The position numbers and the translations under genes are program-made. The notes under the pieces were generated by a model, which did not search any database, was not told the DNA's origin, and was given only the letters and a program-made list of their open reading frames with translations. A stretch of 64,000 nucleotides of DNA, from NCBI RefSeq assembly GCF_003337575.1, contig NZ_QPJM01000020.1:1-64000 (forward strand), written 5' to 3'. This document shows positions 1-64,000 of this stretch, piece after piece (positions within the stretch are counted from its first letter, which is position 1; each line of letters begins with the position of its first letter). Source of the DNA: Phyllobacterium bourgognense (GTDB lineage: Bacteria > Pseudomonadota > Alphaproteobacteria > Rhizobiales > Rhizobiaceae).

Positions 1-47
1 GCTCCCCATGGAAAGGACGGGCATAGGATAGCCCAGGTTCGGGGAGC
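1..47. repeat. Nested hairpin at window edge
   Basis: GCTCCCC at 1-7 is the exact reverse complement of GGGGAGC at 41-47, and inside it GGGC (19-22) can pair with GCCC (31-34). No T-run follows, so it is not a convincing terminator. It may belong to a gene or structured RNA lying left of the window. Confidence 0.3.
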
Positions 48-138
48 GTGGATAAGTGGCCACGATTATTTTTGTTCGGAGGTTGATCGGGGTGCGTTGA
101 AGGGTGGTGATTTGCCGGATGGCAATGCTGCTGCGCCC

Positions 139-256
139 TTCGACAGGCTCAGGATGAGGCTCACCATGAGGGAGGTGGGTGGGTTGCAGGGGGGATTCTG
201 CAATGTTGGCGATTGTCGTTGCAACACTCTACCTCCCTCATGGTGAGCTTGTCGAA
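139..256. repeat. Intergenic inverted repeat
   Basis: The 18-bp arm at 159-176 (GCTCACCATGAGGGAGGT) is a perfect reverse complement of 231-248. Outside it, TTCGACAGGCTCA at 139-151 is close to the reverse complement of TGAGCTTGTCGAA at 244-256, with a short duplicated stretch between the left arms. I recall TTCGACA-GCTCA/CATGAGG type palindromes as common intergenic repeats in alphaproteobacteria; that is recollection, not a search. The loop (177-230) codes for nothing recognisable. Confidence 0.6.
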
Positions 257-679
257 CCACGCACAGTGCCTTTGCCAAAAATCCGAATGAGAGATTTGAT
301 GGACCACGCACAGCAGCATCATTGCCATCCGGACATCCAAAACGAGCGAAACCGGGCGCGGATATTTCCGTCACCCGGTTTCCCCTCTGGTGCCGCATTC
401 GGGGAGCGTCCTCTTCTCCCCTGAACGGCCATATAACTGGTAGAAACCGAGTGCCTGCGGTTGTTGCGTTTATAACAATCGCGCATTTCAGTCTCTTTCG
501 GAGTGAAGTTCTGAGGCAAGTTTTTATCGATTGCAAGAGCCTTTGCAAAATAAAATTGCATATGTTTTTTCATGATTATTTATTGTGCAGGAACGAAGAA
601 AATTAAGCGGATTTTATCGGAATTTATTGCGCATTGACTATTCGTGCGCCACCACTTCAACTGCGACGGGAGGCAGAGA
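257..679. other. Non-coding upstream region
   Basis: No convincing gene is visible here. Short frames on both strands lack ribosome binding sites and family resemblance. The stretch from about 535 to 640 is clearly more AT-rich than its surroundings and is the likely promoter region of the operon that begins at 680. Confidence 0.5.
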
Positions 680-1633
680 ATGGCATTCGAGGACGTAGAA
701 ACGATTGCAAGCGCGACAGGGGCAAAACTTGCGATGCGGTTTTCCGCGGCCGAGGGTCAGGCGCACGCCATCGTCCAGATTAGTCACGGCGTCAGTGAAC
801 ATTCCCTGCGCTATGCGCGGTTTGCCCGATTCTTGAACGGACAACGTTTTCACGTCTATGCTCACGATCATCGCGGACATGGGCTTACCAAAGCAACTGG
901 CGCTCCGGCAGGACGATTTGCGCAAAGCGACGGGGTCATGCATCTTCTGGACGACGTCGATGCCATCAACGGCCTTGCCAGCAAGCGTCATCCCGACCTT
1001 CCCATGATCCTGTTTGGGCATTCTCTCGGCGGATTGATCGCAATGAACTACGTGCTGAAGCATGCAAATAAAGTGGACGCAGCGGCGATCTGGAACGCCA
1101 ATTTCTCCACCGGACTTCTCGGCCGGATCGCGCAAGGAGTCCTGCGCGCCGAGCGCATGTTTTTAGGATCGGACGTTCCAAGTATGATGCTACCGAAATT
1201 CACCTTCCAGCAGTGGGGCCGCAATGTTGCAACCCCCCGTACGGCGTCTGACTGGTTATCGCGTGACCCTGACGAAGTAGATGCCTATCTTGCCGACCCG
1301 TTATCCGGCTGGAACCCGACAGTGAGTATGTGGCGCGATATTTTCGACCTCATCTTCACCGGTGCAAATAATTCGCTGTTGGCCAACGTCCCTCGCGACT
1401 TACCATTCAATCTCGTCGGCGGTGCCGAAGATCCGGCCACCGAGAAGGGCAAAGCTGTCAGGCAGCTTGAACGCAGAATGAAACAACTTGGATTTTCCAA
1501 TGTCACAACCAAGATCTACGAGGGTACACGGCATGAAGGCCTCAACGAGATCAACAGGGAGGTAATCATGCGGGATTTTGCGGATTGGGCGAGGGGAACG
1601 GTTTCGAAACGAACGAGAGTGCTTGAAATATGA
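680..1633 (+). CDS. Alpha/beta hydrolase, monoacylglycerol lipase-like
   Basis: A 317-residue alpha/beta-fold hydrolase of the lysophospholipase/serine aminopeptidase S33 group. The nucleophile elbow GHSLGG is at residues 113-118, making Ser115 the nucleophile. The acid is probably in GGAEDP, and the base is the histidine in EGTRHEGLNE near the C-terminus. HGVSEHSLRY near residue 36 is the oxyanion region seen in monoglyceride lipases. I chose the ATG at 680 because GGGAGG sits just upstream; an in-frame GTG at 644 lacks this. Its stop overlaps the next start as ATGA (1630-1633), so it is translationally coupled to a CoA-transferase. In that setting it could be an esterase or thioesterase for a pathway intermediate; the substrate is not known. 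Confidence 0.85.
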   Translation: MAFEDVETIASATGAKLAMRFSAAEGQAHAIVQISHGVSEHSLRYARFARFLNGQRFHVYAHDHRGHGLTKATGAPAGRFAQSDGVMHLLDDVDAINGLASKRHPDLPMILFGHSLGGLIAMNYVLKHANKVDAAAIWNANFSTGLLGRIAQGVLRAERMFLGSDVPSMMLPKFTFQQWGRNVATPRTASDWLSRDPDEVDAYLADPLSGWNPTVSMWRDIFDLIFTGANNSLLANVPRDLPFNLVGGAEDPATEKGKAVRQLERRMKQLGFSNVTTKIYEGTRHEGLNEINREVIMRDFADWARGTVSKRTRVLEI

Positions 1634-2817
1634 CTGATGCTCCTCTGAAGGGTGTGCGCGTCATCGAACTCGCTCGCGTTCTGGCCGGGCCATGGGCCGG
1701 ACAGGTTCTCGCCGACCTTGGCGCCGATGTCATCAAGGTGGAAAACCCTGCCGGAGGGGACGAAACGCGTGGGTGGGGACCGCCGTTCATCGCGAGCAGC
1801 GAGGGCGAAAATCTCGATGCCGCCTATTTTCACTCATGCAACCGTGGCAAGCGTTCGATTACCTTGGATTTCACGACCAAGGAGGGACCGGAAACGGTCA
1901 AGGCACTCTGCCGTACGGCAGATGTCGTGCTCGAAAATTTCAAGGTAGGCGGCCTGAAGAAGTACGGCCTCGACTACGCATCTTTGAGCGCCGACAATCC
2001 GCGTCTCGTCTATTGTTCGATCACAGGCTTTGGTCAGGACGGTCCGTACGCAGCCCAGGCGGGCTATGACTTCATCATTCAGGGCATGTCCGGGCTGATG
2101 TCGGTTACCGGCGAACCCGACCGCGAGCCGCAAAAGGTTGGCCTCGCGGTCGCCGACGTCTTCACCGGGCTCTATTCCGTTATCGCCATTCAGGCAGCGC
2201 TGGCCAATGCCGGGAAGACAGGCGAAGGCCAGATGATCGATATGGCCCTGTTCGACGTGCAGTCCGCTGTCATGGCCAACCAGGCGATGAACTATCTTGC
2301 GACGGGCAAGAGTCCGCACCGCATGGGCAACGCGCACCCGAATATTTCGCCTTACGAAGTCGTACCGACATCAGACGGTCACATGATCCTGGCCGTCGGC
2401 AATGACGGGCAGTTCGCCCGGTTTTGCGGCATTGTCGGGTTGACAAATCTCGCCAGCGATCCTCGCTTCCTGACCAATCGGGCACGACTGGAAAATCGTG
2501 GAGCACTGACGGACCTGATCCGGGTCGAAACGCAGAAACGTACTCGCGCCGAGTTGCTCGATGCCTGTTCCCGAAATGCTGTTCCCGCTGGCCCGATCAA
2601 CCAGATCGGCGAGATGTTCAACGATCCGCAGATCGTGTCACGGCAATTGCGGCTTGACCTCGACGATGGTCACGGCAGCACCATACCTTCGGTGCGCACG
2701 CCGATCGTCATGTCGAAAACCCCGCTTTCCTATCAACGGCCTTCGCCACGTCTTGGCGAGCACAGCGCTGAAATACTCGAAGAACTGAAGGATATATCCA
2801 ATGAAAACGGGCGGTGA
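1630..2817 (+). CDS. CaiB/BaiF family III CoA-transferase
   Basis: A 395-residue family III CoA-transferase, the group of formyl-CoA transferase and CaiB. The N-terminal LKGVRVIELARVLAGPWAGQ segment, the GADVIKVENP strand and the NRGKRSITLD segment are family hallmarks. Asp176 in AVADVFTG matches the catalytic aspartate that forms the mixed anhydride. Such enzymes move CoA between carboxylic acids in the cytoplasm. The start overlaps the hydrolase stop by 4 bp, and the 3' end overlaps the ThDP enzyme by 17 bp. Formyl-CoA transferase paired with oxalyl-CoA decarboxylase is a known CoA-transferase/ThDP-enzyme pairing, but I see no specific evidence for oxalate here. Confidence 0.9.
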   Translation: MTDAPLKGVRVIELARVLAGPWAGQVLADLGADVIKVENPAGGDETRGWGPPFIASSEGENLDAAYFHSCNRGKRSITLDFTTKEGPETVKALCRTADVVLENFKVGGLKKYGLDYASLSADNPRLVYCSITGFGQDGPYAAQAGYDFIIQGMSGLMSVTGEPDREPQKVGLAVADVFTGLYSVIAIQAALANAGKTGEGQMIDMALFDVQSAVMANQAMNYLATGKSPHRMGNAHPNISPYEVVPTSDGHMILAVGNDGQFARFCGIVGLTNLASDPRFLTNRARLENRGALTDLIRVETQKRTRAELLDACSRNAVPAGPINQIGEMFNDPQIVSRQLRLDLDDGHGSTIPSVRTPIVMSKTPLSYQRPSPRLGEHSAEILEELKDISNENGR

Positions 2818-4450
2818 ATTGATCGTCGAGGCTTTGGCTGCTAATGGCGTCGAGCGGTTGTTTTGCGTGCCGGGTGAAAGCTATCTTGCGGTGCTCGACG
2901 CGCTTTACGACGCAAAGATAGGCGTCACCGTTTGCCGGGCCGAAGGCGGAGCCACGATGATGGCGGACGCCTGGGGAAAGCTCACAGGCAAGCCAGGCAT
3001 CTGCTTTGTCACACGTGGTCCAGGCGCAACCAATGCCTCCCCCGGAATCCACATCGCCAAGCAGGATTCGACGCCACTGATCCTTTTCATTGGCCAGGTG
3101 CAACGCGACGCACGTGAGCGCGAGGCCTTTCAGGAAGTCGAGTACCGCCGCTTCTTTGCCGATACAGCGAAATGGGTGGCAGAAATCGACGATGCGCGGC
3201 GCATTCCGGAATTCGTCACGCGAGCATTTTCGGTCGCGACCTCGGGGCGCCCAGGACCTGTCGTGCTGGCCTTGCCGGAAGACATGCTGACCGACAAGGT
3301 CGAAGCAGTGGCGGCTCAGGGCTGGCAGCCGGTCGAGACGGGTCCTTCTCCGGCCAGTATCGAAAAGCTCGCCGATCTTCTTCAGGGCGCAACACGGCCT
3401 TTCGTGATCCTGGGTGGGTCGCGCTGGAATGAAAACGCAGTCCAGTCGATTACGCGCTTTGCCGAGAAATGGCACCTCCCCGTCGGCTGCTCCTTCCGCC
3501 GGCAGATGCTGTTCGATCATCTGCATCCGAATTATGCTGGCGACGTCGGGATCGGTATCAATCCGGCTTTGGCGGCGCGCGTGAAAGAAGCCGACGTGTT
3601 GCTGCTGATTGGCGGGCGTTTCGGCGAGATGCCGTCGTCCGGCTACACGCTGATAGACAGCCCTTATCCCAAGCAGACTCTGATCCACGTGCATCCAGAC
3701 GCGGATGAACTTGGACGGGTATATCGCCCAAGCCTCGCGATAAACTCGGCACCTGACATGTTTGCCGAAGCTGTCGAACATCTTGCACCGCCGTCCCATA
3801 TCAACTGGCCGGGGGAAGCGGAGAATGCGCACAAATCCTATCTCGCCTGGTCGACACCGCCGAAGACCGGACCGGGCAAGGTCGCGATGGGACCAATCAT
3901 CTCCTATCTTGAGAGCGTGCTGCCTGAGGATGCGATCATGACCAATGGCGCAGGCAACTATGCCACATGGCTGCATCGCTTCCATCGATTCCGCCGCTTT
4001 GGCACACAGGCGGCTCCGACATCGGGATCGATGGGCTATGGCCTCCCGGCGGCGGTTGCTGCAAAACAGCTTTATCCAGAGCGAACGGTCGTCTGCTTTG
4101 CCGGCGACGGATGCTTCCTGATGAACGGCCAGGATTTTGCGACGGCAGTACAATACAACCTGCCGATTATCGTGCTCGTCATCAACAACAACATCTATGG
4201 GACGATTCGTATGCATCAGGAGCGCGAATATCCCGGGCGGGTATCCGCAACGGATCTCACCAATCCGGATTTTGCCATGCTTGCCCGGGCCTATGGCGGC
4301 CATGGTGAGACCGTGGACGCCACGGAGGAATTCGAAGGAGCATGGCAACGGGCCGTCGAAAGCGGCAAGCCGGCGATCATTGAAATTCGTCTCGATCCCG
4401 AAGCGATTACACCGGCGAAGACTCTCTCCGACATTCGCAACAAGCGTTGA
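2801..4450 (+). CDS. Thiamine diphosphate enzyme, acetolactate synthase-like
   Basis: A 549-residue ThDP-dependent enzyme with the usual order: pyrimidine-binding domain, central domain, pyrophosphate-binding domain. Glu48 in CRAEGG is the expected cofactor-activating glutamate. GDGCFLMN followed by NNN about 25 residues later is the ThDP/Mg motif. The family includes acetolactate synthase, benzoylformate decarboxylase, oxalyl-CoA decarboxylase and 2-hydroxyacyl-CoA lyase. Overall it looks most like the catalytic subunit of acetolactate synthase. The lack of a regulatory subunit gene and the coupling to a CoA-transferase argue for a catabolic role rather than valine/isoleucine synthesis. Exact reaction unknown. 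Confidence 0.85.
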   Translation: MKTGGELIVEALAANGVERLFCVPGESYLAVLDALYDAKIGVTVCRAEGGATMMADAWGKLTGKPGICFVTRGPGATNASPGIHIAKQDSTPLILFIGQVQRDAREREAFQEVEYRRFFADTAKWVAEIDDARRIPEFVTRAFSVATSGRPGPVVLALPEDMLTDKVEAVAAQGWQPVETGPSPASIEKLADLLQGATRPFVILGGSRWNENAVQSITRFAEKWHLPVGCSFRRQMLFDHLHPNYAGDVGIGINPALAARVKEADVLLLIGGRFGEMPSSGYTLIDSPYPKQTLIHVHPDADELGRVYRPSLAINSAPDMFAEAVEHLAPPSHINWPGEAENAHKSYLAWSTPPKTGPGKVAMGPIISYLESVLPEDAIMTNGAGNYATWLHRFHRFRRFGTQAAPTSGSMGYGLPAAVAAKQLYPERTVVCFAGDGCFLMNGQDFATAVQYNLPIIVLVINNNIYGTIRMHQEREYPGRVSATDLTNPDFAMLARAYGGHGETVDATEEFEGAWQRAVESGKPAIIEIRLDPEAITPAKTLSDIRNKR

Positions 4451-4461
4451 CCGAAGGGTTG

Positions 4462-4481
4462 GCATTACAGCTTCGTAATGC
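4462..4481 (+). other. Small hairpin between operons
   Basis: GCATTAC at 4462-4468 and GTAATGC at 4475-4481 form a perfect 7-bp stem with a 6-nt loop, 12 nt after the ThDP enzyme stop. No T-run follows, so it is at most a weak or factor-dependent terminator or an mRNA-stabilising stem. Confidence 0.3.
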
Positions 4482-4553
4482 AAATGAGGATGGCACGGCG
4501 GCGCTTTCGATGTTATGGAGCGCGCCTGAAGTCCCACTACGAAAGCTTGCAAC

Positions 4554-5285
4554 TTGAGCAATCCGGCAATTACGATCGTCATTCCGTGCCGCAACGAGGC
4601 CGCCAATCTAGCCTTTCTCCTCGATGAAGTGGATGCAGCCATGGAAGGCCGCAGCTACGAAGTGATCGTGGTCGACGATGGCTCTACCGACATGACGGGT
4701 GAAGCATTGGGCGAGCGGATCAAGGCGGGGAAGCCTCTGCGCCACATTCGTCATGACAAGTCTGCGGGGCAAAGTGCGGCCGTTCGCTCCGGCGTATTCG
4801 CGGCAAGGGGTAAGGTCGTGGTCACCATGGATGGCGACGGACAGAACAACCCTGCCTATCTGCCGCGGCTCGCCGATGCACTGCTGCAGGCCGGTCCGGC
4901 AATCGGGATCGCAGCCGGGCAGCGTCTAAAGCGTACCGACACGAAACTGAAGCAGTTCGCATCAAAATATGCCAATAAGCTGCGCAGCGCGATCCTGAAG
5001 GACAATACGCGCGACAGCGGCTGCGGCCTCAAGGCACTGCATACCCAGCTTTTCCGCGAATTGCCTTTCTTCGATGGCTGGCACCGCTATTTGCCTGCAT
5101 TGGTGATCCGTGAAGGCTATGGCGTCGTGCATGTCGATGTCCTCGATCGCGAACGCCGTCACGGCAAATCGAACTACGGCATTCTCGATCGCGGTCTGCG
5201 CGGTGTCCTCGACCTTTATGGCGTCTGGTGGCTGCGCAAGCGCCGCAAGACCGTCCCAACGATTACGGAGATCAGTCATGGCTGA
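4554..5285 (+). CDS. GT2 polyprenyl-phosphate glycosyltransferase, RgtE/DPM1-like
   Basis: A 243-residue family 2 glycosyltransferase of the dolichol-phosphate mannose synthase/ArnC/RgtE type. It should transfer a sugar from a nucleotide donor onto a polyprenyl phosphate at the inner membrane. VVDDGSTD (residues 39-46) and DGDGQNNP (93-100) are the nucleotide- and metal-binding motifs, and DSGCGLKAL is the conserved acceptor-side segment. It ends after the soluble catalytic domain without C-terminal membrane helices. The start is TTG at 4554: an in-frame TGA lies at 4527 and no ATG or GTG intervenes. It overlaps the next gene by 8 bp. In Rhizobium RgtE makes dodecaprenyl-phosphate galacturonic acid; the downstream ArnT-like gene supports the same logic here. 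The sugar is inferred. Confidence 0.8.
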   Translation: MSNPAITIVIPCRNEAANLAFLLDEVDAAMEGRSYEVIVVDDGSTDMTGEALGERIKAGKPLRHIRHDKSAGQSAAVRSGVFAARGKVVVTMDGDGQNNPAYLPRLADALLQAGPAIGIAAGQRLKRTDTKLKQFASKYANKLRSAILKDNTRDSGCGLKALHTQLFRELPFFDGWHRYLPALVIREGYGVVHVDVLDRERRHGKSNYGILDRGLRGVLDLYGVWWLRKRRKTVPTITEISHG

Positions 5286-5598
5286 TGCTATTACCAATTG
5301 GCTGCACTCGGTTTTCGTGGCCCAATTCGACGCCTGGATTCTGCTGGGCTTTTTTGCGCAGGGCTGTTTCACCATGCGTTTCGTCGTGCAGTGGATTGCC
5401 TCCGAACGCGCCAAGCGCAGCGTCGTACCGGTGACGTTCTGGTTCTTCTCGCTGTTCGGCGGCATGCTGCTTTTCGTCTACGCAGTTGTGCGCAAGGATC
5501 CGGTGTTCATTGCTGGTCAGGGTCTCGGGCTTATTGTCTATATTCGCAATCTCTGGCTTATCGCGAATGAGAAGAAGGCGATGACGCTGGACACGTGA
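5278..5598 (+). CDS. LAB_N (lipid A biosynthesis N-terminal) small membrane protein
   Basis: A 106-residue integral membrane protein with about three hydrophobic segments. The pattern FFAQGCFTMRFVVQWIASER, then PVTFWFFSLFGG and GLIVYIRNL, matches the LAB_N domain: a short membrane module found at the N-terminus of some lipid-A-disaccharide synthases and as a stand-alone protein beside polyprenyl-phosphate glycosyltransferases. The ATG at 5278 overlaps the upstream stop by 8 bp; the ArnT-like gene starts 7 bp downstream. It probably acts with the glycosyltransferase at the inner membrane, perhaps in moving the lipid-linked sugar. No enzymatic motif is visible. Confidence 0.8.
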   Translation: MADAITNWLHSVFVAQFDAWILLGFFAQGCFTMRFVVQWIASERAKRSVVPVTFWFFSLFGGMLLFVYAVVRKDPVFIAGQGLGLIVYIRNLWLIANEKKAMTLDT

Positions 5599-5605
5599 GT
5601 AAGCG

Positions 5606-7297
5606 ATGTTGATGACCTCTTCGGACCTCGTTCCCGGCGGTGGCACAAAACTTCGCGCCAGCCATTATTTGCTGCTGGTTTTCATCTGCCTCGTCTCCTT
5701 CGTACCCGGCATCGCCTCGATACCGCCTTTGGATCGGGATGAAGCACGATACGTCCAGGCGACGCACCAGATGGCTGAAAGCGGCGACTATGTCGACATC
5801 CGCTTTCAAGATGCATCGCGCTACAAGAAGCCGGTTGGCATTTACTGGCTGCAGAGCGCCGCGCTCAAGCTCACAGGCTACAATAACGATGCGCCGGTAT
5901 GGGTCTACCGGCTAGTCTCTGTGGCCGGCGCTACGATTGCTGTGCTCGGCACGGCTGCTCTGGGAGCATTCCTTTTTGGCCAAAGCGCCGGCCTTATGGC
6001 CGGTGTCGCTCTTGCAGCAATCGTCATGCTTGGTTTCGAGGCCCGGGTGGCAAAGACCGACGCAACGGTGCTGGCGACTGTCGTCATCGCACAGGGTGCG
6101 CTCGCATCGATCTGGATGGCAAGCCGCAAGCAGGCCGCAGCCAAATGGGCACCAGCAGTGATCTTCTGGGTGGCAACGGCAGCCGGTGTGTTGATCAAAG
6201 GCCCGATCACGCCCTTTGTCAGCCTTTTGACGATGGGCTCTCTCAGCCTTTTCTACCGCGAGTGGCGATGGCTGAAACGCCTGAAGCCATTAAGCGGTAT
6301 CCTCATCCTGCTTGCAATCGTGCTGCCATGGCTCATCCTGATCACGCTGAAAAGCGGCGGTGCCTTCTTCAACGAATCCGTCAACAAGGATTTCCTGTCG
6401 AAGGTTGGCGATGCGCAGGAAAGCCACGGCGCGCCGCCAGGCTATTTCGCCCTGATCTTCGTCGCGTTCATCTGGCCATTTGGCGTGCTCGCTATTCGCG
6501 GCGGTCTGCAGGCGTTGAGCCGGCTGCGTGAGGATCCACGCCTTGCTTTCCTGACTGCCTGGTACATCCCATTCTGGCTGGTAACCGAGCTTATCCCAAC
6601 AAAGTTGCCCCACTATATCCTGCCCGCTTACCCGGCCCTGCTGTTGATGATGGCTTGGGCCATCGACACCGGCGTCGCCGCCCAGCCCTATCGCGGCCGC
6701 TGGCAAATCTGGGTCGAGCGGCTGACGCTTCTTGGCCTTGCCGCTGCGACACTAGGCTTCATGGGCGCGGGGCTTGTCCTGCCCTACGTCATGACCGGAT
6801 CATTTTCGTTTCCGGGGATCATTGCCTTCTTTACGGCAGCTGCCGCCGGTGTCTTTGCCAGCGGTCTTGTGTTGAATCAGAATCTCAAGCGCGCGCTGCA
6901 AGCCTCTGCAACCTTTGCGATTATTACGCTCACGCTGCTTACATGGGGCGTCGTTCCGGCGCTCACGCCGATCTGGCTCAGCCCAGCCGTTGCCAATGCG
7001 TTCAATGCTGCCAAGCCGTGCGACAACAGCGTACTGGCTTCTGCCAGCTATGCCGAGCCGAGCCTGGTGTTTCTTGCCGGTACGAAGACGGTCCTCACCG
7101 ACGGTGCCGGAGCAGCCAAGCATCTCGTCGACCATCCGGCCTGTGCGATTTCAGCAGTCGACGAACGCGAACACGACACCTTCATCAAGGCTCTGCCGCA
7201 GGGCGAGAAGTCGGTTGCCGCAGTCGGGACTGTCAGCGGCATCAACTACAGCAAGGGCCGCAAGACGACCATTACGCTGTACAAGGCCGTGCAATAA
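5606..7297 (+). CDS. ArnT-like (GT39/83) membrane glycosyltransferase
   Basis: A 563-residue polytopic inner-membrane transferase of the PMT/ArnT/Rgt superfamily, which uses a polyprenyl-phosphate sugar to decorate lipid A or core LPS on the periplasmic face. After the first helix, PLDRDEARY (residues 41-49) carries the acidic pair typical of the first periplasmic loop, followed by the family's RYKKPVGIYWLQSA segment. About a dozen hydrophobic segments follow, then a soluble C-terminal part. It is third in the operon, 7 bp after the LAB_N gene. Rhizobial relatives RgtA-D and the Mesorhizobium RgtF transfer galacturonic acid; E. coli ArnT transfers aminoarabinose. The sugar here cannot be read from sequence. 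Confidence 0.85.
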   Translation: MLMTSSDLVPGGGTKLRASHYLLLVFICLVSFVPGIASIPPLDRDEARYVQATHQMAESGDYVDIRFQDASRYKKPVGIYWLQSAALKLTGYNNDAPVWVYRLVSVAGATIAVLGTAALGAFLFGQSAGLMAGVALAAIVMLGFEARVAKTDATVLATVVIAQGALASIWMASRKQAAAKWAPAVIFWVATAAGVLIKGPITPFVSLLTMGSLSLFYREWRWLKRLKPLSGILILLAIVLPWLILITLKSGGAFFNESVNKDFLSKVGDAQESHGAPPGYFALIFVAFIWPFGVLAIRGGLQALSRLREDPRLAFLTAWYIPFWLVTELIPTKLPHYILPAYPALLLMMAWAIDTGVAAQPYRGRWQIWVERLTLLGLAAATLGFMGAGLVLPYVMTGSFSFPGIIAFFTAAAAGVFASGLVLNQNLKRALQASATFAIITLTLLTWGVVPALTPIWLSPAVANAFNAAKPCDNSVLASASYAEPSLVFLAGTKTVLTDGAGAAKHLVDHPACAISAVDEREHDTFIKALPQGEKSVAAVGTVSGINYSKGRKTTITLYKAVQ

Positions 7298-7353
7298 TCG
7301 ATTGACTTGCGACTAATGTCGAATTGACGGCTCTGTTTCATCATAGGAATATA

Positions 7354-7369
7354 GTCCTTTCGAAAGGAC
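7354..7369. promoter_or_regulatory. 16-bp perfect palindrome over the toxin-gene ribosome site
   Basis: GTCCTTTCGAAAGGAC is a perfect palindrome ending 7 nt before the ATG at 7377. Its right half contains the AAAGGA ribosome binding site. It could be an operator, or an RNA hairpin that hides the ribosome site and limits translation of the toxin candidate. Both readings are inference. Confidence 0.5.
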
Positions 7370-7376
7370 CGTATTC

Positions 7377-8435
7377 ATGCATCGATCACCCAAGGAAAGC
7401 CCGGCCTACCACAAGCTGCTATGGCAGATAAGAGCCAACGATTCTCGCTTGAGAACACCAAGACGCGGGTGCTCAGCGGCGCAAGCCAAGCAGGACAATC
7501 TGCCCCTGCAACAGAAGCAGGATTTTCTCTACAAGCAACTTGAGTTTTTGGACGAACTTGACCTCTTCCTCAAATTCGACCCAGATCAACCCCGCGTGCC
7601 TGCTGGAAATTCTGACGGGGGGCAATGGACGGACGGCCAGGGTGGGATTGATCCAATCACCGCGGGCGCCACATTGGCGCAGAGTAGTTCGAGCCCGCAG
7701 AGCAGCTCATGGATAAAACGGACCGAGCAACTCGGACAGCGGATCGACCGCGAAACTCCACTGAGGGCCATTGTCAGAAACAATCCCGTTGTCCGTTCTG
7801 CCAAGGCGCTACTTTCGTTCCTGAAAGCACCTGAACTTGAATACCCGCTAGCGGACGCAGTTGAGCAATACAATACAATTGCCGCTGTCAATGACCCTTA
7901 TGTCGTGCCAATCCTTTCGCTGCGCGCAAGGCAATTCAGCAAGGGCGATTCCGATACCAAAATCTGGGCGAGCGTTCGCGCGGTGGATATGGATACGGTC
8001 AGCAAGTTTTGCCCCAGATACTGGACTATACAAACTATAGCGGACAATGTTGCATCGACGATGGGCCCCATTGGTTCCTATGGAACACCCCAAAACTATG
8101 GAACCCAGTTTCACCTGCGTGCGGCAAATATGGTGAACGGCTTAAACGACAGCACTTTGAAAGCAGAACTATTTCTTATGGCTCCACTGGCCGGCGCTCC
8201 ATCCGACTACTACCGAGACAAAGTCGGAACCAGGGAAAAAGGATCACTAGGGCTCGATGTTCATGAGACAGTCAGGAGCGATCTGACTTGCATCTACGAT
8301 TTCAAGACAGGAATAAAAGAGCTTGATCTTACGCGGATGGGGAATTTTGCCCATTCAACCGCAAAGACCTATCCCAAGACAAAGGAGTTCTTTGTCATCC
8401 AGATCAAGCCAAGTGCCGGTTCCATCAGGAGATAA
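7377..8435 (+). CDS. Candidate polymorphic toxin with C-terminal nuclease-like domain
   Basis: A 352-residue soluble protein without signal peptide. RVPAGNSDGGQWT at residues 73-85 is a motif I recall from many otherwise unrelated rhizobial proteins with toxin-like architecture. A Ser/Gln-rich linker follows (about 97-112), then a C-terminal domain. There, AELFLM with Glu264, LGLDVHE with Asp294 and CIYDFKTG with Asp308 and Lys310 arrange like a PD-(D/E)xK nuclease core, including the D-x-K strand. The next gene starts 2 bp after the stop, as expected for an immunity gene. Base composition dips in the second half (about 8000-8270), which may mean transfer. I see no secretion domain other than the N-terminal motif. 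Function is inferred from architecture. Confidence 0.6.
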   Translation: MHRSPKESPAYHKLLWQIRANDSRLRTPRRGCSAAQAKQDNLPLQQKQDFLYKQLEFLDELDLFLKFDPDQPRVPAGNSDGGQWTDGQGGIDPITAGATLAQSSSSPQSSSWIKRTEQLGQRIDRETPLRAIVRNNPVVRSAKALLSFLKAPELEYPLADAVEQYNTIAAVNDPYVVPILSLRARQFSKGDSDTKIWASVRAVDMDTVSKFCPRYWTIQTIADNVASTMGPIGSYGTPQNYGTQFHLRAANMVNGLNDSTLKAELFLMAPLAGAPSDYYRDKVGTREKGSLGLDVHETVRSDLTCIYDFKTGIKELDLTRMGNFAHSTAKTYPKTKEFFVIQIKPSAGSIRR

Positions 8436-8437
8436 TC

Positions 8438-9100
8438 ATGACCACCATCAAAGACGTACGTGATGCAGTGCGCCCGCTCATCGAGCGGCGGAACGATCTG
8501 ATCTCCACGGGACGATTCGTCTTCATCAAGCCCGTGCAGCACTTGCTGCGCGGTTTCTATATTGGAAGCTCTATAGATCCGAGTGTCTTCGTTCCGAACA
8601 TTTCAGTGCAATTGCTTGTCCCTAAAACGGAAATCAGAGCTCTTGGCTGGGGCCTGCGGTTCAGGCAAGCCCACTATGGCGAATACATCAGGAAGTACGG
8701 CTGGACGATGAGCAAGCCAGACATAATCGCGCAAATGCTGGACATAATCGAGGGCGCTCTGCCGGAGCTCTATGCCATCGCAAGTCTGGACGATTATTTT
8801 GCCTTTCTCTCTGCCATGACGGTGCCAGAGGTCAGCTCGACAACGATTGAACTTTTCGAGGTATTGATACCAGCCATGAAAGGGGAATTCGATATTGCAC
8901 TGAGCTTTTTGCAGAAAAATAGGTCGGTAGCTGAGCATGTGGATCGACTTTCGCCGGAGTTCTACCCAGCGCTTTTGGCTGGAGATCGAGCCGAAATCGC
9001 CCGAATTCTCCATGAATGGGAGGCGATCACTGTCAAAACCTACAAGATCGAAAAAATCTGGGAGCGAACGCCATTTCCATTGGAATTGCGGGACGGCTAG
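8438..9100 (+). CDS. Unknown protein, putative cognate immunity protein
   Basis: A 220-residue, probably alpha-helical cytoplasmic protein that I do not recognise. It has no signal peptide or transmembrane segment. Acidic and aromatic residues are spread through it, for example near residues 120-127 (SLDDYFAF). A strong AGGAG (8427-8431) inside the 3' end of the upstream gene serves its ATG, and the intergenic gap is 2 bp, so the two proteins are made together. Position directly after a candidate nuclease toxin is the only evidence for an immunity role. It may instead be an accessory or unrelated protein. Confidence 0.5.
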   Translation: MTTIKDVRDAVRPLIERRNDLISTGRFVFIKPVQHLLRGFYIGSSIDPSVFVPNISVQLLVPKTEIRALGWGLRFRQAHYGEYIRKYGWTMSKPDIIAQMLDIIEGALPELYAIASLDDYFAFLSAMTVPEVSSTTIELFEVLIPAMKGEFDIALSFLQKNRSVAEHVDRLSPEFYPALLAGDRAEIARILHEWEAITVKTYKIEKIWERTPFPLELRDG

Positions 9101-9110
9101 CGTCGAGCGG

Positions 9111-10430
9111 CTAGCCGCCCTTCCCCACCAGCGGTCGTCCGACAGAGTGGTATTCCAGGCCAGAGCCTTCAAGGTCCTGCGCGTTGAAGACGTTGCGCAG
9201 ATCGAACAGGAGATTGCTGCTCATCAGCGTAGAGACCCGCTTAAGGTCGAGTGCCCGATAGGCATTCCATTCGGTCAGCAAGAGTGTGATCCCTGCCCCG
9301 TCGACAGCTTCGTAGGCAGACTTGCACCAGGTGACATCGTGCAGGAGAGACTCTGCGGCCTCGCGTGCCTCAGGATCGTGCGCTCGCACACTCAAACCCG
9401 CCTTCTGCAGGGCTGGAATAATGTCGAGTGCCGGCGACTCGCGAATGTCGTCCGTGTTGGGCTTGAAGGCAATGCCAAGTACGGCAACGGATTTCGCCCC
9501 GGTGCGCCGCGCTGCTTCGATCACCCGCTCGGCCATGGAACGCTTGCGCTGTTCATTGACGGTGACGACCTGCTCGATAAGGGTTTGAGGTGCATTGACC
9601 TTGCGTCCGGTCGCCGCATAGGCACGTGTATCCTTCGGGAAACACGACCCGCCAAATCCCGGCCCTGCATGCAGGAACTTCGATCCAATGCGGTTGTCCA
9701 TGCCGATGGCCCGTGCCACGTCCTGCACGTTCCCTCCAGCCTTTTCGCATAGGTCAGCCACTTCGTTTATGAACGTGACCTTCATGGCCAGGAAGGCGTT
9801 GGCTGCGTATTTGATGATCTCGGCATTTTCCAGCGTCGTGACGATCATCGGTGTTTCGCGCAGATAGAGCGGACGATAGACGCGCTTCATGGCCGCTGCA
9901 CCGGCATCATCATGAACGCCGACCACGACGCGATCTGGCCGCAGGAAGTCTTCGACGGCCGAGCCTTCGCGCAGGAATTCCGGATTGGAGACCATCGAGA
10001 ACGGCACTTCGGGCCGCGCCTTGGCGATACGGGCACGCACATCGGCGTTGGTACCTACGACCACAGTCGATTTGATGACGATGACAGCGTTCGGCTTCAT
10101 CGCCGCAGCGATTTCATCGGCAGCCGCATGGATATATTGCAGGTCAGCTTCACCATCGCCGCGCCGTGAGGGTGTACCGACCGCGACGAAGATAACATCG
10201 GCATCGGCGACGGTCTCGGCGAGTTCAGTCGTGAATGTCAGGCGGCCGTCGCGCACGTTGCGTACCAGCAGTTCATCGAGGCCGGGTTCGTAGATCGTAA
10301 CCTCGCCAGCCTGCAATCGGTCGATAATCGCCGGGTTTTTATCGACACAAGTGACCTGAAAGCCGAATTCGGCAAAGCAGACACCCGACACCAGACCGAC
10401 ATATCCGGTCCCGATCATCGCAATCTTCAT
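9111..10430 (-). CDS. UDP-glucose 6-dehydrogenase
   Basis: A 439-residue NAD-dependent enzyme oxidising UDP-glucose to UDP-glucuronate, the precursor of UDP-galacturonate and other acidic sugars for surface polysaccharides. The N-terminal MKIAMIGTGYVGL is the Rossmann dinucleotide loop; NPEFLREG and GPGFGGSCFPKDT follow, with catalytic Cys263. The C-terminal AFKPNTDDIRESPAL segment binds UDP. I chose the ATG at 10430, where the canonical N-terminus begins, although a TTG four codons upstream (10442) sits closer to AAGGA. It is convergent with the toxin/immunity pair and only 10 bp from it. It may supply the uronic acid used by the 4554-7297 operon; that link is inferred. Confidence 0.95.
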   Translation of the reverse strand: MKIAMIGTGYVGLVSGVCFAEFGFQVTCVDKNPAIIDRLQAGEVTIYEPGLDELLVRNVRDGRLTFTTELAETVADADVIFVAVGTPSRRGDGEADLQYIHAAADEIAAAMKPNAVIVIKSTVVVGTNADVRARIAKARPEVPFSMVSNPEFLREGSAVEDFLRPDRVVVGVHDDAGAAAMKRVYRPLYLRETPMIVTTLENAEIIKYAANAFLAMKVTFINEVADLCEKAGGNVQDVARAIGMDNRIGSKFLHAGPGFGGSCFPKDTRAYAATGRKVNAPQTLIEQVVTVNEQRKRSMAERVIEAARRTGAKSVAVLGIAFKPNTDDIRESPALDIIPALQKAGLSVRAHDPEAREAAESLLHDVTWCKSAYEAVDGAGITLLLTEWNAYRALDLKRVSTLMSSNLLFDLRNVFNAQDLEGSGLEYHSVGRPLVGKGG

Positions 10431-10467
10431 TGAACGGTCCAATCCTTATCTTGCATTGCGTGTTGCG

Positions 10468-11514
10468 TTACTTGCGTGCAGGGCCCTTGCGTTCGGCCGA
10501 GGCTGCCCAAAGGTTGACGTTCGCATCGGTTGCATAGCTGTCGATCTCGGCCAGCTCGGCGTCTGTGAATGCAAGATTATCCAGCGACTTGACGCAATCG
10601 ATCACCTGCTGTGGCTTGCTGGCGCCAATCAGCGCGGTGGTGATGCGACCCTTCCTGAGCACCCACGCGATTGCCATTTGCGCGAGTGTCTGGCCGCGTT
10701 TTGAAGCGATCTCATTGAGTGCACGAATGTTTTCGATGTTGCGCTCGTTGAGGAAATCCGGATTGAGCGACTTGCCCTGTGCCGCACGGCTCTCTTCGGG
10801 CACACCCTTGAGATATTTGTCTGTCAGCATTCCTTGCGCCAATGGCGAGAATACGATGGAACCAATGCCGAGATCTTCCAGCGCATCGATCAATCCGTCT
10901 TCCTCGATCCAGCGATTGATCATCGAATAACTTGGCTGATGGATGAGGCATGGCGTGCCAAGCTCTTCGAGAATCGCTGCAGCCTCGCGGGTGCGATGGG
11001 AGTTGTAGGATGAAAGGCCGATATATTGAGCCCGACCGGATCGTACAATTTGATCCAGCGCCATCATCGTTTCTTCGAGCGGCGTATCCGGATCAAAACG
11101 GTGCGAATAGAAAATGTCGACATAGTCGAGGCCGAGCCGTTTCAGGCTCTGATCGCAGCTGGCGATTACATATTTGCGGCTTCCCCATTCGCCATAAGGC
11201 CCGGGCCACATGTTATAGCCTGCTTTGGACGAGATGATCAGCTCATCGCGATAACCCTTGAAGTCATTGCGCAAGATTTCGCCGAACGCTTCTTCCGCAG
11301 AACCGGGAGGTGGACCGTAATTATTGGCAAGATCGAAATGCGTGATGCCGAGGTCAAAGGCCTGACGGCAGATCGCCTGCTTGACATTATGCGGGGTATC
11401 GTTGCCAAAATTGTGCCAGAGCCCAAGAGAAATGGCCGGCAGCTTGAGTCCACTCCTGCCGCAACGGTTGTATTTCATGGTGTCGTAGCGCTTGGAGTCC
11501 GGTGTCCAGCTCAT
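10468..11514 (-). CDS. Aldo/keto reductase, YghZ-like (L-glyceraldehyde 3-phosphate reductase family)
   Basis: A 348-residue NADPH-dependent aldo/keto reductase. The N-terminal run MKYNRCGRSGLKLPAISLGL and LWHNFG match E. coli YghZ closely. The catalytic tetrad is visible: Asp61 and Tyr66 (FDLANNYG), Lys97 (SSKAGY) and His138 (FYSHRFDP). YghZ-type enzymes reduce L-glyceraldehyde 3-phosphate, methylglyoxal and related aldehydes, so a detoxification role is likely. It reads in the same direction as the UDP-glucose dehydrogenase, 37 bp upstream of it, and may be cotranscribed. The upstream side holds a long palindromic element. Confidence 0.9.
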   Translation of the reverse strand: MSWTPDSKRYDTMKYNRCGRSGLKLPAISLGLWHNFGNDTPHNVKQAICRQAFDLGITHFDLANNYGPPPGSAEEAFGEILRNDFKGYRDELIISSKAGYNMWPGPYGEWGSRKYVIASCDQSLKRLGLDYVDIFYSHRFDPDTPLEETMMALDQIVRSGRAQYIGLSSYNSHRTREAAAILEELGTPCLIHQPSYSMINRWIEEDGLIDALEDLGIGSIVFSPLAQGMLTDKYLKGVPEESRAAQGKSLNPDFLNERNIENIRALNEIASKRGQTLAQMAIAWVLRKGRITTALIGASKPQQVIDCVKSLDNLAFTDAELAEIDSYATDANVNLWAASAERKGPARK

Positions 11515-11538
11515 AATATTCGTCCTGCTCTTGTCCTT

Positions 11539-11682
11539 AGAGCCCGCTTTGAAACTCTACTGCGGCAGCCATCTGACGCGATTTTCTGCGCTTCCGGTGC
11601 TCACGTACTTTAAGTACGCTGCGCTCCGGTTCTCGAAAATCACGTCATATCCCTCACCGCAGCGACTTTCCAAACGGGCTCT
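11539..11682. repeat. 144-bp intergenic palindromic element with AGAGCCC/GGGCTCT ends
   Basis: The whole segment is one imperfect inverted repeat centred at about 11611, where GTACTT (11605-11610) faces AAGTAC (11612-11617). The outer ends are AGAGCCCG and CGGGCTCT. Between them matched stretches include CGATTTTCTGCGC-CCGG against the complementary CCGG-TCTCGAAAATCACG, and CTGCGG against CCGCAG. It lies just upstream of the aldo/keto reductase start. Similar palindromic intergenic units are known from rhizobia and Brucella; I cannot assign this one to a named family. The outer 7 bp are shared with the element at 19755-20025. Confidence 0.7.
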
Positions 11683-11776
11683 TACATTATTGACGCGGGA
11701 GGCGACTCCACACGCGCCGGACTATGCCCCATACGCATGGTGATGTCATGACATGAATAGTGGTTGTTCTGTAATC

Positions 11777-12166
11777 TCAATTTTCCAGAGTGAGATGAGC
11801 AATATATCCCGAGCGGCTTTCTCCCGCCGCTTGAGCCAAGGCATCGAGGCGACGCAGGACACGGCGGGGAAGAGTTATATTCACGCGCTCGATCGTATCA
11901 TCCAGAAGAGCGGGATCAAGGGTGATAACTCCAATCATCCATCCTGCATATTCAGGATTGGTTCGCAGCGCCTCCAACCCGGAAGGAGCAGGAATTGACT
12001 CCCCGGCATCAAGAGCGGCATCGATCCATGCGGCTGCGGCCTCTTCGGCACCGGACATTGCTTCATCCAGGGTGTCGCCTGCAGAAAAGCACCCAGGTAA
12101 ATCGGGAACTACAACCCCGAAAGCTCTGGTATCGGTGCCCGGTTCAATGGCGATGGGATAACGCAT
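11777..12166 (-). CDS. hicB: HicB-family antitoxin
   Basis: A 129-residue antitoxin. The N-terminal half is the HicB fold: MRYPIAIEPG, then VVVPDLPGCFSAGDTLDEAM and the helix AEEAAAAWIDAAL. The C-terminal VNITLPRRVLRRLDALAQAAGESRSGYIAHL is a ribbon-helix-helix DNA-binding domain, so it should bind its own promoter as well as HicA. An AGGAGG just upstream of its ATG overlaps the presumed hicA stop, giving close coupling. HicB normally neutralises the HicA mRNA interferase; here the partner gene appears frameshifted. Confidence 0.9.
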   Translation of the reverse strand: MRYPIAIEPGTDTRAFGVVVPDLPGCFSAGDTLDEAMSGAEEAAAAWIDAALDAGESIPAPSGLEALRTNPEYAGWMIGVITLDPALLDDTIERVNITLPRRVLRRLDALAQAAGESRSGYIAHLTLEN

Positions 12167-12175
12167 ATCTGCCTC

Positions 12176-12354
12176 CTACAAGCCGGCCTGTTTATAGATG
12201 GCCTGACAAGACCCATGCCCAGATCCTTCTTTGGATGTGGTACAACAACATGACCAGGTCGATCCGGGTGTTTGAAAACGTGGTGCGAACCACGTATGCG
12301 ATCCAAAATCCATCCTGCCTTGACAAGTTCCCGGATAATGTCCGCACTCCTCAT
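12176..12354 (-). pseudogene. hicA: hicA toxin gene with a frameshift near its 3' end
   Basis: The frame from the ATG at 12354 gives MRSADIIRELVKAGW, then GSHHVFKHPDRPGH and VPHPKKDLGMG. This is the small double-stranded-RNA-binding-like fold of HicA with its catalytic His in GSHH. After GMGLVR the frame runs on into hicB, whereas the next frame gives AIYKQAGL and a stop at 12176-12178, the normal HicA C-terminus. One missing base in the G run at about 12199-12204 explains this. Adding it back gives a 59-residue protein, the usual HicA size, stopping on the hicB ribosome site. It is either a true inactivating mutation or a sequence error. Confidence 0.8.
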
Positions 12355-12411
12355 GATGCGCATCATACACACTCAGACCAAAGCTGTCAATTTGGAGTGC
12401 TGAAGGGCGAT

Positions 12412-13413
12412 CTAACCCTTAATGACCTGCCCCTGGTCATCAAACCGATACGTCCGGCCGGCATCCGGCGTGGCATAGAGCACACCGTCCACATCGTAAT
12501 TGTGCTCGCCGAAGAGGCGAACGGTCAGCGGGCCGAAGTCTGTCTGGAGGTAGATGATCGTATCGGCGCCGAGATGTTCGACATGGATCACCGAGCCCTT
12601 CCATTCGCCGGACGTCTTGCTGACCTGAATGTGCTCTGGACGGATGCCGATGGTTTTCGCACCGCTCTGGCCAAGCTTTGTCGCGTCGATCAGGTTCATT
12701 TGCGGCGATCCGATAAAACCGGCGACAAAGACCGTCTGCGGCGAATTGTAGAGCTCCATCGGCGAGCCAACCTGTTCGATCCTGCCCTGGTTCAGCACTA
12801 CGATCTTGTCGGCAAGTGTCATCGCCTCGACCTGATCATGCGTCACGTAGATCATGGTCGCCTTGAGTTGCCGGTGCAGACGCGCGATCTCGATACGCGT
12901 ATTGACACGCAGCGCAGCATCGAGGTTCGACAGCGGCTCGTCGAAAAGGAACAGTTGCGGCTCGCGCACAATGGCGCGGCCAATGGCGACGCGCTGGCGC
13001 TGGCCACCCGACAGTTCTGCCGGGCGGCGTTCGAGATAGTCACCGAGCGACAGCATGTTCGAGGCGATCCCGATGCGCTCCTTGATTTCGTCGGCTGGCT
13101 TACCTGCCTGCTTCAAGCCGAGGCCCATATTGTCGCGAACGGAGAGGTGCGGGTAAAGCGCATAGGTCTGGAAAACCATGGCAATGCCACGTTTCGCAGG
13201 CGGGGTGCTGTTCACTTTCTTGCCATCGATCAGTATGTCGCCTGAAGTGGCATCCTCGAGTCCCGCGATCACCCGCAGCAATGTGGATTTGCCGCAACCG
13301 GAGGGTCCGACAAAAATCACAAACTCGCCATCCTTGACCTCAAGGTCGATGCCTTTCAGCACGTCGACCTGACCGAAGGACTTGCGGATATTTTCAATCT
13401 TCAAAGAACCCAA
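12412..13413 (-). CDS. Sugar ABC transporter ATP-binding protein (UgpC/MalK-like)
   Basis: A 333-residue CUT1-type ATPase. Walker [11 protein letters not shown]-loop [10 protein letters not shown], signature [14 protein letters not shown], Walker [13 protein letters not shown] and the switch His ([10 protein letters not shown]) are all present, with a C-terminal TOBE/regulatory domain ending in [11 protein letters not shown]. The start is taken as TTG at 13413, giving the usual N-terminus [14 protein letters not shown] longer frame to 13578 would run into the oxidoreductase gene that ends at 13442. It is the last gene of the leftward amino-sugar arm and energises the two permeases at 14500-16302. 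Confidence 0.9.
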
Positions 13414-13441
13414 TGTCTTGTTCCCGTTTCTTGATTCAAAT

Positions 13442-14503
13442 TCATAGATTAACTGGTTGACCCGTCCGCACGCTTTCATCTGCTGCCAGGCAGACGCTGA
13501 GCGAACGCACGGCATCCTGCATGTGGCGGTCGAGGTCGAGATCTTCGCGGATAGCCTTGAGGACAAACGCCTGCTCAAGATCGCAAAGTTCCTGATGTCC
13601 AGGTTCGCCAGCCATGCTCAAGAGCTCGTCAGGCTTTGCGAAGCGGCCATCCGGTCCGAGCTTTGCCGAGTGCAGACGAATAGTCGACGTTTTGGTGTGT
13701 GAATCGATGTCATCCGACTTTGCGTTCTGGTCCATGACGATGGAAACGCAACCGTTAGGCGAAATCACATCCTTAACGAAGAACGCCGTCTCCGACATCA
13801 TCGGGCCCCACCCGGCCTCGTACCAACCAACGGTGTTGTCATCGAACAGCACTTGCAGGTGGCCGTAATTGTACATGTCCGGATCGATCTCATCGGTGAG
13901 ACGCACGCCCATGCCGCGCACCTGAACCGGCTTGGCGTCGGTGATCTGCAGCATCACATCGAGATAATGCACACCGCAATCGACGATGGGCGACGTGGTC
14001 TTCATCAGCGACTTGTGCGTTTCCCAGGTAGCTCCACTCGACTGCTGATTGAGGTTCATGCGGAAAACGTAAGGACCGCCGAGCTTGCGGGCCTCTTCGA
14101 TAAGCCGCATCCAGGACGGATGGTGGCGCAGGATGTAGCCTATCACGAGCTTGCGGCCGTGCTTCCTGGAGGCGGCGACGACCCGCTCTGCATCGGCAAC
14201 CGTCGTAGCCAACGGCTTTTCGACGAAGACATCCGCGCCCGCTTCCATGGCAGCAATCGCATAGTCTGCATGGCTGTCGGAATAAGTGTTGATGGAAACG
14301 AGGTCAGGCTTCAACTCGGCGAGTGCGTCGTTGAAGGAGGGATGGATCGTGTAGGCGCTGAGTTCTTCCGGCAGGGGCACAACGGAGCGATTGACCAACC
14401 CGACGATCTCGAAACCGGGATTGTGGTGATAGGCGAGCGCATGGCTGCGGCCCATATTGCCGAGCCCCGCCACAAGAACACGCACTGGCGTTTGAGCCAT
14501 CAT
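13442..14503 (-). CDS. Gfo/Idh/MocA family oxidoreductase
   Basis: A 353-residue NAD(P)-dependent sugar dehydrogenase of the Gfo/Idh/MocA family. The Rossmann segment [16 protein letters not shown] begins near residue 7, and VFVEKPLAT carries the EKP motif whose lysine contacts the sugar. [11 protein letters not shown] supplies the conserved Asp/His pair of the active site. Its start overlaps the upstream permease stop by 4 bp (ATGA, 14500-14503), so it is coupled to the importer. The substrate is probably an imported sugar or amino-sugar derivative, possibly one needing oxidation before entry into the MurQ/NagA route. Confidence 0.85.
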
Positions 14504-15339
14504 TTGACCGCTCCCGAAGTGATGCCGCGGATCAACTGCCGCGAGAAGATAAGATAAAGAACGAGGACCGGGACGATCGCCAGCGTCAGCGCCGCGAGCA
14601 CTGCATTCCAGTTGGTGACGAACTGGCCAATAAACACTTGGCTACCGAGCGTCACGGTCTTGGTGGCGTCACTCGGCGCAAGAATGAGCGGAAACCACAG
14701 ATCGTTCCAGATCGGGATCATCGTAAAGACTGCGACGGTCGCCATCGCCGGCCTCACTAGCGGTAGCACCAGGCGGAAGAAGATCGAATATTCCGACAGG
14801 CCGTCAATGCGTCCGGCATTCTTCAGATCATCCGAAACGGTCTGCATGAATTCGGTGAGAATGAAGACTGCGAGCGGTAGACCCTGAGCAGTGTAAACAA
14901 GGATGAGTGCGGTGAGCGTGTTGACCAATCCCGCCGCGACCATGCCCTGCAAGATTGCCACGGTTCCCAAACGGATCGGGATCATGATGCCGAGCGCGAG
15001 GTAAAGTCCCATCAACGTATTGCCGCGGAAGCGATACTCCGACAGCGCAAAGGCCGCCATTGCCCCGAACAGCAGAACGAAGAAGATCGAAACACCGGTG
15101 ACGATAAAGCTGTTCTGGAAATAAAGAACAAAATCGCCCTGTCCGAGAACGGTCTGATAGCCGATGAGGCTGAACGTCGAGGGCGTTGGCAGACCCAGCG
15201 GATCACGGAAAATCGAGCTCCGGTCCTTGAACGAATTGATGACAGTCAGGAACACCGGAAACAATGCGATCAGCGTATAGATGATGAGCGCCAGATGAAC
15301 GAGACCGGTGCGGACGGGCGATGCTGTTGGCTTTGCCAT
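14500..15339 (-). CDS. Sugar ABC transporter permease, MalG type
   Basis: A 279-residue inner-membrane permease of the CUT1 class with about six hydrophobic segments. The EAA loop is visible as DDLKNAGRIDGLSEYSIFFR followed by LPLVRPA and docks on the ATPase. It lies 12 bp downstream of the MalF-type partner, with which it forms the membrane channel. The 3' end overlaps the oxidoreductase start by 4 bp. Confidence 0.9.
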   Translation of the reverse strand: MAKPTASPVRTGLVHLALIIYTLIALFPVFLTVINSFKDRSSIFRDPLGLPTPSTFSLIGYQTVLGQGDFVLYFQNSFIVTGVSIFFVLLFGAMAAFALSEYRFRGNTLMGLYLALGIMIPIRLGTVAILQGMVAAGLVNTLTALILVYTAQGLPLAVFILTEFMQTVSDDLKNAGRIDGLSEYSIFFRLVLPLVRPAMATVAVFTMIPIWNDLWFPLILAPSDATKTVTLGSQVFIGQFVTNWNAVLAALTLAIVPVLVLYLIFSRQLIRGITSGAVK

Positions 15340-15351
15340 GGATCGCTGCTC

Positions 15352-16302
15352 CTAGAACTGGTAGCGGCGCATACGCCGCTGGATGGCGAAAAGGTAGAGG
15401 CAGACACCCGACAGGATGATGAGGAACATCACCGTCGCAATGGTCGCGCCCATGGATTTGTCACCAATCTGCAGCTGGAAACCGAAGAAGGTTCGGTAGA
15501 GCAAGGTACCGAGAATATCCGTCGCGCCGTCCGGTCCGGCGAGTGCGCCCTGCACGGTATAAACCAGATCGAACGCATTGAAATTGCCGACGAAAGTCAG
15601 AATGGAAATGATGCCGATGGATGGCAGGATCAGCGGCAGCTTGATCTTCCAGAACTGGCTCCATCCGGTCACGCCATCGCATTCGGCAGCTTCCAGAACT
15701 TCCTCGGGTATGTTGAGCATTGCAGCATAAATCAGCATCATCGGAATACCGACATATTGCCAGACCGAGATCAGCGACACGGCGATCAGCGCACTGCCCG
15801 GCTTGCCGAGCCATGGCGAAAAGAGAGATTTCAACCCAACCAGATCGAGCAGGAAAGGCGAAACGCCCCATATTGGTGACAAGATGAGCTTCCAGATAAA
15901 GCCAACGATCACGAAGGATAGAAGCGTCGGCAGGAACATCGCCGTGCGATAGAAGGCACCAAAGCGCAGCTTCGGCACGGACAGCAGTGCGGCAAGTGCC
16001 ACACCGATTGGGTTCTGCACCAGCATGTGGATCAGGAAGAAAACGAAGTTGTTGCGCAGCGCATTCCAGAAACTGGCGGCCCAACGCGGATCGCCGAAGA
16101 GCACCTGGAAATTGGCGAAGCCGACGAAGATGCTCTGGTTGTCTTTGACGTTGAACAGGGAAAGTCGCAGCGTTTCGATGAGCGGCAGGATCATCACAGC
16201 CGTATAGACGAGCAAGGCGGGCGCCAAAAACACCAGAATGTGCCAGCGCCGACGGTGTCTGTCCTCAGCTCGATCAATCGATATTTCTGCGACTGTGGTC
16301 AT
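15352..16302 (-). CDS. Sugar ABC transporter permease, MalF type
   Basis: A 316-residue permease with about six membrane segments. After a short cytoplasmic N-terminus rich in Arg/His, the first helix is LVFLAPALLVYTAVMILPLI. The EAA loop reads LEAAECDGVTGWSQFWKIKLP. It pairs with the MalG-type permease downstream. A 150-bp gap containing a hairpin separates it from the binding-protein gene, a common arrangement that lets the binding protein be made in excess. Confidence 0.9.
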   Translation of the reverse strand: MTTVAEISIDRAEDRHRRRWHILVFLAPALLVYTAVMILPLIETLRLSLFNVKDNQSIFVGFANFQVLFGDPRWAASFWNALRNNFVFFLIHMLVQNPIGVALAALLSVPKLRFGAFYRTAMFLPTLLSFVIVGFIWKLILSPIWGVSPFLLDLVGLKSLFSPWLGKPGSALIAVSLISVWQYVGIPMMLIYAAMLNIPEEVLEAAECDGVTGWSQFWKIKLPLILPSIGIISILTFVGNFNAFDLVYTVQGALAGPDGATDILGTLLYRTFFGFQLQIGDKSMGATIATVMFLIILSGVCLYLFAIQRRMRRYQF

Positions 16303-16413
16303 TAAATCCGAGACCCCTGCTTTTGATTTTTTGGTCGTGCATTACGCGGCACACGACTGCCGTTTTTTTGGCAATGATAGCGCAACGACGCGCATCGCGC
16401 CCAGATGAAGAAA

Positions 16414-16446
16414 TAGCCGGAGCGATCGTCAGATGCCCCGGCTATC
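16414..16446 (-). terminator. Hairpin between binding-protein and permease genes
   Basis: ATAGCCGG (16414-16421) and CCGGCTAT (16439-16446) form a perfect 8-bp stem. It begins 7 nt after the stop of the solute-binding protein when read on the minus strand. No long T-run follows, so it is more likely an mRNA-stabilising or partial-termination stem that lowers permease expression relative to the binding protein. Confidence 0.5.
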
Positions 16447-16452
16447 GATCAC

Positions 16453-17712
16453 TTACTTGGCAGGCTTGTACCAGCTGTCGAGACCGTCCTGCAGCTTCTT
16501 GGCCGCAGCTTCCGGCGTGTCGGTGCCGTTGATGACATTGGCCGATTCAACCCAGGTTTCGTTCTCGAGGTTTGGCGTACCGCGCGACAGAATCTGGTAA
16601 GTCGAGCGGATGGTCGGCTTACATTTCTCGCGCCATGACACGAATTCCTGCGCGAGCGGATCCTGCATCTTCACCGGTGTTGAATTCAGGCTGAAGAAGC
16701 CTGGCAGCGCGTTGGCGTAGATCTCTGCAAATTCCGGCGAAGCAACCCAGTCCAGGAACTTCTTGGCTTCTTCTGCATGGCCGCTCTTGGCATTGAGGCC
16801 GACACCGATGTCGTTGTGGTCGGAAATATAGCAGGCGTCACCGGCATTCTTTACTGGAGGCGGGAATGCTCCCATCTTGAACTGGGCCTGTGTGTTGAAC
16901 AGACCGATTTCCCACGAACCGGCTGGATAAATCGCAGCACGTCCGAGAGTGAACAGGTTTTGGCTGTCCGGATAGGTCTGGGCTTCAAAACCATCGCCCA
17001 GATAGTCTTTCCACTTGAGAAGAACCTTGTAAGGCTCGACCCACTCCGGATCGGTCAGCTTTGCCTCGCCCTTGATAAGCTTGGCGCGGCCTTCCTCACC
17101 CTTCCAGTATGTTGGCCCGATGTTCTGGTAACCCATGGTCGCGGCTTCCCAGAGATCCTTTGTACCCATGGCCATCGGAATGTAGGTTCCATCAGCCTTG
17201 ATCTTGTCAAGCGCGGCGAAAAACTCCGCTTCCGTGGTAGGAATAGCAATACCAAGCTTGTCGAATGCATCCTTGTTGTAGATGAAGCCGTGAATAACCG
17301 AAGCCATTGGCACGCAGAACGTGTCCTTGCCATCGTCGGTCGTCCAGGCAGACTTTGCTACGTCCGAGAAGTTCTTCATCCCCGGAAGATCATTCAGGCT
17401 GGTCAGATTGCCGCGCTTGAACTGCTCCAGCGATTTGTCGAAAGGTCGGCAAGTAATGATGTCGCCGGCACTGCCGGCGTCGAAGCGCGCACCAAGCGCA
17501 GCATCATATTCCGTCGGAGGCGTCGGAGAGAACTTCACCTTGATGCCGGGATTCTTGGCTTCGAAAGCTGGAATGAGCTTTTCCTGCCAGACGGCCAGAT
17601 CGTCGGTACGCCAGCTCTCGATCGTCAGCGTGGTATCGGCGGCATGGGCATAACCGGCCGTAGCCAGAACGCTTGTCGCCATAAGCAATGTTTTTAAAGT
17701 CGTGCTTCCCAT
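16453..17712 (-). CDS. Sugar ABC transporter solute-binding protein (family 1)
   Basis: A 419-residue periplasmic binding protein. A Sec signal peptide runs to about residue 25 (LLMATSVLATAGYAHA, cleavage after AHA). The mature part starts with TLTIESWRTDDLAVWQEKLI, typical of CUT1 binding proteins, and two central cysteines occur (in DIITCRP and DTFCVP). The ATG at 17712 is preceded by AGGAGA; an in-frame GTG six codons earlier overlaps that site and is less likely. It follows murQ by 54 bp in the same direction, which points to an amino sugar, muropeptide sugar or chitooligosaccharide as ligand. The ligand is inferred from context only. Confidence 0.9.
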   Translation of the reverse strand: MGSTTLKTLLMATSVLATAGYAHAADTTLTIESWRTDDLAVWQEKLIPAFEAKNPGIKVKFSPTPPTEYDAALGARFDAGSAGDIITCRPFDKSLEQFKRGNLTSLNDLPGMKNFSDVAKSAWTTDDGKDTFCVPMASVIHGFIYNKDAFDKLGIAIPTTEAEFFAALDKIKADGTYIPMAMGTKDLWEAATMGYQNIGPTYWKGEEGRAKLIKGEAKLTDPEWVEPYKVLLKWKDYLGDGFEAQTYPDSQNLFTLGRAAIYPAGSWEIGLFNTQAQFKMGAFPPPVKNAGDACYISDHNDIGVGLNAKSGHAEEAKKFLDWVASPEFAEIYANALPGFFSLNSTPVKMQDPLAQEFVSWREKCKPTIRSTYQILSRGTPNLENETWVESANVINGTDTPEAAAKKLQDGLDSWYKPAK

Positions 17713-17766
17713 TTTAGTCTCCTGTTGCACCCTTTTGAGCAGTGCCGTTAATGAGAGCCCGGGTTC

Positions 17767-18678
17767 CTAGCGGGAACCATGACTCTCTTTGAGTTCCGAA
17801 AGCGCCGGGCGAAGCCTCTGTTGATTGCTTTCGAGAAGTTTTGATGCATTTGCAGCGCTCGTTGCCCCAGCGGCGAGCAGGATCGCTGACTTCACCGAGC
17901 CGCCGCTGGCCTCGAGCAGTTTTGCTGCGTCGCCCATATCACAAGCGCTGATCGCGGATACGATACGCGCTGCGCGCTCGCGCAGTTTGATATTGTCCGC
18001 GACGAGATTGACCATATACCCGTCATGCACGTGACCAAGACGGATGGCCATCAAAGTGGACAACAGATTGAGTGCGATTTTCTGCGCGGTGCCCGCCCCC
18101 ATTCGCGTTGAACCCGCCACCATTTCCGCCGGTGTTTCCAGCGCAATCGCTACGTCGGCCTTTTCAAACATCGGCACGTCGGGATTATTGGCAATCGATA
18201 TGATCTTGAGACCGCGTTTCTTCGCTTCGTCGATTGCGGCGAGTGCATAGGGCGTTGTGCCGCTAGCGGAAATCGCGATCAGGCAATCACCAGCCATCAA
18301 CCCTGCCGCCGCAATGTCGCTTGAGGCCTGGTTCACATCATCTTCGTAAGTGCCAGCCAACCGGCTAAGACTGGCGACACCGCCAGCAAGCAGAATGACG
18401 ACACGGTCGGGAGCAATGCCGTAAGTACCGGGTAATTCCAGCGCATCCGCCATGGCCATCAGCCCTGAACTGCCCGCGGCGGCGTAAGCGAGACGTCCAC
18501 CCGACGCGAGCGTGTCGGCAGCAAGCAGGGAGGCTTTTGCAATGGAATCCCTGGCGCGCGCAACCGAAGCGGCAGCTTCAAGCTGTGCTTCATGCAGCAA
18601 CCGCAAAACATCTTCTGGCGACTTCTCGTCCAGTCCCAATGCGTTCTTGTTGCGCTGCTCGGTGCGGGTTAGTGCCAC
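17767..18678 (-). CDS. murQ: N-acetylmuramic acid 6-phosphate etherase
   Basis: A 303-residue SIS-domain lyase that removes D-lactate from N-acetylmuramate 6-phosphate, giving N-acetylglucosamine 6-phosphate. AYAAAGSSGLMAMADALELP is the sugar-phosphate loop. Glu81 and Glu112 are 31 residues apart, the same spacing as the two catalytic glutamates of E. coli MurQ (83 and 114). ISASGTTPYA and STRMGAGTAQKIALN are the other SIS signatures. It is first in the leftward arm and divergent from the kinase gene, whose product should supply its substrate. Direct-repeat operator half-sites lie 25-42 bp upstream. Confidence 0.93.
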   Translation of the reverse strand: MALTRTEQRNKNALGLDEKSPEDVLRLLHEAQLEAAASVARARDSIAKASLLAADTLASGGRLAYAAAGSSGLMAMADALELPGTYGIAPDRVVILLAGGVASLSRLAGTYEDDVNQASSDIAAAGLMAGDCLIAISASGTTPYALAAIDEAKKRGLKIISIANNPDVPMFEKADVAIALETPAEMVAGSTRMGAGTAQKIALNLLSTLMAIRLGHVHDGYMVNLVADNIKLRERAARIVSAISACDMGDAAKLLEASGGSVKSAILLAAGATSAANASKLLESNQQRLRPALSELKESHGSR

Positions 18679-18702
18679 TGCTCACTCCTCGTTCTCATAA
18701 TT

Positions 18703-18720
18703 AATGCCAAAAAAATACCA
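18703..18720 (-). promoter_or_regulatory. Direct-repeat operator in front of murQ
   Basis: Read on the minus strand, TGGTATT (18720-18714) is followed exactly 11 bp later by TGGCATT (18709-18703). The same 11-bp periodic TGGTATT pair occurs in front of the divergent kinase gene. The adjacent gene at 20030 encodes a GntR/UTRA repressor, the obvious candidate to bind here. Binding is inferred. Confidence 0.6.
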
Positions 18721-18834
18721 CTTGTCCAGCAATTCCTTAAAAAATTTGCACGACGATTTGGGGCAATGGATTTTTATTCAATAATTTCAACGAGATTTAG
18801 AAAAACCCGACGAGACACAAATTAACGCTTGGCT

Positions 18835-18854
18835 ATTGGTATTTTATTGGTATT
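18835..18854 (+). promoter_or_regulatory. Direct-repeat operator in front of the kinase operon
   Basis: ATTGGTATT occurs at 18835-18843 and again at 18846-18854, an exact 11-bp period (about one helical turn), 18 bp before the kinase start. With the site at 18703-18720 it frames the divergent promoter region. It is probably bound by the GntR-family regulator of this locus, with an amino-sugar phosphate as the likely inducer. Confidence 0.65.
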
Positions 18855-18872
18855 CTGAATGCTGGAGGACGA

Positions 18873-19787
18873 TTGAACGTGACTTATCTCCTTGGAATTG
18901 ATGGTGGCGGCACAGGTTGCAGGGCGGCATTGGCTGATCTCAGCGGCAATGTTCTAGGCACTGGCAAGAGTGGTTCGGCCAATATCATGACCGACATGAA
19001 TACAGCACGTCTGAACATTCTCGATGCAACTGAAGCAGCATTCAAAAAGGCTGGAATCGACGCTGGCCAGAGCAAAACGGTCTTCGCGGTCCTGGGCCTC
19101 GCCGGCGCCAATGTCGGCGGCAATGGCGCAAAGCTGGAGGCTATGCTGCCGTTTCAAAAATCGCTTGTTTATTCAGATGGCGTGATCGCGCTCCAGGGTG
19201 CACTTGGCGATCATGATGGCACTGTGGTGATCCTCGGCACTGGTTCCGCCTATGTTACGCGGCTCGGCAATGACATTCGTTTTGCCGGCGGCTGGGGCTT
19301 CAAGGTCAGCGATCTCGGCGGGGGTGCGAGGCTTGGCCGGGACCTGCTCGAAGAAACATTGCTCGCCTATGACAAGTTTCATATGAGCTCGCCAATGACA
19401 GCGGCAGTTATGGAACGGTTCGGAGGCAATCCGCATCGGATAGTCCAATTCGCCCATTCGGCGACACCAAGTGATTTCGGCACGTTCGCGCCAACTGTCT
19501 TCGAGTATGCGTCGAAAGATGACGCTGTCGCCGTTGCTCTTTTGGACAAGACCATTGGCCAAATCGAGGAAGGGCTCGACGCCATCATGTCTCCAGTCCC
19601 GGTGCGTCTTTCCCTATTGGGCGGTCTTGGTGCTTTTTATGGTCCGCGCCTTTCACCTCGCTATCGGGCAATACTGCAAGCACCGTTGAATGACGCTCTG
19701 ACAGGCGCAGTCCAGCTGGCAGCACGCAATTTCGCTTCGTCATCGGTGGAGGCGAGAGCCCTTTCCGGCCATATTGACCTATTCTGA
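18873..19787 (+). CDS. BadF/BcrA-family N-acetylhexosamine kinase (MurK/NagK-like)
   Basis: A 304-residue ASKHA-fold sugar kinase. YLLGIDGGGTGCRAAL is phosphate motif 1, VLGLAGANVGG and ILGTGSAYVTRLG are later nucleotide motifs, and GGWGFKVSDLGGGARLGRD is characteristic of N-acetylglucosamine kinases. Known relatives phosphorylate GlcNAc, and MurK of Clostridium also phosphorylates MurNAc; beside murQ that dual role makes sense. The start is TTG (18873) or GTG (18879); GGAGG at 18864-18868 is 4 or 10 nt away, so this is unresolved. The last eleven codons lie inside the left arm of an inverted-repeat element, so the C-terminus may be element-derived. Confidence 0.85.
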   Translation: MNVTYLLGIDGGGTGCRAALADLSGNVLGTGKSGSANIMTDMNTARLNILDATEAAFKKAGIDAGQSKTVFAVLGLAGANVGGNGAKLEAMLPFQKSLVYSDGVIALQGALGDHDGTVVILGTGSAYVTRLGNDIRFAGGWGFKVSDLGGGARLGRDLLEETLLAYDKFHMSSPMTAAVMERFGGNPHRIVQFAHSATPSDFGTFAPTVFEYASKDDAVAVALLDKTIGQIEEGLDAIMSPVPVRLSLLGGLGAFYGPRLSPRYRAILQAPLNDALTGAVQLAARNFASSSVEARALSGHIDLF

Positions 19788-20025
19788 CGGAGGCATGTTG
19801 TGACAAGAACAAGCAAAGACAGGAAGACCCGCACCCTTCGTGCGGGCGAGTGGCTTTGCACCGGGATTGGCGCAAGAGGGCCCGTCCCTTCGGGTTTCCA
19901 GCTGGCGGCCAACCACTTTGTCAGGCGGCTTCGTCCGATGAACCACATCGACCTTGCCACCTTCCGCGTGGATTGTCTCGCCAGCCGAGAAACAGAATAC
20001 GGCCAATATGGCCGGAAAGGGCTCT
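19755..20025. repeat. 271-bp inverted-repeat element overlapping the kinase 3' end
   Basis: The left arm 19755-19776 (AGAGCCC-TTTCCGG-CCATATTG) is a perfect 22-bp reverse complement of 20004-20025. Another ten bases inside match at eight positions. The interior holds a 7-bp hairpin, CCCGCAC (19828-19834) with GTGCGGG (19840-19846), and no convincing gene. The left arm encodes the kinase C-terminus and the right arm ends 4 bp before the GntR start codon. No transposase is present and no clear target duplication is seen, so it resembles a MITE-like or mosaic intergenic element. It shares its outer AGAGCCC/GGGCTCT with 11539-11682. Confidence 0.7.
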
Positions 20026-20029
20026 AGTC

Positions 20030-20818
20030 ATGGGTGACGGTCTGATCGATATTCTGCCTTCACTCAACGAAAGTTCTGCTGTCGGTGGTCCGCTCTACGT
20101 GAAATTGCAGCGGTTGATCGAAAACGCCGTTCGTGAAGGAAAACTTCTACCTGGAGACGCATTGCCGCCAGAACGAGAGCTTGCTGCAATGGCGGAGATC
20201 TCGCGTGTAACTGTTCGCAAAGCCGTCCAGGGTCTCGTCAATGATGGCCTTCTTGTCCAGAGGCATGGTTCAGGCACATTTGTTGCACCGCGTTCCGCAC
20301 GCGTCGAGCAATCCTTGTCGCACCTCACATCTTTTACTGAGGATATGGCGCGGCGCGGGATGATCGTCCGCTCGACATGGCTCGACCGCGGCGTCTATGC
20401 GCCTTCCCCCGAAGAAATGGTGACGCTCGGCCTGTCCTCCGGCGAAAAGGTGGCGCGGATCAGCCGATTACGCGTGGCCAATGACACGCCCATGGCAATC
20501 GAACGTGCTGCCCTGTCCATTCATGTGCTGCCAAATCCGGAACTCGTCACCTTATCGCTTTATGCGGTACTGGCGGAGAGCGGCAATCGTCCAGTCAGGG
20601 CAATACAGCGCATTTCTGCGGCCATTTTGAAAGAGAATGATGCTAAACTGCTCCAGGTTCCGGCGGGTTCCGCCAGCCTGAATATAGAGCGGATATCCTA
20701 CCTCGAATCGGGGAAGGTGATCGAGTTTACCCGATCGATCTACCGTGCCGACGCCTATGAATTTGTCGCCGAACTCAAACTCGGCGAGTCTTCAGAAATT
20801 TCAGGAGCAGTGCTGTGA
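20030..20818 (+). CDS. GntR-family regulator with UTRA domain (amino-sugar regulator)
   Basis: A 262-residue transcription factor of the HutC/NagR subfamily. The winged helix-turn-helix spans about residues 20-88: GDALPPERELAAMAEISRVT, then VRKAVQGLVNDGLLVQRHGSGTFV. A C-terminal UTRA ligand-binding domain follows (about 108-250; ISRLRVANDTPMAIERA is typical). NagR-type members bind glucosamine 6-phosphate or GlcNAc 6-phosphate. Likely targets are the TGGTATT repeats at 18703-18720 and 18835-18854. Its stop overlaps the next start as GTGA, so it is cotranslated with the genes it should regulate. Confidence 0.88.
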   Translation: MGDGLIDILPSLNESSAVGGPLYVKLQRLIENAVREGKLLPGDALPPERELAAMAEISRVTVRKAVQGLVNDGLLVQRHGSGTFVAPRSARVEQSLSHLTSFTEDMARRGMIVRSTWLDRGVYAPSPEEMVTLGLSSGEKVARISRLRVANDTPMAIERAALSIHVLPNPELVTLSLYAVLAESGNRPVRAIQRISAAILKENDAKLLQVPAGSASLNIERISYLESGKVIEFTRSIYRADAYEFVAELKLGESSEISGAVL

Positions 20819-21846
20819 ATACCAAAACGACCCTCATGCGGGAAGAAATACGCTCCATTCCCGATGTGACAGCAAAGTTCCTTGATGCCTCCCGCGACAC
20901 GCTTGCTGCCGCCGGCGCGAAGTTGCGCGAGAAAAACCCGCCCTTCCTTGCGTCGATCGCCCGGGGCTCGTCGGATCATGTCAGTGCCTTCCTGAAATAT
21001 TCGAGCGAACTCACCGCCGGTATTCCCGTTGCTTCGCTTGGGCCCTCTGTCGCCTCGATCTATGGCGTGAAGCTCAAACTTGGCTCTGCTGCGACCCTAT
21101 CCATCTCGCAGTCTGGCAAGAGTCCTGACATCGTCAGCATGACAAACGCAGCCCGTGAAAGCGGCGCACTGACCATCGCCATCACCAACGTCATCGAGTC
21201 TGACCTTGCGCGTGCCAGCGACTTTGCCATCGATATCCTTGCAGGACCAGAGCGCAGCGTCGCCGCCACTAAGTCTTTCGTCAGCTCGGCGGTTGCCGGT
21301 CTCGCGCTGATCGGACATTGGACCGAAGACAGCAAGTTGCTCGCCGCAATCGATGATCTTCCAGCCGCGCTCGCCAAGGCCGTCGCTTGTGACTGGTCAG
21401 CCTTCGCAGGCGCCGTGACTGACGAAAACTCGCTGTTCGTTCTTGGACGCGGACCATCTCTGGCAATCGCCAACGAAATGGCGCTGAAATTCAAGGAAAC
21501 AAGTGCGGTTCATGCCGAAGCCTTCAGTGCCGCAGAAGTCATGCACGGACCGAAAGCCATTGTCGGCGAAGGCTTCCCGATTCTCGTGCTCGCCGCGCGC
21601 GATGCAGCCGAAGATTCCCTCGTGGACGCCGCCAATCGCCTGGCCGACCAGGGCGCTGCGGTGTTCCTCACATCGTCCAAATCGTCTAAAGCGACAGCCC
21701 TGCCCTTCGTGGCCACATCGCACCCGCTGACTGATCCACTGGCACTGCTTGTCTCCTTTTATGCTTTCGTAGAAGGCTTTGCCCGCAGCCGTGGATTGAA
21801 CCCGGATGAACCGCCGCACTTACGAAAAGTGACTGAAACCCTATGA
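20815..21846 (+). CDS. SIS-domain glucosamine-6-phosphate deaminase (NagB-II/AgaS-like)
   Basis: A 343-residue protein with two SIS domains, equivalent to the isomerase half of GlmS without the glutaminase domain. ASIARGSSDHV and LSISQSGKSPDIV bind the sugar phosphate in the first domain. FVLGRGPSLAIANEMALKFK and HAEAFSAAEVMHGP are the second-domain and C-terminal catalytic signatures. NagB-II proteins of this build convert glucosamine 6-phosphate to fructose 6-phosphate and ammonia, replacing classical NagB. The start is GTG at 20815 with AGGAG upstream, overlapping the regulator stop. It is coupled to nagA by ATGA. Confidence 0.88.
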   Translation: MNTKTTLMREEIRSIPDVTAKFLDASRDTLAAAGAKLREKNPPFLASIARGSSDHVSAFLKYSSELTAGIPVASLGPSVASIYGVKLKLGSAATLSISQSGKSPDIVSMTNAARESGALTIAITNVIESDLARASDFAIDILAGPERSVAATKSFVSSAVAGLALIGHWTEDSKLLAAIDDLPAALAKAVACDWSAFAGAVTDENSLFVLGRGPSLAIANEMALKFKETSAVHAEAFSAAEVMHGPKAIVGEGFPILVLAARDAAEDSLVDAANRLADQGAAVFLTSSKSSKATALPFVATSHPLTDPLALLVSFYAFVEGFARSRGLNPDEPPHLRKVTETL

Positions 21847-23003
21847 GCACTATCTATGCCCTCACCGGCGCCGAGATTTTCGACGGCGAAACCTGGCACA
21901 CCGATTCAGGTCTGGTTGTTGATGGCGATGTGATCAAGAGTATCACGCCGTTGTCGAACTTGCCCGATGACATTCGGCGGGTCGAATTGAAGGGCGGTAA
22001 GCTTGTACCGGGCTTCATTGATATACAGGTCAATGGGGGTGGTGGCGTCCTCCTCAACGACGGCCCAAGCATCGAGGCAATCCGCACCATATGTGATGCG
22101 CATTTCGCCTTCGGCACGACCGCCCTGCTGCCCACGTTGATCACCGATACGCCGGAAATAACCGCGGCTGCTATCGCTGCGGGCAAGGCCGCGGCACAAG
22201 AGAAAGTGGCTGGATTTATCGGCTTGCATCTCGAGGGTCCGCATTTGTCTTTGACACACAAGGGAACGCACGACCCGAAGCTGATCCGTCCGATGGACGA
22301 CGCTGACCTCCTTGCCATCATCGAAGCAGTGCAGGAATTGTCGGTTCTGCTCACCACAGTCGCACCGGAAACGGTATCGGCCGAAAAGATCCGGGCGATG
22401 GTCGATGCCGGAGTGATCGTCAGCCTCGGCCATAGCGGCGCATCCTATGAAGTAGCGCTAGCAGCCAAGGATGCGGGTGCAACCATGGTAACACACCTGT
22501 TCAATGCGATGAGCCAGCTTGGCCACCGCAGCCCCGGCATGGTCGGCGCGGTGCTTGAATCAGGTGAACTGTCCGCGGGGCTGATCGCCGACGGTTTTCA
22601 TGTCGACAAAGCCTCGATGGCGATCGCGCTGCGTGCCAAGCAGGGTCCGGCGAAGATATTTCTCGTTACCGACGCGATGTCCACGATAGGCACCGATATT
22701 ACATCGTTCACGCTGAACGGACGCAAGATCACACGCGCCGGTGGACGTTTGACACTGGACGACGGGACACTGGCGGGTGCTGATCTCGATATGATCTCGG
22801 CCGTTCGTTTCGTGCATCGCGAACTCGGTCTGTCTCTCGACGAGGCACTACGCATGGCATCGCTCTACCCGGCCCAAAGTATTCGTATCGATCACCACTA
22901 TGGACGCCTCGCGCCGGGCTACATCGCCAATATCGTGCATCTCGACGAGAAGCTCGATGTCAATCATGTCTGGATCGGTGGCGGCTCGCACTACGCACGT
23001 TGA
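21843..23003 (+). CDS. nagA: N-acetylglucosamine-6-phosphate deacetylase
   Basis: A 386-residue metal-dependent amidohydrolase producing glucosamine 6-phosphate and acetate. The order is: beta-sandwich start, GFIDIQVNGGGG (in place of the D-x-H-x-H of other amidohydrolases, as in NagA), HLEGPHLS with the metal-binding Glu, SLGHSGA, HLFNAMSQLGHRSPG, FLVTDAM with the catalytic Asp, and the C-terminal PAQSIRID and GRLAPGYIANIVHLDE. It overlaps the upstream gene as ATGA. It joins the MurQ route to the NagB-II step. Confidence 0.95.
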   Translation: MSTIYALTGAEIFDGETWHTDSGLVVDGDVIKSITPLSNLPDDIRRVELKGGKLVPGFIDIQVNGGGGVLLNDGPSIEAIRTICDAHFAFGTTALLPTLITDTPEITAAAIAAGKAAAQEKVAGFIGLHLEGPHLSLTHKGTHDPKLIRPMDDADLLAIIEAVQELSVLLTTVAPETVSAEKIRAMVDAGVIVSLGHSGASYEVALAAKDAGATMVTHLFNAMSQLGHRSPGMVGAVLESGELSAGLIADGFHVDKASMAIALRAKQGPAKIFLVTDAMSTIGTDITSFTLNGRKITRAGGRLTLDDGTLAGADLDMISAVRFVHRELGLSLDEALRMASLYPAQSIRIDHHYGRLAPGYIANIVHLDEKLDVNHVWIGGGSHYAR

Positions 23004-23055
23004 CGGAACAGTTCGACTGGTCATACTAGAGCCTTCACCTTACTGGAGAACCGGG

Positions 23056-23655
23056 ATGGCCAAGGACGCGCTGATCGTCGTCGATGTGCAGAATGACTTC
23101 TGTCCTGGGGGGGCTTTAGGAGTCGATGGCGGGCACGAGATCGTCCCGATCATCAACAAGCTCATGCAGCGTTTCGATCGCGTCGTCCTCACCCAGGACT
23201 GGCACACACCCGGGCACTCAAGTTTTGCATCGTCGCATCCCGGCAAGGCGCCGTTCGAAACAGTCATGATGCCCTATGGCGAGCAGGTGCTCTGGCCCGA
23301 TCATTGTATCCAGGGATCTTCAGGTGCGGAGTTTCATCCGGATCTGGTATGGACAAAAGCCGAGTTGGTGATCCGCAAGGGTTTTCATCCGCATATCGAC
23401 AGTTATTCGACTTTCTACGAAAACGATCGCAAGACCCCTACCGGACTTGCCGGCTATTTGCGCGAGCGCGGCATCACCAATGTGACCTTTGCAGGTCTTG
23501 CGACTGACTATTGCGTCGCATATTCCGCGCTCGACGCTATCGCGCACGGCTTTACTGCCGAAGTACTGCTTGATGCCTGTCGCGGGATCGATCTTGGCGG
23601 TTCACTTGCTGCCATGACCGCAAAGATGCGTAAGGCCGGTGTTGTGCTCGTTTAA
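23056..23655 (+). CDS. pncA: Nicotinamidase
   Basis: A 199-residue cysteine amidase converting nicotinamide to nicotinate for NAD salvage. The triad is visible: Asp10 (VVDVQNDF), Lys108 (VIRKGF) and Cys153 (ATDYCVAY). Asp48, His50 and His54 in TQDWHTPGH form the metal site. LWPDHCIQGSSGAEFHP is also typical. It follows nagA by 52 bp in the same direction, with GGAGAACCGGG before the ATG, and is probably the last gene of the arm. Why NAD salvage sits with amino-sugar catabolism is unclear; the pairing may be incidental. Confidence 0.93.
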   Translation: MAKDALIVVDVQNDFCPGGALGVDGGHEIVPIINKLMQRFDRVVLTQDWHTPGHSSFASSHPGKAPFETVMMPYGEQVLWPDHCIQGSSGAEFHPDLVWTKAELVIRKGFHPHIDSYSTFYENDRKTPTGLAGYLRERGITNVTFAGLATDYCVAYSALDAIAHGFTAEVLLDACRGIDLGGSLAAMTAKMRKAGVVLV

Positions 23656-23719
23656 CGGGCCCCCTCAAAATGAACAGCTGAGCATTTTTTCCACAGCCTT
23701 GAACCAAGGTATGAGCTTC

Positions 23720-23748
23720 CAGTCACAAAACTGTTGTTTCCCTGTCAC
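23720..23748 (+). promoter_or_regulatory. Three-unit Pho box upstream of ugpB
   Basis: CAGTCAC (23720-23726), CTGTTGT (23731-23737) and CTGTCAC (23742-23748) recur with an exact 11-bp period. This matches the known PhoB-binding pattern of CTGTCAT-like heptamers separated by 4 AT-rich bases. It lies 62-91 bp before the ugpB start. PhoB control of ugp genes under phosphate limitation is established in enterobacteria and rhizobia. Confidence 0.75.
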
Positions 23749-23810
23749 ATAATGGCGATACTGCCCTCAAGCGCACTTCAGATGACGCCTTACGTGTATG
23801 GGAGATTCAC

Positions 23811-25121
23811 ATGACTTTTCGCGGCACTTCACTGAGCCTTGCTCTCGGCATTGTCCTCGCCTCCTCCACCTCGTCTTTCGCCGTCACCGAGATCAGCTGG
23901 TGGCATGCGATGACCGGCGCCAACAACGAGGTCGTCAACACGCTTTCCAAGGAATTCAACGAAAGCCAAAGCGACTACAAGGTGGTCCCTGTGTTCAAGG
24001 GCACATATCCCGAAACGCTGAATGCCGGCATTGCCGCCTTCCGCGCCAAGCAGGCGCCGGACATCATTCAGGTGTTTGATGCGGGCACCGGCGTGATGAT
24101 GGCTGCCGAGGGCGCTATCAAGCCGGTCGCAGACATTCTTTCGATGGGCGGCGCCAAGTTTGACAAGAGCCTCTATTTGCCTGGAATTGTCGCCTATTAT
24201 TCCAAGCCTGACGGCACGATGCTGTCCTTCCCGTATAACAGCTCCTCGCCGATCCTTTACTACAACAAGGACATCTTCAAGAAGGCTGGACTCGACGAAA
24301 ACAAGCCACCCAAGACGTGGCCGGAAGTCTGGGACGCTGCGAAGAAGATCAAGACAAGCGGCGCAGCCAAATGCGGATATACCTCGGCCTGGCTGACCTG
24401 GATTCACACCGAAAACTTCGCCGCCTGGAACAACCTGCCTTGGGGTTCGAATGAAAACGGTATCGGCGGCGTCGATGTCGAGCTGAAGATCAATGCGCCA
24501 ATCTATGTCAAGCATTTCCAGGAACTCGCCGATCTCGCAAAGGATGGTACTTTCCGTTACGGAGGTCGTACTTCCGAAGCCAAACCGCTCTTCCTTTCCG
24601 GCGAATGCGGCATCTACAACGATTCATCGGGCGGGCTCGGTGACGTGATCAAATCGGGCATGAACTACGGAACAGGTCCGTTGCCCTATGACCCTGAGGC
24701 CAAGGATGCCCCACAGAACACGATCCCCGGCGGCGCCAGCCTCTGGGTTTTTGCGGGCAAGAGCGAAGAGCAGTACAAGGGCGTCGCAGCCTTCTTCAAC
24801 TTCCTCTCCAAGACCGAAATTCAGGCGCGCCTGCATCAGGTGTCGGGCTATTTGCCGGTAACGTTGGCCGCCTATGAGGAAACCAAGAAGTCCGGCTTCT
24901 ACGACAAGAATCCCGGTCGCGAAACGCCGATCCAGCAGATGATGGGCAAGGCACCGACTGAGAATTCAAAGGGTGTCCGCCTCGTCAACCTGCCGCAGGT
25001 TCGCGACATCCAAAACGAAGAGTTCGAAAATATGCTTTCGGGTAAACAGACTGCCCAGCAGGCTCTGGATAATGCCGTCAAGCGTGGTAACGCTGCGATA
25101 AAGCAGGCAATCGGCCAGTAA
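23811..25121 (+). CDS. ugpB: sn-glycerol-3-phosphate ABC transporter binding protein
   Basis: A 436-residue periplasmic protein with a signal peptide to about residue 24 (SSTSSFA). The mature protein starts [18 protein letters not shown], aligning with E. coli UgpB (the WWHAM/FWHSM start). [23 protein letters not shown] is the diagnostic UgpB segment, and [15 protein letters not shown] and [17 protein letters not shown] match too. It binds glycerol 3-phosphate and glycerophosphodiesters. First gene of ugpBAEC, behind a Pho box. A strong hairpin follows before ugpA. Confidence 0.93.
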
Positions 25122-25136
25122 TCTTCATTTCATGAC

Positions 25137-25166
25137 AGCCCCGTCCGTAATTTTACGGACGGGGCT
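25137..25166 (+). terminator. Intra-operon hairpin between ugpB and ugpA
   Basis: AGCCCCGTCCGTAA (25137-25150) and TTACGGACGGGGCT (25153-25166) form a perfect 14-bp GC-rich stem with a 2-nt nominal loop, 15 nt after the ugpB stop. ATTTC follows rather than a full T-run. It is likely a partial terminator or 3' stabiliser that keeps the binding protein in excess over the permeases. Confidence 0.7.
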
Positions 25167-25185
25167 ATTTCAAAACGAGGCATTC

Positions 25186-26076
25186 ATGGCATCGTCAACA
25201 CGCGTCACTTTTCCAAACAAGTTTTTGCCCTATCTGCTGCTGGCACCACAACTCGCCATCACCGCAATATTCTTCTACTGGCCCGCGTCACAGGCGATCT
25301 ATCAGTCCGTCTTGCGCGAAGACCCTTTCGGGCTGTCAACGCAATTTGTCGGTCTCGATAATTTCCGGCGCGTCCTCGGAGATCCGAACTATCTGAACTC
25401 GCTTCAGGTCACGGTTATATTCTCTGTAGCCACAGCGCTCATCGCGATGGCGCTTGCCCTTCTGCTGGCCGTCATGGCCGATAAGGTTATCCGCGGCAAA
25501 GGTATCTACCGTACCCTGTTGATCTGGCCCTATGCAGTCGCACCGGCCATCGCCGGCATGCTCTGGCTGTTCCTCTTCAATCCATCGATGGGAACGCTCG
25601 CCTATCTCTTCCGCTCGACAGGCTATAATTGGGACCCCCTGCTCAACGGCGATCAGGCAATGGTGCTGATCGTCTCAGCCGCAGCGTGGAAGCAGATCAG
25701 CTACAATTTCCTGTTCTTCGTCGCCGGTCTGCAGTCGATCCCCAAATCGCTGATCGAAGCGGCCGCCATTGATGGCGCAGGCGAAACGAAACGCTTCTGG
25801 ACCATCGTTTTTCCGTTACTGGCTCCTACGACCTTCTTTCTGCTCGTCGTCAACACGGTCTATGCCTTTTTCGACACGTTCGGCATCATCCATGCGGTCA
25901 CCGGGGGCGGCCCCGGCAAAGCCACTGAGACGCTCGTCTACAAGGTTTACAATGACGGCTTCGTCAACCTCATCTTGGGTGACTCCGCCGCTCAGTCGGT
26001 AATCCTGATGATCATTGTTATCGGCTTGACGGCTATTCAGTTCCGCTATGTCGAGCGCAAAGTGCACTACGGCTGA
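25186..26076 (+). CDS. ugpA: Glycerol-3-phosphate ABC transporter permease
   Basis: A 296-residue permease with six predicted helices beginning [20 protein letters not shown]. The EAA loop is [34 protein letters not shown] and the late [17 protein letters not shown] segment are UgpA features. The ATG at 25186 has GAGG upstream; the in-frame ATG at 25132 lies before the intergenic hairpin and is rejected as start. It forms the membrane channel with UgpE. Confidence 0.92.
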
Positions 26077-26085
26077 GGATAAATC

Positions 26086-26934
26086 ATGATTCAGAACAAT
26101 CCCGTCGGCCGTCTGATCGCCCACGTGATATTGATCATCGGTATTTTGATCGTGGCTTTCCCGATCTACTACACCTTCGTCGCCTCGACCCAAACGCTCC
26201 AGGAAATATTGCGCCCACCCCTGTCATTGCTGCCAGGTGGACACTTCTGGGAGAACTATTCCGCAGCGCTCTTCGGCGGCGTAGGCCGTATTGGTGGGGT
26301 GGGTGTAGATCGGCTCCTGTTCAACACACTGGTCATGGCGCTCGGCATTGCCATCGGAAAGATCTGCATCTCGATCCTTTCTGCCTATGCGATCGTCTTC
26401 TTCCGCTTTCCGGGGCGCATGATCTTCTTTTGGCTCATTTTCATAACCCTGATGCTGCCGGTCGAAGTTCGCATCTTGCCAACCTACAAGATCATGGTCG
26501 ACCTTGGCCTGATCGATACCTATACGGGGTTGATCCTGCCGCTCATGGCGTCTGCAACCGCCACGCTGTTGTTTCGGCAGTTCTTCATGACCATCCCCGG
26601 CGAACTTGTCGAAGCAGCCCGCGTCGATGGCGCAGGACCATGGCGATTCTTCAAAGATATTCTGCTGCCGCTATCCAAGACCAACATCGCCGCCCTGTTC
26701 GTTATCCTCTTCATTTATGGCTGGACGCAATATCTCTGGCCGCTTCTAATGACGAACCGCAACGACATGTCGACCATCGTCATTGGTCTGCGCAAGATGA
26801 TTTCCTTCGCCGATGCCGATACCGAATGGCACCTGGTGATGGTGACCTGCATTCTCGCCATACTCCCTCCAATCGTCGTTGTCGTTCTCATGCAACGCTG
26901 GTTCGTGCGTGGTTTGGTCGAAACGGAGAAATGA
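26086..26934 (+). CDS. ugpE: Glycerol-3-phosphate ABC transporter permease
   Basis: A 282-residue permease, 9 bp after ugpA. Helix 1 is [39 protein letters not shown] and [17 protein letters not shown] match UgpE. The EAA loop is [20 protein letters not shown]. The late [12 protein letters not shown] segment is also typical. It pairs with UgpA; energy comes from UgpC. Confidence 0.93.
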
Positions 26935-26941
26935 TACCGAT

Positions 26942-28012
26942 ATGGCAAATGTAGAATTGACCAATGTTCGCAAGGTTTATGGTAGCTCGGTCGAAGCGGT
27001 CAAAGGCATCAACATTGCCATCGAGGATGGTGCGCTATGCGTGCTAGTCGGTCCATCAGGCTGCGGTAAGTCCACCTTGCTGCGCATGATCGCGGGTCTG
27101 GAGTCTATCACCGACGGCACGGTTAAAATCGACAACAAGGTGGTCAATGAGCTCGGGCCTGCCGAGCGCGACATAGCAATGGTATTCCAGAACTATGCGC
27201 TCTATCCGCATATGAAGGTCTACGACAACATGGCCTATGGTTTGCGCAACCGCGGTATGCCAAAGGATCAGATCGATAAGCGTGTAAAAGACGCAGCTCA
27301 AATCCTTGAATTGACTCAGCTTTTGGAACGTCGTCCGAAAGAACTTTCAGGCGGTCAGCGTCAGCGCGTCGCCATGGGCCGTGCCATAGTCCGCAGCCCG
27401 AAAGTTTTTCTTTTCGATGAGCCGCTTTCCAATCTCGATGCCAAGCTTCGCGGGCAAATGCGCGTCGAAATCAAGAACCTGCAGCGACAGCTGGGCGTGA
27501 CCAGCGTCTATGTAACCCATGACCAGCTTGAGGCTATGACGCTCGCTGATATCCTTGTCGTCATGAATGCCGGTTCCGTAGAACAGATCGGCGCACCGCT
27601 CGATATTTACGAGAAGCCAGCCAGCACCTTTGTCGCAAGCTTCATTGGCGCCCCGCCCATGAACCTTGTGCCGGTCAAGGCCGACCATTCGGGGTTGGTT
27701 TTGAAGGATGGTACACGCATCGGTGCAGAGGGGCTATCCATTCCAGCGACGGGAGCCTTGATCGGCTTCCGTCCAGAAGATCTTGAGGTGTCCGCTGGCA
27801 CCGATACGCATATCGGCGGACTGGCGCTTGATCTCAAGGTTCTGGGTGTAGAGCCGGTCGGCGCCGAAAGCTATGTGTATGGCATCATCGGCGGAGAAAG
27901 GGTTGTCGTGCGCGTTCCAGGGCGGTCAACATCGAACACTGATGATCAATTGCGCGTCATTATCCCGAAACAAAAACTGCATCTGTTCGGTGCGGACGGC
28001 AAGCGAATCTAA
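26942..28012 (+). CDS. ugpC: Glycerol-3-phosphate ABC transporter ATP-binding protein
   Basis: A 356-residue ATPase. Walker [11 protein letters not shown]-loop [10 protein letters not shown], signature [14 protein letters not shown], Walker [21 protein letters not shown] and switch His ([11 protein letters not shown]) are intact. The C-terminal regulatory domain begins near residue 240 with [12 protein letters not shown] and [10 protein letters not shown] chose the ATG at 26942, 7 bp after the ugpE stop; the longer frame overlaps ugpE. Last gene of the operon and convergent with metQ, 59 bp away. Confidence 0.92.
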
Positions 28013-28071
28013 TCGATTGCCGCCCGCTGTTTCTTGCACCTCGCATTGCGACGGCCTTCGCTTGCCGGCAT

Positions 28072-28854
28072 TTACCAGCTTGGGACGGCAGCACCCTTGT
28101 ACTTGTCGAGAATGAACTGCTTCACCGGCTCCGAATGATAGGATTCGATCAGCGTCTTCACCCAGGGCTTGTCCTTGTCAGCAGTACGGACAGCGATGAG
28201 ATTGACGTACGGAGCCTTCTCACCTTCCTTCAGGATCGTACCGTTCATGGGATCAAGTCCGGCCTCAAGGGCATAGTTCGTATTGATCGCCGCGGCATCG
28301 ACATCGTCGATCGAACGAGGCAGCTGGGCGGCATCGAGTTCAACGAACTTGAAGTTCTTCTTGTTTTCGGTGATGTCGGCAGGCGTGACCTTCAGGCCGG
28401 CACCGTCCTTCAGCTTGATCGCACCCTTATCGGCGAGAATGAGCAGGGCACGGCCGCCATTGGTCGGATCATTCGGAATCGCAATCGTAGCCCCATCCGC
28501 TAACTCATCGAAACTCTTCACTTTTTTGGAATAGACGCCCATCGGAAAATTGACGGTATAGGCCACATCGACGATGTCGAATTTCCGGTCGGCAATCTGA
28601 TTGTCGAGGTAAGGCTTGTGCTGAAAGGAATTGGCATCGAGCTCACCGTCATTCAGTGCCTGATTCGGCACCACATAATCCGAGAACTCGAGGATCTGGA
28701 TATCTAGGCCCTTGGGCTTGGCGACCTCGGCGACCTTTTCGAGAATTTGCGCATGCTCGCCCGGTGTAACTCCGATCTTGATCGTTTCGGCAAGCGCACC
28801 AGTCGCGCCGAGGATCGCCGCCAAGGCTGCTACACCAAGTATTTTCTTCAACAT
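28072..28854 (-). CDS. metQ: D-methionine ABC transporter binding protein, MetQ/NlpA family
   Basis: A 260-residue binding protein with an N-terminal signal (LGVAALAAILGATGALA). No lipobox cysteine is seen, so it is likely periplasmic rather than a lipoprotein. IKIGVTPGEHAQILE, LDANSFQHKPYLD and AIPNDPTNGGRALLIL are strong MetQ signatures. The late INTNYALEAGLDP carries the conserved asparagine contacting the methionine amino-acid group. Third gene of metNIQ in transcription order, 26 bp after metI. Confidence 0.93.
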   Translation of the reverse strand: MLKKILGVAALAAILGATGALAETIKIGVTPGEHAQILEKVAEVAKPKGLDIQILEFSDYVVPNQALNDGELDANSFQHKPYLDNQIADRKFDIVDVAYTVNFPMGVYSKKVKSFDELADGATIAIPNDPTNGGRALLILADKGAIKLKDGAGLKVTPADITENKKNFKFVELDAAQLPRSIDDVDAAAINTNYALEAGLDPMNGTILKEGEKAPYVNLIAVRTADKDKPWVKTLIESYHSEPVKQFILDKYKGAAVPSW

Positions 28855-28880
28855 TTCATTCTCCTGCTTCTATAACAAAT

Positions 28881-29546
28881 TCAACGGGGACGGCTGCGCT
28901 TGTCGAATTGCCGCGCCAACCGGTCGCCGGCGCTCTGAACAAGCTGAACAAGCACGATCAACACCACAACGACGACGGCCATGACATCTGGCATGAAGCG
29001 TTGATAGCCGTAGCGGATGCCAAGGTCGCCGAGACCACCGCCGCCAATCGCGCCAACCATTGCCGCATAACCAATCAGGCTGACGATCGTCAGGGTCAGT
29101 GCAGAGGTAATTCCGGGCCGCGCCTCGGCAAGCAACACCTTGAAGACGATCTGCATCGGGCTTGCACCCATTGCGCGCGCTGCTTCCGTCAGACCAGGAT
29201 CAACTTCACGAATTGCCGTCTCGACCAGACGCGCAACGAAGGGGATTGTCGCAATCGTCAATGGCACTATCGCGGCAGTGGTTCCTATTGATGTGCCGGC
29301 AACGAGCCGGGTGAACGGGATGATGGCAACGACCAGAATGATGAACGGCGTCGAACGTGTGGCATTGACGATGGCGCCAAGCACCTTGTTCACCCAAGGC
29401 GCCGCGAAAAGCTCGCCTCGCCCGCTCGTCGCCAGAAACACGCCGAGCGGAATACCCAACAATGAACCAATCAGTCCAGCAACTGCTACCATATAGAGTG
29501 TCTGGCCCGTCGCCTTGACGATGAGAGCGATGATATCAGCGGACAT
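28881..29546 (-). CDS. metI: Methionine ABC transporter permease
   Basis: A 221-residue permease with about five membrane segments. [20 protein letters not shown] opens it, and the coupling loop is [49 protein letters not shown] is diagnostic of MetI. I use the ATG at 29546, which overlaps the metN 3' end by 11 bp; the longer frame to 29615 lies wholly inside metN. Confidence 0.93.
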
Positions 29547-30666
29547 AGCCGACGACCTCCGATGAAAGGCCGTGATTGGCAAGGAACTGCTGGGCCTCGG
29601 CAATTTTCGCTTCATTGGAACGCAAGGAAACTACCAGCATGCCGAAAGGACGCCCCGCGATTTCATCGACTGCACCGGCCATGATATTGACCTCGATGCC
29701 AAGATCGCTTCCAAGCCGCGCCAACATCGGTTCCGTGGCATTTTCACCCTTGAATATGACACGAAGAATAGTCCGGGAGCCGGGCTCCGGTAGCTGCGAC
29801 ATCCGACTAGTCAAGAACTCCGGCAAATGCATGCCTGCGAGGCCACCGAGAAGCGCCTTGGTGGTTTCGTGCACATGCCCGGTGAACACGTCGAATGTCG
29901 GCCCCTGTTCAACGATGCGGCCGCCATCAATCACTGCCACATGGTCGGCGATGGCCTTAACCACCTCCATCTCATGAGTGATCAGAAGCACGGTCAGACC
30001 CAGTTCCTTGTTGATCTTCCGAAGCAGGGCAAGGATCGAGCGCGTGGTTTCTGGATCCAGGGCCGATGTCGCCTCATCGGAGAGCAGCAGCTTTGGTTCG
30101 GTTGCCAAAGCGCGCGCGATGCCGATGCGCTGTTTTTGGCCGCCCGAAAGCTCGGAAGGATAACGGTCGCGTTTGTCGGAAAGGCCAACCAGATCAAGCA
30201 AGGGCGCCACGCGCTTTTCGATGTCCTGCGTGCCCACGCCGGCAATTTCCAGAGGCAGTGCAACATTGCCGAAGGCAGTACGCGAGGAGAGCAAATTGAA
30301 ATGCTGGAAGATCATGCCGATCGAGCGGCGCACAGGGCGTAGACTCCTTTCGTCCAATCCGGCGATGTCCACGCCATCAACGAGGATGCGGCCAGAACTC
30401 GGCTTCTCGAGCCCGTTGACGAGCCGTATTAGAGTCGACTTGCCCGCCCCCGAACGGCCGATGATCCCGGTTACCGATCCACGCGGCACGACGAGGTCTA
30501 TATCGTTCAGTGCCACCACTTCGGCGCCGGTATTCCCTGCCGCAAAGCGCTTGGCAACGCCTTCGAATACGACCATGGGATTGGGCGCTTCGGGCACAGT
30601 CGCTTCATTACCTGGTAGCACTTGCGGCGTACTCGTTGCCGTATTTCTCAAAACAGTCATGTTCAT
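29536..30666 (-). CDS. metN: Methionine ABC transporter ATP-binding protein
   Basis: A 376-residue ATPase with an N-terminal extension of about 30 residues before [11 protein letters not shown]. Walker [10 protein letters not shown], signature [14 protein letters not shown], Walker [13 protein letters not shown] (with EAT, typical of MetN) and ITHEMEVVK are present. A C-terminal NIL/ACT-like domain follows (about 295-376), which in MetN proteins senses intracellular methionine. The start is ATG at 30666 or 30660 (M-N-M); neither has a good ribosome site. A structured leader of about 145 bp lies just upstream. Confidence 0.92.
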
Positions 30667-30683
30667 TTGCGGAGCTCGCACGT

Positions 30684-30828
30684 CCGCCCTGTTGCCTTTT
30701 GAGGGCGGTCTATACAGACCATCTTCGCGTTTCGATAGACCTTGACGACAGGCATCAACATTTTCAGCTCTGTTTGAGACATCTTGGGTGGCCGAAAGGC
30801 CTCGGTAGAGCTGACGATACGCAATGTT
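30684..30828 (-). ncRNA. Candidate structured leader RNA of metNIQ
   Basis: Several perfect pairings occur between 18 and 162 nt before metN. On the plus-strand coordinates AACATT 30757-30762 pairs with AATGTT 30823-30828, CAGCTCT 30765-30771 with AGAGCTG 30807-30813, and GGCC 30790-30793 with GGCC 30798-30801, giving a nested stem. Nearer the gene, GGTCTAT 30707-30713 pairs with ATAGACC 30735-30741, and CCGCCCT 30684-30690 with AGGGCGG 30702-30708. The last two stems share two bases and compete. I do not recognise a SAM-I or SAM-II pattern. It may be an untyped methionine-related leader or a separate small RNA. Confidence 0.45.
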
Positions 30829-30829
30829 A

Positions 30830-31295
30830 TCGCCCGCTGACACGCAGCCGGTTTCATATTTGTATCAATTGCGGGAATGTCTTTCCAAAACGGCCGCTTC
30901 GGTCAGCACACCCATCCTCCGTACCTGGACAAATTTCCGCTCTGGGCGCTTGAAATTTGGCCGATAAGAGCTAATTCTAAAGAACTACTTACTTGACCGC
31001 ATGGCAAATCGAGTAAATTGACTCGCGGAATACTTTTGAATGGAAAAAGTCGTTTTCGGAAATATTACTTCCAATTTTATTGCATAGATTATAGGTATAC
31101 TTATAGGCGTAGCAGGTTTGTGTAGTTTTTATCACTAATACCCTGTAGTCACAAAATTTTATCTTAACCACAGCGTGACACCGGGACATAAAGACATTGG
31201 TAACTAATAGAAAAAATGCTAAGTATATTAACCAATGCCGAACGTAAAAAAACTAACATGGGTCAAAGATGAACTCACCTGCCTGAGGTTTGTGC
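30830..31295. other. AT-rich intergenic region with divergent promoters
   Basis: Between the metN leader and the GGDEF/EAL gene the DNA turns markedly AT-rich (about 30960-31260). A short minus-strand frame here (30989-31189) has no ribosome site and a composition that looks like translated AT-rich DNA. No gene is supported; the region probably carries the promoters of both flanking genes. Confidence 0.5.
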
Positions 31296-33638
31296 GTGCA
31301 ATTGTCCAATTTCCATACTTTTGACGCTATCCGATCGATATTCGGTATGCGGGGTGCTATCAACCCGGCAGTGAAGCGTCGGGTCTATGCGGAACAGATG
31401 GACGTTGCACTGAGACTGGCGCCTTTTACGGTTCTCGTGGCGATGTGCGTTGTGTTTGTCGTCGCGTTCGTTTTCTGGGATCTCGGCCCTCGCCCCTATC
31501 TCGCAGGTGTGTCGATAATGGTCGCACTGATGACTGCGGGCTCACTTTTCGCCTGCTGGCAATGGTACACGGTGCCCAAGGTCAAAGAGCTTGGCTTTGA
31601 TGCGATCAAATATCTGATTATCATATCAGCCCTCTACGGCATCTGCCTTGCGAGCATTCCGCTGATGCTGTTTCTCGACGCTGATCCCTACCACCGGCTT
31701 CTGATCGCATGCACCGCAGCAGGTCTCATGGCAACCGGTATTGGCGTGGCAGTGGTACCCCTGGCTGCGATCGCCTATTCGGGCACGATCATTACCGGTT
31801 CGTTCTTCGCGCTTGCGTCGACCGGCGAAGATTTCTTTCTGTTCATCGCGATCCTGCTCGCGTTCTATGCGCTCTTCATTCTGTTCACCATCGTCCACAT
31901 GAGCAATCTTATCGTTATGCGTACGCTGGACCAGATCAAGGTGGAGCAGCAGAAGGAGGTTATCAGCCTGTTGCTGTATGACTTTGAAGAAAACGCCAGC
32001 GACTGGATTTGGGAGACCGACGCCGACCTGAAGCTTCAGCATACCTCGCCGCGTCTGGCGCAGATCGCCGCGAAAACGACCAAAGAGCTGCAAGGCATGC
32101 CTTTTGCGCAACTGTTCAAGATCGACCAGTCTCACGCGGAAGAGGCCGTCAAGGTTGGCTCAATCTGGCAGGCCATCGAAAATCGGACGACATTCCGCAA
32201 TCATATCCTGCCGATAAACATCAAAGGGGAGACCCGTTGGTGGTCGCTCACCGGCAAGGCGATATTCGATAACGCAGGCCAGTTTGTCGGCTACCGAGGC
32301 GTTGGCTCCGACGTGACCGCGGCAAAGCAGTCGGACGATCAATTGTCCTATCTCGCCCGCTATGATGTGCTGACCGATCTGCCGAACCGTACGCTGTTTA
32401 CCGACCAGCTCTCGCAAGCCACCAAGGACCTAGAGAAAGGGCTGCGCAGCTTTGCGGTGTTTTGCATCGATCTCGACGAGTTCAAGACGGTCAATGACAG
32501 TTTTGGTCATGGAATCGGCGACCAGTTGCTTAAACAGGTGGCGGACCGCCTGCGCGGCGCAGCTCCCGCAACCTATGTCGTTGCCCGGCTTTCCGGCGAT
32601 GAATTCGCCATTCTGGCGCGCGGTGCGGACCAGACTGCGGCGACAGAGCTCGCCGAGCAACTCGTCCAGAGCATCGCACAACCCTTCTGGATTGACGGTA
32701 TCCAGATCAACATTCACATCAGCGTCGGCATAGCCATTGCGCCGACCGACAGTGTCAACGACATCATGCGCTGCGCCGACCTGGCGCTCTACCGGACCAA
32801 GAATGAGGGCCGCAACAGTTTCCGTTTCTACGAGGTGGAAATGGATGCGCGTATCGAAGCCAAACGTGCGCTTGCCATGGATCTGCGTGGCGCTCTGGCA
32901 CGGGACGAATTCATCCTCCATTTCCAGCCCATCATTTCGGCGCAGACACTCAAGACGGTAGGGTTCGAGACGCTGCTGCGCTGGAAGCATCCGGTGCACG
33001 GCTTCATCTCTCCGACTATCTTTATCCCGATCGCAGAAGAGACAGGCAATATCATTCCGCTCGGCGAGTGGATCATCCAGGAAGCGTGCCGTATCGCCGT
33101 GTCATGGCCGCAGGAAATCCACGTTGCAATCAATATCTCGGCGATCCAGTTCCGGCATTCCGATCTCGCGTCCATCGTTCGCGACGCCTTGACCAAGAAC
33201 AAGCTCAAGCCAAATCGGCTGGAGCTGGAAATCACTGAATCGGTCTTCCTCGAGGCGAATGTCGCCGCGATTTCATTGTTGCGCCAGTTCCGCGCCATGG
33301 GAGTCAGCATCGCGCTCGATGATTTTGGCACCGGCTATTCCAGCTTGAGCTACCTGCGCAAGATGCCATTCGACAAGATCAAGATCGATCAGTCCTTCGT
33401 GCGCGACCTTCCGCACAATCGGGGCAGCCTTGCAATCATTCGTGCAGTGATGGGCCTTGGAGCCAGCATGGGCATGAAGATCACTGCCGAAGGAGTCGAG
33501 ACCCGTGAGCAACTAGCCTGCCTGCAAAAGGAAGGCTGCGATCAGGTACAGGGGTTCCTGTTCAGCCCGGCAGAGCCCGTCGAGAAAACTTTCGAGTTGC
33601 TCGCCTTCGACCGTGACCGATACCAGGTTGCCAGCTAG
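31296..33638 (+). CDS. Membrane-anchored PAS-GGDEF-EAL protein (cyclic-di-GMP turnover)
   Basis: About 780 residues. Six hydrophobic segments fill roughly residues 35-215. A PAS domain follows (ENASDWIWETDADLKL to GYRGVGSDVTAAK), then a GGDEF domain with the A-site as RLSGDEF and DLDEFKTVNDSFGHGIGD. The EAL domain has the first motif as ETL (GFETLLRWKHP), plus ELEITES, ALDDFGTGYSSLSYL, KIDQSFV and AEGVET. SGDEF and ETL are tolerated variants and the metal ligands and catalytic lysine remain, so phosphodiesterase activity is likely and cyclase activity possible. GAGG (31285-31288) favours the GTG at 31296; ATG at 31347 is an alternative. It stands alone. Confidence 0.9.
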   Translation: MQLSNFHTFDAIRSIFGMRGAINPAVKRRVYAEQMDVALRLAPFTVLVAMCVVFVVAFVFWDLGPRPYLAGVSIMVALMTAGSLFACWQWYTVPKVKELGFDAIKYLIIISALYGICLASIPLMLFLDADPYHRLLIACTAAGLMATGIGVAVVPLAAIAYSGTIITGSFFALASTGEDFFLFIAILLAFYALFILFTIVHMSNLIVMRTLDQIKVEQQKEVISLLLYDFEENASDWIWETDADLKLQHTSPRLAQIAAKTTKELQGMPFAQLFKIDQSHAEEAVKVGSIWQAIENRTTFRNHILPINIKGETRWWSLTGKAIFDNAGQFVGYRGVGSDVTAAKQSDDQLSYLARYDVLTDLPNRTLFTDQLSQATKDLEKGLRSFAVFCIDLDEFKTVNDSFGHGIGDQLLKQVADRLRGAAPATYVVARLSGDEFAILARGADQTAATELAEQLVQSIAQPFWIDGIQINIHISVGIAIAPTDSVNDIMRCADLALYRTKNEGRNSFRFYEVEMDARIEAKRALAMDLRGALARDEFILHFQPIISAQTLKTVGFETLLRWKHPVHGFISPTIFIPIAEETGNIIPLGEWIIQEACRIAVSWPQEIHVAINISAIQFRHSDLASIVRDALTKNKLKPNRLELEITESVFLEANVAAISLLRQFRAMGVSIALDDFGTGYSSLSYLRKMPFDKIKIDQSFVRDLPHNRGSLAIIRAVMGLGASMGMKITAEGVETREQLACLQKEGCDQVQGFLFSPAEPVEKTFELLAFDRDRYQVAS

Positions 33639-33667
33639 AGCCTTTCATACCCAATAGTTCGCTGAGA

Positions 33668-35506
33668 TTATGCCTGCCGCTTGGCAGCATCCTGAATATT
33701 TACTGGCCGGTAGTTCGCCGATAAACGCGACTCCTTCGGCCAGTATGGCAGGAACCCTTTGATCACTTCTCCCGGAATATCGAGTGGATTGTAGTGGTCT
33801 CGGTCGACGAACATCAATGACTGCTCGCCATGCCCGAGCAATCCTTGCGCAGCGCTGTGGATCTCATGCTGCAACGTCACGAACTTCCGATTGTGGCGCG
33901 CAATCTTGATGCGCACGGTAATCTGCTCGAACTCCTTCGACTCGCGACGGTAATCATGGGTGAATGAACGCGTAAGGATATAGAACCGCGTCGTTGCAAG
34001 GTCGAAATCGGGCATGCAGACGTTGAAGAACAATTCGCGTGCTTTGCCGACCCAGCGCACGTAATTGGCGAAATAGACGTTTCCGACGGAATTCGTATCA
34101 TCATAAGTGGGAACGAGCTGCATGACGAACCACTCACCGTCGAATCCATGCGATGGCGAAACTTCGTCGCCTCCCGCGACGTTGGCAAGTGGTATGGGCG
34201 ACATCATCCGGATAGGTTGATCGACTATCTCAACGGGAATGGCCTTCGAGGCCGGTCCGAACAGTTCGATGATGACTGGCAAGGCGCCTATCAGACCGAT
34301 GAACGGAGATATGAACAGGAATCCCGGCACTGGCTCGATGTACCCGATGATGAATATCAGCGACGAACCGCAACCGATCATAAAGCTCAGCACCGGATCA
34401 AACTTTGGCTTCGCGCCCAGCGCCTCGCATACCAGGTTCGCCGACGCACTGACGAACAGGGTTGCAAACGGCATCATGAAATACATCAGCGAAAAATTCG
34501 CAGGCACCGCCGTGAAGGCAATCCAGGCAGCGCCAAGCAATAGCCAGAGCGGCGATGAAGCGACGCCGTCGGGGATGAGAGCAAGCAAGGGACTGTTGCT
34601 ACGCAGATTTTTGCCCTTCAGGAACCACGATGTTGCGCAATAAAAGCTGTCCACGGTTGAAGCCAGGGCAATGACAGTCCAGATGACAAACGCAACCGCC
34701 AGATATGGCTGGCCATTTTCAGCAGCAAGCACCGTGGCTGCCGAGACGGACCCTTGGGCGCTTGGAAGGCCGTCGATGGACAGTATGCTGCCTATCGGGC
34801 CCACTGCCGAAGCGGTGAGTGCATTGAGGAACAAAAAGCCAAAGAACAAAAGGGCGCCGCCGCCGTAGGCCATGCCAACATCGCCGCCTTCGCGTTTGAT
34901 GGTAACCGCTCGCTGCCAATGCTGAATATCGAGCCACGGTCCAAGCAGGAACCCGATCAGCGTTGGCATGATCAGACCATAGAAGCGGCTATCGAACTTT
35001 TCGAGTGGCACACCCGGATAGTCTGATGTCTGTCGCAGCCCAATGAGCAGGACAATGCCCGCAGCCACCCCGACGACCGTATAAACGATATGCAATAGCT
35101 TGAGTTGCTGTAATGACAGCGCATGGCCGATAGCACACGCAAACAGCAATAACAGCGCAACGCCGAGCGCTGAGCCTTCGCCCACGATCGGCTGCCAGAG
35201 ATAGGCGACGAACCCGAAGATCGTCACAACAAGCGCGGCCATCTGAAACAGCAAAAACACGCCAGCGTAGCGGCCTTCAATATCTTTGATGATCTGGTCG
35301 GGCGGCCGCTTGGTCCGCCCGAGAATAAATCCAAACAGCCAGAGCCCCGCAACATTTGCTATGGCAAAACCAAAAAACCCCAGCCAACCATAGGTCAGAG
35401 TGACGTGGATGGAATAAAAGAAACCCAATCCCCACAGCCAGGATAAGCCTATTGTTGGCGCCCACAAAAGATTCCGCACGACCGTCATGACTATCCAGCT
35501 TTTCAA
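33668..35506 (-). CDS. Fusion: SSS-like transporter domain plus hot-dog thioesterase
   Basis: 612 residues. Residues about 5-425 form 12 or so membrane helices resembling a sodium:solute symporter; LDIQHWQRA and ALASTVDSFYCATSWF look like its helix 5 and sodium-site (helix 8) regions. Residues about 455-580 are a hot-dog thioesterase. TYDDTNSVGNVYFANYVRW and VGKARELFF match the YbgC/4-hydroxybenzoyl-CoA and enediyne-type thioesterases, including the Asp and Asn of the active-site loop. The join lies near residues 425-455, on the last membrane exit. The frame is continuous, so this is not an assembly of two genes. An acyl-CoA thioesterase tied to a transporter suggests coupling of uptake or export to thioester hydrolysis; the substrate is unknown. 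Confidence 0.8.
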   Translation of the reverse strand: MKSWIVMTVVRNLLWAPTIGLSWLWGLGFFYSIHVTLTYGWLGFFGFAIANVAGLWLFGFILGRTKRPPDQIIKDIEGRYAGVFLLFQMAALVVTIFGFVAYLWQPIVGEGSALGVALLLLFACAIGHALSLQQLKLLHIVYTVVGVAAGIVLLIGLRQTSDYPGVPLEKFDSRFYGLIMPTLIGFLLGPWLDIQHWQRAVTIKREGGDVGMAYGGGALLFFGFLFLNALTASAVGPIGSILSIDGLPSAQGSVSAATVLAAENGQPYLAVAFVIWTVIALASTVDSFYCATSWFLKGKNLRSNSPLLALIPDGVASSPLWLLLGAAWIAFTAVPANFSLMYFMMPFATLFVSASANLVCEALGAKPKFDPVLSFMIGCGSSLIFIIGYIEPVPGFLFISPFIGLIGALPVIIELFGPASKAIPVEIVDQPIRMMSPIPLANVAGGDEVSPSHGFDGEWFVMQLVPTYDDTNSVGNVYFANYVRWVGKARELFFNVCMPDFDLATTRFYILTRSFTHDYRRESKEFEQITVRIKIARHNRKFVTLQHEIHSAAQGLLGHGEQSLMFVDRDHYNPLDIPGEVIKGFLPYWPKESRLSANYRPVNIQDAAKRQA

Positions 35507-35758
35507 GAAACGCTGATTTTACAGCACCCTACTTTAGTCGATGTTATTCGCGGAAATAAGTCAAATGTTCTGTTCTTGGACTGGCATCGAGAGTTTAGCG
35601 TTTCGATAGTGTTGCGAAAACTTGGCGGCAGACGATGAGCAGATCATGAAACTTGTCGGTAACGAATATACAACTCATTCACCATCCTAGCGTGTAAAGG
35701 TGTCCAAACCGTTGCATTCCGGCGACGTGCGGCCAATCGTTAAACGACGGCACATCAA

Positions 35759-37228
35759 TCATTGGCGCAAGCTGTCCACCAATGCCAAAACATCTGCCCC
35801 GAGCGCCCTGTCCGCTTCCAGTTTGGGTGAAACTGCCCGAACGAGATTATAAGTCTGTCTCGTCCCTCTGCCGCAGCGAAGCTCCGGCTTCAGGTCCATG
35901 GCCTGTGCCGCGGCCAGCATCTCGCAGGCAACAAGCGGTCGCCACAAATCGACAATCTCCGCACATTTTGCCACTGCGAGCGGCGTCTGCGTTGCATGGT
36001 CCTCCACCCCTTCTGAGACAGCAAGGAAATCGAGCAGGACCGGATTGACCTTGTGGCGGATGACACCAACGAGCGCGGCTACCGTCTTCTGCAAAGGTAC
36101 AAACCCAGCCGAAGCCCCACCGACAGGACTGAGATACCGCGGCAGGCCATGACGCCCAGAGGCAGTAAGTTGGATGAAGCGTGCAGCACTGGCGAGCGCC
36201 ACTTGTGCGATGGCGAGCCCAAGTGTTTCGAATGCTAGCGCCAGCGACGGCGTATGGAAATTTCCAGTCGACAGTACGCGCTCTTCTTCAATGATCACCA
36301 GCGGATTGTCCGCGGCCGAATTGAGTTCGAGTTCGATCGCGTCTGTCGCAGCCCTCAAGGCATGGGCAAGCGCTCCTTGAATGGGCGCCACGCAACGCAG
36401 GCTGAGCGGATCCTGAATGGCTGTCGTCGCTTCCAGCAATGACGAGCCTTCAAGCAATGCAAAAAGCTTTTCCGCCTCTTCCACCTGACCCGCAGCTGGA
36501 CGCGCAATCTGGATCGCAGGTATCAGAATGTGTGGGTTGCCGCCCAGAGCTTCGAAACTCAGGGCAACTGCCCGACGCTGAAAATCCAGAAGCAGAGCAG
36601 CGTCTGTCGCAACCAGCGCCCCCCGTCCGACCGAAACCGCTGAGGCGTTGAGCAGCGACAACCCGTCTTTCGGGCCAAGCGCCGACGGTTCAAGACCCGC
36701 CTTTTTCAAAGCCTGAGCAGATGGGTAGACCTTGCCTTGATACTCTGCAGTGCCCTCGCCGATCAGAGTCGATGCCATAGCAGCCAGCAGCACGAGATCA
36801 CCAGCTCCTATGGAACCAATGGATGGGATAACAGGATGAATCTGTTTATTGAGCAACACCAGCAAATCATTGAAAACTGCCGGAGAAATTCCGGATCCCC
36901 CGACGGCCAGCATTGAAAGCCGCGTGGCCATGACCGCGCGGGTAACATCGCGCTCCAGGGATGGGCCAACGCCCATGCCGCGCCCGCGCACCAGTTGCTG
37001 CTGGAATGCGCTGATATCCTCGGTCACAGATGTCTTCAAATTAGCGCCAAGCCCAGTATTCAAACCATAGATTTGCTGTCCCGATGCTGCAGCTTTGTCG
37101 AGAATCACCCGCGCCTTTTCCAGCCTGTCGTACACATGCGGCTCGACTTCGACCGCTGCATTTTCGCGGGCAATCGCTGCGATATCAGCGATCGTGGTGG
37201 TCGCTCCACTGAAGACGACGGGGCTCAT
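35759..37228 (-). CDS. Histidine ammonia-lyase-fold protein lacking the MIO triad
   Basis: 489 residues aligning end to end with the HAL/PAL family: IYGLNTGLGANL with Tyr54, GPKDGLSLLN, QDPLSLRC, SAADNPLVI, GNFHTPSLAL and EGVEDHATQ. In true ammonia-lyases GSVGASGDLAPLAH supplies Ala-Ser-Gly, which cyclises to the MIO electrophile. Here the same place (residues 138-145) reads GSIGAGDL, one residue shorter and without the serine, so MIO cannot form. The family position NGT is also changed to NAS. It may catalyse an elimination not needing MIO, for example loss of a trimethylammonium group, or be a different lyase. Last gene of the eight-gene operon; its start overlaps the upstream stop as ATGA. 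Confidence 0.85.
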   Translation of the reverse strand: MSPVVFSGATTTIADIAAIARENAAVEVEPHVYDRLEKARVILDKAAASGQQIYGLNTGLGANLKTSVTEDISAFQQQLVRGRGMGVGPSLERDVTRAVMATRLSMLAVGGSGISPAVFNDLLVLLNKQIHPVIPSIGSIGAGDLVLLAAMASTLIGEGTAEYQGKVYPSAQALKKAGLEPSALGPKDGLSLLNASAVSVGRGALVATDAALLLDFQRRAVALSFEALGGNPHILIPAIQIARPAAGQVEEAEKLFALLEGSSLLEATTAIQDPLSLRCVAPIQGALAHALRAATDAIELELNSAADNPLVIIEEERVLSTGNFHTPSLALAFETLGLAIAQVALASAARFIQLTASGRHGLPRYLSPVGGASAGFVPLQKTVAALVGVIRHKVNPVLLDFLAVSEGVEDHATQTPLAVAKCAEIVDLWRPLVACEMLAAAQAMDLKPELRCGRGTRQTYNLVRAVSPKLEADRALGADVLALVDSLRQ

Positions 37229-38238
37229 GCAAAGCGCAGCCGCTGGCCGATATTGGAGGCTTTGGCCTTTTCCAGCATGGCGTAGCCAAGCGCGATATCA
37301 CTTAGCGACAAGCCCCGATGCCAGAACAGGATTGTCTCATTTTCATTCTCACGTCCGGACTTGTGTCCGGCAACGATCTGGCCAAGCTCCGCATGCAACG
37401 TCTGTTCCGACAGCTTGCCGGCCTCAACATGTACGCGCAGGGACCCAAATTTTCCACCCTTGCATTGACCCCAGTCATCGACGACCAGCTTGTCCATGAT
37501 GTCAGTCAGTGAAAGCTCCACAGCGCTCATTGTTCCGTACGGAACGACGAACGCGCCGGGCTTGATCCATTCCGTTTTCAACATCGGCTGTGGCTCCGGC
37601 AGGCGCGATGCTTCAACGACGATGTCAGCGCCTTCGACACAAGAACGCCAATCATCGGTGACGATGATCCGCTTGCCAAGATCATGGGAGAGCTTCTCGG
37701 CAAAGGCGTTGCGGCTCTCGGGACGACGCGAATGTACGCGAATCTCATCGAAATTGTAGAGGTGATCAAGGAGCCTCACGTTCCAATAGGCCGTGCCGCG
37801 CGCTCCGATATGGCCAAGGATCTTCGAATTCTTGCGCGCGAGATATTTTGCGCCGAGTGCAGTCACGGCGCCGGTGCGCATATCAGTGATGACCGTTGCA
37901 TCAAGGATAGCGCGAGGCGCACCGGTACGTGGATCGAACAGATTGAGCACACCGAATTCTGACGGATAGTTCAGCTTGTAATTATCGACAAAGTCCCCGA
38001 CGATCTTCACGCCTGCCAGATTCAAAGGCGCAACATATCCCCGCAACACGTTGAAATGGCCATTGAAAGTCGCATCCGGTTCAAGATGCACCCGCGGCTC
38101 TATGACGGTCTGGCCATTCCCTTGCGCGGCAAGCGAGGTTTCGATTGCACCGAGAATTTCGGCATCCGTCAGCGCCAGCGCATCGATGTCGAGCGCATTC
38201 AGATAGTCGATATAAATGGGTTTCATGTTTTTGCTCAT
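37225..38238 (-). CDS. Ornithine cyclodeaminase/mu-crystallin family protein
   Basis: 337 residues. The N-terminal part holds the family substrate pocket (FNGHFNVLRGYV, VGDFVDNYKLNYPSEFG) and LFDPRTGAPRAILDATVITDMRTGA is the diagnostic centre. The Rossmann part starts at KILGHIGARGTAYW, where the usual G-x-G-x-Q is altered. Members are ornithine cyclodeaminases, ketimine reductases, alanine dehydrogenases or ectoine-utilisation proteins; all act on amino or imino acids with NAD(P). It is coupled by 4-bp overlaps on both sides, so it should work on the same compound as the lyase and monooxygenases. Confidence 0.85.
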   Translation of the reverse strand: MSKNMKPIYIDYLNALDIDALALTDAEILGAIETSLAAQGNGQTVIEPRVHLEPDATFNGHFNVLRGYVAPLNLAGVKIVGDFVDNYKLNYPSEFGVLNLFDPRTGAPRAILDATVITDMRTGAVTALGAKYLARKNSKILGHIGARGTAYWNVRLLDHLYNFDEIRVHSRRPESRNAFAEKLSHDLGKRIIVTDDWRSCVEGADIVVEASRLPEPQPMLKTEWIKPGAFVVPYGTMSAVELSLTDIMDKLVVDDWGQCKGGKFGSLRVHVEAGKLSEQTLHAELGQIVAGHKSGRENENETILFWHRGLSLSDIALGYAMLEKAKASNIGQRLRFA

Positions 38239-39548
38239 GCTGCACGCGCCGGGATTGTGATTCCGAGATTTTCGCGCAATGTGCGCCCTTCATACTCATT
38301 GCGAAAGAGGCCACGGCGACGCAATTCAGGAACAACCAGGTCGATGAAATCCTGAAGTGCCCCCGGAAAATAGGCGCCCATCACGTTGAAGCCATCCGCC
38401 GCCTTGCCATGAAATCGCTCCTCCAGTTCATCGACGATCTGTGCCGGGGTACCGATCAATTGCCAATGGCCACGCGCTCCGGCGAAATTGCGAGCAACCT
38501 GCCGGATCGAGAGGTTCTCCCGTCGCGCAAGTTCGATGATCAATTGCTGACGGCTTTGAATGCCATCGGTCGCCGGCATTTCTGGCAATGGTCCTTCCAG
38601 CGGGTACTGTGACAGGTCCTTTATGCTGAGATAGCTGGCAAGCAACGCCACACCAACCTCGTCGGGAATGAGTTCCTGCAAGGCATCATATTTCGCCCGC
38701 GCTTCGCTTTCGGTTCGGCCGACGATGGGCGACACACCAGGCAGGATTTTGAGATCATCCGGATCACGCCCGAAGGCCGGCATGCGCGATTTCAAATCGG
38801 CATAATAGGTCTGCGCTTCCTGCAAGGTCTGCGCTGCGACGAACACCACATCCGCTGTACGCGCTGCAAGGTTTTTGCCCGCATCCGAAGCACCAGCCTG
38901 CACCATCAATGGACGGCCCTGCGGCGAACGCGGGCTGCCCAGAAGTCCGCTGACATTGAAATGCGTACCGTGATGCTCGACGGGATGTAGCTTGGACTGG
39001 TCGGTGAAACTTTTTCCGTCGACGACATAAGCGCCGGTATCGACGCTGTCCCAGACCGCCCTTGCTGCTTGTTCGAATTCCTCGGCGCGCTCATAGCGCT
39101 GCGCATGGGGCCGCAAGCCGCTTGAAACAAAATTCTCCGCTTCGAGTTCGCTCGCCGACGTGACGAGGTTCCAACCAGCCCGGCCACCGCTCAGCTGATC
39201 GATGCAGGCCAGTGTCCGCGCAAGGCCATAAGGCTCGTTGTAGGTCGTGGAGGCCGTAGCGACCAGGCCGATATGAGAAGTGTTGACCGCCAGCGCCGCG
39301 AGCAGGCTCAACGGCTCGAACATGGTCGAACGCGCAGCCTGGCTCGCGGTGTTGATGTTGCGCTCGCGGATCGCGGCAGCATCTTCAAAGAAAACCATGT
39401 CGAATTTGGCAGATTCTGCGAGGCGCGTCAGAGCGATGAAGTGGTCGACATCCACACCGGCTTCCGCAACCGCGTCCGGATGCCGCCAGGCCGCGATATG
39501 ATGGCCGCCTGCCATCAGAAAGGCGCCAAGCTTCATATGTTTGCTCAT
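38235..39548 (-). CDS. Luciferase-like FMN-dependent monooxygenase (NtaA/SnaA/DszA group)
   Basis: 437 residues with a flavin-dependent TIM barrel. MKLGAFLMAGGHHIAAWRHP is the group's N-terminus; FDMVFFEDAAAI, GLVATASTTYNEPYGLAR and GRAGWNLVTS follow, then GSPRSPQGRPLMVQAGAS. NtaA/DszA relatives use reduced FMN from a separate reductase to cleave C-N or C-S bonds. No flavin reductase gene lies nearby. Both flanks overlap neighbours by 4 bp. A second family member follows in the operon, so the two may act on successive intermediates. Confidence 0.9.
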   Translation of the reverse strand: MSKHMKLGAFLMAGGHHIAAWRHPDAVAEAGVDVDHFIALTRLAESAKFDMVFFEDAAAIRERNINTASQAARSTMFEPLSLLAALAVNTSHIGLVATASTTYNEPYGLARTLACIDQLSGGRAGWNLVTSASELEAENFVSSGLRPHAQRYERAEEFEQAARAVWDSVDTGAYVVDGKSFTDQSKLHPVEHHGTHFNVSGLLGSPRSPQGRPLMVQAGASDAGKNLAARTADVVFVAAQTLQEAQTYYADLKSRMPAFGRDPDDLKILPGVSPIVGRTESEARAKYDALQELIPDEVGVALLASYLSIKDLSQYPLEGPLPEMPATDGIQSRQQLIIELARRENLSIRQVARNFAGARGHWQLIGTPAQIVDELEERFHGKAADGFNVMGAYFPGALQDFIDLVVPELRRRGLFRNEYEGRTLRENLGITIPARAA

Positions 39549-40618
39549 AATGTTTGCTCCGCTGCTTGGCTGGCCGGATGGCGCGGACGTTGCATTCCAA
39601 GATGCTCGCGCAGTGTGTTGCCCTCATAGGAGTTGCGGAACAGTCCGCGCTTTGCGAGCTCAGGTATGACGTGATCAACAAAGACGTTGACACCTTCCGG
39701 CGCCACCGGAGGAACGACGGTGAAACCGTCGACAATGCCCGACCACGCCTGCAACGCATCCGCAATATCGAGGGGCGTGCCGATGACCTCCAACCCGACA
39801 GGCCTTTCTCCGTCAGGTGACAATGCATCCAGCCTGTCACGGAGTTGCTGTGCGTCAGATTTGGTGGCACCGATGAACGGAATGACGTTTGCGAGAACCC
39901 TCACATCAGCCCGTTTGCGATCATGACGTTCGAGCCGCTGCGTGAAATCAGAGACAAGCGTCCTCGCCTCGTCCACCGACGCCGGATCAATGAAAACAAG
40001 TTCAGCCGAGCGCGCGGCAATTTCGGCGGTATCAGCCGTCAGCACGTGCGAAACAACAGGCTTGCCTTGCGGCGAACGATTGACGTTGAGCGGACCACGC
40101 ACGGTGAAATACTCACCTTTGTGATCGAGAAGGTGCAATTTCTCCGGCAGGAAAAAACGGCCTGAGGCCTTGTCATAAACAAAGGCGTCATCCTCCCAGC
40201 TGTCCCAAAGCCCGCTGACCACGTCGAGATATTCCTGGTCGCGCGCGGTTGCGCCCGGCGAAACCACGACATTCCACCCGGCCCTGCCCTTGCTGATCGT
40301 ATCAAGCGAGGCAAAGCGGCGCGCGAGGTTGTAAGGTTCGTGCTGGGTGGTTGCAGCGGTTGCGATCAGCCCGATCCGGTGGACGACAGTGGCAAGCCCC
40401 GCAACCAGCGTCGTCGGCTCGAAAGGCACGGCCTGCGGCGACAGATCGTTCAGGGGCCGCTGGCCAAGCCGATCGGCAAAGAATGCGAAGTCCAACCCGC
40501 CTTCTTCTGCTTTCTTCACCTGCGCTGCCAAAGCGCTGAAATGAATCGCATCTTCCGACTTCTCACGCCAGGCGGCGGGATGATGGCCAAACGGCGTGAT
40601 CGATATTCCGATGTGCAT
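39545..40618 (-). CDS. Luciferase-like FMN-dependent monooxygenase, shorter paralogue
   Basis: 357 residues, same family as the gene at 38235 but divergent. MHIGISITPFGHHPAAWRE begins it, with LDFAFFADRL, IGLIATAATTQHEPYNLAR, GRAGWNVVVSPGAT and NVNRSPQGKPVVSHV. I chose ATG at 40618, where the family N-terminus begins; the longer frame reaches 40660 into the end of the upstream ATPase gene. Both paralogues end in RGLFRN-YEG-TLRE-LG, so they probably arose by tandem duplication. Probable oxygenolytic step on the imported substrate. Confidence 0.88.
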   Translation of the reverse strand: MHIGISITPFGHHPAAWREKSEDAIHFSALAAQVKKAEEGGLDFAFFADRLGQRPLNDLSPQAVPFEPTTLVAGLATVVHRIGLIATAATTQHEPYNLARRFASLDTISKGRAGWNVVVSPGATARDQEYLDVVSGLWDSWEDDAFVYDKASGRFFLPEKLHLLDHKGEYFTVRGPLNVNRSPQGKPVVSHVLTADTAEIAARSAELVFIDPASVDEARTLVSDFTQRLERHDRKRADVRVLANVIPFIGATKSDAQQLRDRLDALSPDGERPVGLEVIGTPLDIADALQAWSGIVDGFTVVPPVAPEGVNVFVDHVIPELAKRGLFRNSYEGNTLREHLGMQRPRHPASQAAEQTL

Positions 40619-40649
40619 TGCTGGGTTACCCTTGCTTTCGTACCGGCCG

Positions 40650-41582
40650 TCAGACCGCAAAAATAGCGTCCCGTGTCAATTGCCCCTTCACTGCGCCGCT
40701 CTCGTCAACAACGGCAAGAACATCGCTATTGGCGGCAACCATCAACGCCAGTGCGTCGCGCAGACTACTGGTCGGTGCAACCGTACTGACACCCGTGCTC
40801 GGCGTGGTAGTGTTCATCGCATCGTGTACAGTGAACAGGCTGAGCCGCTTGATCGCTCGGTCTATCCCGACGAAATTTTCCACAAAAGCGTCCGCGGGGT
40901 GAGACAGCACTGAGTCCGGCGTATCGTACTGGACGATCTTGCCGCTTTTCATGATGGCGATGCGGTCTCCAAGCCGGATGGCCTCGTCGAGATCATGGGT
41001 GACGAGCACAACAGTCTTGCGCACGCGACGCAATATCTGGCGAAATTCGTCCTGAAGTCTCGTCCTGGCGATCGGATCGATCGCGCCAAAGGGCTCATCC
41101 ATCAACAGCACTGGCGGATCGGCTGCAAGCGCGCGTGCCACGCCGATACGCTGGCGCTGCCCGCCGGAGAGCTGGCGCGGGTAGCGCTTCAGCATTTCGC
41201 ACGGGTCAAGCCCGACCAGATCCAGCAGTTCTTCCGTACGGCTGGTGATTTTCGCCTCGGTCCAGCCGAGCAATTTCGGCACCGCCGCAATGTTCTGAGC
41301 AATGGTCATATGCGGAAACAGACCGACCTGCTGGATCACATAGCCAATGTGCCGGCGCAGTTGGACCGGGTCGACCTTCGTAACGTCCTCGCCATTGACT
41401 ATGATCTTGCCTTCCGTTGGGTCAATCAGGCGGTTGATCATGCGCATTGTCGTGGTCTTGCCGCAGCCTGATGGACCTATGAGCGCCGTTGTCGTCCCTT
41501 CCGGCACTACCAGCGAGAGATCATCAACTGAGGCGGGTCCGTCCGCAGCAAAACGTTTGGTCACATGTTCCATGTTGATCAT
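40650..41582 (-). CDS. Quaternary-amine ABC transporter ATP-binding protein (OpuCA/OsmV-like)
   Basis: 310 residues. MINMEHVTKRF opens it; Walker A GPSGCGKTT, VIQQVGLFPHMTIAQNIAAV (typical of glycine betaine/choline ATPases), signature [14 protein letters not shown], Walker B VLLMDEPFGAIDP and THDLDEAIRLGDR follow. The C-terminal 50 residues hold one CBS-like repeat (SSLRDALALMVAANSDVLAV), as in OpuCA, where CBS domains sense ionic strength; only a single copy is clear. It overlaps the permease by ATGA. Confidence 0.92.
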   Translation of the reverse strand: MINMEHVTKRFAADGPASVDDLSLVVPEGTTTALIGPSGCGKTTTMRMINRLIDPTEGKIIVNGEDVTKVDPVQLRRHIGYVIQQVGLFPHMTIAQNIAAVPKLLGWTEAKITSRTEELLDLVGLDPCEMLKRYPRQLSGGQRQRIGVARALAADPPVLLMDEPFGAIDPIARTRLQDEFRQILRRVRKTVVLVTHDLDEAIRLGDRIAIMKSGKIVQYDTPDSVLSHPADAFVENFVGIDRAIKRLSLFTVHDAMNTTTPSTGVSTVAPTSSLRDALALMVAANSDVLAVVDESGAVKGQLTRDAIFAV

Positions 41583-42220
41583 GCGGTAGATCTCTCTGCA
41601 AAAAAGACTTTTTCGGCGATGCCGAGAGTAAACTCGGTCGTGAGCGCGAGCAGCGCAATGGGAATGGCGCCAACCAGCAGCCTCGACATATCCATCATAC
41701 TGATGCCGACGGCGATGAAATCTCCGAGGCCGCCGCCACCTATGAAAGGAGCAAGCGTCGCACCGGCCAGCACCTGAACGGCGGCGGTGCGTGCACCCGC
41801 GAACATGGCAGGTGCTGCAAGAGGAATGCGTATCTTACGCAGGACCTGCCCCCTGCTCATGCCCATTCCCGTTGCCGCTTCGACGGCATCGGGATCGACA
41901 TCGCGCAACCCGATAAAGGCATTGAGCAGGATCGGCGGCAAAGCGAGAATGGTCAGGGCCACGATGGACGGCCACAATCCGATGCCAAGGAGCGGCATCA
42001 TGATCGCGAGGATTGCGAGACTGGGAATAGTGCGCAGTGCGTTAATTGTGTTGATGACTGCAAAGGCGAGGCCGCCCCGGTTGATGATCAGGATCGCCAG
42101 CGGCAGTCCAATGGCCAGTGCGAAGGCCAACGAGACGCCTGACATGATCAGATGCTGGCCAAGCGCCTGGTAGAATTCCGGCTGATGATTGATGATCCAA
42201 GTGAAGGCGGTAATCAACAT
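41579..42220 (-). CDS. Quaternary-amine ABC transporter permease (OpuCB/OsmW-like)
   Basis: 213 residues with about five membrane segments. GLPLAILIINRGGLAFAVIN, NALRTIPSLAILAIMMPLLG and the coupling loop DAVEAATGMGMSRGQVLRKI match the OpuCB family, and [18 protein letters not shown] is its late signature. I use the ATG at 42220, one base after the stop of the partner permease, with a GGGGGAGGG ribosome site. It pairs with the 42222-42842 permease as a heterodimer. Confidence 0.92.
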   Translation of the reverse strand: MLITAFTWIINHQPEFYQALGQHLIMSGVSLAFALAIGLPLAILIINRGGLAFAVINTINALRTIPSLAILAIMMPLLGIGLWPSIVALTILALPPILLNAFIGLRDVDPDAVEAATGMGMSRGQVLRKIRIPLAAPAMFAGARTAAVQVLAGATLAPFIGGGGLGDFIAVGISMMDMSRLLVGAIPIALLALTTEFTLGIAEKVFFAERSTA

Positions 42221-42221
42221 A

Positions 42222-42842
42222 TCATGCCCTCCCCCGAACCAGATATTTCTCGGCCTGACTGAGCACGACATCGAAAAAGATTGCCATCAAGGATGTCAAA
42301 ATGCCGCCGACGAGTATTTTCTCGGTATAGTTTTGATCGATCCCCATCAAAATGATCGTGCCAAGCCCTCCACCGTCGATGAAGGCAGCTACGGTAGCGA
42401 TGCCGATCACGGTAACAAGTGCGATGCGTATGCCCGACACAATGAGCGGCAATGCAAGAGGAAGCTCGATGCCGACAAGCCGCTGCCAGGAACTGTAACC
42501 CATGCCGTCTGCGGCATCGAGAACATCGGCCGGTACACCGCGCAATCCGGTTACGACATTGCGCAGGAGGATGAGCAGGCAATAGGATGAAAGGCCAACC
42601 AGCGCTGGCTTTGTGCCGAGGCCAAGCCAGGGAATTAAGAGTGCGAATAGCGCCAGACTGGGGATGACGAAAATGAGGCCGGTTATCGTCAGGACGACCG
42701 CGTACAGCTTTGGCCTTCGCGCGCAGATGATCCCGAGGATCAATGCGATCACCAGTCCGATAAGTACCGAGGAAACCGAGAGCACCAGATGCTGCCAGGT
42801 CGCAGTAAGTATTTCCGGAATGTTTTTGGGAGCCCAGTTCAA
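42222..42842 (-). CDS. Quaternary-amine ABC transporter permease (OpuCB/OsmY-like)
   Basis: 206 residues, paralogous to the other permease of the operon. LVLSVSSVLIGLVIALILGI, GLIFVIPSLALFALLIPWLG, the loop DVLDAADGMGYSSWQRLVGI and VAAFIDGGGLGTIILMGID are family features. The start is TTG at 42842 with AGGA upstream; a TGA lies a few codons before and no ATG is available in between. 112 bp with two hairpins separate it from the binding-protein gene. Confidence 0.88.
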   Translation of the reverse strand: MNWAPKNIPEILTATWQHLVLSVSSVLIGLVIALILGIICARRPKLYAVVLTITGLIFVIPSLALFALLIPWLGLGTKPALVGLSSYCLLILLRNVVTGLRGVPADVLDAADGMGYSSWQRLVGIELPLALPLIVSGIRIALVTVIGIATVAAFIDGGGLGTIILMGIDQNYTEKILVGGILTSLMAIFFDVVLSQAEKYLVRGRA

Positions 42843-42883
42843 GGGTGCCGTCCTGCCTGCATGGTCGCTTCAGCAATGAAATA

Positions 42884-42948
42884 GCGGAGATGTGGCCATC
42901 TCCGCCATACACGTTCAAATGATCGGCGAAACCGTCCGGTTCCGCCGA
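42884..42948 (-). terminator. Two tandem hairpins between binding-protein and permease genes
   Basis: GCGGAGATG (42884-42892) pairs with CATCTCCGC (42897-42905), a perfect 9-bp stem. TCGGCGAAACCG (42923-42934) pairs with CGGTTCCGCCGA (42937-42948) with one mismatch in 12. Both lie directly after the binding-protein stop on the minus strand. Without T-runs they probably act as partial terminators or 3' stabilisers, as at the other binding-protein/permease junctions of this window. Confidence 0.6.
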
Positions 42949-42954
42949 GTATAA

Positions 42955-43836
42955 TCAAATACCTTTTTCTTTCAGGAACTCTGCAGCCACTTCCTTTGGT
43001 TCCTTCTTGTCGCGTTCGACGGCGGCATTCAGGTCGCGCATGATCTCGTTGGTCAAAAGCGGACTGACCTTGTTGAGCACTTCAGCAATCTTCGGGTTTT
43101 TCGCCAAGGCGTCCTGGCGAACGACAGGCACAAGATAATAGGGGGGGAAAAGATGTTTGTCGTCGTCAAGAACAACGAGGTTGCTATCAGCGATCTGCCA
43201 GTCCGTGCTGAAACCATAGGACACGTCGATGTTCTTGCTCGTCAGCGCGCTGTAGCGAATACCAAGCTTGGCAAAGATGCGGAAATCCTTGAACTCGATC
43301 CCGTAGACCTGTTTCAACCCCGGCAGACCATCCTTGCGTTCGCCAAAGCCGCCTTCGGCACCAAAGGAGAGCTCCTTGGAGGCTGGACCGAGATCCGTCA
43401 GCGTCTTGAGCTTGTATTTTTCGGCGGTCTCGGGAAGCGTAATGATGGCATAGCCATTGTTGATCTGCGTTGGCTCGAGCAGTGTTAGTTGCAGGTTCTT
43501 CTCGTAGTAATCCTTGACGTCCTTGTAGATCTTGTCGGCCGAGCCAGACAGGTCACCCTTGACCACCGCAGCGAGCGCGGTTCCGGTGTATTCCGGATAA
43601 AGATCGATTTCGCCACTCGTCAGTGCCGAATGTGCGATGAGCGTAGCGCCAAGGTTCAGCCGGCGCTCGACCGTGATGCCGGCCTTCTCCAGCGCCTGCG
43701 CATAGATTTCAGCAACAACGAACTGTTCAGTGAAATTCTTGCTGCCAATTTTCACTGTCTGCGCAAAGCCGGACGTTGCCGCCGTCAATGCAACCAAAAC
43801 GCCAAGCCCAATCGAGGCGACACTTTTCAAGATCAT
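42955..43836 (-). CDS. Quaternary-amine/betaine ABC transporter binding protein (OsmX/ProX-like)
   Basis: 293 residues with a signal peptide ending near residue 25 (AATSGFA). The mature start VKIGSKNFTEQFVVAEIYAQ is the hallmark of OpuCC/OsmX/YehZ proteins, as are SGEIDLYPEYTGTAL and NIDVSYGFSTDWQI. Such proteins bind compounds with a quaternary or sulfonium head group in an aromatic cage; candidates include betaines, choline and ergothioneine. It is first in the eight-gene leftward operon; GGGA precedes the ATG, and an inverted repeat lies 20-42 bp upstream. Confidence 0.92.
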   Translation of the reverse strand: MILKSVASIGLGVLVALTAATSGFAQTVKIGSKNFTEQFVVAEIYAQALEKAGITVERRLNLGATLIAHSALTSGEIDLYPEYTGTALAAVVKGDLSGSADKIYKDVKDYYEKNLQLTLLEPTQINNGYAIITLPETAEKYKLKTLTDLGPASKELSFGAEGGFGERKDGLPGLKQVYGIEFKDFRIFAKLGIRYSALTSKNIDVSYGFSTDWQIADSNLVVLDDDKHLFPPYYLVPVVRQDALAKNPKIAEVLNKVSPLLTNEIMRDLNAAVERDKKEPKEVAAEFLKEKGI

Positions 43837-43855
43837 GGTTTTCCCTGCAGCTACT

Positions 43856-43878
43856 GTAGGATTTCATCCGTATCCTAC
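43856..43878. promoter_or_regulatory. Inverted-repeat operator candidate of the betaine operon
   Basis: GTAGGAT (43856-43862) and ATCCTAC (43872-43878) are perfect inverted repeats with a 9-bp spacer (23 bp in all), 20 bp before the binding-protein start and in the region divergent to the cupin gene. The size suits a dimeric regulator or a leader hairpin. No regulator gene is present in the cluster. Confidence 0.45.
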
Positions 43879-44083
43879 TGGTTTCGTTGTCGAATTCGTA
43901 TGCTAGCAATCTCGCGTACTAAGTTCGCAGAACAATATGCCAATGTTCCAGGAGAAGTAGAAATTATTTACTATGCGTTTGCAACCGCCGATACGCGTAC
44001 ATCCTGACAGCGGTTGATCTCTGGCGTCGTTGCGTTCTCCTCGCTACATTGCCGGTCACATCGCGAAGAGGCAGGAGGCATTG

Positions 44084-44578
44084 ATGTCAGACGATCATCA
44101 ACAGGGCAACGCGCACCCGGATGACCGTCCAGTCGACTGGCGGGAACATGGGGTCAAAGTTATTCCGGGCGATTCGCTTGATCCGAACACAGCGCAGACG
44201 CCGGGTATGAATCGGGCCGCTGCCATCAACCGCGCCCGGGCCGGAGCCGAAAAAATCTGGGCGGGGACCGTTGTTATTCATGCCAACGCCAAGACCGGCG
44301 CGCATCACCACGGCGATCTGGAAAGCATCATCTACGTGGTCAAAGGCCGCGCGCGCATGCGCTGGGGCGAAAGGCTGGAATATGTCGCGGAAGCCGGTCC
44401 CGGCGATTTCATCTTCGTGCCGCCATACGTTCCACATCAGGAGATCAATGCCAGCCCGGACGAAGCACTTGAATGTGTTCTTGTCCGCTCCGGTCAGGAG
44501 CCCGTCGTCGTCAATCTCGATATCGAGCCGGTGGAAAAGCCGGAGGGTGTTTTATGGAAGGATCCGATTCACCGCTAA
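44084..44578 (+). CDS. Single-domain cupin protein
   Basis: 164 residues. The cupin motif 1 is GAHHHGDLESIIYVVKGRARM with two histidines and the glutamate as probable metal ligands; motif 2 is PGDFIFVPPYVPHQEIN with the last His ligand. The ATG at 44084 has AGGAGG. It is divergent from the betaine-type operon and may share its regulation. Cupins of this size range from isomerases and dioxygenases to storage-like proteins; DMSP lyases are also small cupins, but nothing here specifically supports that. It ends overlapping the next gene tail to tail by 4 bp. Confidence 0.85.
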   Translation: MSDDHQQGNAHPDDRPVDWREHGVKVIPGDSLDPNTAQTPGMNRAAAINRARAGAEKIWAGTVVIHANAKTGAHHHGDLESIIYVVKGRARMRWGERLEYVAEAGPGDFIFVPPYVPHQEINASPDEALECVLVRSGQEPVVVNLDIEPVEKPEGVLWKDPIHR

Positions 44579-45072
44579 CTGCGCGACAACTTCTCATAAC
44601 GCTTGATCAATCTGTCACGCTTGAGTTTCGACAAACGGTAGACCCAGAATATGCCATCGAGCTGATCTATTTCGTGCTGCAGACAGATGGACAGGAGACC
44701 GATCGCTTCTTCTGTCTGAGACATGCCCGAAAGGTCCTCATAGCGGAGCCGAATGGAAGTGGGCCGCTCGACCTCGTCCGAAACGCCTGGCATAGAAACA
44801 CTGCCCTCTTCGTGCCTGACGGTGTCAGCCGAAAACCATTCGATTTCCGGATTAACGTAGAAGCGAGCTGGTTGCCCCCGATCAAGTTCAAGAACGACAA
44901 TGCGCTTCAAAAGGCCGATATGTGGAGCAGTTATGCCTATTCCCGGCGCCGCCCGCATTGTCTCCAGGAGGTCATCGGCCAGCAAACGGAGATCATCCCC
45001 AAACTCTGTAACGCGTTCAGCCGATGAACGCAGTGCGGGATGCGGATATTTCAGGATTGGGCGTATCGTCAA
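44575..45072 (-). CDS. Degenerate peptide deformylase homologue
   Basis: 165 residues with the deformylase fold: RPILKYPHPALRSSAERV at the start and a C-terminal KLKRDRLIKRYEKL helix. The three active-site motifs are all altered. Motif 1, normally GxGxAAPQxG, is GIGITAPHIG (Gln to His51). Motif 2, EGCLS, is EGSVS (metal ligand Cys to Ser91). Motif 3, HExDH, is HEIDQ (His kept at 133, second His to Gln137). Two of three metal ligands are lost, so normal deformylase activity is unlikely. The frame is intact, so selection may keep another function. The housekeeping deformylase must lie elsewhere. Confidence 0.85.
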   Translation of the reverse strand: MTIRPILKYPHPALRSSAERVTEFGDDLRLLADDLLETMRAAPGIGITAPHIGLLKRIVVLELDRGQPARFYVNPEIEWFSADTVRHEEGSVSMPGVSDEVERPTSIRLRYEDLSGMSQTEEAIGLLSICLQHEIDQLDGIFWVYRLSKLKRDRLIKRYEKLSRS

Positions 45073-45126
45073 AACTTGGACCTTTCAAACTGGCACGTGG
45101 CACATCAGCAACGCTGCTAAAGCCTC

Positions 45127-47379
45127 GTGCCTCAAACCGCATTCGGAGCGCAAGCTTCCTTTACAAGCAACGCTGCGACCGATAATCGACAGCAAATGAG
45201 CAAGACCGTAGTCAAACCGCAGGTTCTGCCGAAAGGCGCGTTGATCATGACGCTCCTGACGCTGGCGACAACGATTGTTTCGTTCATCATCATGATGGGC
45301 ATTACCGACATCTCGCCTACCAAACGGACGACGCAAATCATTATTGCAGCCAATGCGGTTTCGATTCTGGTGCTGGTCTATTTGTCCTACGCCACACTCC
45401 GGAAGCTGTTTTTGTTCAAGAGCAAGGAAAAGCACCGGGATCTGCATACCAACATAACGATCATCTTCGCGCTGATCGCGTCGATCCCTTCAATCATTGT
45501 CGCCTGTTTTTCACTCATTGTTCTCGACAATCGTTTGAATTCCTGGATCAATCCCGAGAACAATCAAATCATTGATATGTCGATCAAGGCCGCGCAGTCC
45601 TACACCGAGGACAATGCGCAAAGTCTTTTAACCACAACGCTTTCCATGGCGATCGATCTCGACCAGCGGCGTATGCTCTACAGTCTCGATCGAGGTGCCT
45701 TCGAAAATTGGCTGACCTATGACGCAGGCCGCAACAACCTGCTTGGCGCATCCCTGGTCAGATCCAACGGTGAGGTCGTCGTCAGTGCCCAGCTCTTCAA
45801 CGATCATACCCTCCCCGAAGCGCCGCTGGAGGCGTTGAAAAGCGCAGCAGGCGACAGGCCGGTGCTGATACCGCCGGCGGCCACCAATCTTGTCGGCGCA
45901 ATCGTCAAGACGCAGGCGCTGCCGGATTTGTATCTCTATACGATCCGCGCCGTGGATTCTTCGGCGTTGGATAACATGCGCATCATGACAGACAACAATG
46001 CCGAATATCAGTCGCTGGCGAGCAACAGGAAGAATACGCAGATTGCTTACGCGCTGCTCTATATTGAGCTCACACTGTTGCTGCTTTTGACCGCCGTCTG
46101 GACTGGTATTGCCGTGGCCAATCGTGTGGTCAGGCCCATTCGCCTGTTGATCGGCGCCGCCGGCGACGTTGCCACCGGCAATTTTGACGTCTCAGTGCCC
46201 GTCCGCGCTTCGGATGGCGATATTGGTTCACTGTCCCACACGTTCAATAATATGGTCGAGCAGTTGAAAACCCAGCATAACGATCTGATCTCGGCAAAGG
46301 ATGAGATCGACGAGCGCAGGCGCTTTACCGAAGCCGTTCTGTCCGGCGTGACCGCCGGCGTCATCAGCGTCAACTCACAAGGCGATATTGCCGGTCTAAA
46401 CCGGCCAGCCGAACACATGCTGTCGATCGATGCTGCATATGCCATCGGCAAGAACCTCGTTCACATCCTTCCGGAAATCGGTGCTGTATTCGAAGCGGCG
46501 CGGGAAAACGACAGACCTTCCAGCCGCCAGCAGATAGGGATTACCCGCAATGGTATCGTACGCTCTTTCAACGTGCAAATTACCCGGGAAGATGCCGGCA
46601 CACACAATACCTCCTACGTGGTGACGGTCGACGATATTACAGATCTGGTCGCTGCCCACCGCTCATCCGCTTGGGCGGACGTTGCACGCCGCATTGCGCA
46701 TGAAATCAAAAATCCACTGACGCCAATCCAGCTCTCCGCCGAGCGTATTCGCCGCCGCTACGGCAAGGTCATTATCGAGGATCGCGAGGTCTTCGACCAA
46801 TGCACTGAAACGATCATCCGCCAGGTCGGCGATATAGGTCGTATGGTCGATGAGTTTTCTGAATTCGCTCGTATGCCCAAGCCGCAACTCGCCGCAACAG
46901 ATATCCGCGCTGTGCTGCGTGACGCGTCCTTTCTCGTGGAAATCAGCAACAACCAGATTAAGTTCGAGCATGACTTTGCCGACGAGCCGCTCGTTGGAAA
47001 TTTCGACAACCGGCTCCTTGGCCAGGCTTTTGGCAACATTATCAAGAATGCTTCGGAATCCATTGAGACGGCGCTCCAGACAGGAGCGATCGAGAAAGGT
47101 TTCATTCTCGTTCGCGCTGCCAGCACCAGTTCGTCCATCATTGTGGAAGTGCTCGACAACGGCAAAGGGTTGCCCGCTGACAACCGTCATCGACTGCTCG
47201 AGCCCTATGTGACAACGCGCGAAAAGGGCACCGGACTCGGCCTCGCCATCGTCAAGAAAATCATCGAAGATCATAGTGGGCATCTGGAAATGCTGGATGC
47301 GCCCGAGAGCTTCCATACTGGTCGCGGGGCGATGGTGCGAATGACCTTTCCAAGGCTCGTCGAGGCCAGTGCGGGGTAA
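45127..47379 (+). CDS. NtrY-like membrane sensor histidine kinase, orphan
   Basis: About 750 residues, or 727 from the ATG at 45196; neither that nor the GTG at 45127 has a good ribosome site. Three N-terminal helices include IIFALIASIPSIIVACFSLI, the NtrY-type segment, then a periplasmic region, another helix, HAMP (about 340-400), PAS (about 405-505) and the kinase core: RRIAHEIKNPLTPIQLSAER with the phospho-His, NIIKNASES (N box), DNGKGLP (G1) and GTGLGLAIVKKI (G2). NtrY works with NtrX in nitrogen or redox control, but no response-regulator gene is adjacent, so this is probably a second, orphan NtrY paralogue. Confidence 0.88.
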   Translation: MPQTAFGAQASFTSNAATDNRQQMSKTVVKPQVLPKGALIMTLLTLATTIVSFIIMMGITDISPTKRTTQIIIAANAVSILVLVYLSYATLRKLFLFKSKEKHRDLHTNITIIFALIASIPSIIVACFSLIVLDNRLNSWINPENNQIIDMSIKAAQSYTEDNAQSLLTTTLSMAIDLDQRRMLYSLDRGAFENWLTYDAGRNNLLGASLVRSNGEVVVSAQLFNDHTLPEAPLEALKSAAGDRPVLIPPAATNLVGAIVKTQALPDLYLYTIRAVDSSALDNMRIMTDNNAEYQSLASNRKNTQIAYALLYIELTLLLLLTAVWTGIAVANRVVRPIRLLIGAAGDVATGNFDVSVPVRASDGDIGSLSHTFNNMVEQLKTQHNDLISAKDEIDERRRFTEAVLSGVTAGVISVNSQGDIAGLNRPAEHMLSIDAAYAIGKNLVHILPEIGAVFEAARENDRPSSRQQIGITRNGIVRSFNVQITREDAGTHNTSYVVTVDDITDLVAAHRSSAWADVARRIAHEIKNPLTPIQLSAERIRRRYGKVIIEDREVFDQCTETIIRQVGDIGRMVDEFSEFARMPKPQLAATDIRAVLRDASFLVEISNNQIKFEHDFADEPLVGNFDNRLLGQAFGNIIKNASESIETALQTGAIEKGFILVRAASTSSSIIVEVLDNGKGLPADNRHRLLEPYVTTREKGTGLGLAIVKKIIEDHSGHLEMLDAPESFHTGRGAMVRMTFPRLVEASAG

Positions 47380-47643
47380 TTCGTTACCCAGTATCACTTT
47401 CCTTTCACTCGATATCAAAATGTGATGAAACCAAGGCATGGCGCAAATTGCGCTCTACATTGAAAGCGCTATAATCCTTTCCAGTGAAGCCGGGATGATG
47501 GGACTAAGCCTTCCATGATTTGGGTAAAGCACATGATCACGACAATTTGAATCGATCGCTGGCAACTCAAATCAGCGACGGGTGTTCATGATTTTTTGAG
47601 AACGCGCCGGTCCTATCCGGCTACGCTCAGGAGGAGTCAGGCG

Positions 47644-47745
47644 ATGCGACACACGAAAGAAAACGGCGATATCTCCAACTGGATGACATGCTCGATGATT
47701 TTGTTCGGCGCGCTGGCAGTTGCCGCCGTCGTCTTTGCAGTTTGA
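47644..47745 (+). CDS. Small single-pass membrane protein, unknown
   Basis: 33 residues: a polar N-terminus (MRHTKENGDISNW) then a single hydrophobic segment CSMILFGALAVAAVVFAV to the end. AGGAGG lies about 8 nt before the ATG, one of the stronger ribosome sites of the region. It stands alone between the NtrY-like gene and a divergent membrane gene. I do not recognise it; it could be a small membrane-embedded regulator or chance. Confidence 0.5.
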   Translation: MRHTKENGDISNWMTCSMILFGALAVAAVVFAV

Positions 47746-47865
47746 CTATCGGGATTTGACCCGATCAACATGAAACTCTGAGGATTTGTGTGCGTCTGAC
47801 AGAACGCGCAGGGCTTTGGTATGGGCTGGTTTCCACGCGAAACTGGCCCGTTGCATATTGGGCCG

Positions 47866-48309
47866 TTAGTCCGTTCTCACTACGGAGAGAAGTAAAACGA
47901 AAAGCGCCACGAAATTCAAAATGGCGCTTGCTGCATGCGAATACTCCCATTGATAGCGTAGCGTTTGCCAGGCCTCTGGCAGGACGGTCCAGTTTTGAGT
48001 CGCTTTGTTGGCGGGAAATGTAAACAGCCAGAAAATCACCTGCGTTGCCGCAATGCAAAGAAATGCCGTCGCCGCCAGCCAGTGAGGTTCGCCCGAACGG
48101 TTAAGCCAGATTGACAGGGCGAGCGTCGAAACCAGCGCAGCAATGATGACAATGGAAAAAAGGCTCCAACCGTCATAGGCACGTTGTGAGATAAGATATT
48201 CGGCGCGATCGAGGTGAAACTTGTTGATCATCGCAAACAGATGCGCACCCGCCGGAATAAGGGCAAGCGCGACCAGGAGCACGCTGGTCAATCTCAGGGT
48301 ATAAATCAT
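47866..48309 (-). CDS. DUF1772-like four-helix membrane protein
   Basis: 147 residues with four hydrophobic segments (about 5-25, 48-70, 76-100, 122-143). The segment FPANKATQNWTVLPEAWQTLRYQWEYSHA before the last helix, with W, R-x-x-WE and H in series, is the DUF1772/anthrone-oxygenase-like signature. The ATG at 48309 has GGAGG 8 nt upstream; an ATG five codons earlier overlaps that site and is less likely. No operon partner. Function unknown. Confidence 0.75.
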   Translation of the reverse strand: MIYTLRLTSVLLVALALIPAGAHLFAMINKFHLDRAEYLISQRAYDGWSLFSIVIIAALVSTLALSIWLNRSGEPHWLAATAFLCIAATQVIFWLFTFPANKATQNWTVLPEAWQTLRYQWEYSHAASAILNFVALFVLLLSVVRTD

Positions 48310-48502
48310 AACGATTTCCTCCATTCACTTGGTTGAATGGAAACGCAAAAGCTCTGCCGTTGATCCCTGATGCACGGCTCCGTTGGAACCAAAATCATCA
48401 CAGACAGTTTTGATCGTGGGGTGAACTGAAATGCCGTTGTCAACTGGTCCCCCTTGATTCTAAAACCCGACTGGCAAGAAGTTACTTGAAGCAGGAAAAA
48501 TA

Positions 48503-49924
48503 GTGGATATTGCGCAAAGCAACCTTAGTTCGTCACTTGCAGCTTTGCACAGCATGGACAGCTTCAGCCGTGATTCACTGATCATGGAACTTCCTATTCC
48601 GGTTTATACGACAGACAAATCCGGCATAATTACATTCTACAATCGCGCGGCGGCTAAGTTCTGGGGCCGCGAACCGCGGATCGGCGAAGAGCATTGGTGC
48701 GGATCATGGAAATTATACTGGCCTGACGGTACTCCCATGCAGCATGACGAGTGCCCCCTGGCAATGAGCTTGCGCGAAGGTCGGGATGTGCGAGGGCTGG
48801 AAGCCATAGCCGGGCGGCCCGACGGCAGCCGCGTTGCGTTTCGTCCATTCCCCGTCTTGCTTAGGGACAACAGTGGCGAAGTCGTTGGCGCCATGAATAT
48901 GCTGGTTGATCTCACGGAACAGAAGCATAATGAAGAGTCGGCACAACACCTCGCGGCGATAGTGGAATCGTCCGATGATGCGATCGTTAGTAAAACCCTC
49001 GCAGGCATTGTCAGGAGCTGGAACAGGGGCGCCGAACGCGTATTCGGTTACACAGCCGAGGAGATGATCGGCCGTTCGATCACCACTATCATTCCCGCCG
49101 AAAGACTGGGGGAAGAAGCGTCCATTGTCGACAGAATTCGCAAAGGTGAGCGCCTGGATCATTATGAGACAATTCGGTTGCGCAAGGACGGAGTGCGTAT
49201 CCATGTCTCGCTAACCATATCGCCAGTCAAGGATTCGACCGGCCGTATCGTTGGCGCGTCCAAGATTGCACGCGACATTACCGAGAGAAAAGAAAAGGAG
49301 GAACGGATCGTCATGTTGATGCGCGAGGTAAACCACCGCGTCAAAAATCAATATGCGGTCATTCTGTCCATGATCCGGGAAACCGGCAATCGCACTGGAG
49401 ACAGTACCGAGTTCGAGCAGCAGGTGCGGGAAAGGATCATGGCTCTCGCGCGATCACATGATCTTCTTGTCCACGCCGAATGGCGCGGAGCGACTGTATC
49501 GGATCTGCTTCTGGCGCAAACTAAGCCGTTTGGCGATGAATCCAGCGTCGCAATTTCAGGTCCCCTCATAGTCCTGCAGCCCAATGCCGTTCAGTATCTG
49601 GGGATAGCGTTCCATGAATTGGCCACGAATTCGGCTAAATACGGCGTGTTTTCTGCTGACCAAGGGAATATCGCTGTCGACTGGTATGTCGGCGATGATG
49701 GTAAAACCTTTTACCTGACCTGGACTGAATCTGACGGGCCACCTGTGAGGCTCGGACGCACCCATGGATTTGGCAAGATCGTCCTGGAGCGGGTGACGCC
49801 ATTGTCACTCGGAGGGACAGGCACGTTGGAACAGACCCCAAAACGCCTCGTCTGGACTCTGCGCGCACCAATGGAAAACATCGCAGCGTCCATCACTGAC
49901 CAAGCATACAAAGCTCATTCTTAA
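48503..49924 (+). CDS. PAS-PAS HWE-family sensor histidine kinase, soluble
   Basis: 473 residues, no membrane segment. PAS 1 is about 28-135, PAS 2 about 148-272 (IVESSDDAIVSKTLAGIVRS, FGYTAEEMIGRS). The kinase has the HWE layout: MREVNHRVKNQYAVILSMI with the phospho-His, HELATNSAKYG in the N box, and FYLTWTESDGPPV with the W-x-E that names the family. HWE kinases abound in Rhizobiales and often sense light or redox through PAS; the PAS 1 segment here lacks an obvious LOV cysteine motif. Start GTG at 48503 with AGGAAA upstream. No regulator gene adjoins; a decayed receiver gene lies 1.8 kb downstream. Confidence 0.9.
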   Translation: MDIAQSNLSSSLAALHSMDSFSRDSLIMELPIPVYTTDKSGIITFYNRAAAKFWGREPRIGEEHWCGSWKLYWPDGTPMQHDECPLAMSLREGRDVRGLEAIAGRPDGSRVAFRPFPVLLRDNSGEVVGAMNMLVDLTEQKHNEESAQHLAAIVESSDDAIVSKTLAGIVRSWNRGAERVFGYTAEEMIGRSITTIIPAERLGEEASIVDRIRKGERLDHYETIRLRKDGVRIHVSLTISPVKDSTGRIVGASKIARDITERKEKEERIVMLMREVNHRVKNQYAVILSMIRETGNRTGDSTEFEQQVRERIMALARSHDLLVHAEWRGATVSDLLLAQTKPFGDESSVAISGPLIVLQPNAVQYLGIAFHELATNSAKYGVFSADQGNIAVDWYVGDDGKTFYLTWTESDGPPVRLGRTHGFGKIVLERVTPLSLGGTGTLEQTPKRLVWTLRAPMENIAASITDQAYKAHS

Positions 49925-50009
49925 TGCTTAATTCAGATTGCTGGAAACCACTATCGCTCGCGTGTATTGTGCACGGTATCATTGAATTCTGGTTCAGGGG
50001 GAGCCAAAA

Positions 50010-50408
50010 ATGCCAAAGATTTCTCAGCTTTTCTTCAAGACAGCCATCATATGCCTTATCATCGGGCTGGCGATGGGTCTGCAAATGGGCATGTCCGGAA
50101 ACCATACGGTGATTGCTGCTCACGCGCATCTCAACCTCTTGGGCTGGGTTTCCTGTTCCATTTTCGGCGGCTATTACGCACTAAACGCATCCAAGGCGGC
50201 CAAGAGATTGGCCATGGTTCATTACGTGGTCTATACGCTTGGTCTGATCGTCATGCTGCCGGCGCTCTACTTCATGGAGCTGGGCAATCGACAGTTGGAA
50301 CCGATCGTCGGGATAGGATCACTAATCATTTTTGCTGGCGTATTGATCTTCGCGGTGGTGATGTTATCTAAGGAGATCGCGGCCATGTCCGAAGCCAGAC
50401 GGGTCTGA
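50010..50408 (+). CDS. Small four-helix membrane protein, heme-copper oxidase subunit I-like fragment
   Basis: 132 residues with four hydrophobic segments. TVIAAHAHLNLLGWVSCSIFGGYYAL in helix 2 has the histidine-containing pattern (HAHLNLLGW) seen in heme-copper oxidase subunit I and NorB-like proteins, but the protein is far too short for an oxidase and other ligand histidines are not evident. GGGGGAGCC lies before the ATG. It may be a stand-alone heme-binding or NnrS-like membrane protein. It stands alone between the HWE kinase and a convergent acetyltransferase. Confidence 0.7.
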   Translation: MPKISQLFFKTAIICLIIGLAMGLQMGMSGNHTVIAAHAHLNLLGWVSCSIFGGYYALNASKAAKRLAMVHYVVYTLGLIVMLPALYFMELGNRQLEPIVGIGSLIIFAGVLIFAVVMLSKEIAAMSEARRV

Positions 50409-50654
50409 ACCGGCTTATCCTCACGAGGGCCTATCAACAAAAGGCTCAGCAATTTCCTCCCAAGCCTTTGTTTAAGCGCAGCGTAACCGCGATTCGCACA
50501 AGTGTTTGATTTTGCTGCGTCGGCCATAAACTGCCGAATCTCCTGCCAACCTAAGCGCCCGCCGGTAAACGGTCTCGCAGGCCGATTCCATCTTCGTTTC
50601 GCGGCTGAGCCGCGCACAACGCCCCTGGGCGACAACTGTGTGATCGAATAAAGC

Positions 50655-51239
50655 TCAACGCGCTCGCCGCAGCATCGGGACGAGCGTCGGCGACGAACCG
50701 ACTTGGATCGCGCCGAGCGGTTCGAAGCCGTAGCGCCGGTAGAACGGAATGTTGCGCGGGTTCGAGGATTCCAAATAGGCTGGCGCGTGATCGAGATCGC
50801 ACCGTGCGAGTGCGTACGCCATCAAGGCGTCCCCGTGACCTTCGCCTTGATGCGCCGGGTCTACGCCGATCAGGGGCAGGTACCAGTGTGGTTCGGTCGG
50901 GTGGAACGTGGCCATTTGCTCGAATATGGCCGTTGTTTCGGGGGCAAGAGAATGCGCAACTGTGCTCTCGAGCACCGCACCAAGCCCTTCCTCGTCGGAA
51001 TGCGCGCCGGGCGATAGCCATAGCGCCGTTCCGGCGTAGCCGTCGGTGCAAAAGGCAGTTCCGTTAGAGAACGCGCTGCTCCCGAACGCTCGGATCATTC
51101 GCGGCATCGCCGCAACGTACTGGTGTGCATGCGGCCAGGTCCATCGCGCCATTGGGTCCGCTGCAAATGCCAGCATGACCGTTTCGACCGCCACATCTTC
51201 CTCGGCCGCGTCCATAACTCTCACGGTTTGCGATGTCAC
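50655..51239 (-). CDS. GNAT-family N-acetyltransferase
   Basis: 194 residues with a GNAT fold. WYLPLIGVDPAHQGEGHGDALM carries motif A, with Q-G-E-G-H-G as the acetyl-CoA pyrophosphate loop. LESSNPRNIPFYRRYGFEPLG is the motif B end, with the catalytic-type tyrosine. Start GTG at 51239 behind AGGAGGGC. The acceptor is unknown. Isolated gene. Confidence 0.87.
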   Translation of the reverse strand: MTSQTVRVMDAAEEDVAVETVMLAFAADPMARWTWPHAHQYVAAMPRMIRAFGSSAFSNGTAFCTDGYAGTALWLSPGAHSDEEGLGAVLESTVAHSLAPETTAIFEQMATFHPTEPHWYLPLIGVDPAHQGEGHGDALMAYALARCDLDHAPAYLESSNPRNIPFYRRYGFEPLGAIQVGSSPTLVPMLRRAR

Positions 51240-51694
51240 ATTGCCCTCCTGAGTAGGTGGTCCGAGGCGGCGACCGCCGTTCTCAGCTATGCATCATAAC
51301 CCGGATGACGGAGTGCGCGCTACCAGTTGCTGCTGGCTCACAGGTAATGTAGCTGAAGTCGCCCGCTTGGGAGTGAACGCCTAGATGCTGTAACAATTAT
51401 ATGCGTCAACGTCGCGATGTTACCGACATTTGATGTCGCTGGGCCGCGCTGCGTTTCCTTGGTGCGGGCCGTAATCGGCGGGAGTTTGACCCCGAAACCC
51501 GCAAACCAATACCTAATGACAATCGACGATCACCATGGAGTGGCGCATCATTGTTATACTGCCTGAAAGAGTATGTATGATGTTCTTGTGCTCTTCTGTT
51601 TGTCTTTGGTAGTTCCCCTTCGATGGAGCCTCGTCGCTGAAGCTGCAACGGCCATGCAGAATTCGATGATCAAGTATAGAACTGACTTCACGGA
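51240..51694. other. Intergenic DNA, possible decayed 5' end of a receiver gene
   Basis: I see no intact gene. The last 60-100 bases may be the eroded start of the receiver-domain pseudogene that becomes recognisable at 51695; in-frame stops at about 51677-51684 block a continuous reading. The part near 51240-51300 probably holds the acetyltransferase promoter. Confidence 0.4.
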
Positions 51695-51975
51695 CTCGAC
51701 GTCCATCGTTTTGCAAACGCCGAAGTCTTCCTGGCTCCAAGAGACTCCGTCGAAATTGACTGCCTGATAACGGATGTGCAGAGCGATGGAATGGGCGGGG
51801 TAGAGCTGTTCAATATCTGGGTAAAGCCGGCGACACTACACCGGCCACATTCATTACGGCATTCGAGGATGAGCGGATACACAGGCAAGTCATGGCAGCC
51901 GGGGCTACTGCCTATTTCAAAAAACCTTTTGATTGCGAAGAAGTGATCGAATGCATCGAAAACTTGGCCTTGTAA
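51695..51975 (+). pseudogene. Decayed response-regulator receiver domain
   Basis: From 51695 one frame reads LDVHRFANAEVFLA then VEIDCLITDVQSDGMGGVEL, the beta-3 strand with the phosphoacceptor Asp and the GMGGVEL loop of a receiver. Between about 51808 and 51832 the frame shifts and another frame gives DTTPATFITAFEDER, the AAGATAYFKKPFD lysine strand, then ending ECIENLAL at 51975. Together they make a FixJ/CheY-like receiver lacking its N-terminal acidic pair. At least one frameshift, plus upstream stops, make it a pseudogene. It may be a relic partner of the HWE kinase at 48503. Confidence 0.75.
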
Positions 51976-52082
51976 ACGTTATTGCAGGGAGACTCTCCGG
52001 ATTGGTGGTTTGGGGAACACAGATACTCCGGCGGGGTCGCCGCAATAGACGCAATCCACGAAGCCGATTCCGGAGAACATGA

Positions 52083-52577
52083 TCACTTATAGAAGATGTA
52101 GTCGGCGGTGTAATCGGCACGCAGCTCTGACCCGACAGTCGAACACGCGCCGGTCGGTCCAGCTCCGCCGACGGTGTTCACCCGTTGGACAAAACGCACC
52201 CCGGCAAGTATCCCCGTTGCGGAAGAATCCGCCGACAGTAACAGCCAGGGAACTGCGCCTGGCTTTGGTGCGGGTTCGGTTACCAAGACCTTGCCGACGG
52301 CCTTGGAGCCGTCGTCTGCTTCCCATGTCGGGCCGCCATAATGTTTGGCGAATGGCCTGCCCTGTGCATCGGTCAGCTCGGCCTCAGGGGCTTTGAAGTC
52401 CCATTCGCGTGTGGTCCCTTTGACACGACAGACATATATCTGGACGCCCCTTGCCGCATACCTGCCTAGCAGCGTGGCACCTTGCAGAGGCGCAAGCTCT
52501 GCAGGAAAGTCCTGAGCGACCGCGGAAACCGAAAAAACCGTAACAGCAGCAAAAGTGAATAGCGAGCGAGTGAACAT
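52083..52577 (-). CDS. DUF3455 secreted protein
   Basis: 164 residues with a signal peptide to about residue 22 (FAAVTVFSVSAVAQ). FPAELAPLQGATLLGRYAARG, VQIYVCR, WDFKAPEAELTDAQGRPFAKHY and GPTWEADDGSKAVGKV are the DUF3455 pattern; RVNTVGGAGPTGACS follows. Two cysteines may form a disulfide in the periplasm. The family has no known function. I chose the ATG at 52577 because the signal peptide begins there; the ribosome site is weak. Isolated gene. Confidence 0.85.
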   Translation of the reverse strand: MFTRSLFTFAAVTVFSVSAVAQDFPAELAPLQGATLLGRYAARGVQIYVCRVKGTTREWDFKAPEAELTDAQGRPFAKHYGGPTWEADDGSKAVGKVLVTEPAPKPGAVPWLLLSADSSATGILAGVRFVQRVNTVGGAGPTGACSTVGSELRADYTADYIFYK

Positions 52578-53546
52578 TGGGGCATTCCAATCCCGAAGAT
52601 CGATATTACGAAACCTCTGTCTAACCTGGCGTCTCATGTCTGTCCCGTTGATTGCACCCGGCCATGGTGAACGTTGTGTCCGTGCGGATGGGCCCATGCT
52701 CCGGAGAGCAAGACACCAATATCAGGATCGAGTGCAACACAGATTGCAAGTTTCTGCTTCATCTTGTGCTTCCTTATTGTCCCCTTCATAGGAACAAAAG
52801 ACCGCCCAGGGGGAGGACCCAGGCGGTCTTTTGCGGACACGGTGGGAATGTCCGCGCTTCAGCCGGGGACCGCTGAAGTTTTGGTAGCCGGGAGAACTAC
52901 CAGGCCTATCGGTGTTAGACAGGCACCATAGAAGGGATACAAACAACTAGCCCGATGCGTAAGTATACATCGGTATGATTTGCCTAAACGTGTCAGTAAC
53001 TGGCGTCCGCTTGCCCAACTGGATCTCACATAGTTATTATGCGGCGACCCTGTCGAAAAGTCCCAGCTTGGCATGAAGAAGCTGCCACCATTGGCGGGCG
53101 TTTCGACAGATGATTCGATCATGAACCGATCGTGTTGGTGGCACCCCTATCTGAGGCTGCGGCCGGACTGGTTCGGATATAGCCAAGCTCTTTCGCCGCG
53201 GTCGTCAATGGTATGCGTCCAGAGCGCATTCTCGCCATTGAGATTTCGCATGTGCTTTCGCATTGCCTGAATGCATGGTCCGCTCCGGATGAGCGGATTT
53301 TCACTTGGCTTTCACGTTGAGATTTAGCGGTTTTCCAAGAGTAGTGCCTTCGCCATTCGAATGGAACGCAATGATAATACTATATGATAATTCTATTTAC
53401 TATTGAGAATCGGCTCATTAAAGTCTCCAGGCTGAATGGTGGAACGCCTTTCACCCGTTGCCGGTAACCATAGGAGGTGGCCCGGCTTCGATCACCGATT
53501 GAAAACTCGGATCAACGACTGCGTTGAGCCAAATGGGAGGTTAGAC
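52578..53546. other. Long intergenic region without intact gene
   Basis: Apart from the terminator-like hairpin at 52796-52832 I see no supported gene. Short frames on both strands lack family resemblance. The stretch 53340-53430 is AT-rich and is the likely promoter of the ribose-type importer. A minus-strand frame near 53119-53304 contains TTAAKELGYI, which faintly recalls a LacI-type DNA-binding end, and could be a relic. Confidence 0.4.
52796..52832. terminator. Terminator-like hairpin
   Basis: AAAAGACCGCC (52796-52806) pairs with GGCGGTCTTTT (52822-52832), an 11-bp stem ending in TTTT on the plus strand and, by symmetry, on the minus strand. It has the form of a bidirectional rho-independent terminator. 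No intact gene ends directly before it on either strand, so the transcript it stops is unknown. Confidence 0.65.
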
Positions 53547-54506
53547 ATGAAATCCGCAATATCTATTGCCGCACTTTGCGCTGCGTTGATGTTTAGCGCG
53601 TCAATGCCAACTATGGCCTATGCCGCCGACAAGCCAACGCTGGCTTTCGTGGTGAATGGGGCCTCCGATTTCTGGAAAGCTGCCGAGGCGGGCGTCAAGA
53701 AGGCGCAGGCCGAATTGCCCGATTACAACTTGGAGCTCAAGTATCCCGAGCAGTCCTCGGTGGCCATCCAGCAGCGTCTGATGGATGATCTCGTCACAGC
53801 CGGCGTCAAGGGCATCATGGTGTCGGCCGTAGATCCGAAGACGTCCACCGATGGTCTCAACAAGATTGCGTCCGAGACTGCCCTCTTCACCACGGATAGC
53901 GATGCGCCTCAGACTAATCGCGTCGCCTATATCGGTTCGTCCAACGTTGATGCAGGTAAACAGGCTGCAGAAATCGCGAAAAAAGCCATGCCTAACGGGG
54001 GCAAGTGTCTCGGATTTGTCGGCCTGCTTGGCGCTGACAATGCCAAGGAACGCATCCAGGGTATGAAGGATGGTCTCGCAGGCACCAAAATTGAGCTAGT
54101 CGATGTTCGCGGAGACGATATTGACCAGACGCGCGCCAAGAAGAACGTCGAAGACGCCCTGGTGGCGAGCCCCGACGTGACGTGCATGGTTGGCTTCTAC
54201 TCTTATAATACGCCCCGCATTTACGAGGCTCTCCGCGATGCAGGCAAGTTGGGGCAGATCACCGTCGTTGGATTTGATGACGATCCGATTACGTTGGGTG
54301 GCGTCAAGGAAGGCACTGTCGCCGCTACTGTCGTGCAGCAGCCATTCGAATGGGCCTATCAGGGTATGAAAATGATGGCCGCTTACCTTGCCGGTGACAA
54401 GTCGAGCATTCCGGACAACAAATTGCTGATTATCAAGACTGTGATTGTCGGCAAGGACGATGTCGATGCATACGCTGCCAATCTAAAAAAGATGGCTGGC
54501 AACTAA
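53547..54506 (+). CDS. Ribose-type sugar ABC transporter binding protein
   Basis: 319 residues, RbsB/periplasmic-binding-protein-like family. Signal peptide to about residue 26 (ALMFSASMPTMAYA). The mature start LAFVVNGASDFWKAAEAGVK is typical of CUT2 binding proteins, then MVSAVDPKTSTDGLNKIASE, AYIGSSNVDAGKQAAEI and VVGFDDDPITLGGVKEG with the late sugar-contacting Asp. GGGAGG before the ATG supports the start. First of a three-gene importer; the sugar is not identifiable (ribose, xylose, a polyol or a similar ligand). Confidence 0.9.
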   Translation: MKSAISIAALCAALMFSASMPTMAYAADKPTLAFVVNGASDFWKAAEAGVKKAQAELPDYNLELKYPEQSSVAIQQRLMDDLVTAGVKGIMVSAVDPKTSTDGLNKIASETALFTTDSDAPQTNRVAYIGSSNVDAGKQAAEIAKKAMPNGGKCLGFVGLLGADNAKERIQGMKDGLAGTKIELVDVRGDDIDQTRAKKNVEDALVASPDVTCMVGFYSYNTPRIYEALRDAGKLGQITVVGFDDDPITLGGVKEGTVAATVVQQPFEWAYQGMKMMAAYLAGDKSSIPDNKLLIIKTVIVGKDDVDAYAANLKKMAGN

Positions 54507-54533
54507 GCTGTTTTCGAACAAGAGCTCGACGCG

Positions 54534-56126
54534 ATGACTGGCAATGGTTTTACCGCAACAGGTGGCGTTAATCGCGCCGAATCCATGCCGGGCACAATCG
54601 ATACTTCTTCTGACGCACGTCATCAGGCAGCCTTCCTCAGCTTGCATGACGTGCGAAAGACCTATCCCGGTGTTGTGGCATTGGATGGCTTTTCCATTGA
54701 GATCAGACCTGGCGAGGTAATCGGCCTTGTCGGCGAAAATGGCGCTGGCAAATCAACGCTGATGAAAATTCTGGGCGGTGTGGCGGCCCCGGACCGCGGT
54801 CTTATCAGGATCGACGGCGTCGATCATGACCGTCTTACCGTCGAAAATAGCCTCCAGTCCGGAATTGCCTTCGTACATCAGGAACTGAACCTATTTGAAA
54901 ATCTTGACGTCGCCGCCAATATCTTCCTCGGCAGGGAGCCCTTGCGCGGTGGCCCTCTGAAACTGGTCGATCGCGCTAAATTGCGCGAGATGGTTTTACC
55001 ACTCCTCAAACGGGTCGGCGCTAATTTTACGGCCGACACCCCAGTATCGGAATTGTCGCTAGCCCAGCAGCAGATGGTCGAGATTGCCAAAGCTCTTTCG
55101 ATCAAGGCAAGGCTTGTTATCCTGGACGAACCCACCTCAAGTCTTCCCTTGGCTGAAACTGAAAAGTTGCTCGGCGTGATCAAGGGCCTAAAGGCAGAAG
55201 GTATCAGCGTTATCTTTATTTCGCACCGACTCCACGAGGTCGAGAGCGTCGCTGATCGAGTTATCGTCCTTCGAGATGGAATGCTGGCAGGCACACTTGC
55301 AAGCGACGCCATCAATCACGACCAGATGGTCAAGCTCATGATAGGCCGCGCTTTGAAAGCCCGTACAAATACCTCGGAGCGCGAGGCTGGTGCAGTCGCG
55401 CTGTCCGCCAAGGGCATTCGCACAGCTGCTTACCCCCATCGGACCGTCGATTTGGACGTGCTGCATGGCGAAATCCTCGGGCTAGCAGGACTTGTAGGTT
55501 CGGGCAGGACTGAATTCGCCCGCGTTGTCTTCGGCATAGACAGGAGCCTTGGCGGAGAGCTTTATCTGGATGGCAAACGTGTCCTGCTGTCTTCGTCCGC
55601 TGATGCGGTGGCCAATGGCATCTTTCTCGTCCCCGAGGATCGAAAGCTGGCTGGCATACTCCTTGATTTCGCTGTTGCACAGAATATTTCGCTACCTAAT
55701 CTTTCGGCGCATTCGGCCAATTCGATAATTTCAACCGCCAGTGAAAATACGACGGCGGAAGCACAGAAAAGTAACCTTGGCATCAAGGCTCCATCGGTAA
55801 AAACGCGTGTCGGCACCTTGTCGGGCGGCAACCAGCAAAAAGTCGTGCTGGCCAAATGGCTGGCGATGAAACCAAGGATCATGATTTTCGACGAGCCGAC
55901 TCGCGGGATCGATATTGGAGCCAAGGCTGAAATCTACAGACTCATGCAGGCGCTCGCCGACACGGGTGTCGCGGTCCTCATGATTTCCAGCGACATGGAG
56001 GAAGTCATCGGTGTTTCCGACCGCGTCGCAGTTATGCATGAAGGCCAGATTTCCGGCATTCTGGCCAAGGATCAACTGGATCAGGAAAATGTGCTTTTGC
56101 TGGCGGTGGGCAAGTCAGCACGATAG
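54534..56126 (+). CDS. Ribose-type sugar ABC transporter, double ATP-binding protein
   Basis: 530 residues with two nucleotide-binding halves, the RbsA/MglA/XylG build. The first has Walker A GENGAGKST, signature LSLAQQQMVEIAKAL and Walker B LVILDEPTSSL. The second has a degenerate Walker A (GLVGSGRTEFARVVFG), signature LSGGNQQKVVLAKWL and Walker B IMIFDEPTRGID. An N-terminal extension of about 30 residues precedes FLSLHDVRKTYPG. It lies 27 bp after the binding protein and 24 bp before the permease. Confidence 0.93.
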   Translation: MTGNGFTATGGVNRAESMPGTIDTSSDARHQAAFLSLHDVRKTYPGVVALDGFSIEIRPGEVIGLVGENGAGKSTLMKILGGVAAPDRGLIRIDGVDHDRLTVENSLQSGIAFVHQELNLFENLDVAANIFLGREPLRGGPLKLVDRAKLREMVLPLLKRVGANFTADTPVSELSLAQQQMVEIAKALSIKARLVILDEPTSSLPLAETEKLLGVIKGLKAEGISVIFISHRLHEVESVADRVIVLRDGMLAGTLASDAINHDQMVKLMIGRALKARTNTSEREAGAVALSAKGIRTAAYPHRTVDLDVLHGEILGLAGLVGSGRTEFARVVFGIDRSLGGELYLDGKRVLLSSSADAVANGIFLVPEDRKLAGILLDFAVAQNISLPNLSAHSANSIISTASENTTAEAQKSNLGIKAPSVKTRVGTLSGGNQQKVVLAKWLAMKPRIMIFDEPTRGIDIGAKAEIYRLMQALADTGVAVLMISSDMEEVIGVSDRVAVMHEGQISGILAKDQLDQENVLLLAVGKSAR

Positions 56127-56150
56127 CGTCTATCAGGGTTGGAGATCACG

Positions 56151-57134
56151 ATGAATAAAAAAGATATTGGCTTGTTGATCCTCATAGTCGTCGTGGGAGC
56201 CGTTGTCGCAACAATCAATCCTCGTTTCTTGCTGCCCATCAATCTCGCCAATACGTCGAATCTCATTGGTCTCTTCGGTATCCTGTCGATAGGACAAGCG
56301 TTTGTTATCATAACCGGCGGTATCGAACTCTCGGTGGGTTCGTTAATTGCGCTGCTCGGTGTTCTGTTCATCGATTTGATTGCAAATCATGGCATGCCGT
56401 GGCCATTGGCTTTCATGCTCATCCTGGTTCTCGGTGGGATCATTGGTTTGGCCCATGGCTGGCTGATCACGCGGCTGAAGCTCCAGCCATTCGTGGTGAC
56501 GCTGTGTGGCTTGTTGATTTATCGCGGGATCGCCCGGTTCTATACTGCCGATGGGACCGCCGGCTTTGCTTTCGGCCAGAACTTTCCCACTCTTGAATTC
56601 CTTACGGCCGGCCGCACCTATGGCATTCCCAACAGCTTTATAGCCCTTCTCATTATTATGGGCGTGACGTGGGTAGTACTGCACCGGTCAGTTTTCGGGC
56701 GTTATCTTTATGCCATCGGCAAAAATGAGGAAGCGGCAAGATATTCCGGGATCAGGACAGGTAGAATGGTGATGGCTGCCTATGTCATTTGCGGTGTATT
56801 GACGGCACTCTCGGCTATCTATTTTGCAATGTATACCCGCTCGATTTCCCCCGCCAGCCACGGCAATTTTTATGAACTCTACGCGATCGCGGCCGCAGTC
56901 CTCGGTGGCTTTTCGCTGCGCGGCGGTGAAGGGTCAATCGTTGGCGTGATCCTCGGCACCATACTGCTGCAAGAATTGCAGAATCTGGTCAATCTCCTCG
57001 GCATTCCATCGTCGCTTAATTTCGCAGTAATGGGAGGGGTGATCCTTATTGGCGTGCTGGTCGATCAGCAATGGGACGTTTTTCGAGCGAAACGCCGATT
57101 AAACAGAGCGACGCACTCCGCACCATCAATTTGA
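56151..57134 (+). CDS. Ribose-type sugar ABC transporter permease
   Basis: 327 residues, RbsC family, with eight or more helices. LIGLFGILSIGQAFVIITGG, IELSVGSLIALLGVL and IGLAHGWLITRLKLQPFVVT are strong family markers, as are AIGKNEEAARYSGIRT (the coupling region) and AVLGGFSLRGGEGSIVGVIL. The ATG at 56151 has GGAG 6 nt upstream; a TTG four codons earlier is less likely. No sugar kinase or dehydrogenase follows, so the catabolic genes must lie elsewhere. Confidence 0.92.
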   Translation: MNKKDIGLLILIVVVGAVVATINPRFLLPINLANTSNLIGLFGILSIGQAFVIITGGIELSVGSLIALLGVLFIDLIANHGMPWPLAFMLILVLGGIIGLAHGWLITRLKLQPFVVTLCGLLIYRGIARFYTADGTAGFAFGQNFPTLEFLTAGRTYGIPNSFIALLIIMGVTWVVLHRSVFGRYLYAIGKNEEAARYSGIRTGRMVMAAYVICGVLTALSAIYFAMYTRSISPASHGNFYELYAIAAAVLGGFSLRGGEGSIVGVILGTILLQELQNLVNLLGIPSSLNFAVMGGVILIGVLVDQQWDVFRAKRRLNRATHSAPSI

Positions 57135-57396
57135 AACGCCGAACACAGGAGGTTGGCTCGACCGGCACCACTTGCAGCTCAAGGATGAGGCCGCTATTTC
57201 ACCGGCATTTCCAGGCCGCCTGTCTGCGGTGAAGCTCGCCGCCTTGTTGCACTTCCGGCAACGGGATCGCACGAGCTCCCATGTCCGGCAGCCAGACCTC
57301 ATGTTCGTCTTGTTCTTGTCATAGAACAAAATCCTAAACCGTCCAGGGTGCAAACGTGAGTGCGATACGCTTGCAGACAGATCGCAGTTCCATTCG

Positions 57397-57597
57397 TCAC
57401 TGCGGCCAACCGCCTGCGCCTCCCGATCTCGACGACTCGGCAGCCGTGTTTCTATCCGGCGCTCTTGGGGTGTCCTGCGTTCCACTTCTGGCAGGCAGCC
57501 ACATGGCTTCGGCCCGAGCTTTAATCCCTTCGAGGAGCAACCGCGCTATATTCTTGGCAAACGACATATTGTGGCCTTTCATTAGCAAAAGCTTCAT
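57397..57597 (-). CDS. Possible small protein downstream of allophanate hydrolase
   Basis: A 66-codon frame whose ATG overlaps the allophanate hydrolase stop as ATGA (57594-57597). A second ATG ten codons in, behind AAAGG, gives MSFAKNIARLLLEGIKARAE. The C-terminal half is Arg/Gly/Ala/Ser-rich and looks like translated GC-rich DNA. The position fits translational coupling, but there is no family resemblance; it may be a relic of a longer gene. Low confidence. Confidence 0.25.
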   Translation of the reverse strand: MKLLLMKGHNMSFAKNIARLLLEGIKARAEAMWLPARSGTQDTPRAPDRNTAAESSRSGGAGGWPQ

Positions 57598-59396
57598 TTT
57601 GGTGAACGCAGATACGTGCGCCAGCCGCCGATATGAGTAATATCTTCAGCTCCACGGACCGCATGTGCCTCACAGAGAAAGCCTGACACAGCTGAGCCGT
57701 CATCGAGCGTAACCTTGCCGATGCCAAGAGGGTCCGGTATGTTTTGTACGAAGTGGCCGAATGCATCCGGAGGCATCAACCAGACCTCGACCTCGAGTCC
57801 TGGGCCTTTGAAACCGGGATCTCGGATGAGGCCAGGCTTAGGCGGCACTGTCCCAGGAAGCGCGAACAGCCGGTAGTCTTGCGCCGTCCGGCAGGTTTTC
57901 AGCAGGCGTCCACCCGGTGCGGTAAGTTGGTGATTGAGTGGCATTCCAGAGAGATGCGCCCCAACAACGACGATGGGAACAGAACCATCATCAGAGGGGA
58001 CGAAAGCACATTGAGGAGGGATATGCCTGTCGCGATCGACTCCCATTCCGGATGCGGCCGCACGGTGCAGCGCGTCGGCTAGAGTCGCCAACGCATCGTC
58101 GGCAAAGGCGGGCGCAATGAGCGTCACGCCGGCTGGAAGATGACTTTCGCTCTCAAAGCCCGCCGGCACTGCAATGGCGGCGCAATCCAGAAGATTGACG
58201 AAATTGGTGTAGCGCCCGAGGCGACCGTTGAGGACGATCGGGTCGGCTTGCATTTCGGCGACCGTATAGGTTGTCGGTGCGGTTGGTAGAAGCAGGATAT
58301 CCGCCTTTTGCCATTCAGCGTCGGTTTTCCGGCGCAGCTCCTCAAGCTTGTAACGGCCATTAAAGGCATCGACGGCCGTCTTGCCTTTGGCGCCCTCGAT
58401 GATGGTTCGTACGGCCGGGTCGAAATCCGCCGCGTTCGTCGCAAGGAAGCCTTCCACTGCCGCAAGGCGTTCGGCGACCCATGGTCCTTCGTAGAGCAGG
58501 GCTGCAGCTTCGCGGAATGGTCCGTAATCAAAGGGTACTATGGTTGCACCCAGCGCCTTCACTGATTGAATCGCCTGATCATAAAGCCGCTCGACTCCGG
58601 TGTCGCCAAAGAATTCCCGCTCCGCACCTTCAAGGACACCGATCCGGAGCCCGGTGCCCGGTAGTGAAATCGGGCGCGCGTGACGCGAAAATGCGTCGGC
58701 GATATCAAATCCCTCCGCCACCTTCCGAACGGCGACACCGTCGCCAACCGTAACCGCGAATATCGTCACGCAATCGACGCTTCTGCACGCTGGAACGACG
58801 CCCGTGTTCGGCAACAGACCTGGCGTGGGCTTAATACCGACAAGATTGTTGAACGCGGCGGGAACGCGTCCCGATCCCGCCGTATCTGTACCGAGGGCGA
58901 AACTCGCAAGACCGGACGCGACTGCGACCGCCGATCCGCTGCTCGATCCGCCCGAAATGTAGTCTCGATTGAAAACGGAGCGCGGGGCGCCATGCGGCGA
59001 GCGCGTTCCATTAAGACCCGTCGCGAACTGGTCCAGATTTGTCTTCCCGATCACGATGGCGCCGGCGGCCTTGAGACGCGCGACGACAGTCGAATCCGTT
59101 CCCGGATTATAGGCATAGGCGGGACATCCGGCCGTGGTCGGCAATCCTTCAACGTCGATATTGTCCTTTACGGCAAAGGGTACGCCCCAGAGCGGCAGGC
59201 TGTTTGGCTCTGGCGCTCGCGCCATCAGATCGCGTGCGGCGGCCCGCAAGTCCTTGTCCGGCGTGGGGGTGATAAAGATCGCCGGATCATTTGATGCGGT
59301 GCGGCGGGCGATTACCGTTTCAACGAGATCGAGCGGTGTCAGGCCGGATTGATAGGCGGCATGAAGGCTTGAAAGATCGAGAATTGTCGGCAGCAT
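57594..59396 (-). CDS. atzF: Allophanate hydrolase
   Basis: 600 residues. The amidase-signature domain covers about 1-440: Lys77 (FAVKDN), the Ser of GGSSSGSA (about 151-152) and nucleophile Ser175 (GTDTAGSG) form the triad. A C-terminal domain (about 470-600; VVVGAHLSGMPLNHQLTAPGG and FKGPGLEVEVWLMP) is the AtzF C-terminal fold that acts on the decarboxylation step. Allophanate is split to ammonia and carbon dioxide. The ATG at 59396 is one base after the carboxylase stop, so the two are coupled. It completes the pathway begun by the carboxylase. Confidence 0.93.
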   Translation of the reverse strand: MLPTILDLSSLHAAYQSGLTPLDLVETVIARRTASNDPAIFITPTPDKDLRAAARDLMARAPEPNSLPLWGVPFAVKDNIDVEGLPTTAGCPAYAYNPGTDSTVVARLKAAGAIVIGKTNLDQFATGLNGTRSPHGAPRSVFNRDYISGGSSSGSAVAVASGLASFALGTDTAGSGRVPAAFNNLVGIKPTPGLLPNTGVVPACRSVDCVTIFAVTVGDGVAVRKVAEGFDIADAFSRHARPISLPGTGLRIGVLEGAEREFFGDTGVERLYDQAIQSVKALGATIVPFDYGPFREAAALLYEGPWVAERLAAVEGFLATNAADFDPAVRTIIEGAKGKTAVDAFNGRYKLEELRRKTDAEWQKADILLLPTAPTTYTVAEMQADPIVLNGRLGRYTNFVNLLDCAAIAVPAGFESESHLPAGVTLIAPAFADDALATLADALHRAAASGMGVDRDRHIPPQCAFVPSDDGSVPIVVVGAHLSGMPLNHQLTAPGGRLLKTCRTAQDYRLFALPGTVPPKPGLIRDPGFKGPGLEVEVWLMPPDAFGHFVQNIPDPLGIGKVTLDDGSAVSGFLCEAHAVRGAEDITHIGGWRTYLRSPK

Positions 59397-59397
59397 G

Positions 59398-62300
59398 TCA
59401 GCAGTCCTCCAGGATAACGATGATATCGCCGGCTTTAACGTTTCGCCCGGGCGCTGCGCGTAGTTCGCGGACACGGCCTGCAGCGTGAGCATTGACTTGA
59501 AATTCCATTTTCATGGATTCGACAATGGCGAGCGGCTCGCCGGCGGCAACAGATGCCCCAGGTTCGACGAGCAGTTTCCAGATGTTTCCCTGAACGCTGC
59601 TGGCAACGCCAAAGCACCCGACCGGAATATTGGCGTCCGGGCTTTCTCCGCCACCACTATCGCTAACGAAGCTGTCGAGCCCGGCTTCCTTCCAGCGATG
59701 CCGCTCTTGGTTGAAGGCGGCCTGCTGTGTGTTCTTGAAGCGCCCGATGGATTGGGCATTCCGCTTCAGTTCCTGCTCGTAAGCGGCATACGAGAACTCC
59801 GTCTCCTCGATTTTGATCGGATAGCCGCCATGCGGAAAGGCGGCTCGCGCTTCCGTCAATTCCTCGTGGTTGACCGGAAAGAAGCGGATCTGGTCGAAGA
59901 ATTTGAGAAGCCACGGCTTGCCGTTGGCGAAGGCGGGCGTCTGCCGCCAGGTGTTCCATATCTGAATCGTGCGGCCGAAAAGCTGATAACCGCCGGGTCC
60001 CTCCATGCCATAGATGCACATATAGGCGCCTCCGATACCGACCGCATTTTCCGGCGTCCAGGTACGGGCCGGATTGTATTTGGTGGTGACGAGGCGGTGG
60101 CGCGGATCAATGGGCGTCGCGACGGGTGCGCCGAGATAGACATCCCCAAGTCCAAGTACAAGATACCTCGCGTTGAAGACGATGTCTTTCACGGCTTGTT
60201 CATCGGGGAGTCCATTGATGCGGCGTATGAACTCGATGTTGGAGGGGCACCATGGGGCGTTTGGCCGGACGAGTTCCTGATATTTGCGCATGGCGAGTTC
60301 GGCATCCGGATCATTCCACGACAGCGGCAAATGGATGATCCTGCTTGGTACGGTCACCTCCTGAGCTGCCGGGAGACCGGCCTCGATCTCCGCCAAAAGT
60401 CCAAGCAGACGCTTTCGGGTCAGCGTCGTCCCGTCATAATGGATCTGCAGAGAACGGATGCCGGGTGTCAGATCAATAAGGCCGGGAAGCTGGGCCACCG
60501 ACACGGCGGACATCAGCAAATGAACCCGTAACCTAAGCGCGATATCGAGCGCCATCGGGCCATATTCGACGAGCAGGTTGTCATCGCCCTGGCGGCGATA
60601 GACCACAGAAACCGGTCCATTGTCCCGCTTTCCGACAATGGCTGACCCAGTATTTGAAGCCGACCGAAGGATGGCCGGCCCGGTAACAGGATCGTCCGGG
60701 CGGGAAACCGGATGAAACCAGATACTGTCGCCGGGCTTGAACTGGCCCATTTTCCACTGTTCGTCGCGGGCAATCACCGCAGGGCAAACGAAACCGCCGA
60801 GGCTCGGACCATCAGGTCCCAGGATGATCGGCATATCGCCGGTGAAATCGATCGCGCCCACAGCATAGGCATTGTCGTGGAGGTTTGACGGGTGAAGGCC
60901 CGCCTCGCCGCCGTCACTGCGCGCCCATTTCGGTGCAGGGCCGATGAGACGGACGCCGGTGCGGGCACTGTTGAAATGCACCTCGTAAGGGTTGGAAAAC
61001 AGCGTATCGATGTCTTCCGGCTGAAAGAAGTCCGGTGCGCCATGCGGCCCATAGACGACGCCGACCTGCCATTCGCGCGTGAGCTCGGCAGGCTCGGTTT
61101 CGGGCCCCAATTGCCCGGTGGCATCCCGCGCAAGATGGAGCACGTGGCCGGTTTTGAGTGTGCCTGTAGCATTGCCGCCGAACTGGCCAAGTCCAAAGGT
61201 GGCGCGTGAACCAAGGATGACCGGAGCAGCAAGGCCGCCCCTGATCGCGAGATAGGCGCGCTGGCCAGCACCATCGATTGCCCCGATAGAGAGCACCTGG
61301 CCCGCACGAATCGTTACGGCCTTGTTGTGTTGCAGCTTTTCGCCGTCGCAGATCATGGTCATTCTTGCCCCGGAAAGCGCGACCTCAGCGTCGGTGTAAA
61401 AGCGCAGTATTGGACCGGATACGGTCAATTCCAGCGCCGCCGTTGCGTCGTCATTGCCCACCAGGCGGTTGGCATGACGAAAGGATCGCTCGTCCATCGG
61501 GCCGCTCGGCGGTACACCAACATTCCACAAACCGAGACGCCCGGGCAGCTCCTGGAGGCTCGACTGAGCGCCCGGAGTTAGAACTTCGATGATATCGGGA
61601 ATGAAAGCGAAGTCCCGTAGCGCCGTGGTCGCCGCCTTGCCGCTGGCGAGCAGCTCAGACGACGCGATTGCCCGCAGGTAATCCAGATTGGTTTCAATGC
61701 CGGAAATTGAGGTATTGGCGAGAGCAGTCTTCAGCTTCTCGATCGCGACATCACGGTCCTCGGCCACCACGATCAGCTTGGCGAGCATTGGATCGTAGAA
61801 AGCCGTTACCTCGGCTCCAGTTTCGATCCAGCCATCGATACGGGCGATTTCAGGAAAGACCACTTCCGTCAGAAGGCCCGCACTTGGCCGGAAATCCGCA
61901 TGCGGCATTTCAGCATAAACACGGGCTTCGATCGCAGCGCCCTTCGGCGTCAACAAATCCGCACCGGAAAGGATATCCTCACCTGCCGTCTGACGGATCA
62001 TCCATTCGACAAGATCGATGTCGTAGACGGCTTCGGTAACGGGATGTTCGACTTGCAGCCGCGTATTGACTTCGAGGAAATAGAATTCTTGGCGGACGGG
62101 ATCGTAAATGAATTCGACTGTGCCCGCCGATTCGTATGAAACCGAAGAACCAAGACTGACAGCCGCATTGTGCAGCTGCGAACGCGTCGCCGAGGGGAGG
62201 TCGGGTGCAGGTGTCTCTTCGATGACTTTCTGATTTCGCCGCTGCAGCGAGCAGTCCCGTTCGCCCAGCGCCACGACCTTGCCCTTGCCGTTGCCGAAAA

Positions 62301-62934
62301 TCTGAACTTCAACGTGCCGGGCATCCGCCACAAAACGTTCGAGATAGACCCGCGCATCACCGAAGCTGGCACGTGCGGTCCGCTGAACGCTTTCGAACGA
62401 AGCTTGGAGACTTGAGGCATCACCGCATAGCTGCATACCGATACCGCCACCGCCGGCGGTGCTCTTCAGCATAACCGGATAGCCGATTTCTTCAGCCGCC
62501 GAGAGCGCGTCGTCAACGCTTTCCAGGAGGCCGCTACCGGGGAGAAGAGGCACACCGCTTGCCTCGGCGAGTTGGCGCGCCGTATGTTTCAACCCGAATG
62601 CCGAAAGATGTTCCGGGCGTGGTCCGATGAAGGCGATGCCCTCGGCCGCAAGCCGCTCGGCAAAGCCGATATTCTCCGACAGGAATCCATATCCGGGATG
62701 AACGGCCTCCGCCCCGGTCAGCCTGCAAGCGGCGATGACTGCATCAACATTCAGATAGCTATCGCTTGCGGGTGCGGGACCGAGGCGGACCGCTTCGTCA
62801 GCGAGAAGCGCAGGCATGGCAAAACGGTCCGCGTCGGAATAAACGGCGACGGAGGCAATGCCCATCTTTTTCAATGTCCGGATAACGCGGACGGCGATTT
62901 CGCCTCGATTGGCGATGAGAATTTTACTGAACAT
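59398..62934 (-). CDS. Biotin-dependent urea/guanidine carboxylase
   Basis: 1178 residues. Order: biotin carboxylase (1-450; KILIANRGEIAVRVIRTLKK, ATP-grasp GGGGIGMQL, EVNTRLQVEHPVTE), KipA-like half of the carboxyltransferase (about 465-760; GLWNVGVPPSGPMDERSFRH), KipI-like half (about 780-1000; LLVEYGPMALDIALRLRV), then the biotinyl domain with Lys1142 in ESMKMEFQ. This is the urea amidolyase carboxylase architecture. Members that sit with two DUF1989 genes and an allophanate hydrolase have been shown to be guanidine carboxylases, with urea a poorer substrate. The gene lies 3 bp after the DUF1989 gene upstream. Cytoplasmic; needs biotin ligase from elsewhere. Confidence 0.92.
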   Translation of the reverse strand: MFSKILIANRGEIAVRVIRTLKKMGIASVAVYSDADRFAMPALLADEAVRLGPAPASDSYLNVDAVIAACRLTGAEAVHPGYGFLSENIGFAERLAAEGIAFIGPRPEHLSAFGLKHTARQLAEASGVPLLPGSGLLESVDDALSAAEEIGYPVMLKSTAGGGGIGMQLCGDASSLQASFESVQRTARASFGDARVYLERFVADARHVEVQIFGNGKGKVVALGERDCSLQRRNQKVIEETPAPDLPSATRSQLHNAAVSLGSSVSYESAGTVEFIYDPVRQEFYFLEVNTRLQVEHPVTEAVYDIDLVEWMIRQTAGEDILSGADLLTPKGAAIEARVYAEMPHADFRPSAGLLTEVVFPEIARIDGWIETGAEVTAFYDPMLAKLIVVAEDRDVAIEKLKTALANTSISGIETNLDYLRAIASSELLASGKAATTALRDFAFIPDIIEVLTPGAQSSLQELPGRLGLWNVGVPPSGPMDERSFRHANRLVGNDDATAALELTVSGPILRFYTDAEVALSGARMTMICDGEKLQHNKAVTIRAGQVLSIGAIDGAGQRAYLAIRGGLAAPVILGSRATFGLGQFGGNATGTLKTGHVLHLARDATGQLGPETEPAELTREWQVGVVYGPHGAPDFFQPEDIDTLFSNPYEVHFNSARTGVRLIGPAPKWARSDGGEAGLHPSNLHDNAYAVGAIDFTGDMPIILGPDGPSLGGFVCPAVIARDEQWKMGQFKPGDSIWFHPVSRPDDPVTGPAILRSASNTGSAIVGKRDNGPVSVVYRRQGDDNLLVEYGPMALDIALRLRVHLLMSAVSVAQLPGLIDLTPGIRSLQIHYDGTTLTRKRLLGLLAEIEAGLPAAQEVTVPSRIIHLPLSWNDPDAELAMRKYQELVRPNAPWCPSNIEFIRRINGLPDEQAVKDIVFNARYLVLGLGDVYLGAPVATPIDPRHRLVTTKYNPARTWTPENAVGIGGAYMCIYGMEGPGGYQLFGRTIQIWNTWRQTPAFANGKPWLLKFFDQIRFFPVNHEELTEARAAFPHGGYPIKIEETEFSYAAYEQELKRNAQSIGRFKNTQQAAFNQERHRWKEAGLDSFVSDSGGGESPDANIPVGCFGVASSVQGNIWKLLVEPGASVAAGEPLAIVESMKMEFQVNAHAAGRVRELRAAPGRNVKAGDIIVILEDC

Positions 62935-62937
62935 TTC

Positions 62938-63603
62938 TCAAGCCCCGGTATAGGGGGCTGCTGCATCCCAGATGAGGACACGGATCGGCGTCGGATCAAA
63001 GCCGTTGCATGGATTGTTGATCTGCGGGCAATTGGAAATGACGCAAAGCACATCCATTTCGGCCACCAGCTCAACATAATCACCTGGTGAGGAGATACCG
63101 TCGACGATTGTCATCTCACCGTTCGGCTTGATCGGTACGTTCATGAAGAAGTTGATGTTCGGCACGATGTCGCGCTTGCTCATTCCATGCTTCGTCACCT
63201 CAAGCGCGAAATTGTCCCGGCAGGCGTGCAGATACTTGGTGCCGTGACCGAAGCGCACGGTATTGCTTTCGCAGGAACACGCACCGGCAGAGGTATCATG
63301 ACGGCCGCAGCTGTCCGCCATCATCGTCAACATGACATTACCTTCGTTCGACATGATCCTCGTGCCGGTGCCGATATAGGCGGCGCCCTGTTCGCGCATG
63401 GTGTCCTGGTTGGAGTAACGCTCATAGAAATCATCGGCCCGGTAGAAAAGCGTATCGATCGCCTGCTGGCCGTAGCTATCCTCGATGCGGATCGTCTGGC
63501 CCTTGCGAACAATGCCGGACCAAGGTGCCTCGGCCGGGATGAAATGATCCTGGACAGCATTTTCAAGACTGCGCGATGCAGCGGTCTGAATGAAATCAGT
63601 CAT
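62938..63603 (-). CDS. DUF1989 protein, carboxyguanidine deiminase subunit (urea carboxylase-associated)
   Basis: 221 residues, formerly called urea carboxylase-associated protein 2. HFIPAEAPWSGIVRKGQTIRI, DSYGQQAIDTLFYRADD, ERYSNQDTMREQGAAYIGTG and ISNCPQINNPCNGFDPTPI are the family markers; cysteines in CGRHD, GACSCES and SNCPQ are probable metal ligands. With its partner at 63617 it should form the heteromeric carboxyguanidine deiminase (CgiAB type) that turns carboxyguanidine into allophanate. 13 bp separate it from the partner gene. Confidence 0.88.
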   Translation of the reverse strand: MTDFIQTAASRSLENAVQDHFIPAEAPWSGIVRKGQTIRIEDSYGQQAIDTLFYRADDFYERYSNQDTMREQGAAYIGTGTRIMSNEGNVMLTMMADSCGRHDTSAGACSCESNTVRFGHGTKYLHACRDNFALEVTKHGMSKRDIVPNINFFMNVPIKPNGEMTIVDGISSPGDYVELVAEMDVLCVISNCPQINNPCNGFDPTPIRVLIWDAAAPYTGA

Positions 63604-63616
63604 TGTCGTGTGCTCC

Positions 63617-64000
63617 CTAGGCCAACATCAGCGCGTTGTTTTCAAAGCCGCGGACGGCTTCGGCGGTGGCAGTGCGGGAGAGATCATCCGCGGTGGGGGA
63701 CGCAGATTGGAACCGTGTCACAGTCACCGCCCTCGGCGCATAAACCGGATCCGGATCGAGAGGATGAGGGCAATTCGAGAAACCGACCATCATGTCCATC
63801 TCAGCGCGAAGTTCAGCATAATCGCCGCTATTGGAGAGTGTACCGCGCCACCGAAATTCGCCGGCATCGTCGATACGAACGGGCGCAAAAAGATTGAGAA
63901 CGGCTGGGATGTCGCGACGATCGAGGCCAAGCTTTCCGGCGACAAGCACTAGATTGTCACGCGTGTTGCGGGTCTTCACATTAGGGTATTTGGCAGCATT
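63617..64000 (-). CDS. DUF1989 protein, carboxyguanidine deiminase partner subunit (5' end cut by window)
   Basis: Only the C-terminal 127 residues are in the window. They start NAAKYPNVKTRNTRDNLVLV and continue with DIPAVLNLFAPVRIDD, SGDYAELRAEMDMMVGFSNC and PHPLDPDP. The SNCPHPLDP segment parallels SNCPQINNP of the neighbour, showing the two are paralogues. The start codon lies beyond base 64000; an internal GTG at 63979 is not the real start. It is upstream of its partner in the same operon. Any guanidine riboswitch or substrate importer would also lie beyond the window. Confidence 0.88.
   Translation of the reverse strand, partial: NAAKYPNVKTRNTRDNLVLVAGKLGLDRRDIPAVLNLFAPVRIDDAGEFRWRGTLSNSGDYAELRAEMDMMVGFSNCPHPLDPDPVYAPRAVTVTRFQSASPTADDLSRTATAEAVRGFENNALMLA

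Follow-up and report, generated by a model that had tools for sequence, protein, structure and literature searches.

An eight-gene Phyllobacterium operon joining a betaine-class importer to a MIO-less lyase and an OCD-family enzyme: a candidate route for a sulfur-bearing histidine betaine

The window, a 64,000-nucleotide stretch of Phyllobacterium bourgognense DNA, carries on its minus strand (35759–43836) an operon of eight open reading frames in the order substrate-binding protein (SBP), permease 1, permease 2, ATPase, two luciferase-like proteins (LLM1 and LLM2), an OCD-family enzyme and a HAL-fold lyase. Our tentative reading, to which we give a little less than even confidence, is that the operon imports a histidine-like, sulfur-bearing trimethylammonium betaine (ergothioneine or an S-oxidised form) and degrades it to urocanate, with both the substrate and the OCD chemistry putative. 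A ring-S-oxidised substrate such as ergothioneine sulfonate is more likely than ergothioneine itself. A sequence-only reading of this DNA had suggested a sulfur- or nitrogen-rich amino-acid betaine, naming ergothioneine and hercynine among the candidates, and such a substrate now appears likely; stachydrine, trigonelline and DMSP, also named there, would be mismatched to a HAL-fold lyase by reaction type.

Organization and conservation of the operon

The periplasmic SBP (42955..43836) is of the OpuAC/OsmF class (PF04069, E 1.5e-68) and is followed after 112 bp by ABC permease 1 (42222..42842; PF00528, BPD_transp_1). ABC permease 2 (41579..42220; PF00528, BPD_transp_1) lies 1 bp further on when its start is placed at ATG 42220. 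A longer permease 2 frame begins at 42271, and because stops interrupt this extension in 4 of 18 congeners the short start is favoured. The ATPase (40650..41582) belongs to the ProV class and carries a CBS domain at its C-terminus (TIGR01186, 340.6 bits, cut-off 326.6), and 31 bp separate it from LLM1 if the latter starts at ATG 40618 (the open frame reaches 40660). Four of the seven junctions are ATGA overlaps (permease 2/ATPase, LLM1/LLM2, LLM2/OCD and OCD/lyase), confirming the initial description of eight coupled genes with four such overlaps and one 1-bp gap. In the operon region, sites resembling promoters or terminators were no more numerous than in shuffled sequences.

In our Phyllobacterium sample the operon is complete and its order constant in 19 of 20 genomes; in the remaining genome a lyase of this kind, the OCD gene and the binding protein were all not found. 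Enzymes and importer are thus jointly present or jointly absent within the genus. The gene order is identical in all 18 other lyase-bearing Phyllobacterium genomes, and three rhizobial plasmids also carry the operon in the same order. Purifying selection acts on all eight genes (dN/dS 0.013–0.27 in three pairwise comparisons). The constant order within the genus and on the three plasmids, together with the low dN/dS, indicates that the arrangement is more than chance. A search of other genomes for co-occurrence, suggested along with the original proposal, found the importer co-conserved with the OCD enzyme, the lyase and the LLM pair. Among the 22 genomes with a lyase of the window's clade (clade B, window included), OCD adjoins the lyase in 21 and lies on the same contig in 1. 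Beyond Phyllobacterium, L048, L108, L162 and L163 were the only loci found in which the LLM pair accompanies OCD and lyase. Of the operon's enzymes, OCD is the most strongly conserved.

The lyase lacks MIO and retains the ergothionase lysine

The lyase (35759..37228; PF00221) has a MIO triad short by one residue (GSIGA-GD versus GSVGASGD), and the deletion of the Ser, visible in the alignment, bears out its earlier description as MIO-less. The sequence VPLQKT keeps the Lys of the ergothionase QKT motif, a residue taken to be catalytic in the T. denticola enzyme. A sequence search of the PDB returned ergothionase 6s7j first (1e-77) and HAL second (4e-74), and Foldseek also placed 6s7j at the top; VIA-align put 6s7j level with HAL and aminomutases. 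A canonical HAL was ruled out by the missing Ser and by a TIGR01225 score of 370.9 bits against a cut-off of 539.15.

In 200 bootstrap trees, clade A (T. denticola), clade B (window) and the MIO-HALs each split off in 100%, and the window lyase does not group with the characterised ergothionase. Rows omitted from these trees were the L116 fragment, NXC14 (nearly identical to Rj3841), two repeats of L145 and three distant ones from L122 and L129. Of 22 distinct clade-B rows, 21 have Arg at the position of HAL His83; the exception is the L116 fragment, which has the ring-side His and is MIO-less and OCD-adjacent. An Arg at this ring-side position would be fitting for an anionic ring substituent.

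One probable flavin enzyme from two luciferase-like genes

LLM1 (39545..40618) and LLM2 (38235..39548) both belong to PF00296 and score above the TIGR03860 cut-off (LLM2, 531.7 bits against 279.7). LLM2, an NtaA/DmoA-type FMNH2-dependent monooxygenase, has the H..RY FMN-phosphate motif and the lid in 23/23 rows; its best PDB match is 7e36_B, and YtnJ/CmoJ also match. LLM1 is a lid-less NtaA/DmoA-type protein. Despite its TIGR03860 score, its 22 usable rows are all without the FMN-phosphate segment and the greater part of the 72-column lid (the L048 row was excluded as invalid because the query matched LLM2, and that LLM1 frame was read by eye). The TIM barrel is intact in the LLM1 structure model (pLDDT 69). 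With motif and lid lost, LLM1 is unlikely to work as a monooxygenase of its own, which argues against two independent enzymes; LLM1 is probably the non-catalytic partner, and LLM2 the catalytic subunit, of one heterodimer. The claim of two luciferase-like monooxygenases therefore stands for family membership and probably falls for LLM1 as an enzyme in its own right.

The importer is betaine-class and departs from EgtU

The binding protein scores 231.6 bits against PF04069 (cut-off 21.2), placing it in the OpuAC family; with two BPD_transp_1 permeases and a ProV ATPase above its TIGR01186 cut-off, the families agree with the betaine-class importer first proposed. Solved relatives among its PDB matches include 8dp6, EgtUC and AfProX. 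Aligned to AfProX, it retains the anchor and cage motifs, and has Phe and Tyr in place of EgtU G244 and F293 at the positions of AfProX F15 and Y63, which the available part of PMC9732360 names as their equivalents. The G244/F293 hallmarks being absent, an EgtU identity was rejected. The presumed position of EgtU E375, set by spacing from the R-x-D motif rather than by alignment to EgtUC itself, is Gly, and the same residue occupies this presumed imidazole-contact position in 8/8 importers of LLM-type clusters read.

The OCD gene is more widespread than the lyase and shares loci with urocanase genes

The OCD protein (37225..38238; PF02423, 184.6 bits, cut-off 24) is an NAD(P)-dependent enzyme of the OCD/mu-crystallin family whose best PDB match is Delta1-pyrroline-2-carboxylate reductase 6t3e; all NCBIfam equivalogs listed for it fall below cut-off. 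It is more widespread than the lyase: a lyase of this kind occurs in 11 of 36 OCD stretches fetched, 7 checked by motif and those of L139, L140, L142 and L143 counted by identity (59–60% to the window lyase). A subsequent search of 24 OCD genomes found a Lys-bearing clade-B-type lyase elsewhere in 5, a MIO-less lyase without the Lys in 3, no match in 1, and in 11 only MIO HutH among the places assigned a locus. Apart from the window's own, there were 28 class-level OCD matches, of which 27 were examined (G377 was left out). No steady neighbour of lyase-free OCD genes was seen among the loci examined, and no PhnD-like OCD partner was found in the window genome, in a search run without a positive control. 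The YeiH sulfate/sulfite exporter family is present in 7 of 54 scanned OCD loci (3 of the 7 being close relatives) and was not found in the window genome; it is common in any case (6/14 control genomes).

OCD also occurs in hut operons. Across 55 OCD loci examined, urocanase is canonical wherever seen (7/7). In Paraburkholderia PGU19, OCD, HutU and the lyase are consecutive, and the Rhizobium and Martelella variants have HutC-type regulators. The window genome has a complete hut set on contig C12, and the single urocanase found in the genome lies in that hut operon. Clade-A-type ergothionase loci with OCD (L149, L165 and L107) have a canonical urocanase where one is present (2/2), whereas those without OCD in the stretch (L150, L152 and L166) have a divergent one (3/3), presumed to be a thiourocanate hydratase. 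OCD and divergent urocanase are therefore mutually exclusive in this small sample, 3 versus 3 (six plasmid loci, five with urocanase; Fisher p 0.1). L165 and L166 were assigned to clade A by similarity, outside the tree, and the L166 lyase frame appears interrupted. A search of 398 genomes with the P. saliphilus lyase (E 1e-75, without a positive control), meant to widen this comparison, gave no match and left it at the six plasmid loci.

Proposed pathway and alternatives

We propose that uptake would proceed through the OpuAC-type ABC importer, its class read from the sequence and its ligand presumed. By analogy with ergothionase, the MIO-less lyase would then remove trimethylamine to give 2-thio- or 2-sulfo-urocanate; trimethylamine should leave readily enough for MIO to be dispensable. 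A FMNH2-dependent LLM1/LLM2 heterodimer may oxidise the sulfur or cut the C-S bond. The OCD enzyme, as an NAD(P)H-dependent reductase, would deliver hydride to C2 of the sulfonate ring and expel sulfite, yielding urocanate; the sulfonate ring resembles a cyclic ketimine carboxylate. Urocanate would pass to the hut operon, whose genes are present. That OCD is a reductive desulfurase replacing thiourocanate hydratase, fed by the clade-B lyase and a LuxAB-like sulfur-oxidising flavin monooxygenase, is a more specific idea that we consider possible but doubtful.

Several features support the overall pathway: the ergothionase top match, the MIO deletion with retained Lys, the ring-side Arg, OCD adjacency, the canonical urocanase, the contrast between OCD and divergent urocanase, the OCD-HutU-lyase row of Paraburkholderia, YeiH in some OCD loci, HutC, the genome's own hut set and the loss of motif and lid in LLM1. 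Against it may be set the position of clade B outside the characterised ergothionase clade, the small sequence margin over HAL, the VIA-align tie and a binding protein without the hallmarks of high-affinity EgtU, as well as the wider spread of OCD, the lack of YeiH in the window genome with YeiH being common, and variants in Rhizobium and P. aminophilus that carry a CoA transferase, SDR and MaoC and suggest that the acrylate may go elsewhere. In L146 and L161, OCD lies in a hut operon whose HutH is of the ordinary MIO type and which has no betaine lyase, an association that is unaccounted for by the betaine model. Our confidence is lowered by this occurrence of OCD in hut operons with ordinary HutH and by the P. 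seriniphilus lyase frame, which looks interrupted.

Among the alternatives, OCD could be an ordinary amino- or imino-acid dehydrogenase or cyclodeaminase, co-transcribed to serve nitrogen assimilation, with the LLM enzyme alone removing sulfur. This is somewhat improbable: OCD residues do line up with those of alanine dehydrogenase and of pyrroline-carboxylate reductase, and the gene often occurs without the lyase and beside MIO HutH, but OCD-lyase loci that have no LLM pair would need another desulfurising enzyme if the substrate has sulfur, and OCD is the most conserved enzyme in the operon. An unlikely alternative is another aromatic betaine (hypaphorine, or tyrosine or phenylalanine betaine), giving an aryl acrylate, with LLM attack on the ring and OCD acting on an imino or amino acid. 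The CoA transferase, SDR and MaoC genes by clade-B lyases of Rhizobium and Paracoccus aminophilus are compatible with an aryl acrylate being beta-oxidised, and the Gly in the 8/8 importers leaves space for a different ring; co-location of OCD with canonical urocanase and hut genes, the HutC-type regulators and a ring-side Arg that would be better matched to an anionic ring than to an indole or phenyl group argue the other way. We judge it quite improbable that the substrate is hercynine or a further S-free histidine betaine, which the lyase would convert directly to urocanate while LLM1/LLM2 demethylate the trimethylamine set free and OCD acts on another nitrogen compound. The hut linkage and the NtaA/EmoA relatives among the LLM matches, enzymes that cleave C-N bonds in tertiary amines, would suit it, yet OCD would be superfluous next to urocanase, its contrast with divergent urocanase would go unexplained, and outside Phyllobacterium the LLM pair accompanies OCD-lyase in just the four loci given above. 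OpuAC/ProV importers are mostly osmoprotectant systems, but a stress locus led by the importer, with unrelated enzymes in a single operon, is very improbable given that importer and enzymes are present or missing jointly in the genus and occur together again on plasmids outside it.

Significance

Ergothioneine is produced by fungi and actinobacteria, and animals acquire it through food. An enzyme degrading it has been firmly identified in few organisms, according to the part of PMC13405746 available. If the reductive-desulfurase idea is true, it would constitute an aerobic soil route to ergothioneine sulfur, nitrogen and carbon in plant-associated bacteria. The OCD family may thereby gain a reaction new to it. 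The locus also bears on proteins currently annotated as histidine ammonia-lyase, and, through two enzymes, OCD and the lyase, opens to test a missing part of how this antioxidant is degraded, with urocanate and sulfite as products to follow and thiourocanate readable at 311 nm (PMC11089744).

Comparison with known systems

The operon had been described as encoding an unassigned pathway. This holds for the gene set, for which no paper was found in the open-access literature searched (most subscription papers lie outside that search), but not for the lyase step, which has a characterised analogue in ergothionase. Yan, Huang and Zhang reportedly described an ergothioneine sulfonate catabolic pathway in Agrobacterium radiobacter (ACS Catal., 2022). 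Compared by title alone, its first steps are possibly identical to those of the operon; the two may overlap, and the OCD proposal would not be new if that pathway includes an OCD-family reductase.

Ergothionase (also known from Burkholderia sp. HME13; T. denticola 6S7J is the one compared) shares with the window lyase the HAL fold, the absence of MIO through an identical deletion and the QKT Lys, and its reaction type, elimination of trimethylamine from ergothioneine, suits a betaine importer. The window lyase differs in its 32% identity, its separate clade, its linkage to OCD and the LLM pair, and its ring-side Arg where ergothionase and HAL have His. The OCD enzyme shares fold family and aligned residues with Delta1-pyrroline-2-carboxylate reductase, alanine dehydrogenase and mu-crystallin; unlike them, it is linked to hut and lyase genes. 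CmoJ/YtnJ, DszA, DmoA and SsuD are LLM enzymes that cleave C-S bonds, a role also held by BdsA; LLM2 belongs with them in the NtaA/DmoA subfamily and keeps the H..RY motif, but these enzymes act on substrates other than the one proposed here, and we know of no lid-less partner for any of them.

Thiourocanate desulfhydrase, which in gut anaerobes strips sulfur from thiourocanate (Feng et al., as cited in the available part of PMC13405746), frees hydrogen sulfide and is likened here by reaction, not by sequence. EgtU/OpuF-type ergothioneine importers share the binding-protein class with its aromatic cage, as far as the available part of PMC9732360 describes them, whereas the window importer has a separate binding protein and two permeases and is without G244/F293. 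A parallel to the LLM pair is the NtfO1-NtfO2 heterodimer (7E36), a polyketide hydroxylase in which NtfO1 is without the lid (PMC8027225, in the part available) and the other subunit has lid and FMN site, as in LLM1/LLM2, which sit instead in a catabolic operon.

Operon structure and conservation

All eight open reading frames of the operon proposed in the sequence-only reading were found on the minus strand (35759-43836), and we assigned them to families: a binding protein, two permeases and an ATPase, followed by two luciferase-like monooxygenases (LLM1 and LLM2), a member of the ornithine-cyclodeaminase/mu-crystallin family (OCD) and a MIO-less HAL-fold lyase. The predicted ATGA overlaps are present at four junctions, and the 1-bp gap lies between permease 1 and permease 2, given a start at 42220. 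The window forms part of contig C20 of a 5.6 Mb genome.

That reading had proposed checking other genomes for co-occurrence of the enzymes with the importer, and the operon genes are co-conserved. In a sample of 99 relatives, 18 other Phyllobacterium genomes carry lyase orthologues (68-94% identity), and the order of all eight genes is identical in 18/18 of these; the same order recurs on plasmids of Rhizobium sp. CC-CFT758, Sinorhizobium sp. B11 and R. acidisoli. The sole genome without the lyase among 20 Phyllobacterium genomes (G005, assembly 94% complete) also yielded no OCD or binding protein in searches at E 1e-60. In G055, from another genus of the family, the OCD, lyase and LLM pair lie together, with a 71% identical binding protein at a separate place. 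Across all eight genes dN/dS is 0.013-0.27 (window against L036, L037 and L038), LLM1 being the highest in each comparison. A gene for a double-domain DUF427 protein (L051, 12872-13669, and other congeners) lies between the ATPase and LLM1 in 10/18 congeners and in CC-CFT758, and is absent from the window. Genes flanking the operon vary from species to species; a single frame (33668-35506) encoding a membrane protein, judged by eye, with a C-terminal 4HBT thioesterase domain adjoins it only in the window's nearest relatives.

Association of the OCD with MIO-less lyases

In the lyase tree, the T. denticola ergothionase belongs to clade A and the window protein to clade B. The OCD adjoins the lyase in 21/22 clade-B genomes of the 99-relative set (window included), with the motif check confined to 30 lyase places that had been assigned a locus; in G094 the two are ~73 kb apart on one contig. 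The reverse association, from OCD to lyase, is weaker. Window-type OCDs occur in 27/385 class-level and 11/398 phylum-level genomes (the window's own counted in both), and a lyase of this type is visible in 11 of 36 fetched OCD stretches. A second search of 24 OCD genomes found a clade-B-type lyase, bearing the Lys of the ergothionase QKT motif and lying elsewhere in the genome, in five (G169, G185, G375, G390, G476), a MIO-less lyase without this Lys in three (G132, G359, G436), a GSVGY-type lyase beside the ordinary histidine ammonia-lyase HutH in three (G135, G361, G438), other MIO-less forms besides HutH in G344, no lyase match in G298, and MIO HutH only, among places given a locus, in 11.

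The GSVGY type is a third MIO-less type, with a three-residue deletion after this motif and no Lys; besides G135, G361 and G438, it adjoins an Opu-type importer in G042 (L064, 10004-11389) and lies inside a hut/betaine cluster in L145. G344 contains five further MIO-less lyase-like genes (contigs C211 and C301; L202, L216-L219), some with altered active-site motifs. In many clusters a PhnD-fold protein, with no signal peptide evident by eye, follows the OCD or OCD-lyase pair (L106, 16013-16831; L107, 12936-13772; L161, 10992-11798; also L162 and L163); a search without a positive control found none in the window genome. OCD-lyase pairs in L138, L140-L143 and L157 lie near a PanB-like gene and an opposite-strand desaturase or Rieske-type gene, neighbours annotated or Pfam-checked only in L157 and assigned by eye elsewhere. 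On Paracoccus aminophilus pAMI4 (L169, 7993-22159), a clade-B-like lyase, 57% identical to the Rhizobium one, neighbours CoA transferase, SDR and MaoC genes, with a GNAT and six LLM-class proteins a few genes further and no OCD in the stretch.

Urocanases and a possible desulfuration step

In a minority of loci the neighbours tie the OCD to imidazole chemistry: a urocanase lies within the stretch in 7 of 55 OCD loci inspected. All seven urocanases are canonical (65-88% identical to that of the window genome), namely those of P. saliphilus (OCD, YeiH, HutF/I/H/G/U, clade-A lyase), Comamonadaceae OTU4NAUVB1 (HutC-HutH-HutU-OCD-PhnD, OCD 68% identical to the window's), Paraburkholderia PGU19 (OCD-HutU-lyase), L136, L145, L146 and L112 (partial). 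Three clade-A-type loci with no OCD in the stretch have divergent urocanases (45-50%), that of P. seriniphilus still being a urocanase by Pfam; the lyase of this species looks interrupted because its annotation is short and matches fall in two frames. The lyases of P. saliphilus and P. denitrificans are 71% identical, yet these loci are opposite in OCD and urocanase type. The contrast has limits, the interrupted P. seriniphilus lyase among them: within clade A it comprises 2 versus 3 urocanases (p 0.1) and counts L165 and L166, which are absent from the tree. S. meliloti and S. sojae have neither an OCD nor a urocanase within 10 kb, and the Polaromonas stretch has an OCD and no urocanase. A further limit is that L146 and L161 carry the OCD alongside an ordinary MIO HutH.

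We infer that the divergent urocanase, which from the Burkholderia literature we take to be a thiourocanate-hydrating form, would act on thiourocanate itself, and that the OCD would instead first return thiourocanate to urocanate. The best PDB match of the OCD is 6t3e, and its family includes enzymes that reduce cyclic ketimine carboxylates (N=C-COO-). Imidazole-2-sulfonate presents N=C-SO3-, and by analogy hydride transfer to C2 by the OCD, with sulfite leaving, would yield urocanate. Desulfuration by the OCD is a testable hypothesis. YeiH-type exporters occur in 7 of 54 scanned OCD loci (L048, L106, L107, L109, L144, L149, L154), of which L106, L144 and L154 are close relatives, in a family that is common (6/14 control genomes).

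Importer specificity and comparison with known systems

A trimethylammonium betaine as the predicted substrate is well supported by family membership. We located the position of E375, the imidazole contact of EgtU, by its spacing from the R-x-D motif. This position is Gly in 8/8 LLM-type clusters read, Glu in 4/4 clusters without LLM and Thr in L223 (G055); the binding proteins of L109 and L064 are of another type. Because the residue differs between clusters with and without LLM, the two cluster types may import different forms of the substrate.

By alignment to AfProX, the window binding protein has Phe and Tyr at the positions of EgtU G244 and F293. The structure 8dp6, presumably the H. pylori ergothioneine importer, shares the Tyr at the F293 position. 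Both EgtU residues correspond to AfProX positions according to PMC9732360, and AfProX, which binds glycine betaine, has the same Phe and Tyr there as the window protein. Our best guess for the substrate is a histidine-type sulfur betaine, and the novelty of the system is bounded by the published ergothioneine sulfonate catabolic pathway of Agrobacterium radiobacter (Yan et al. 2022), which may overlap with it.
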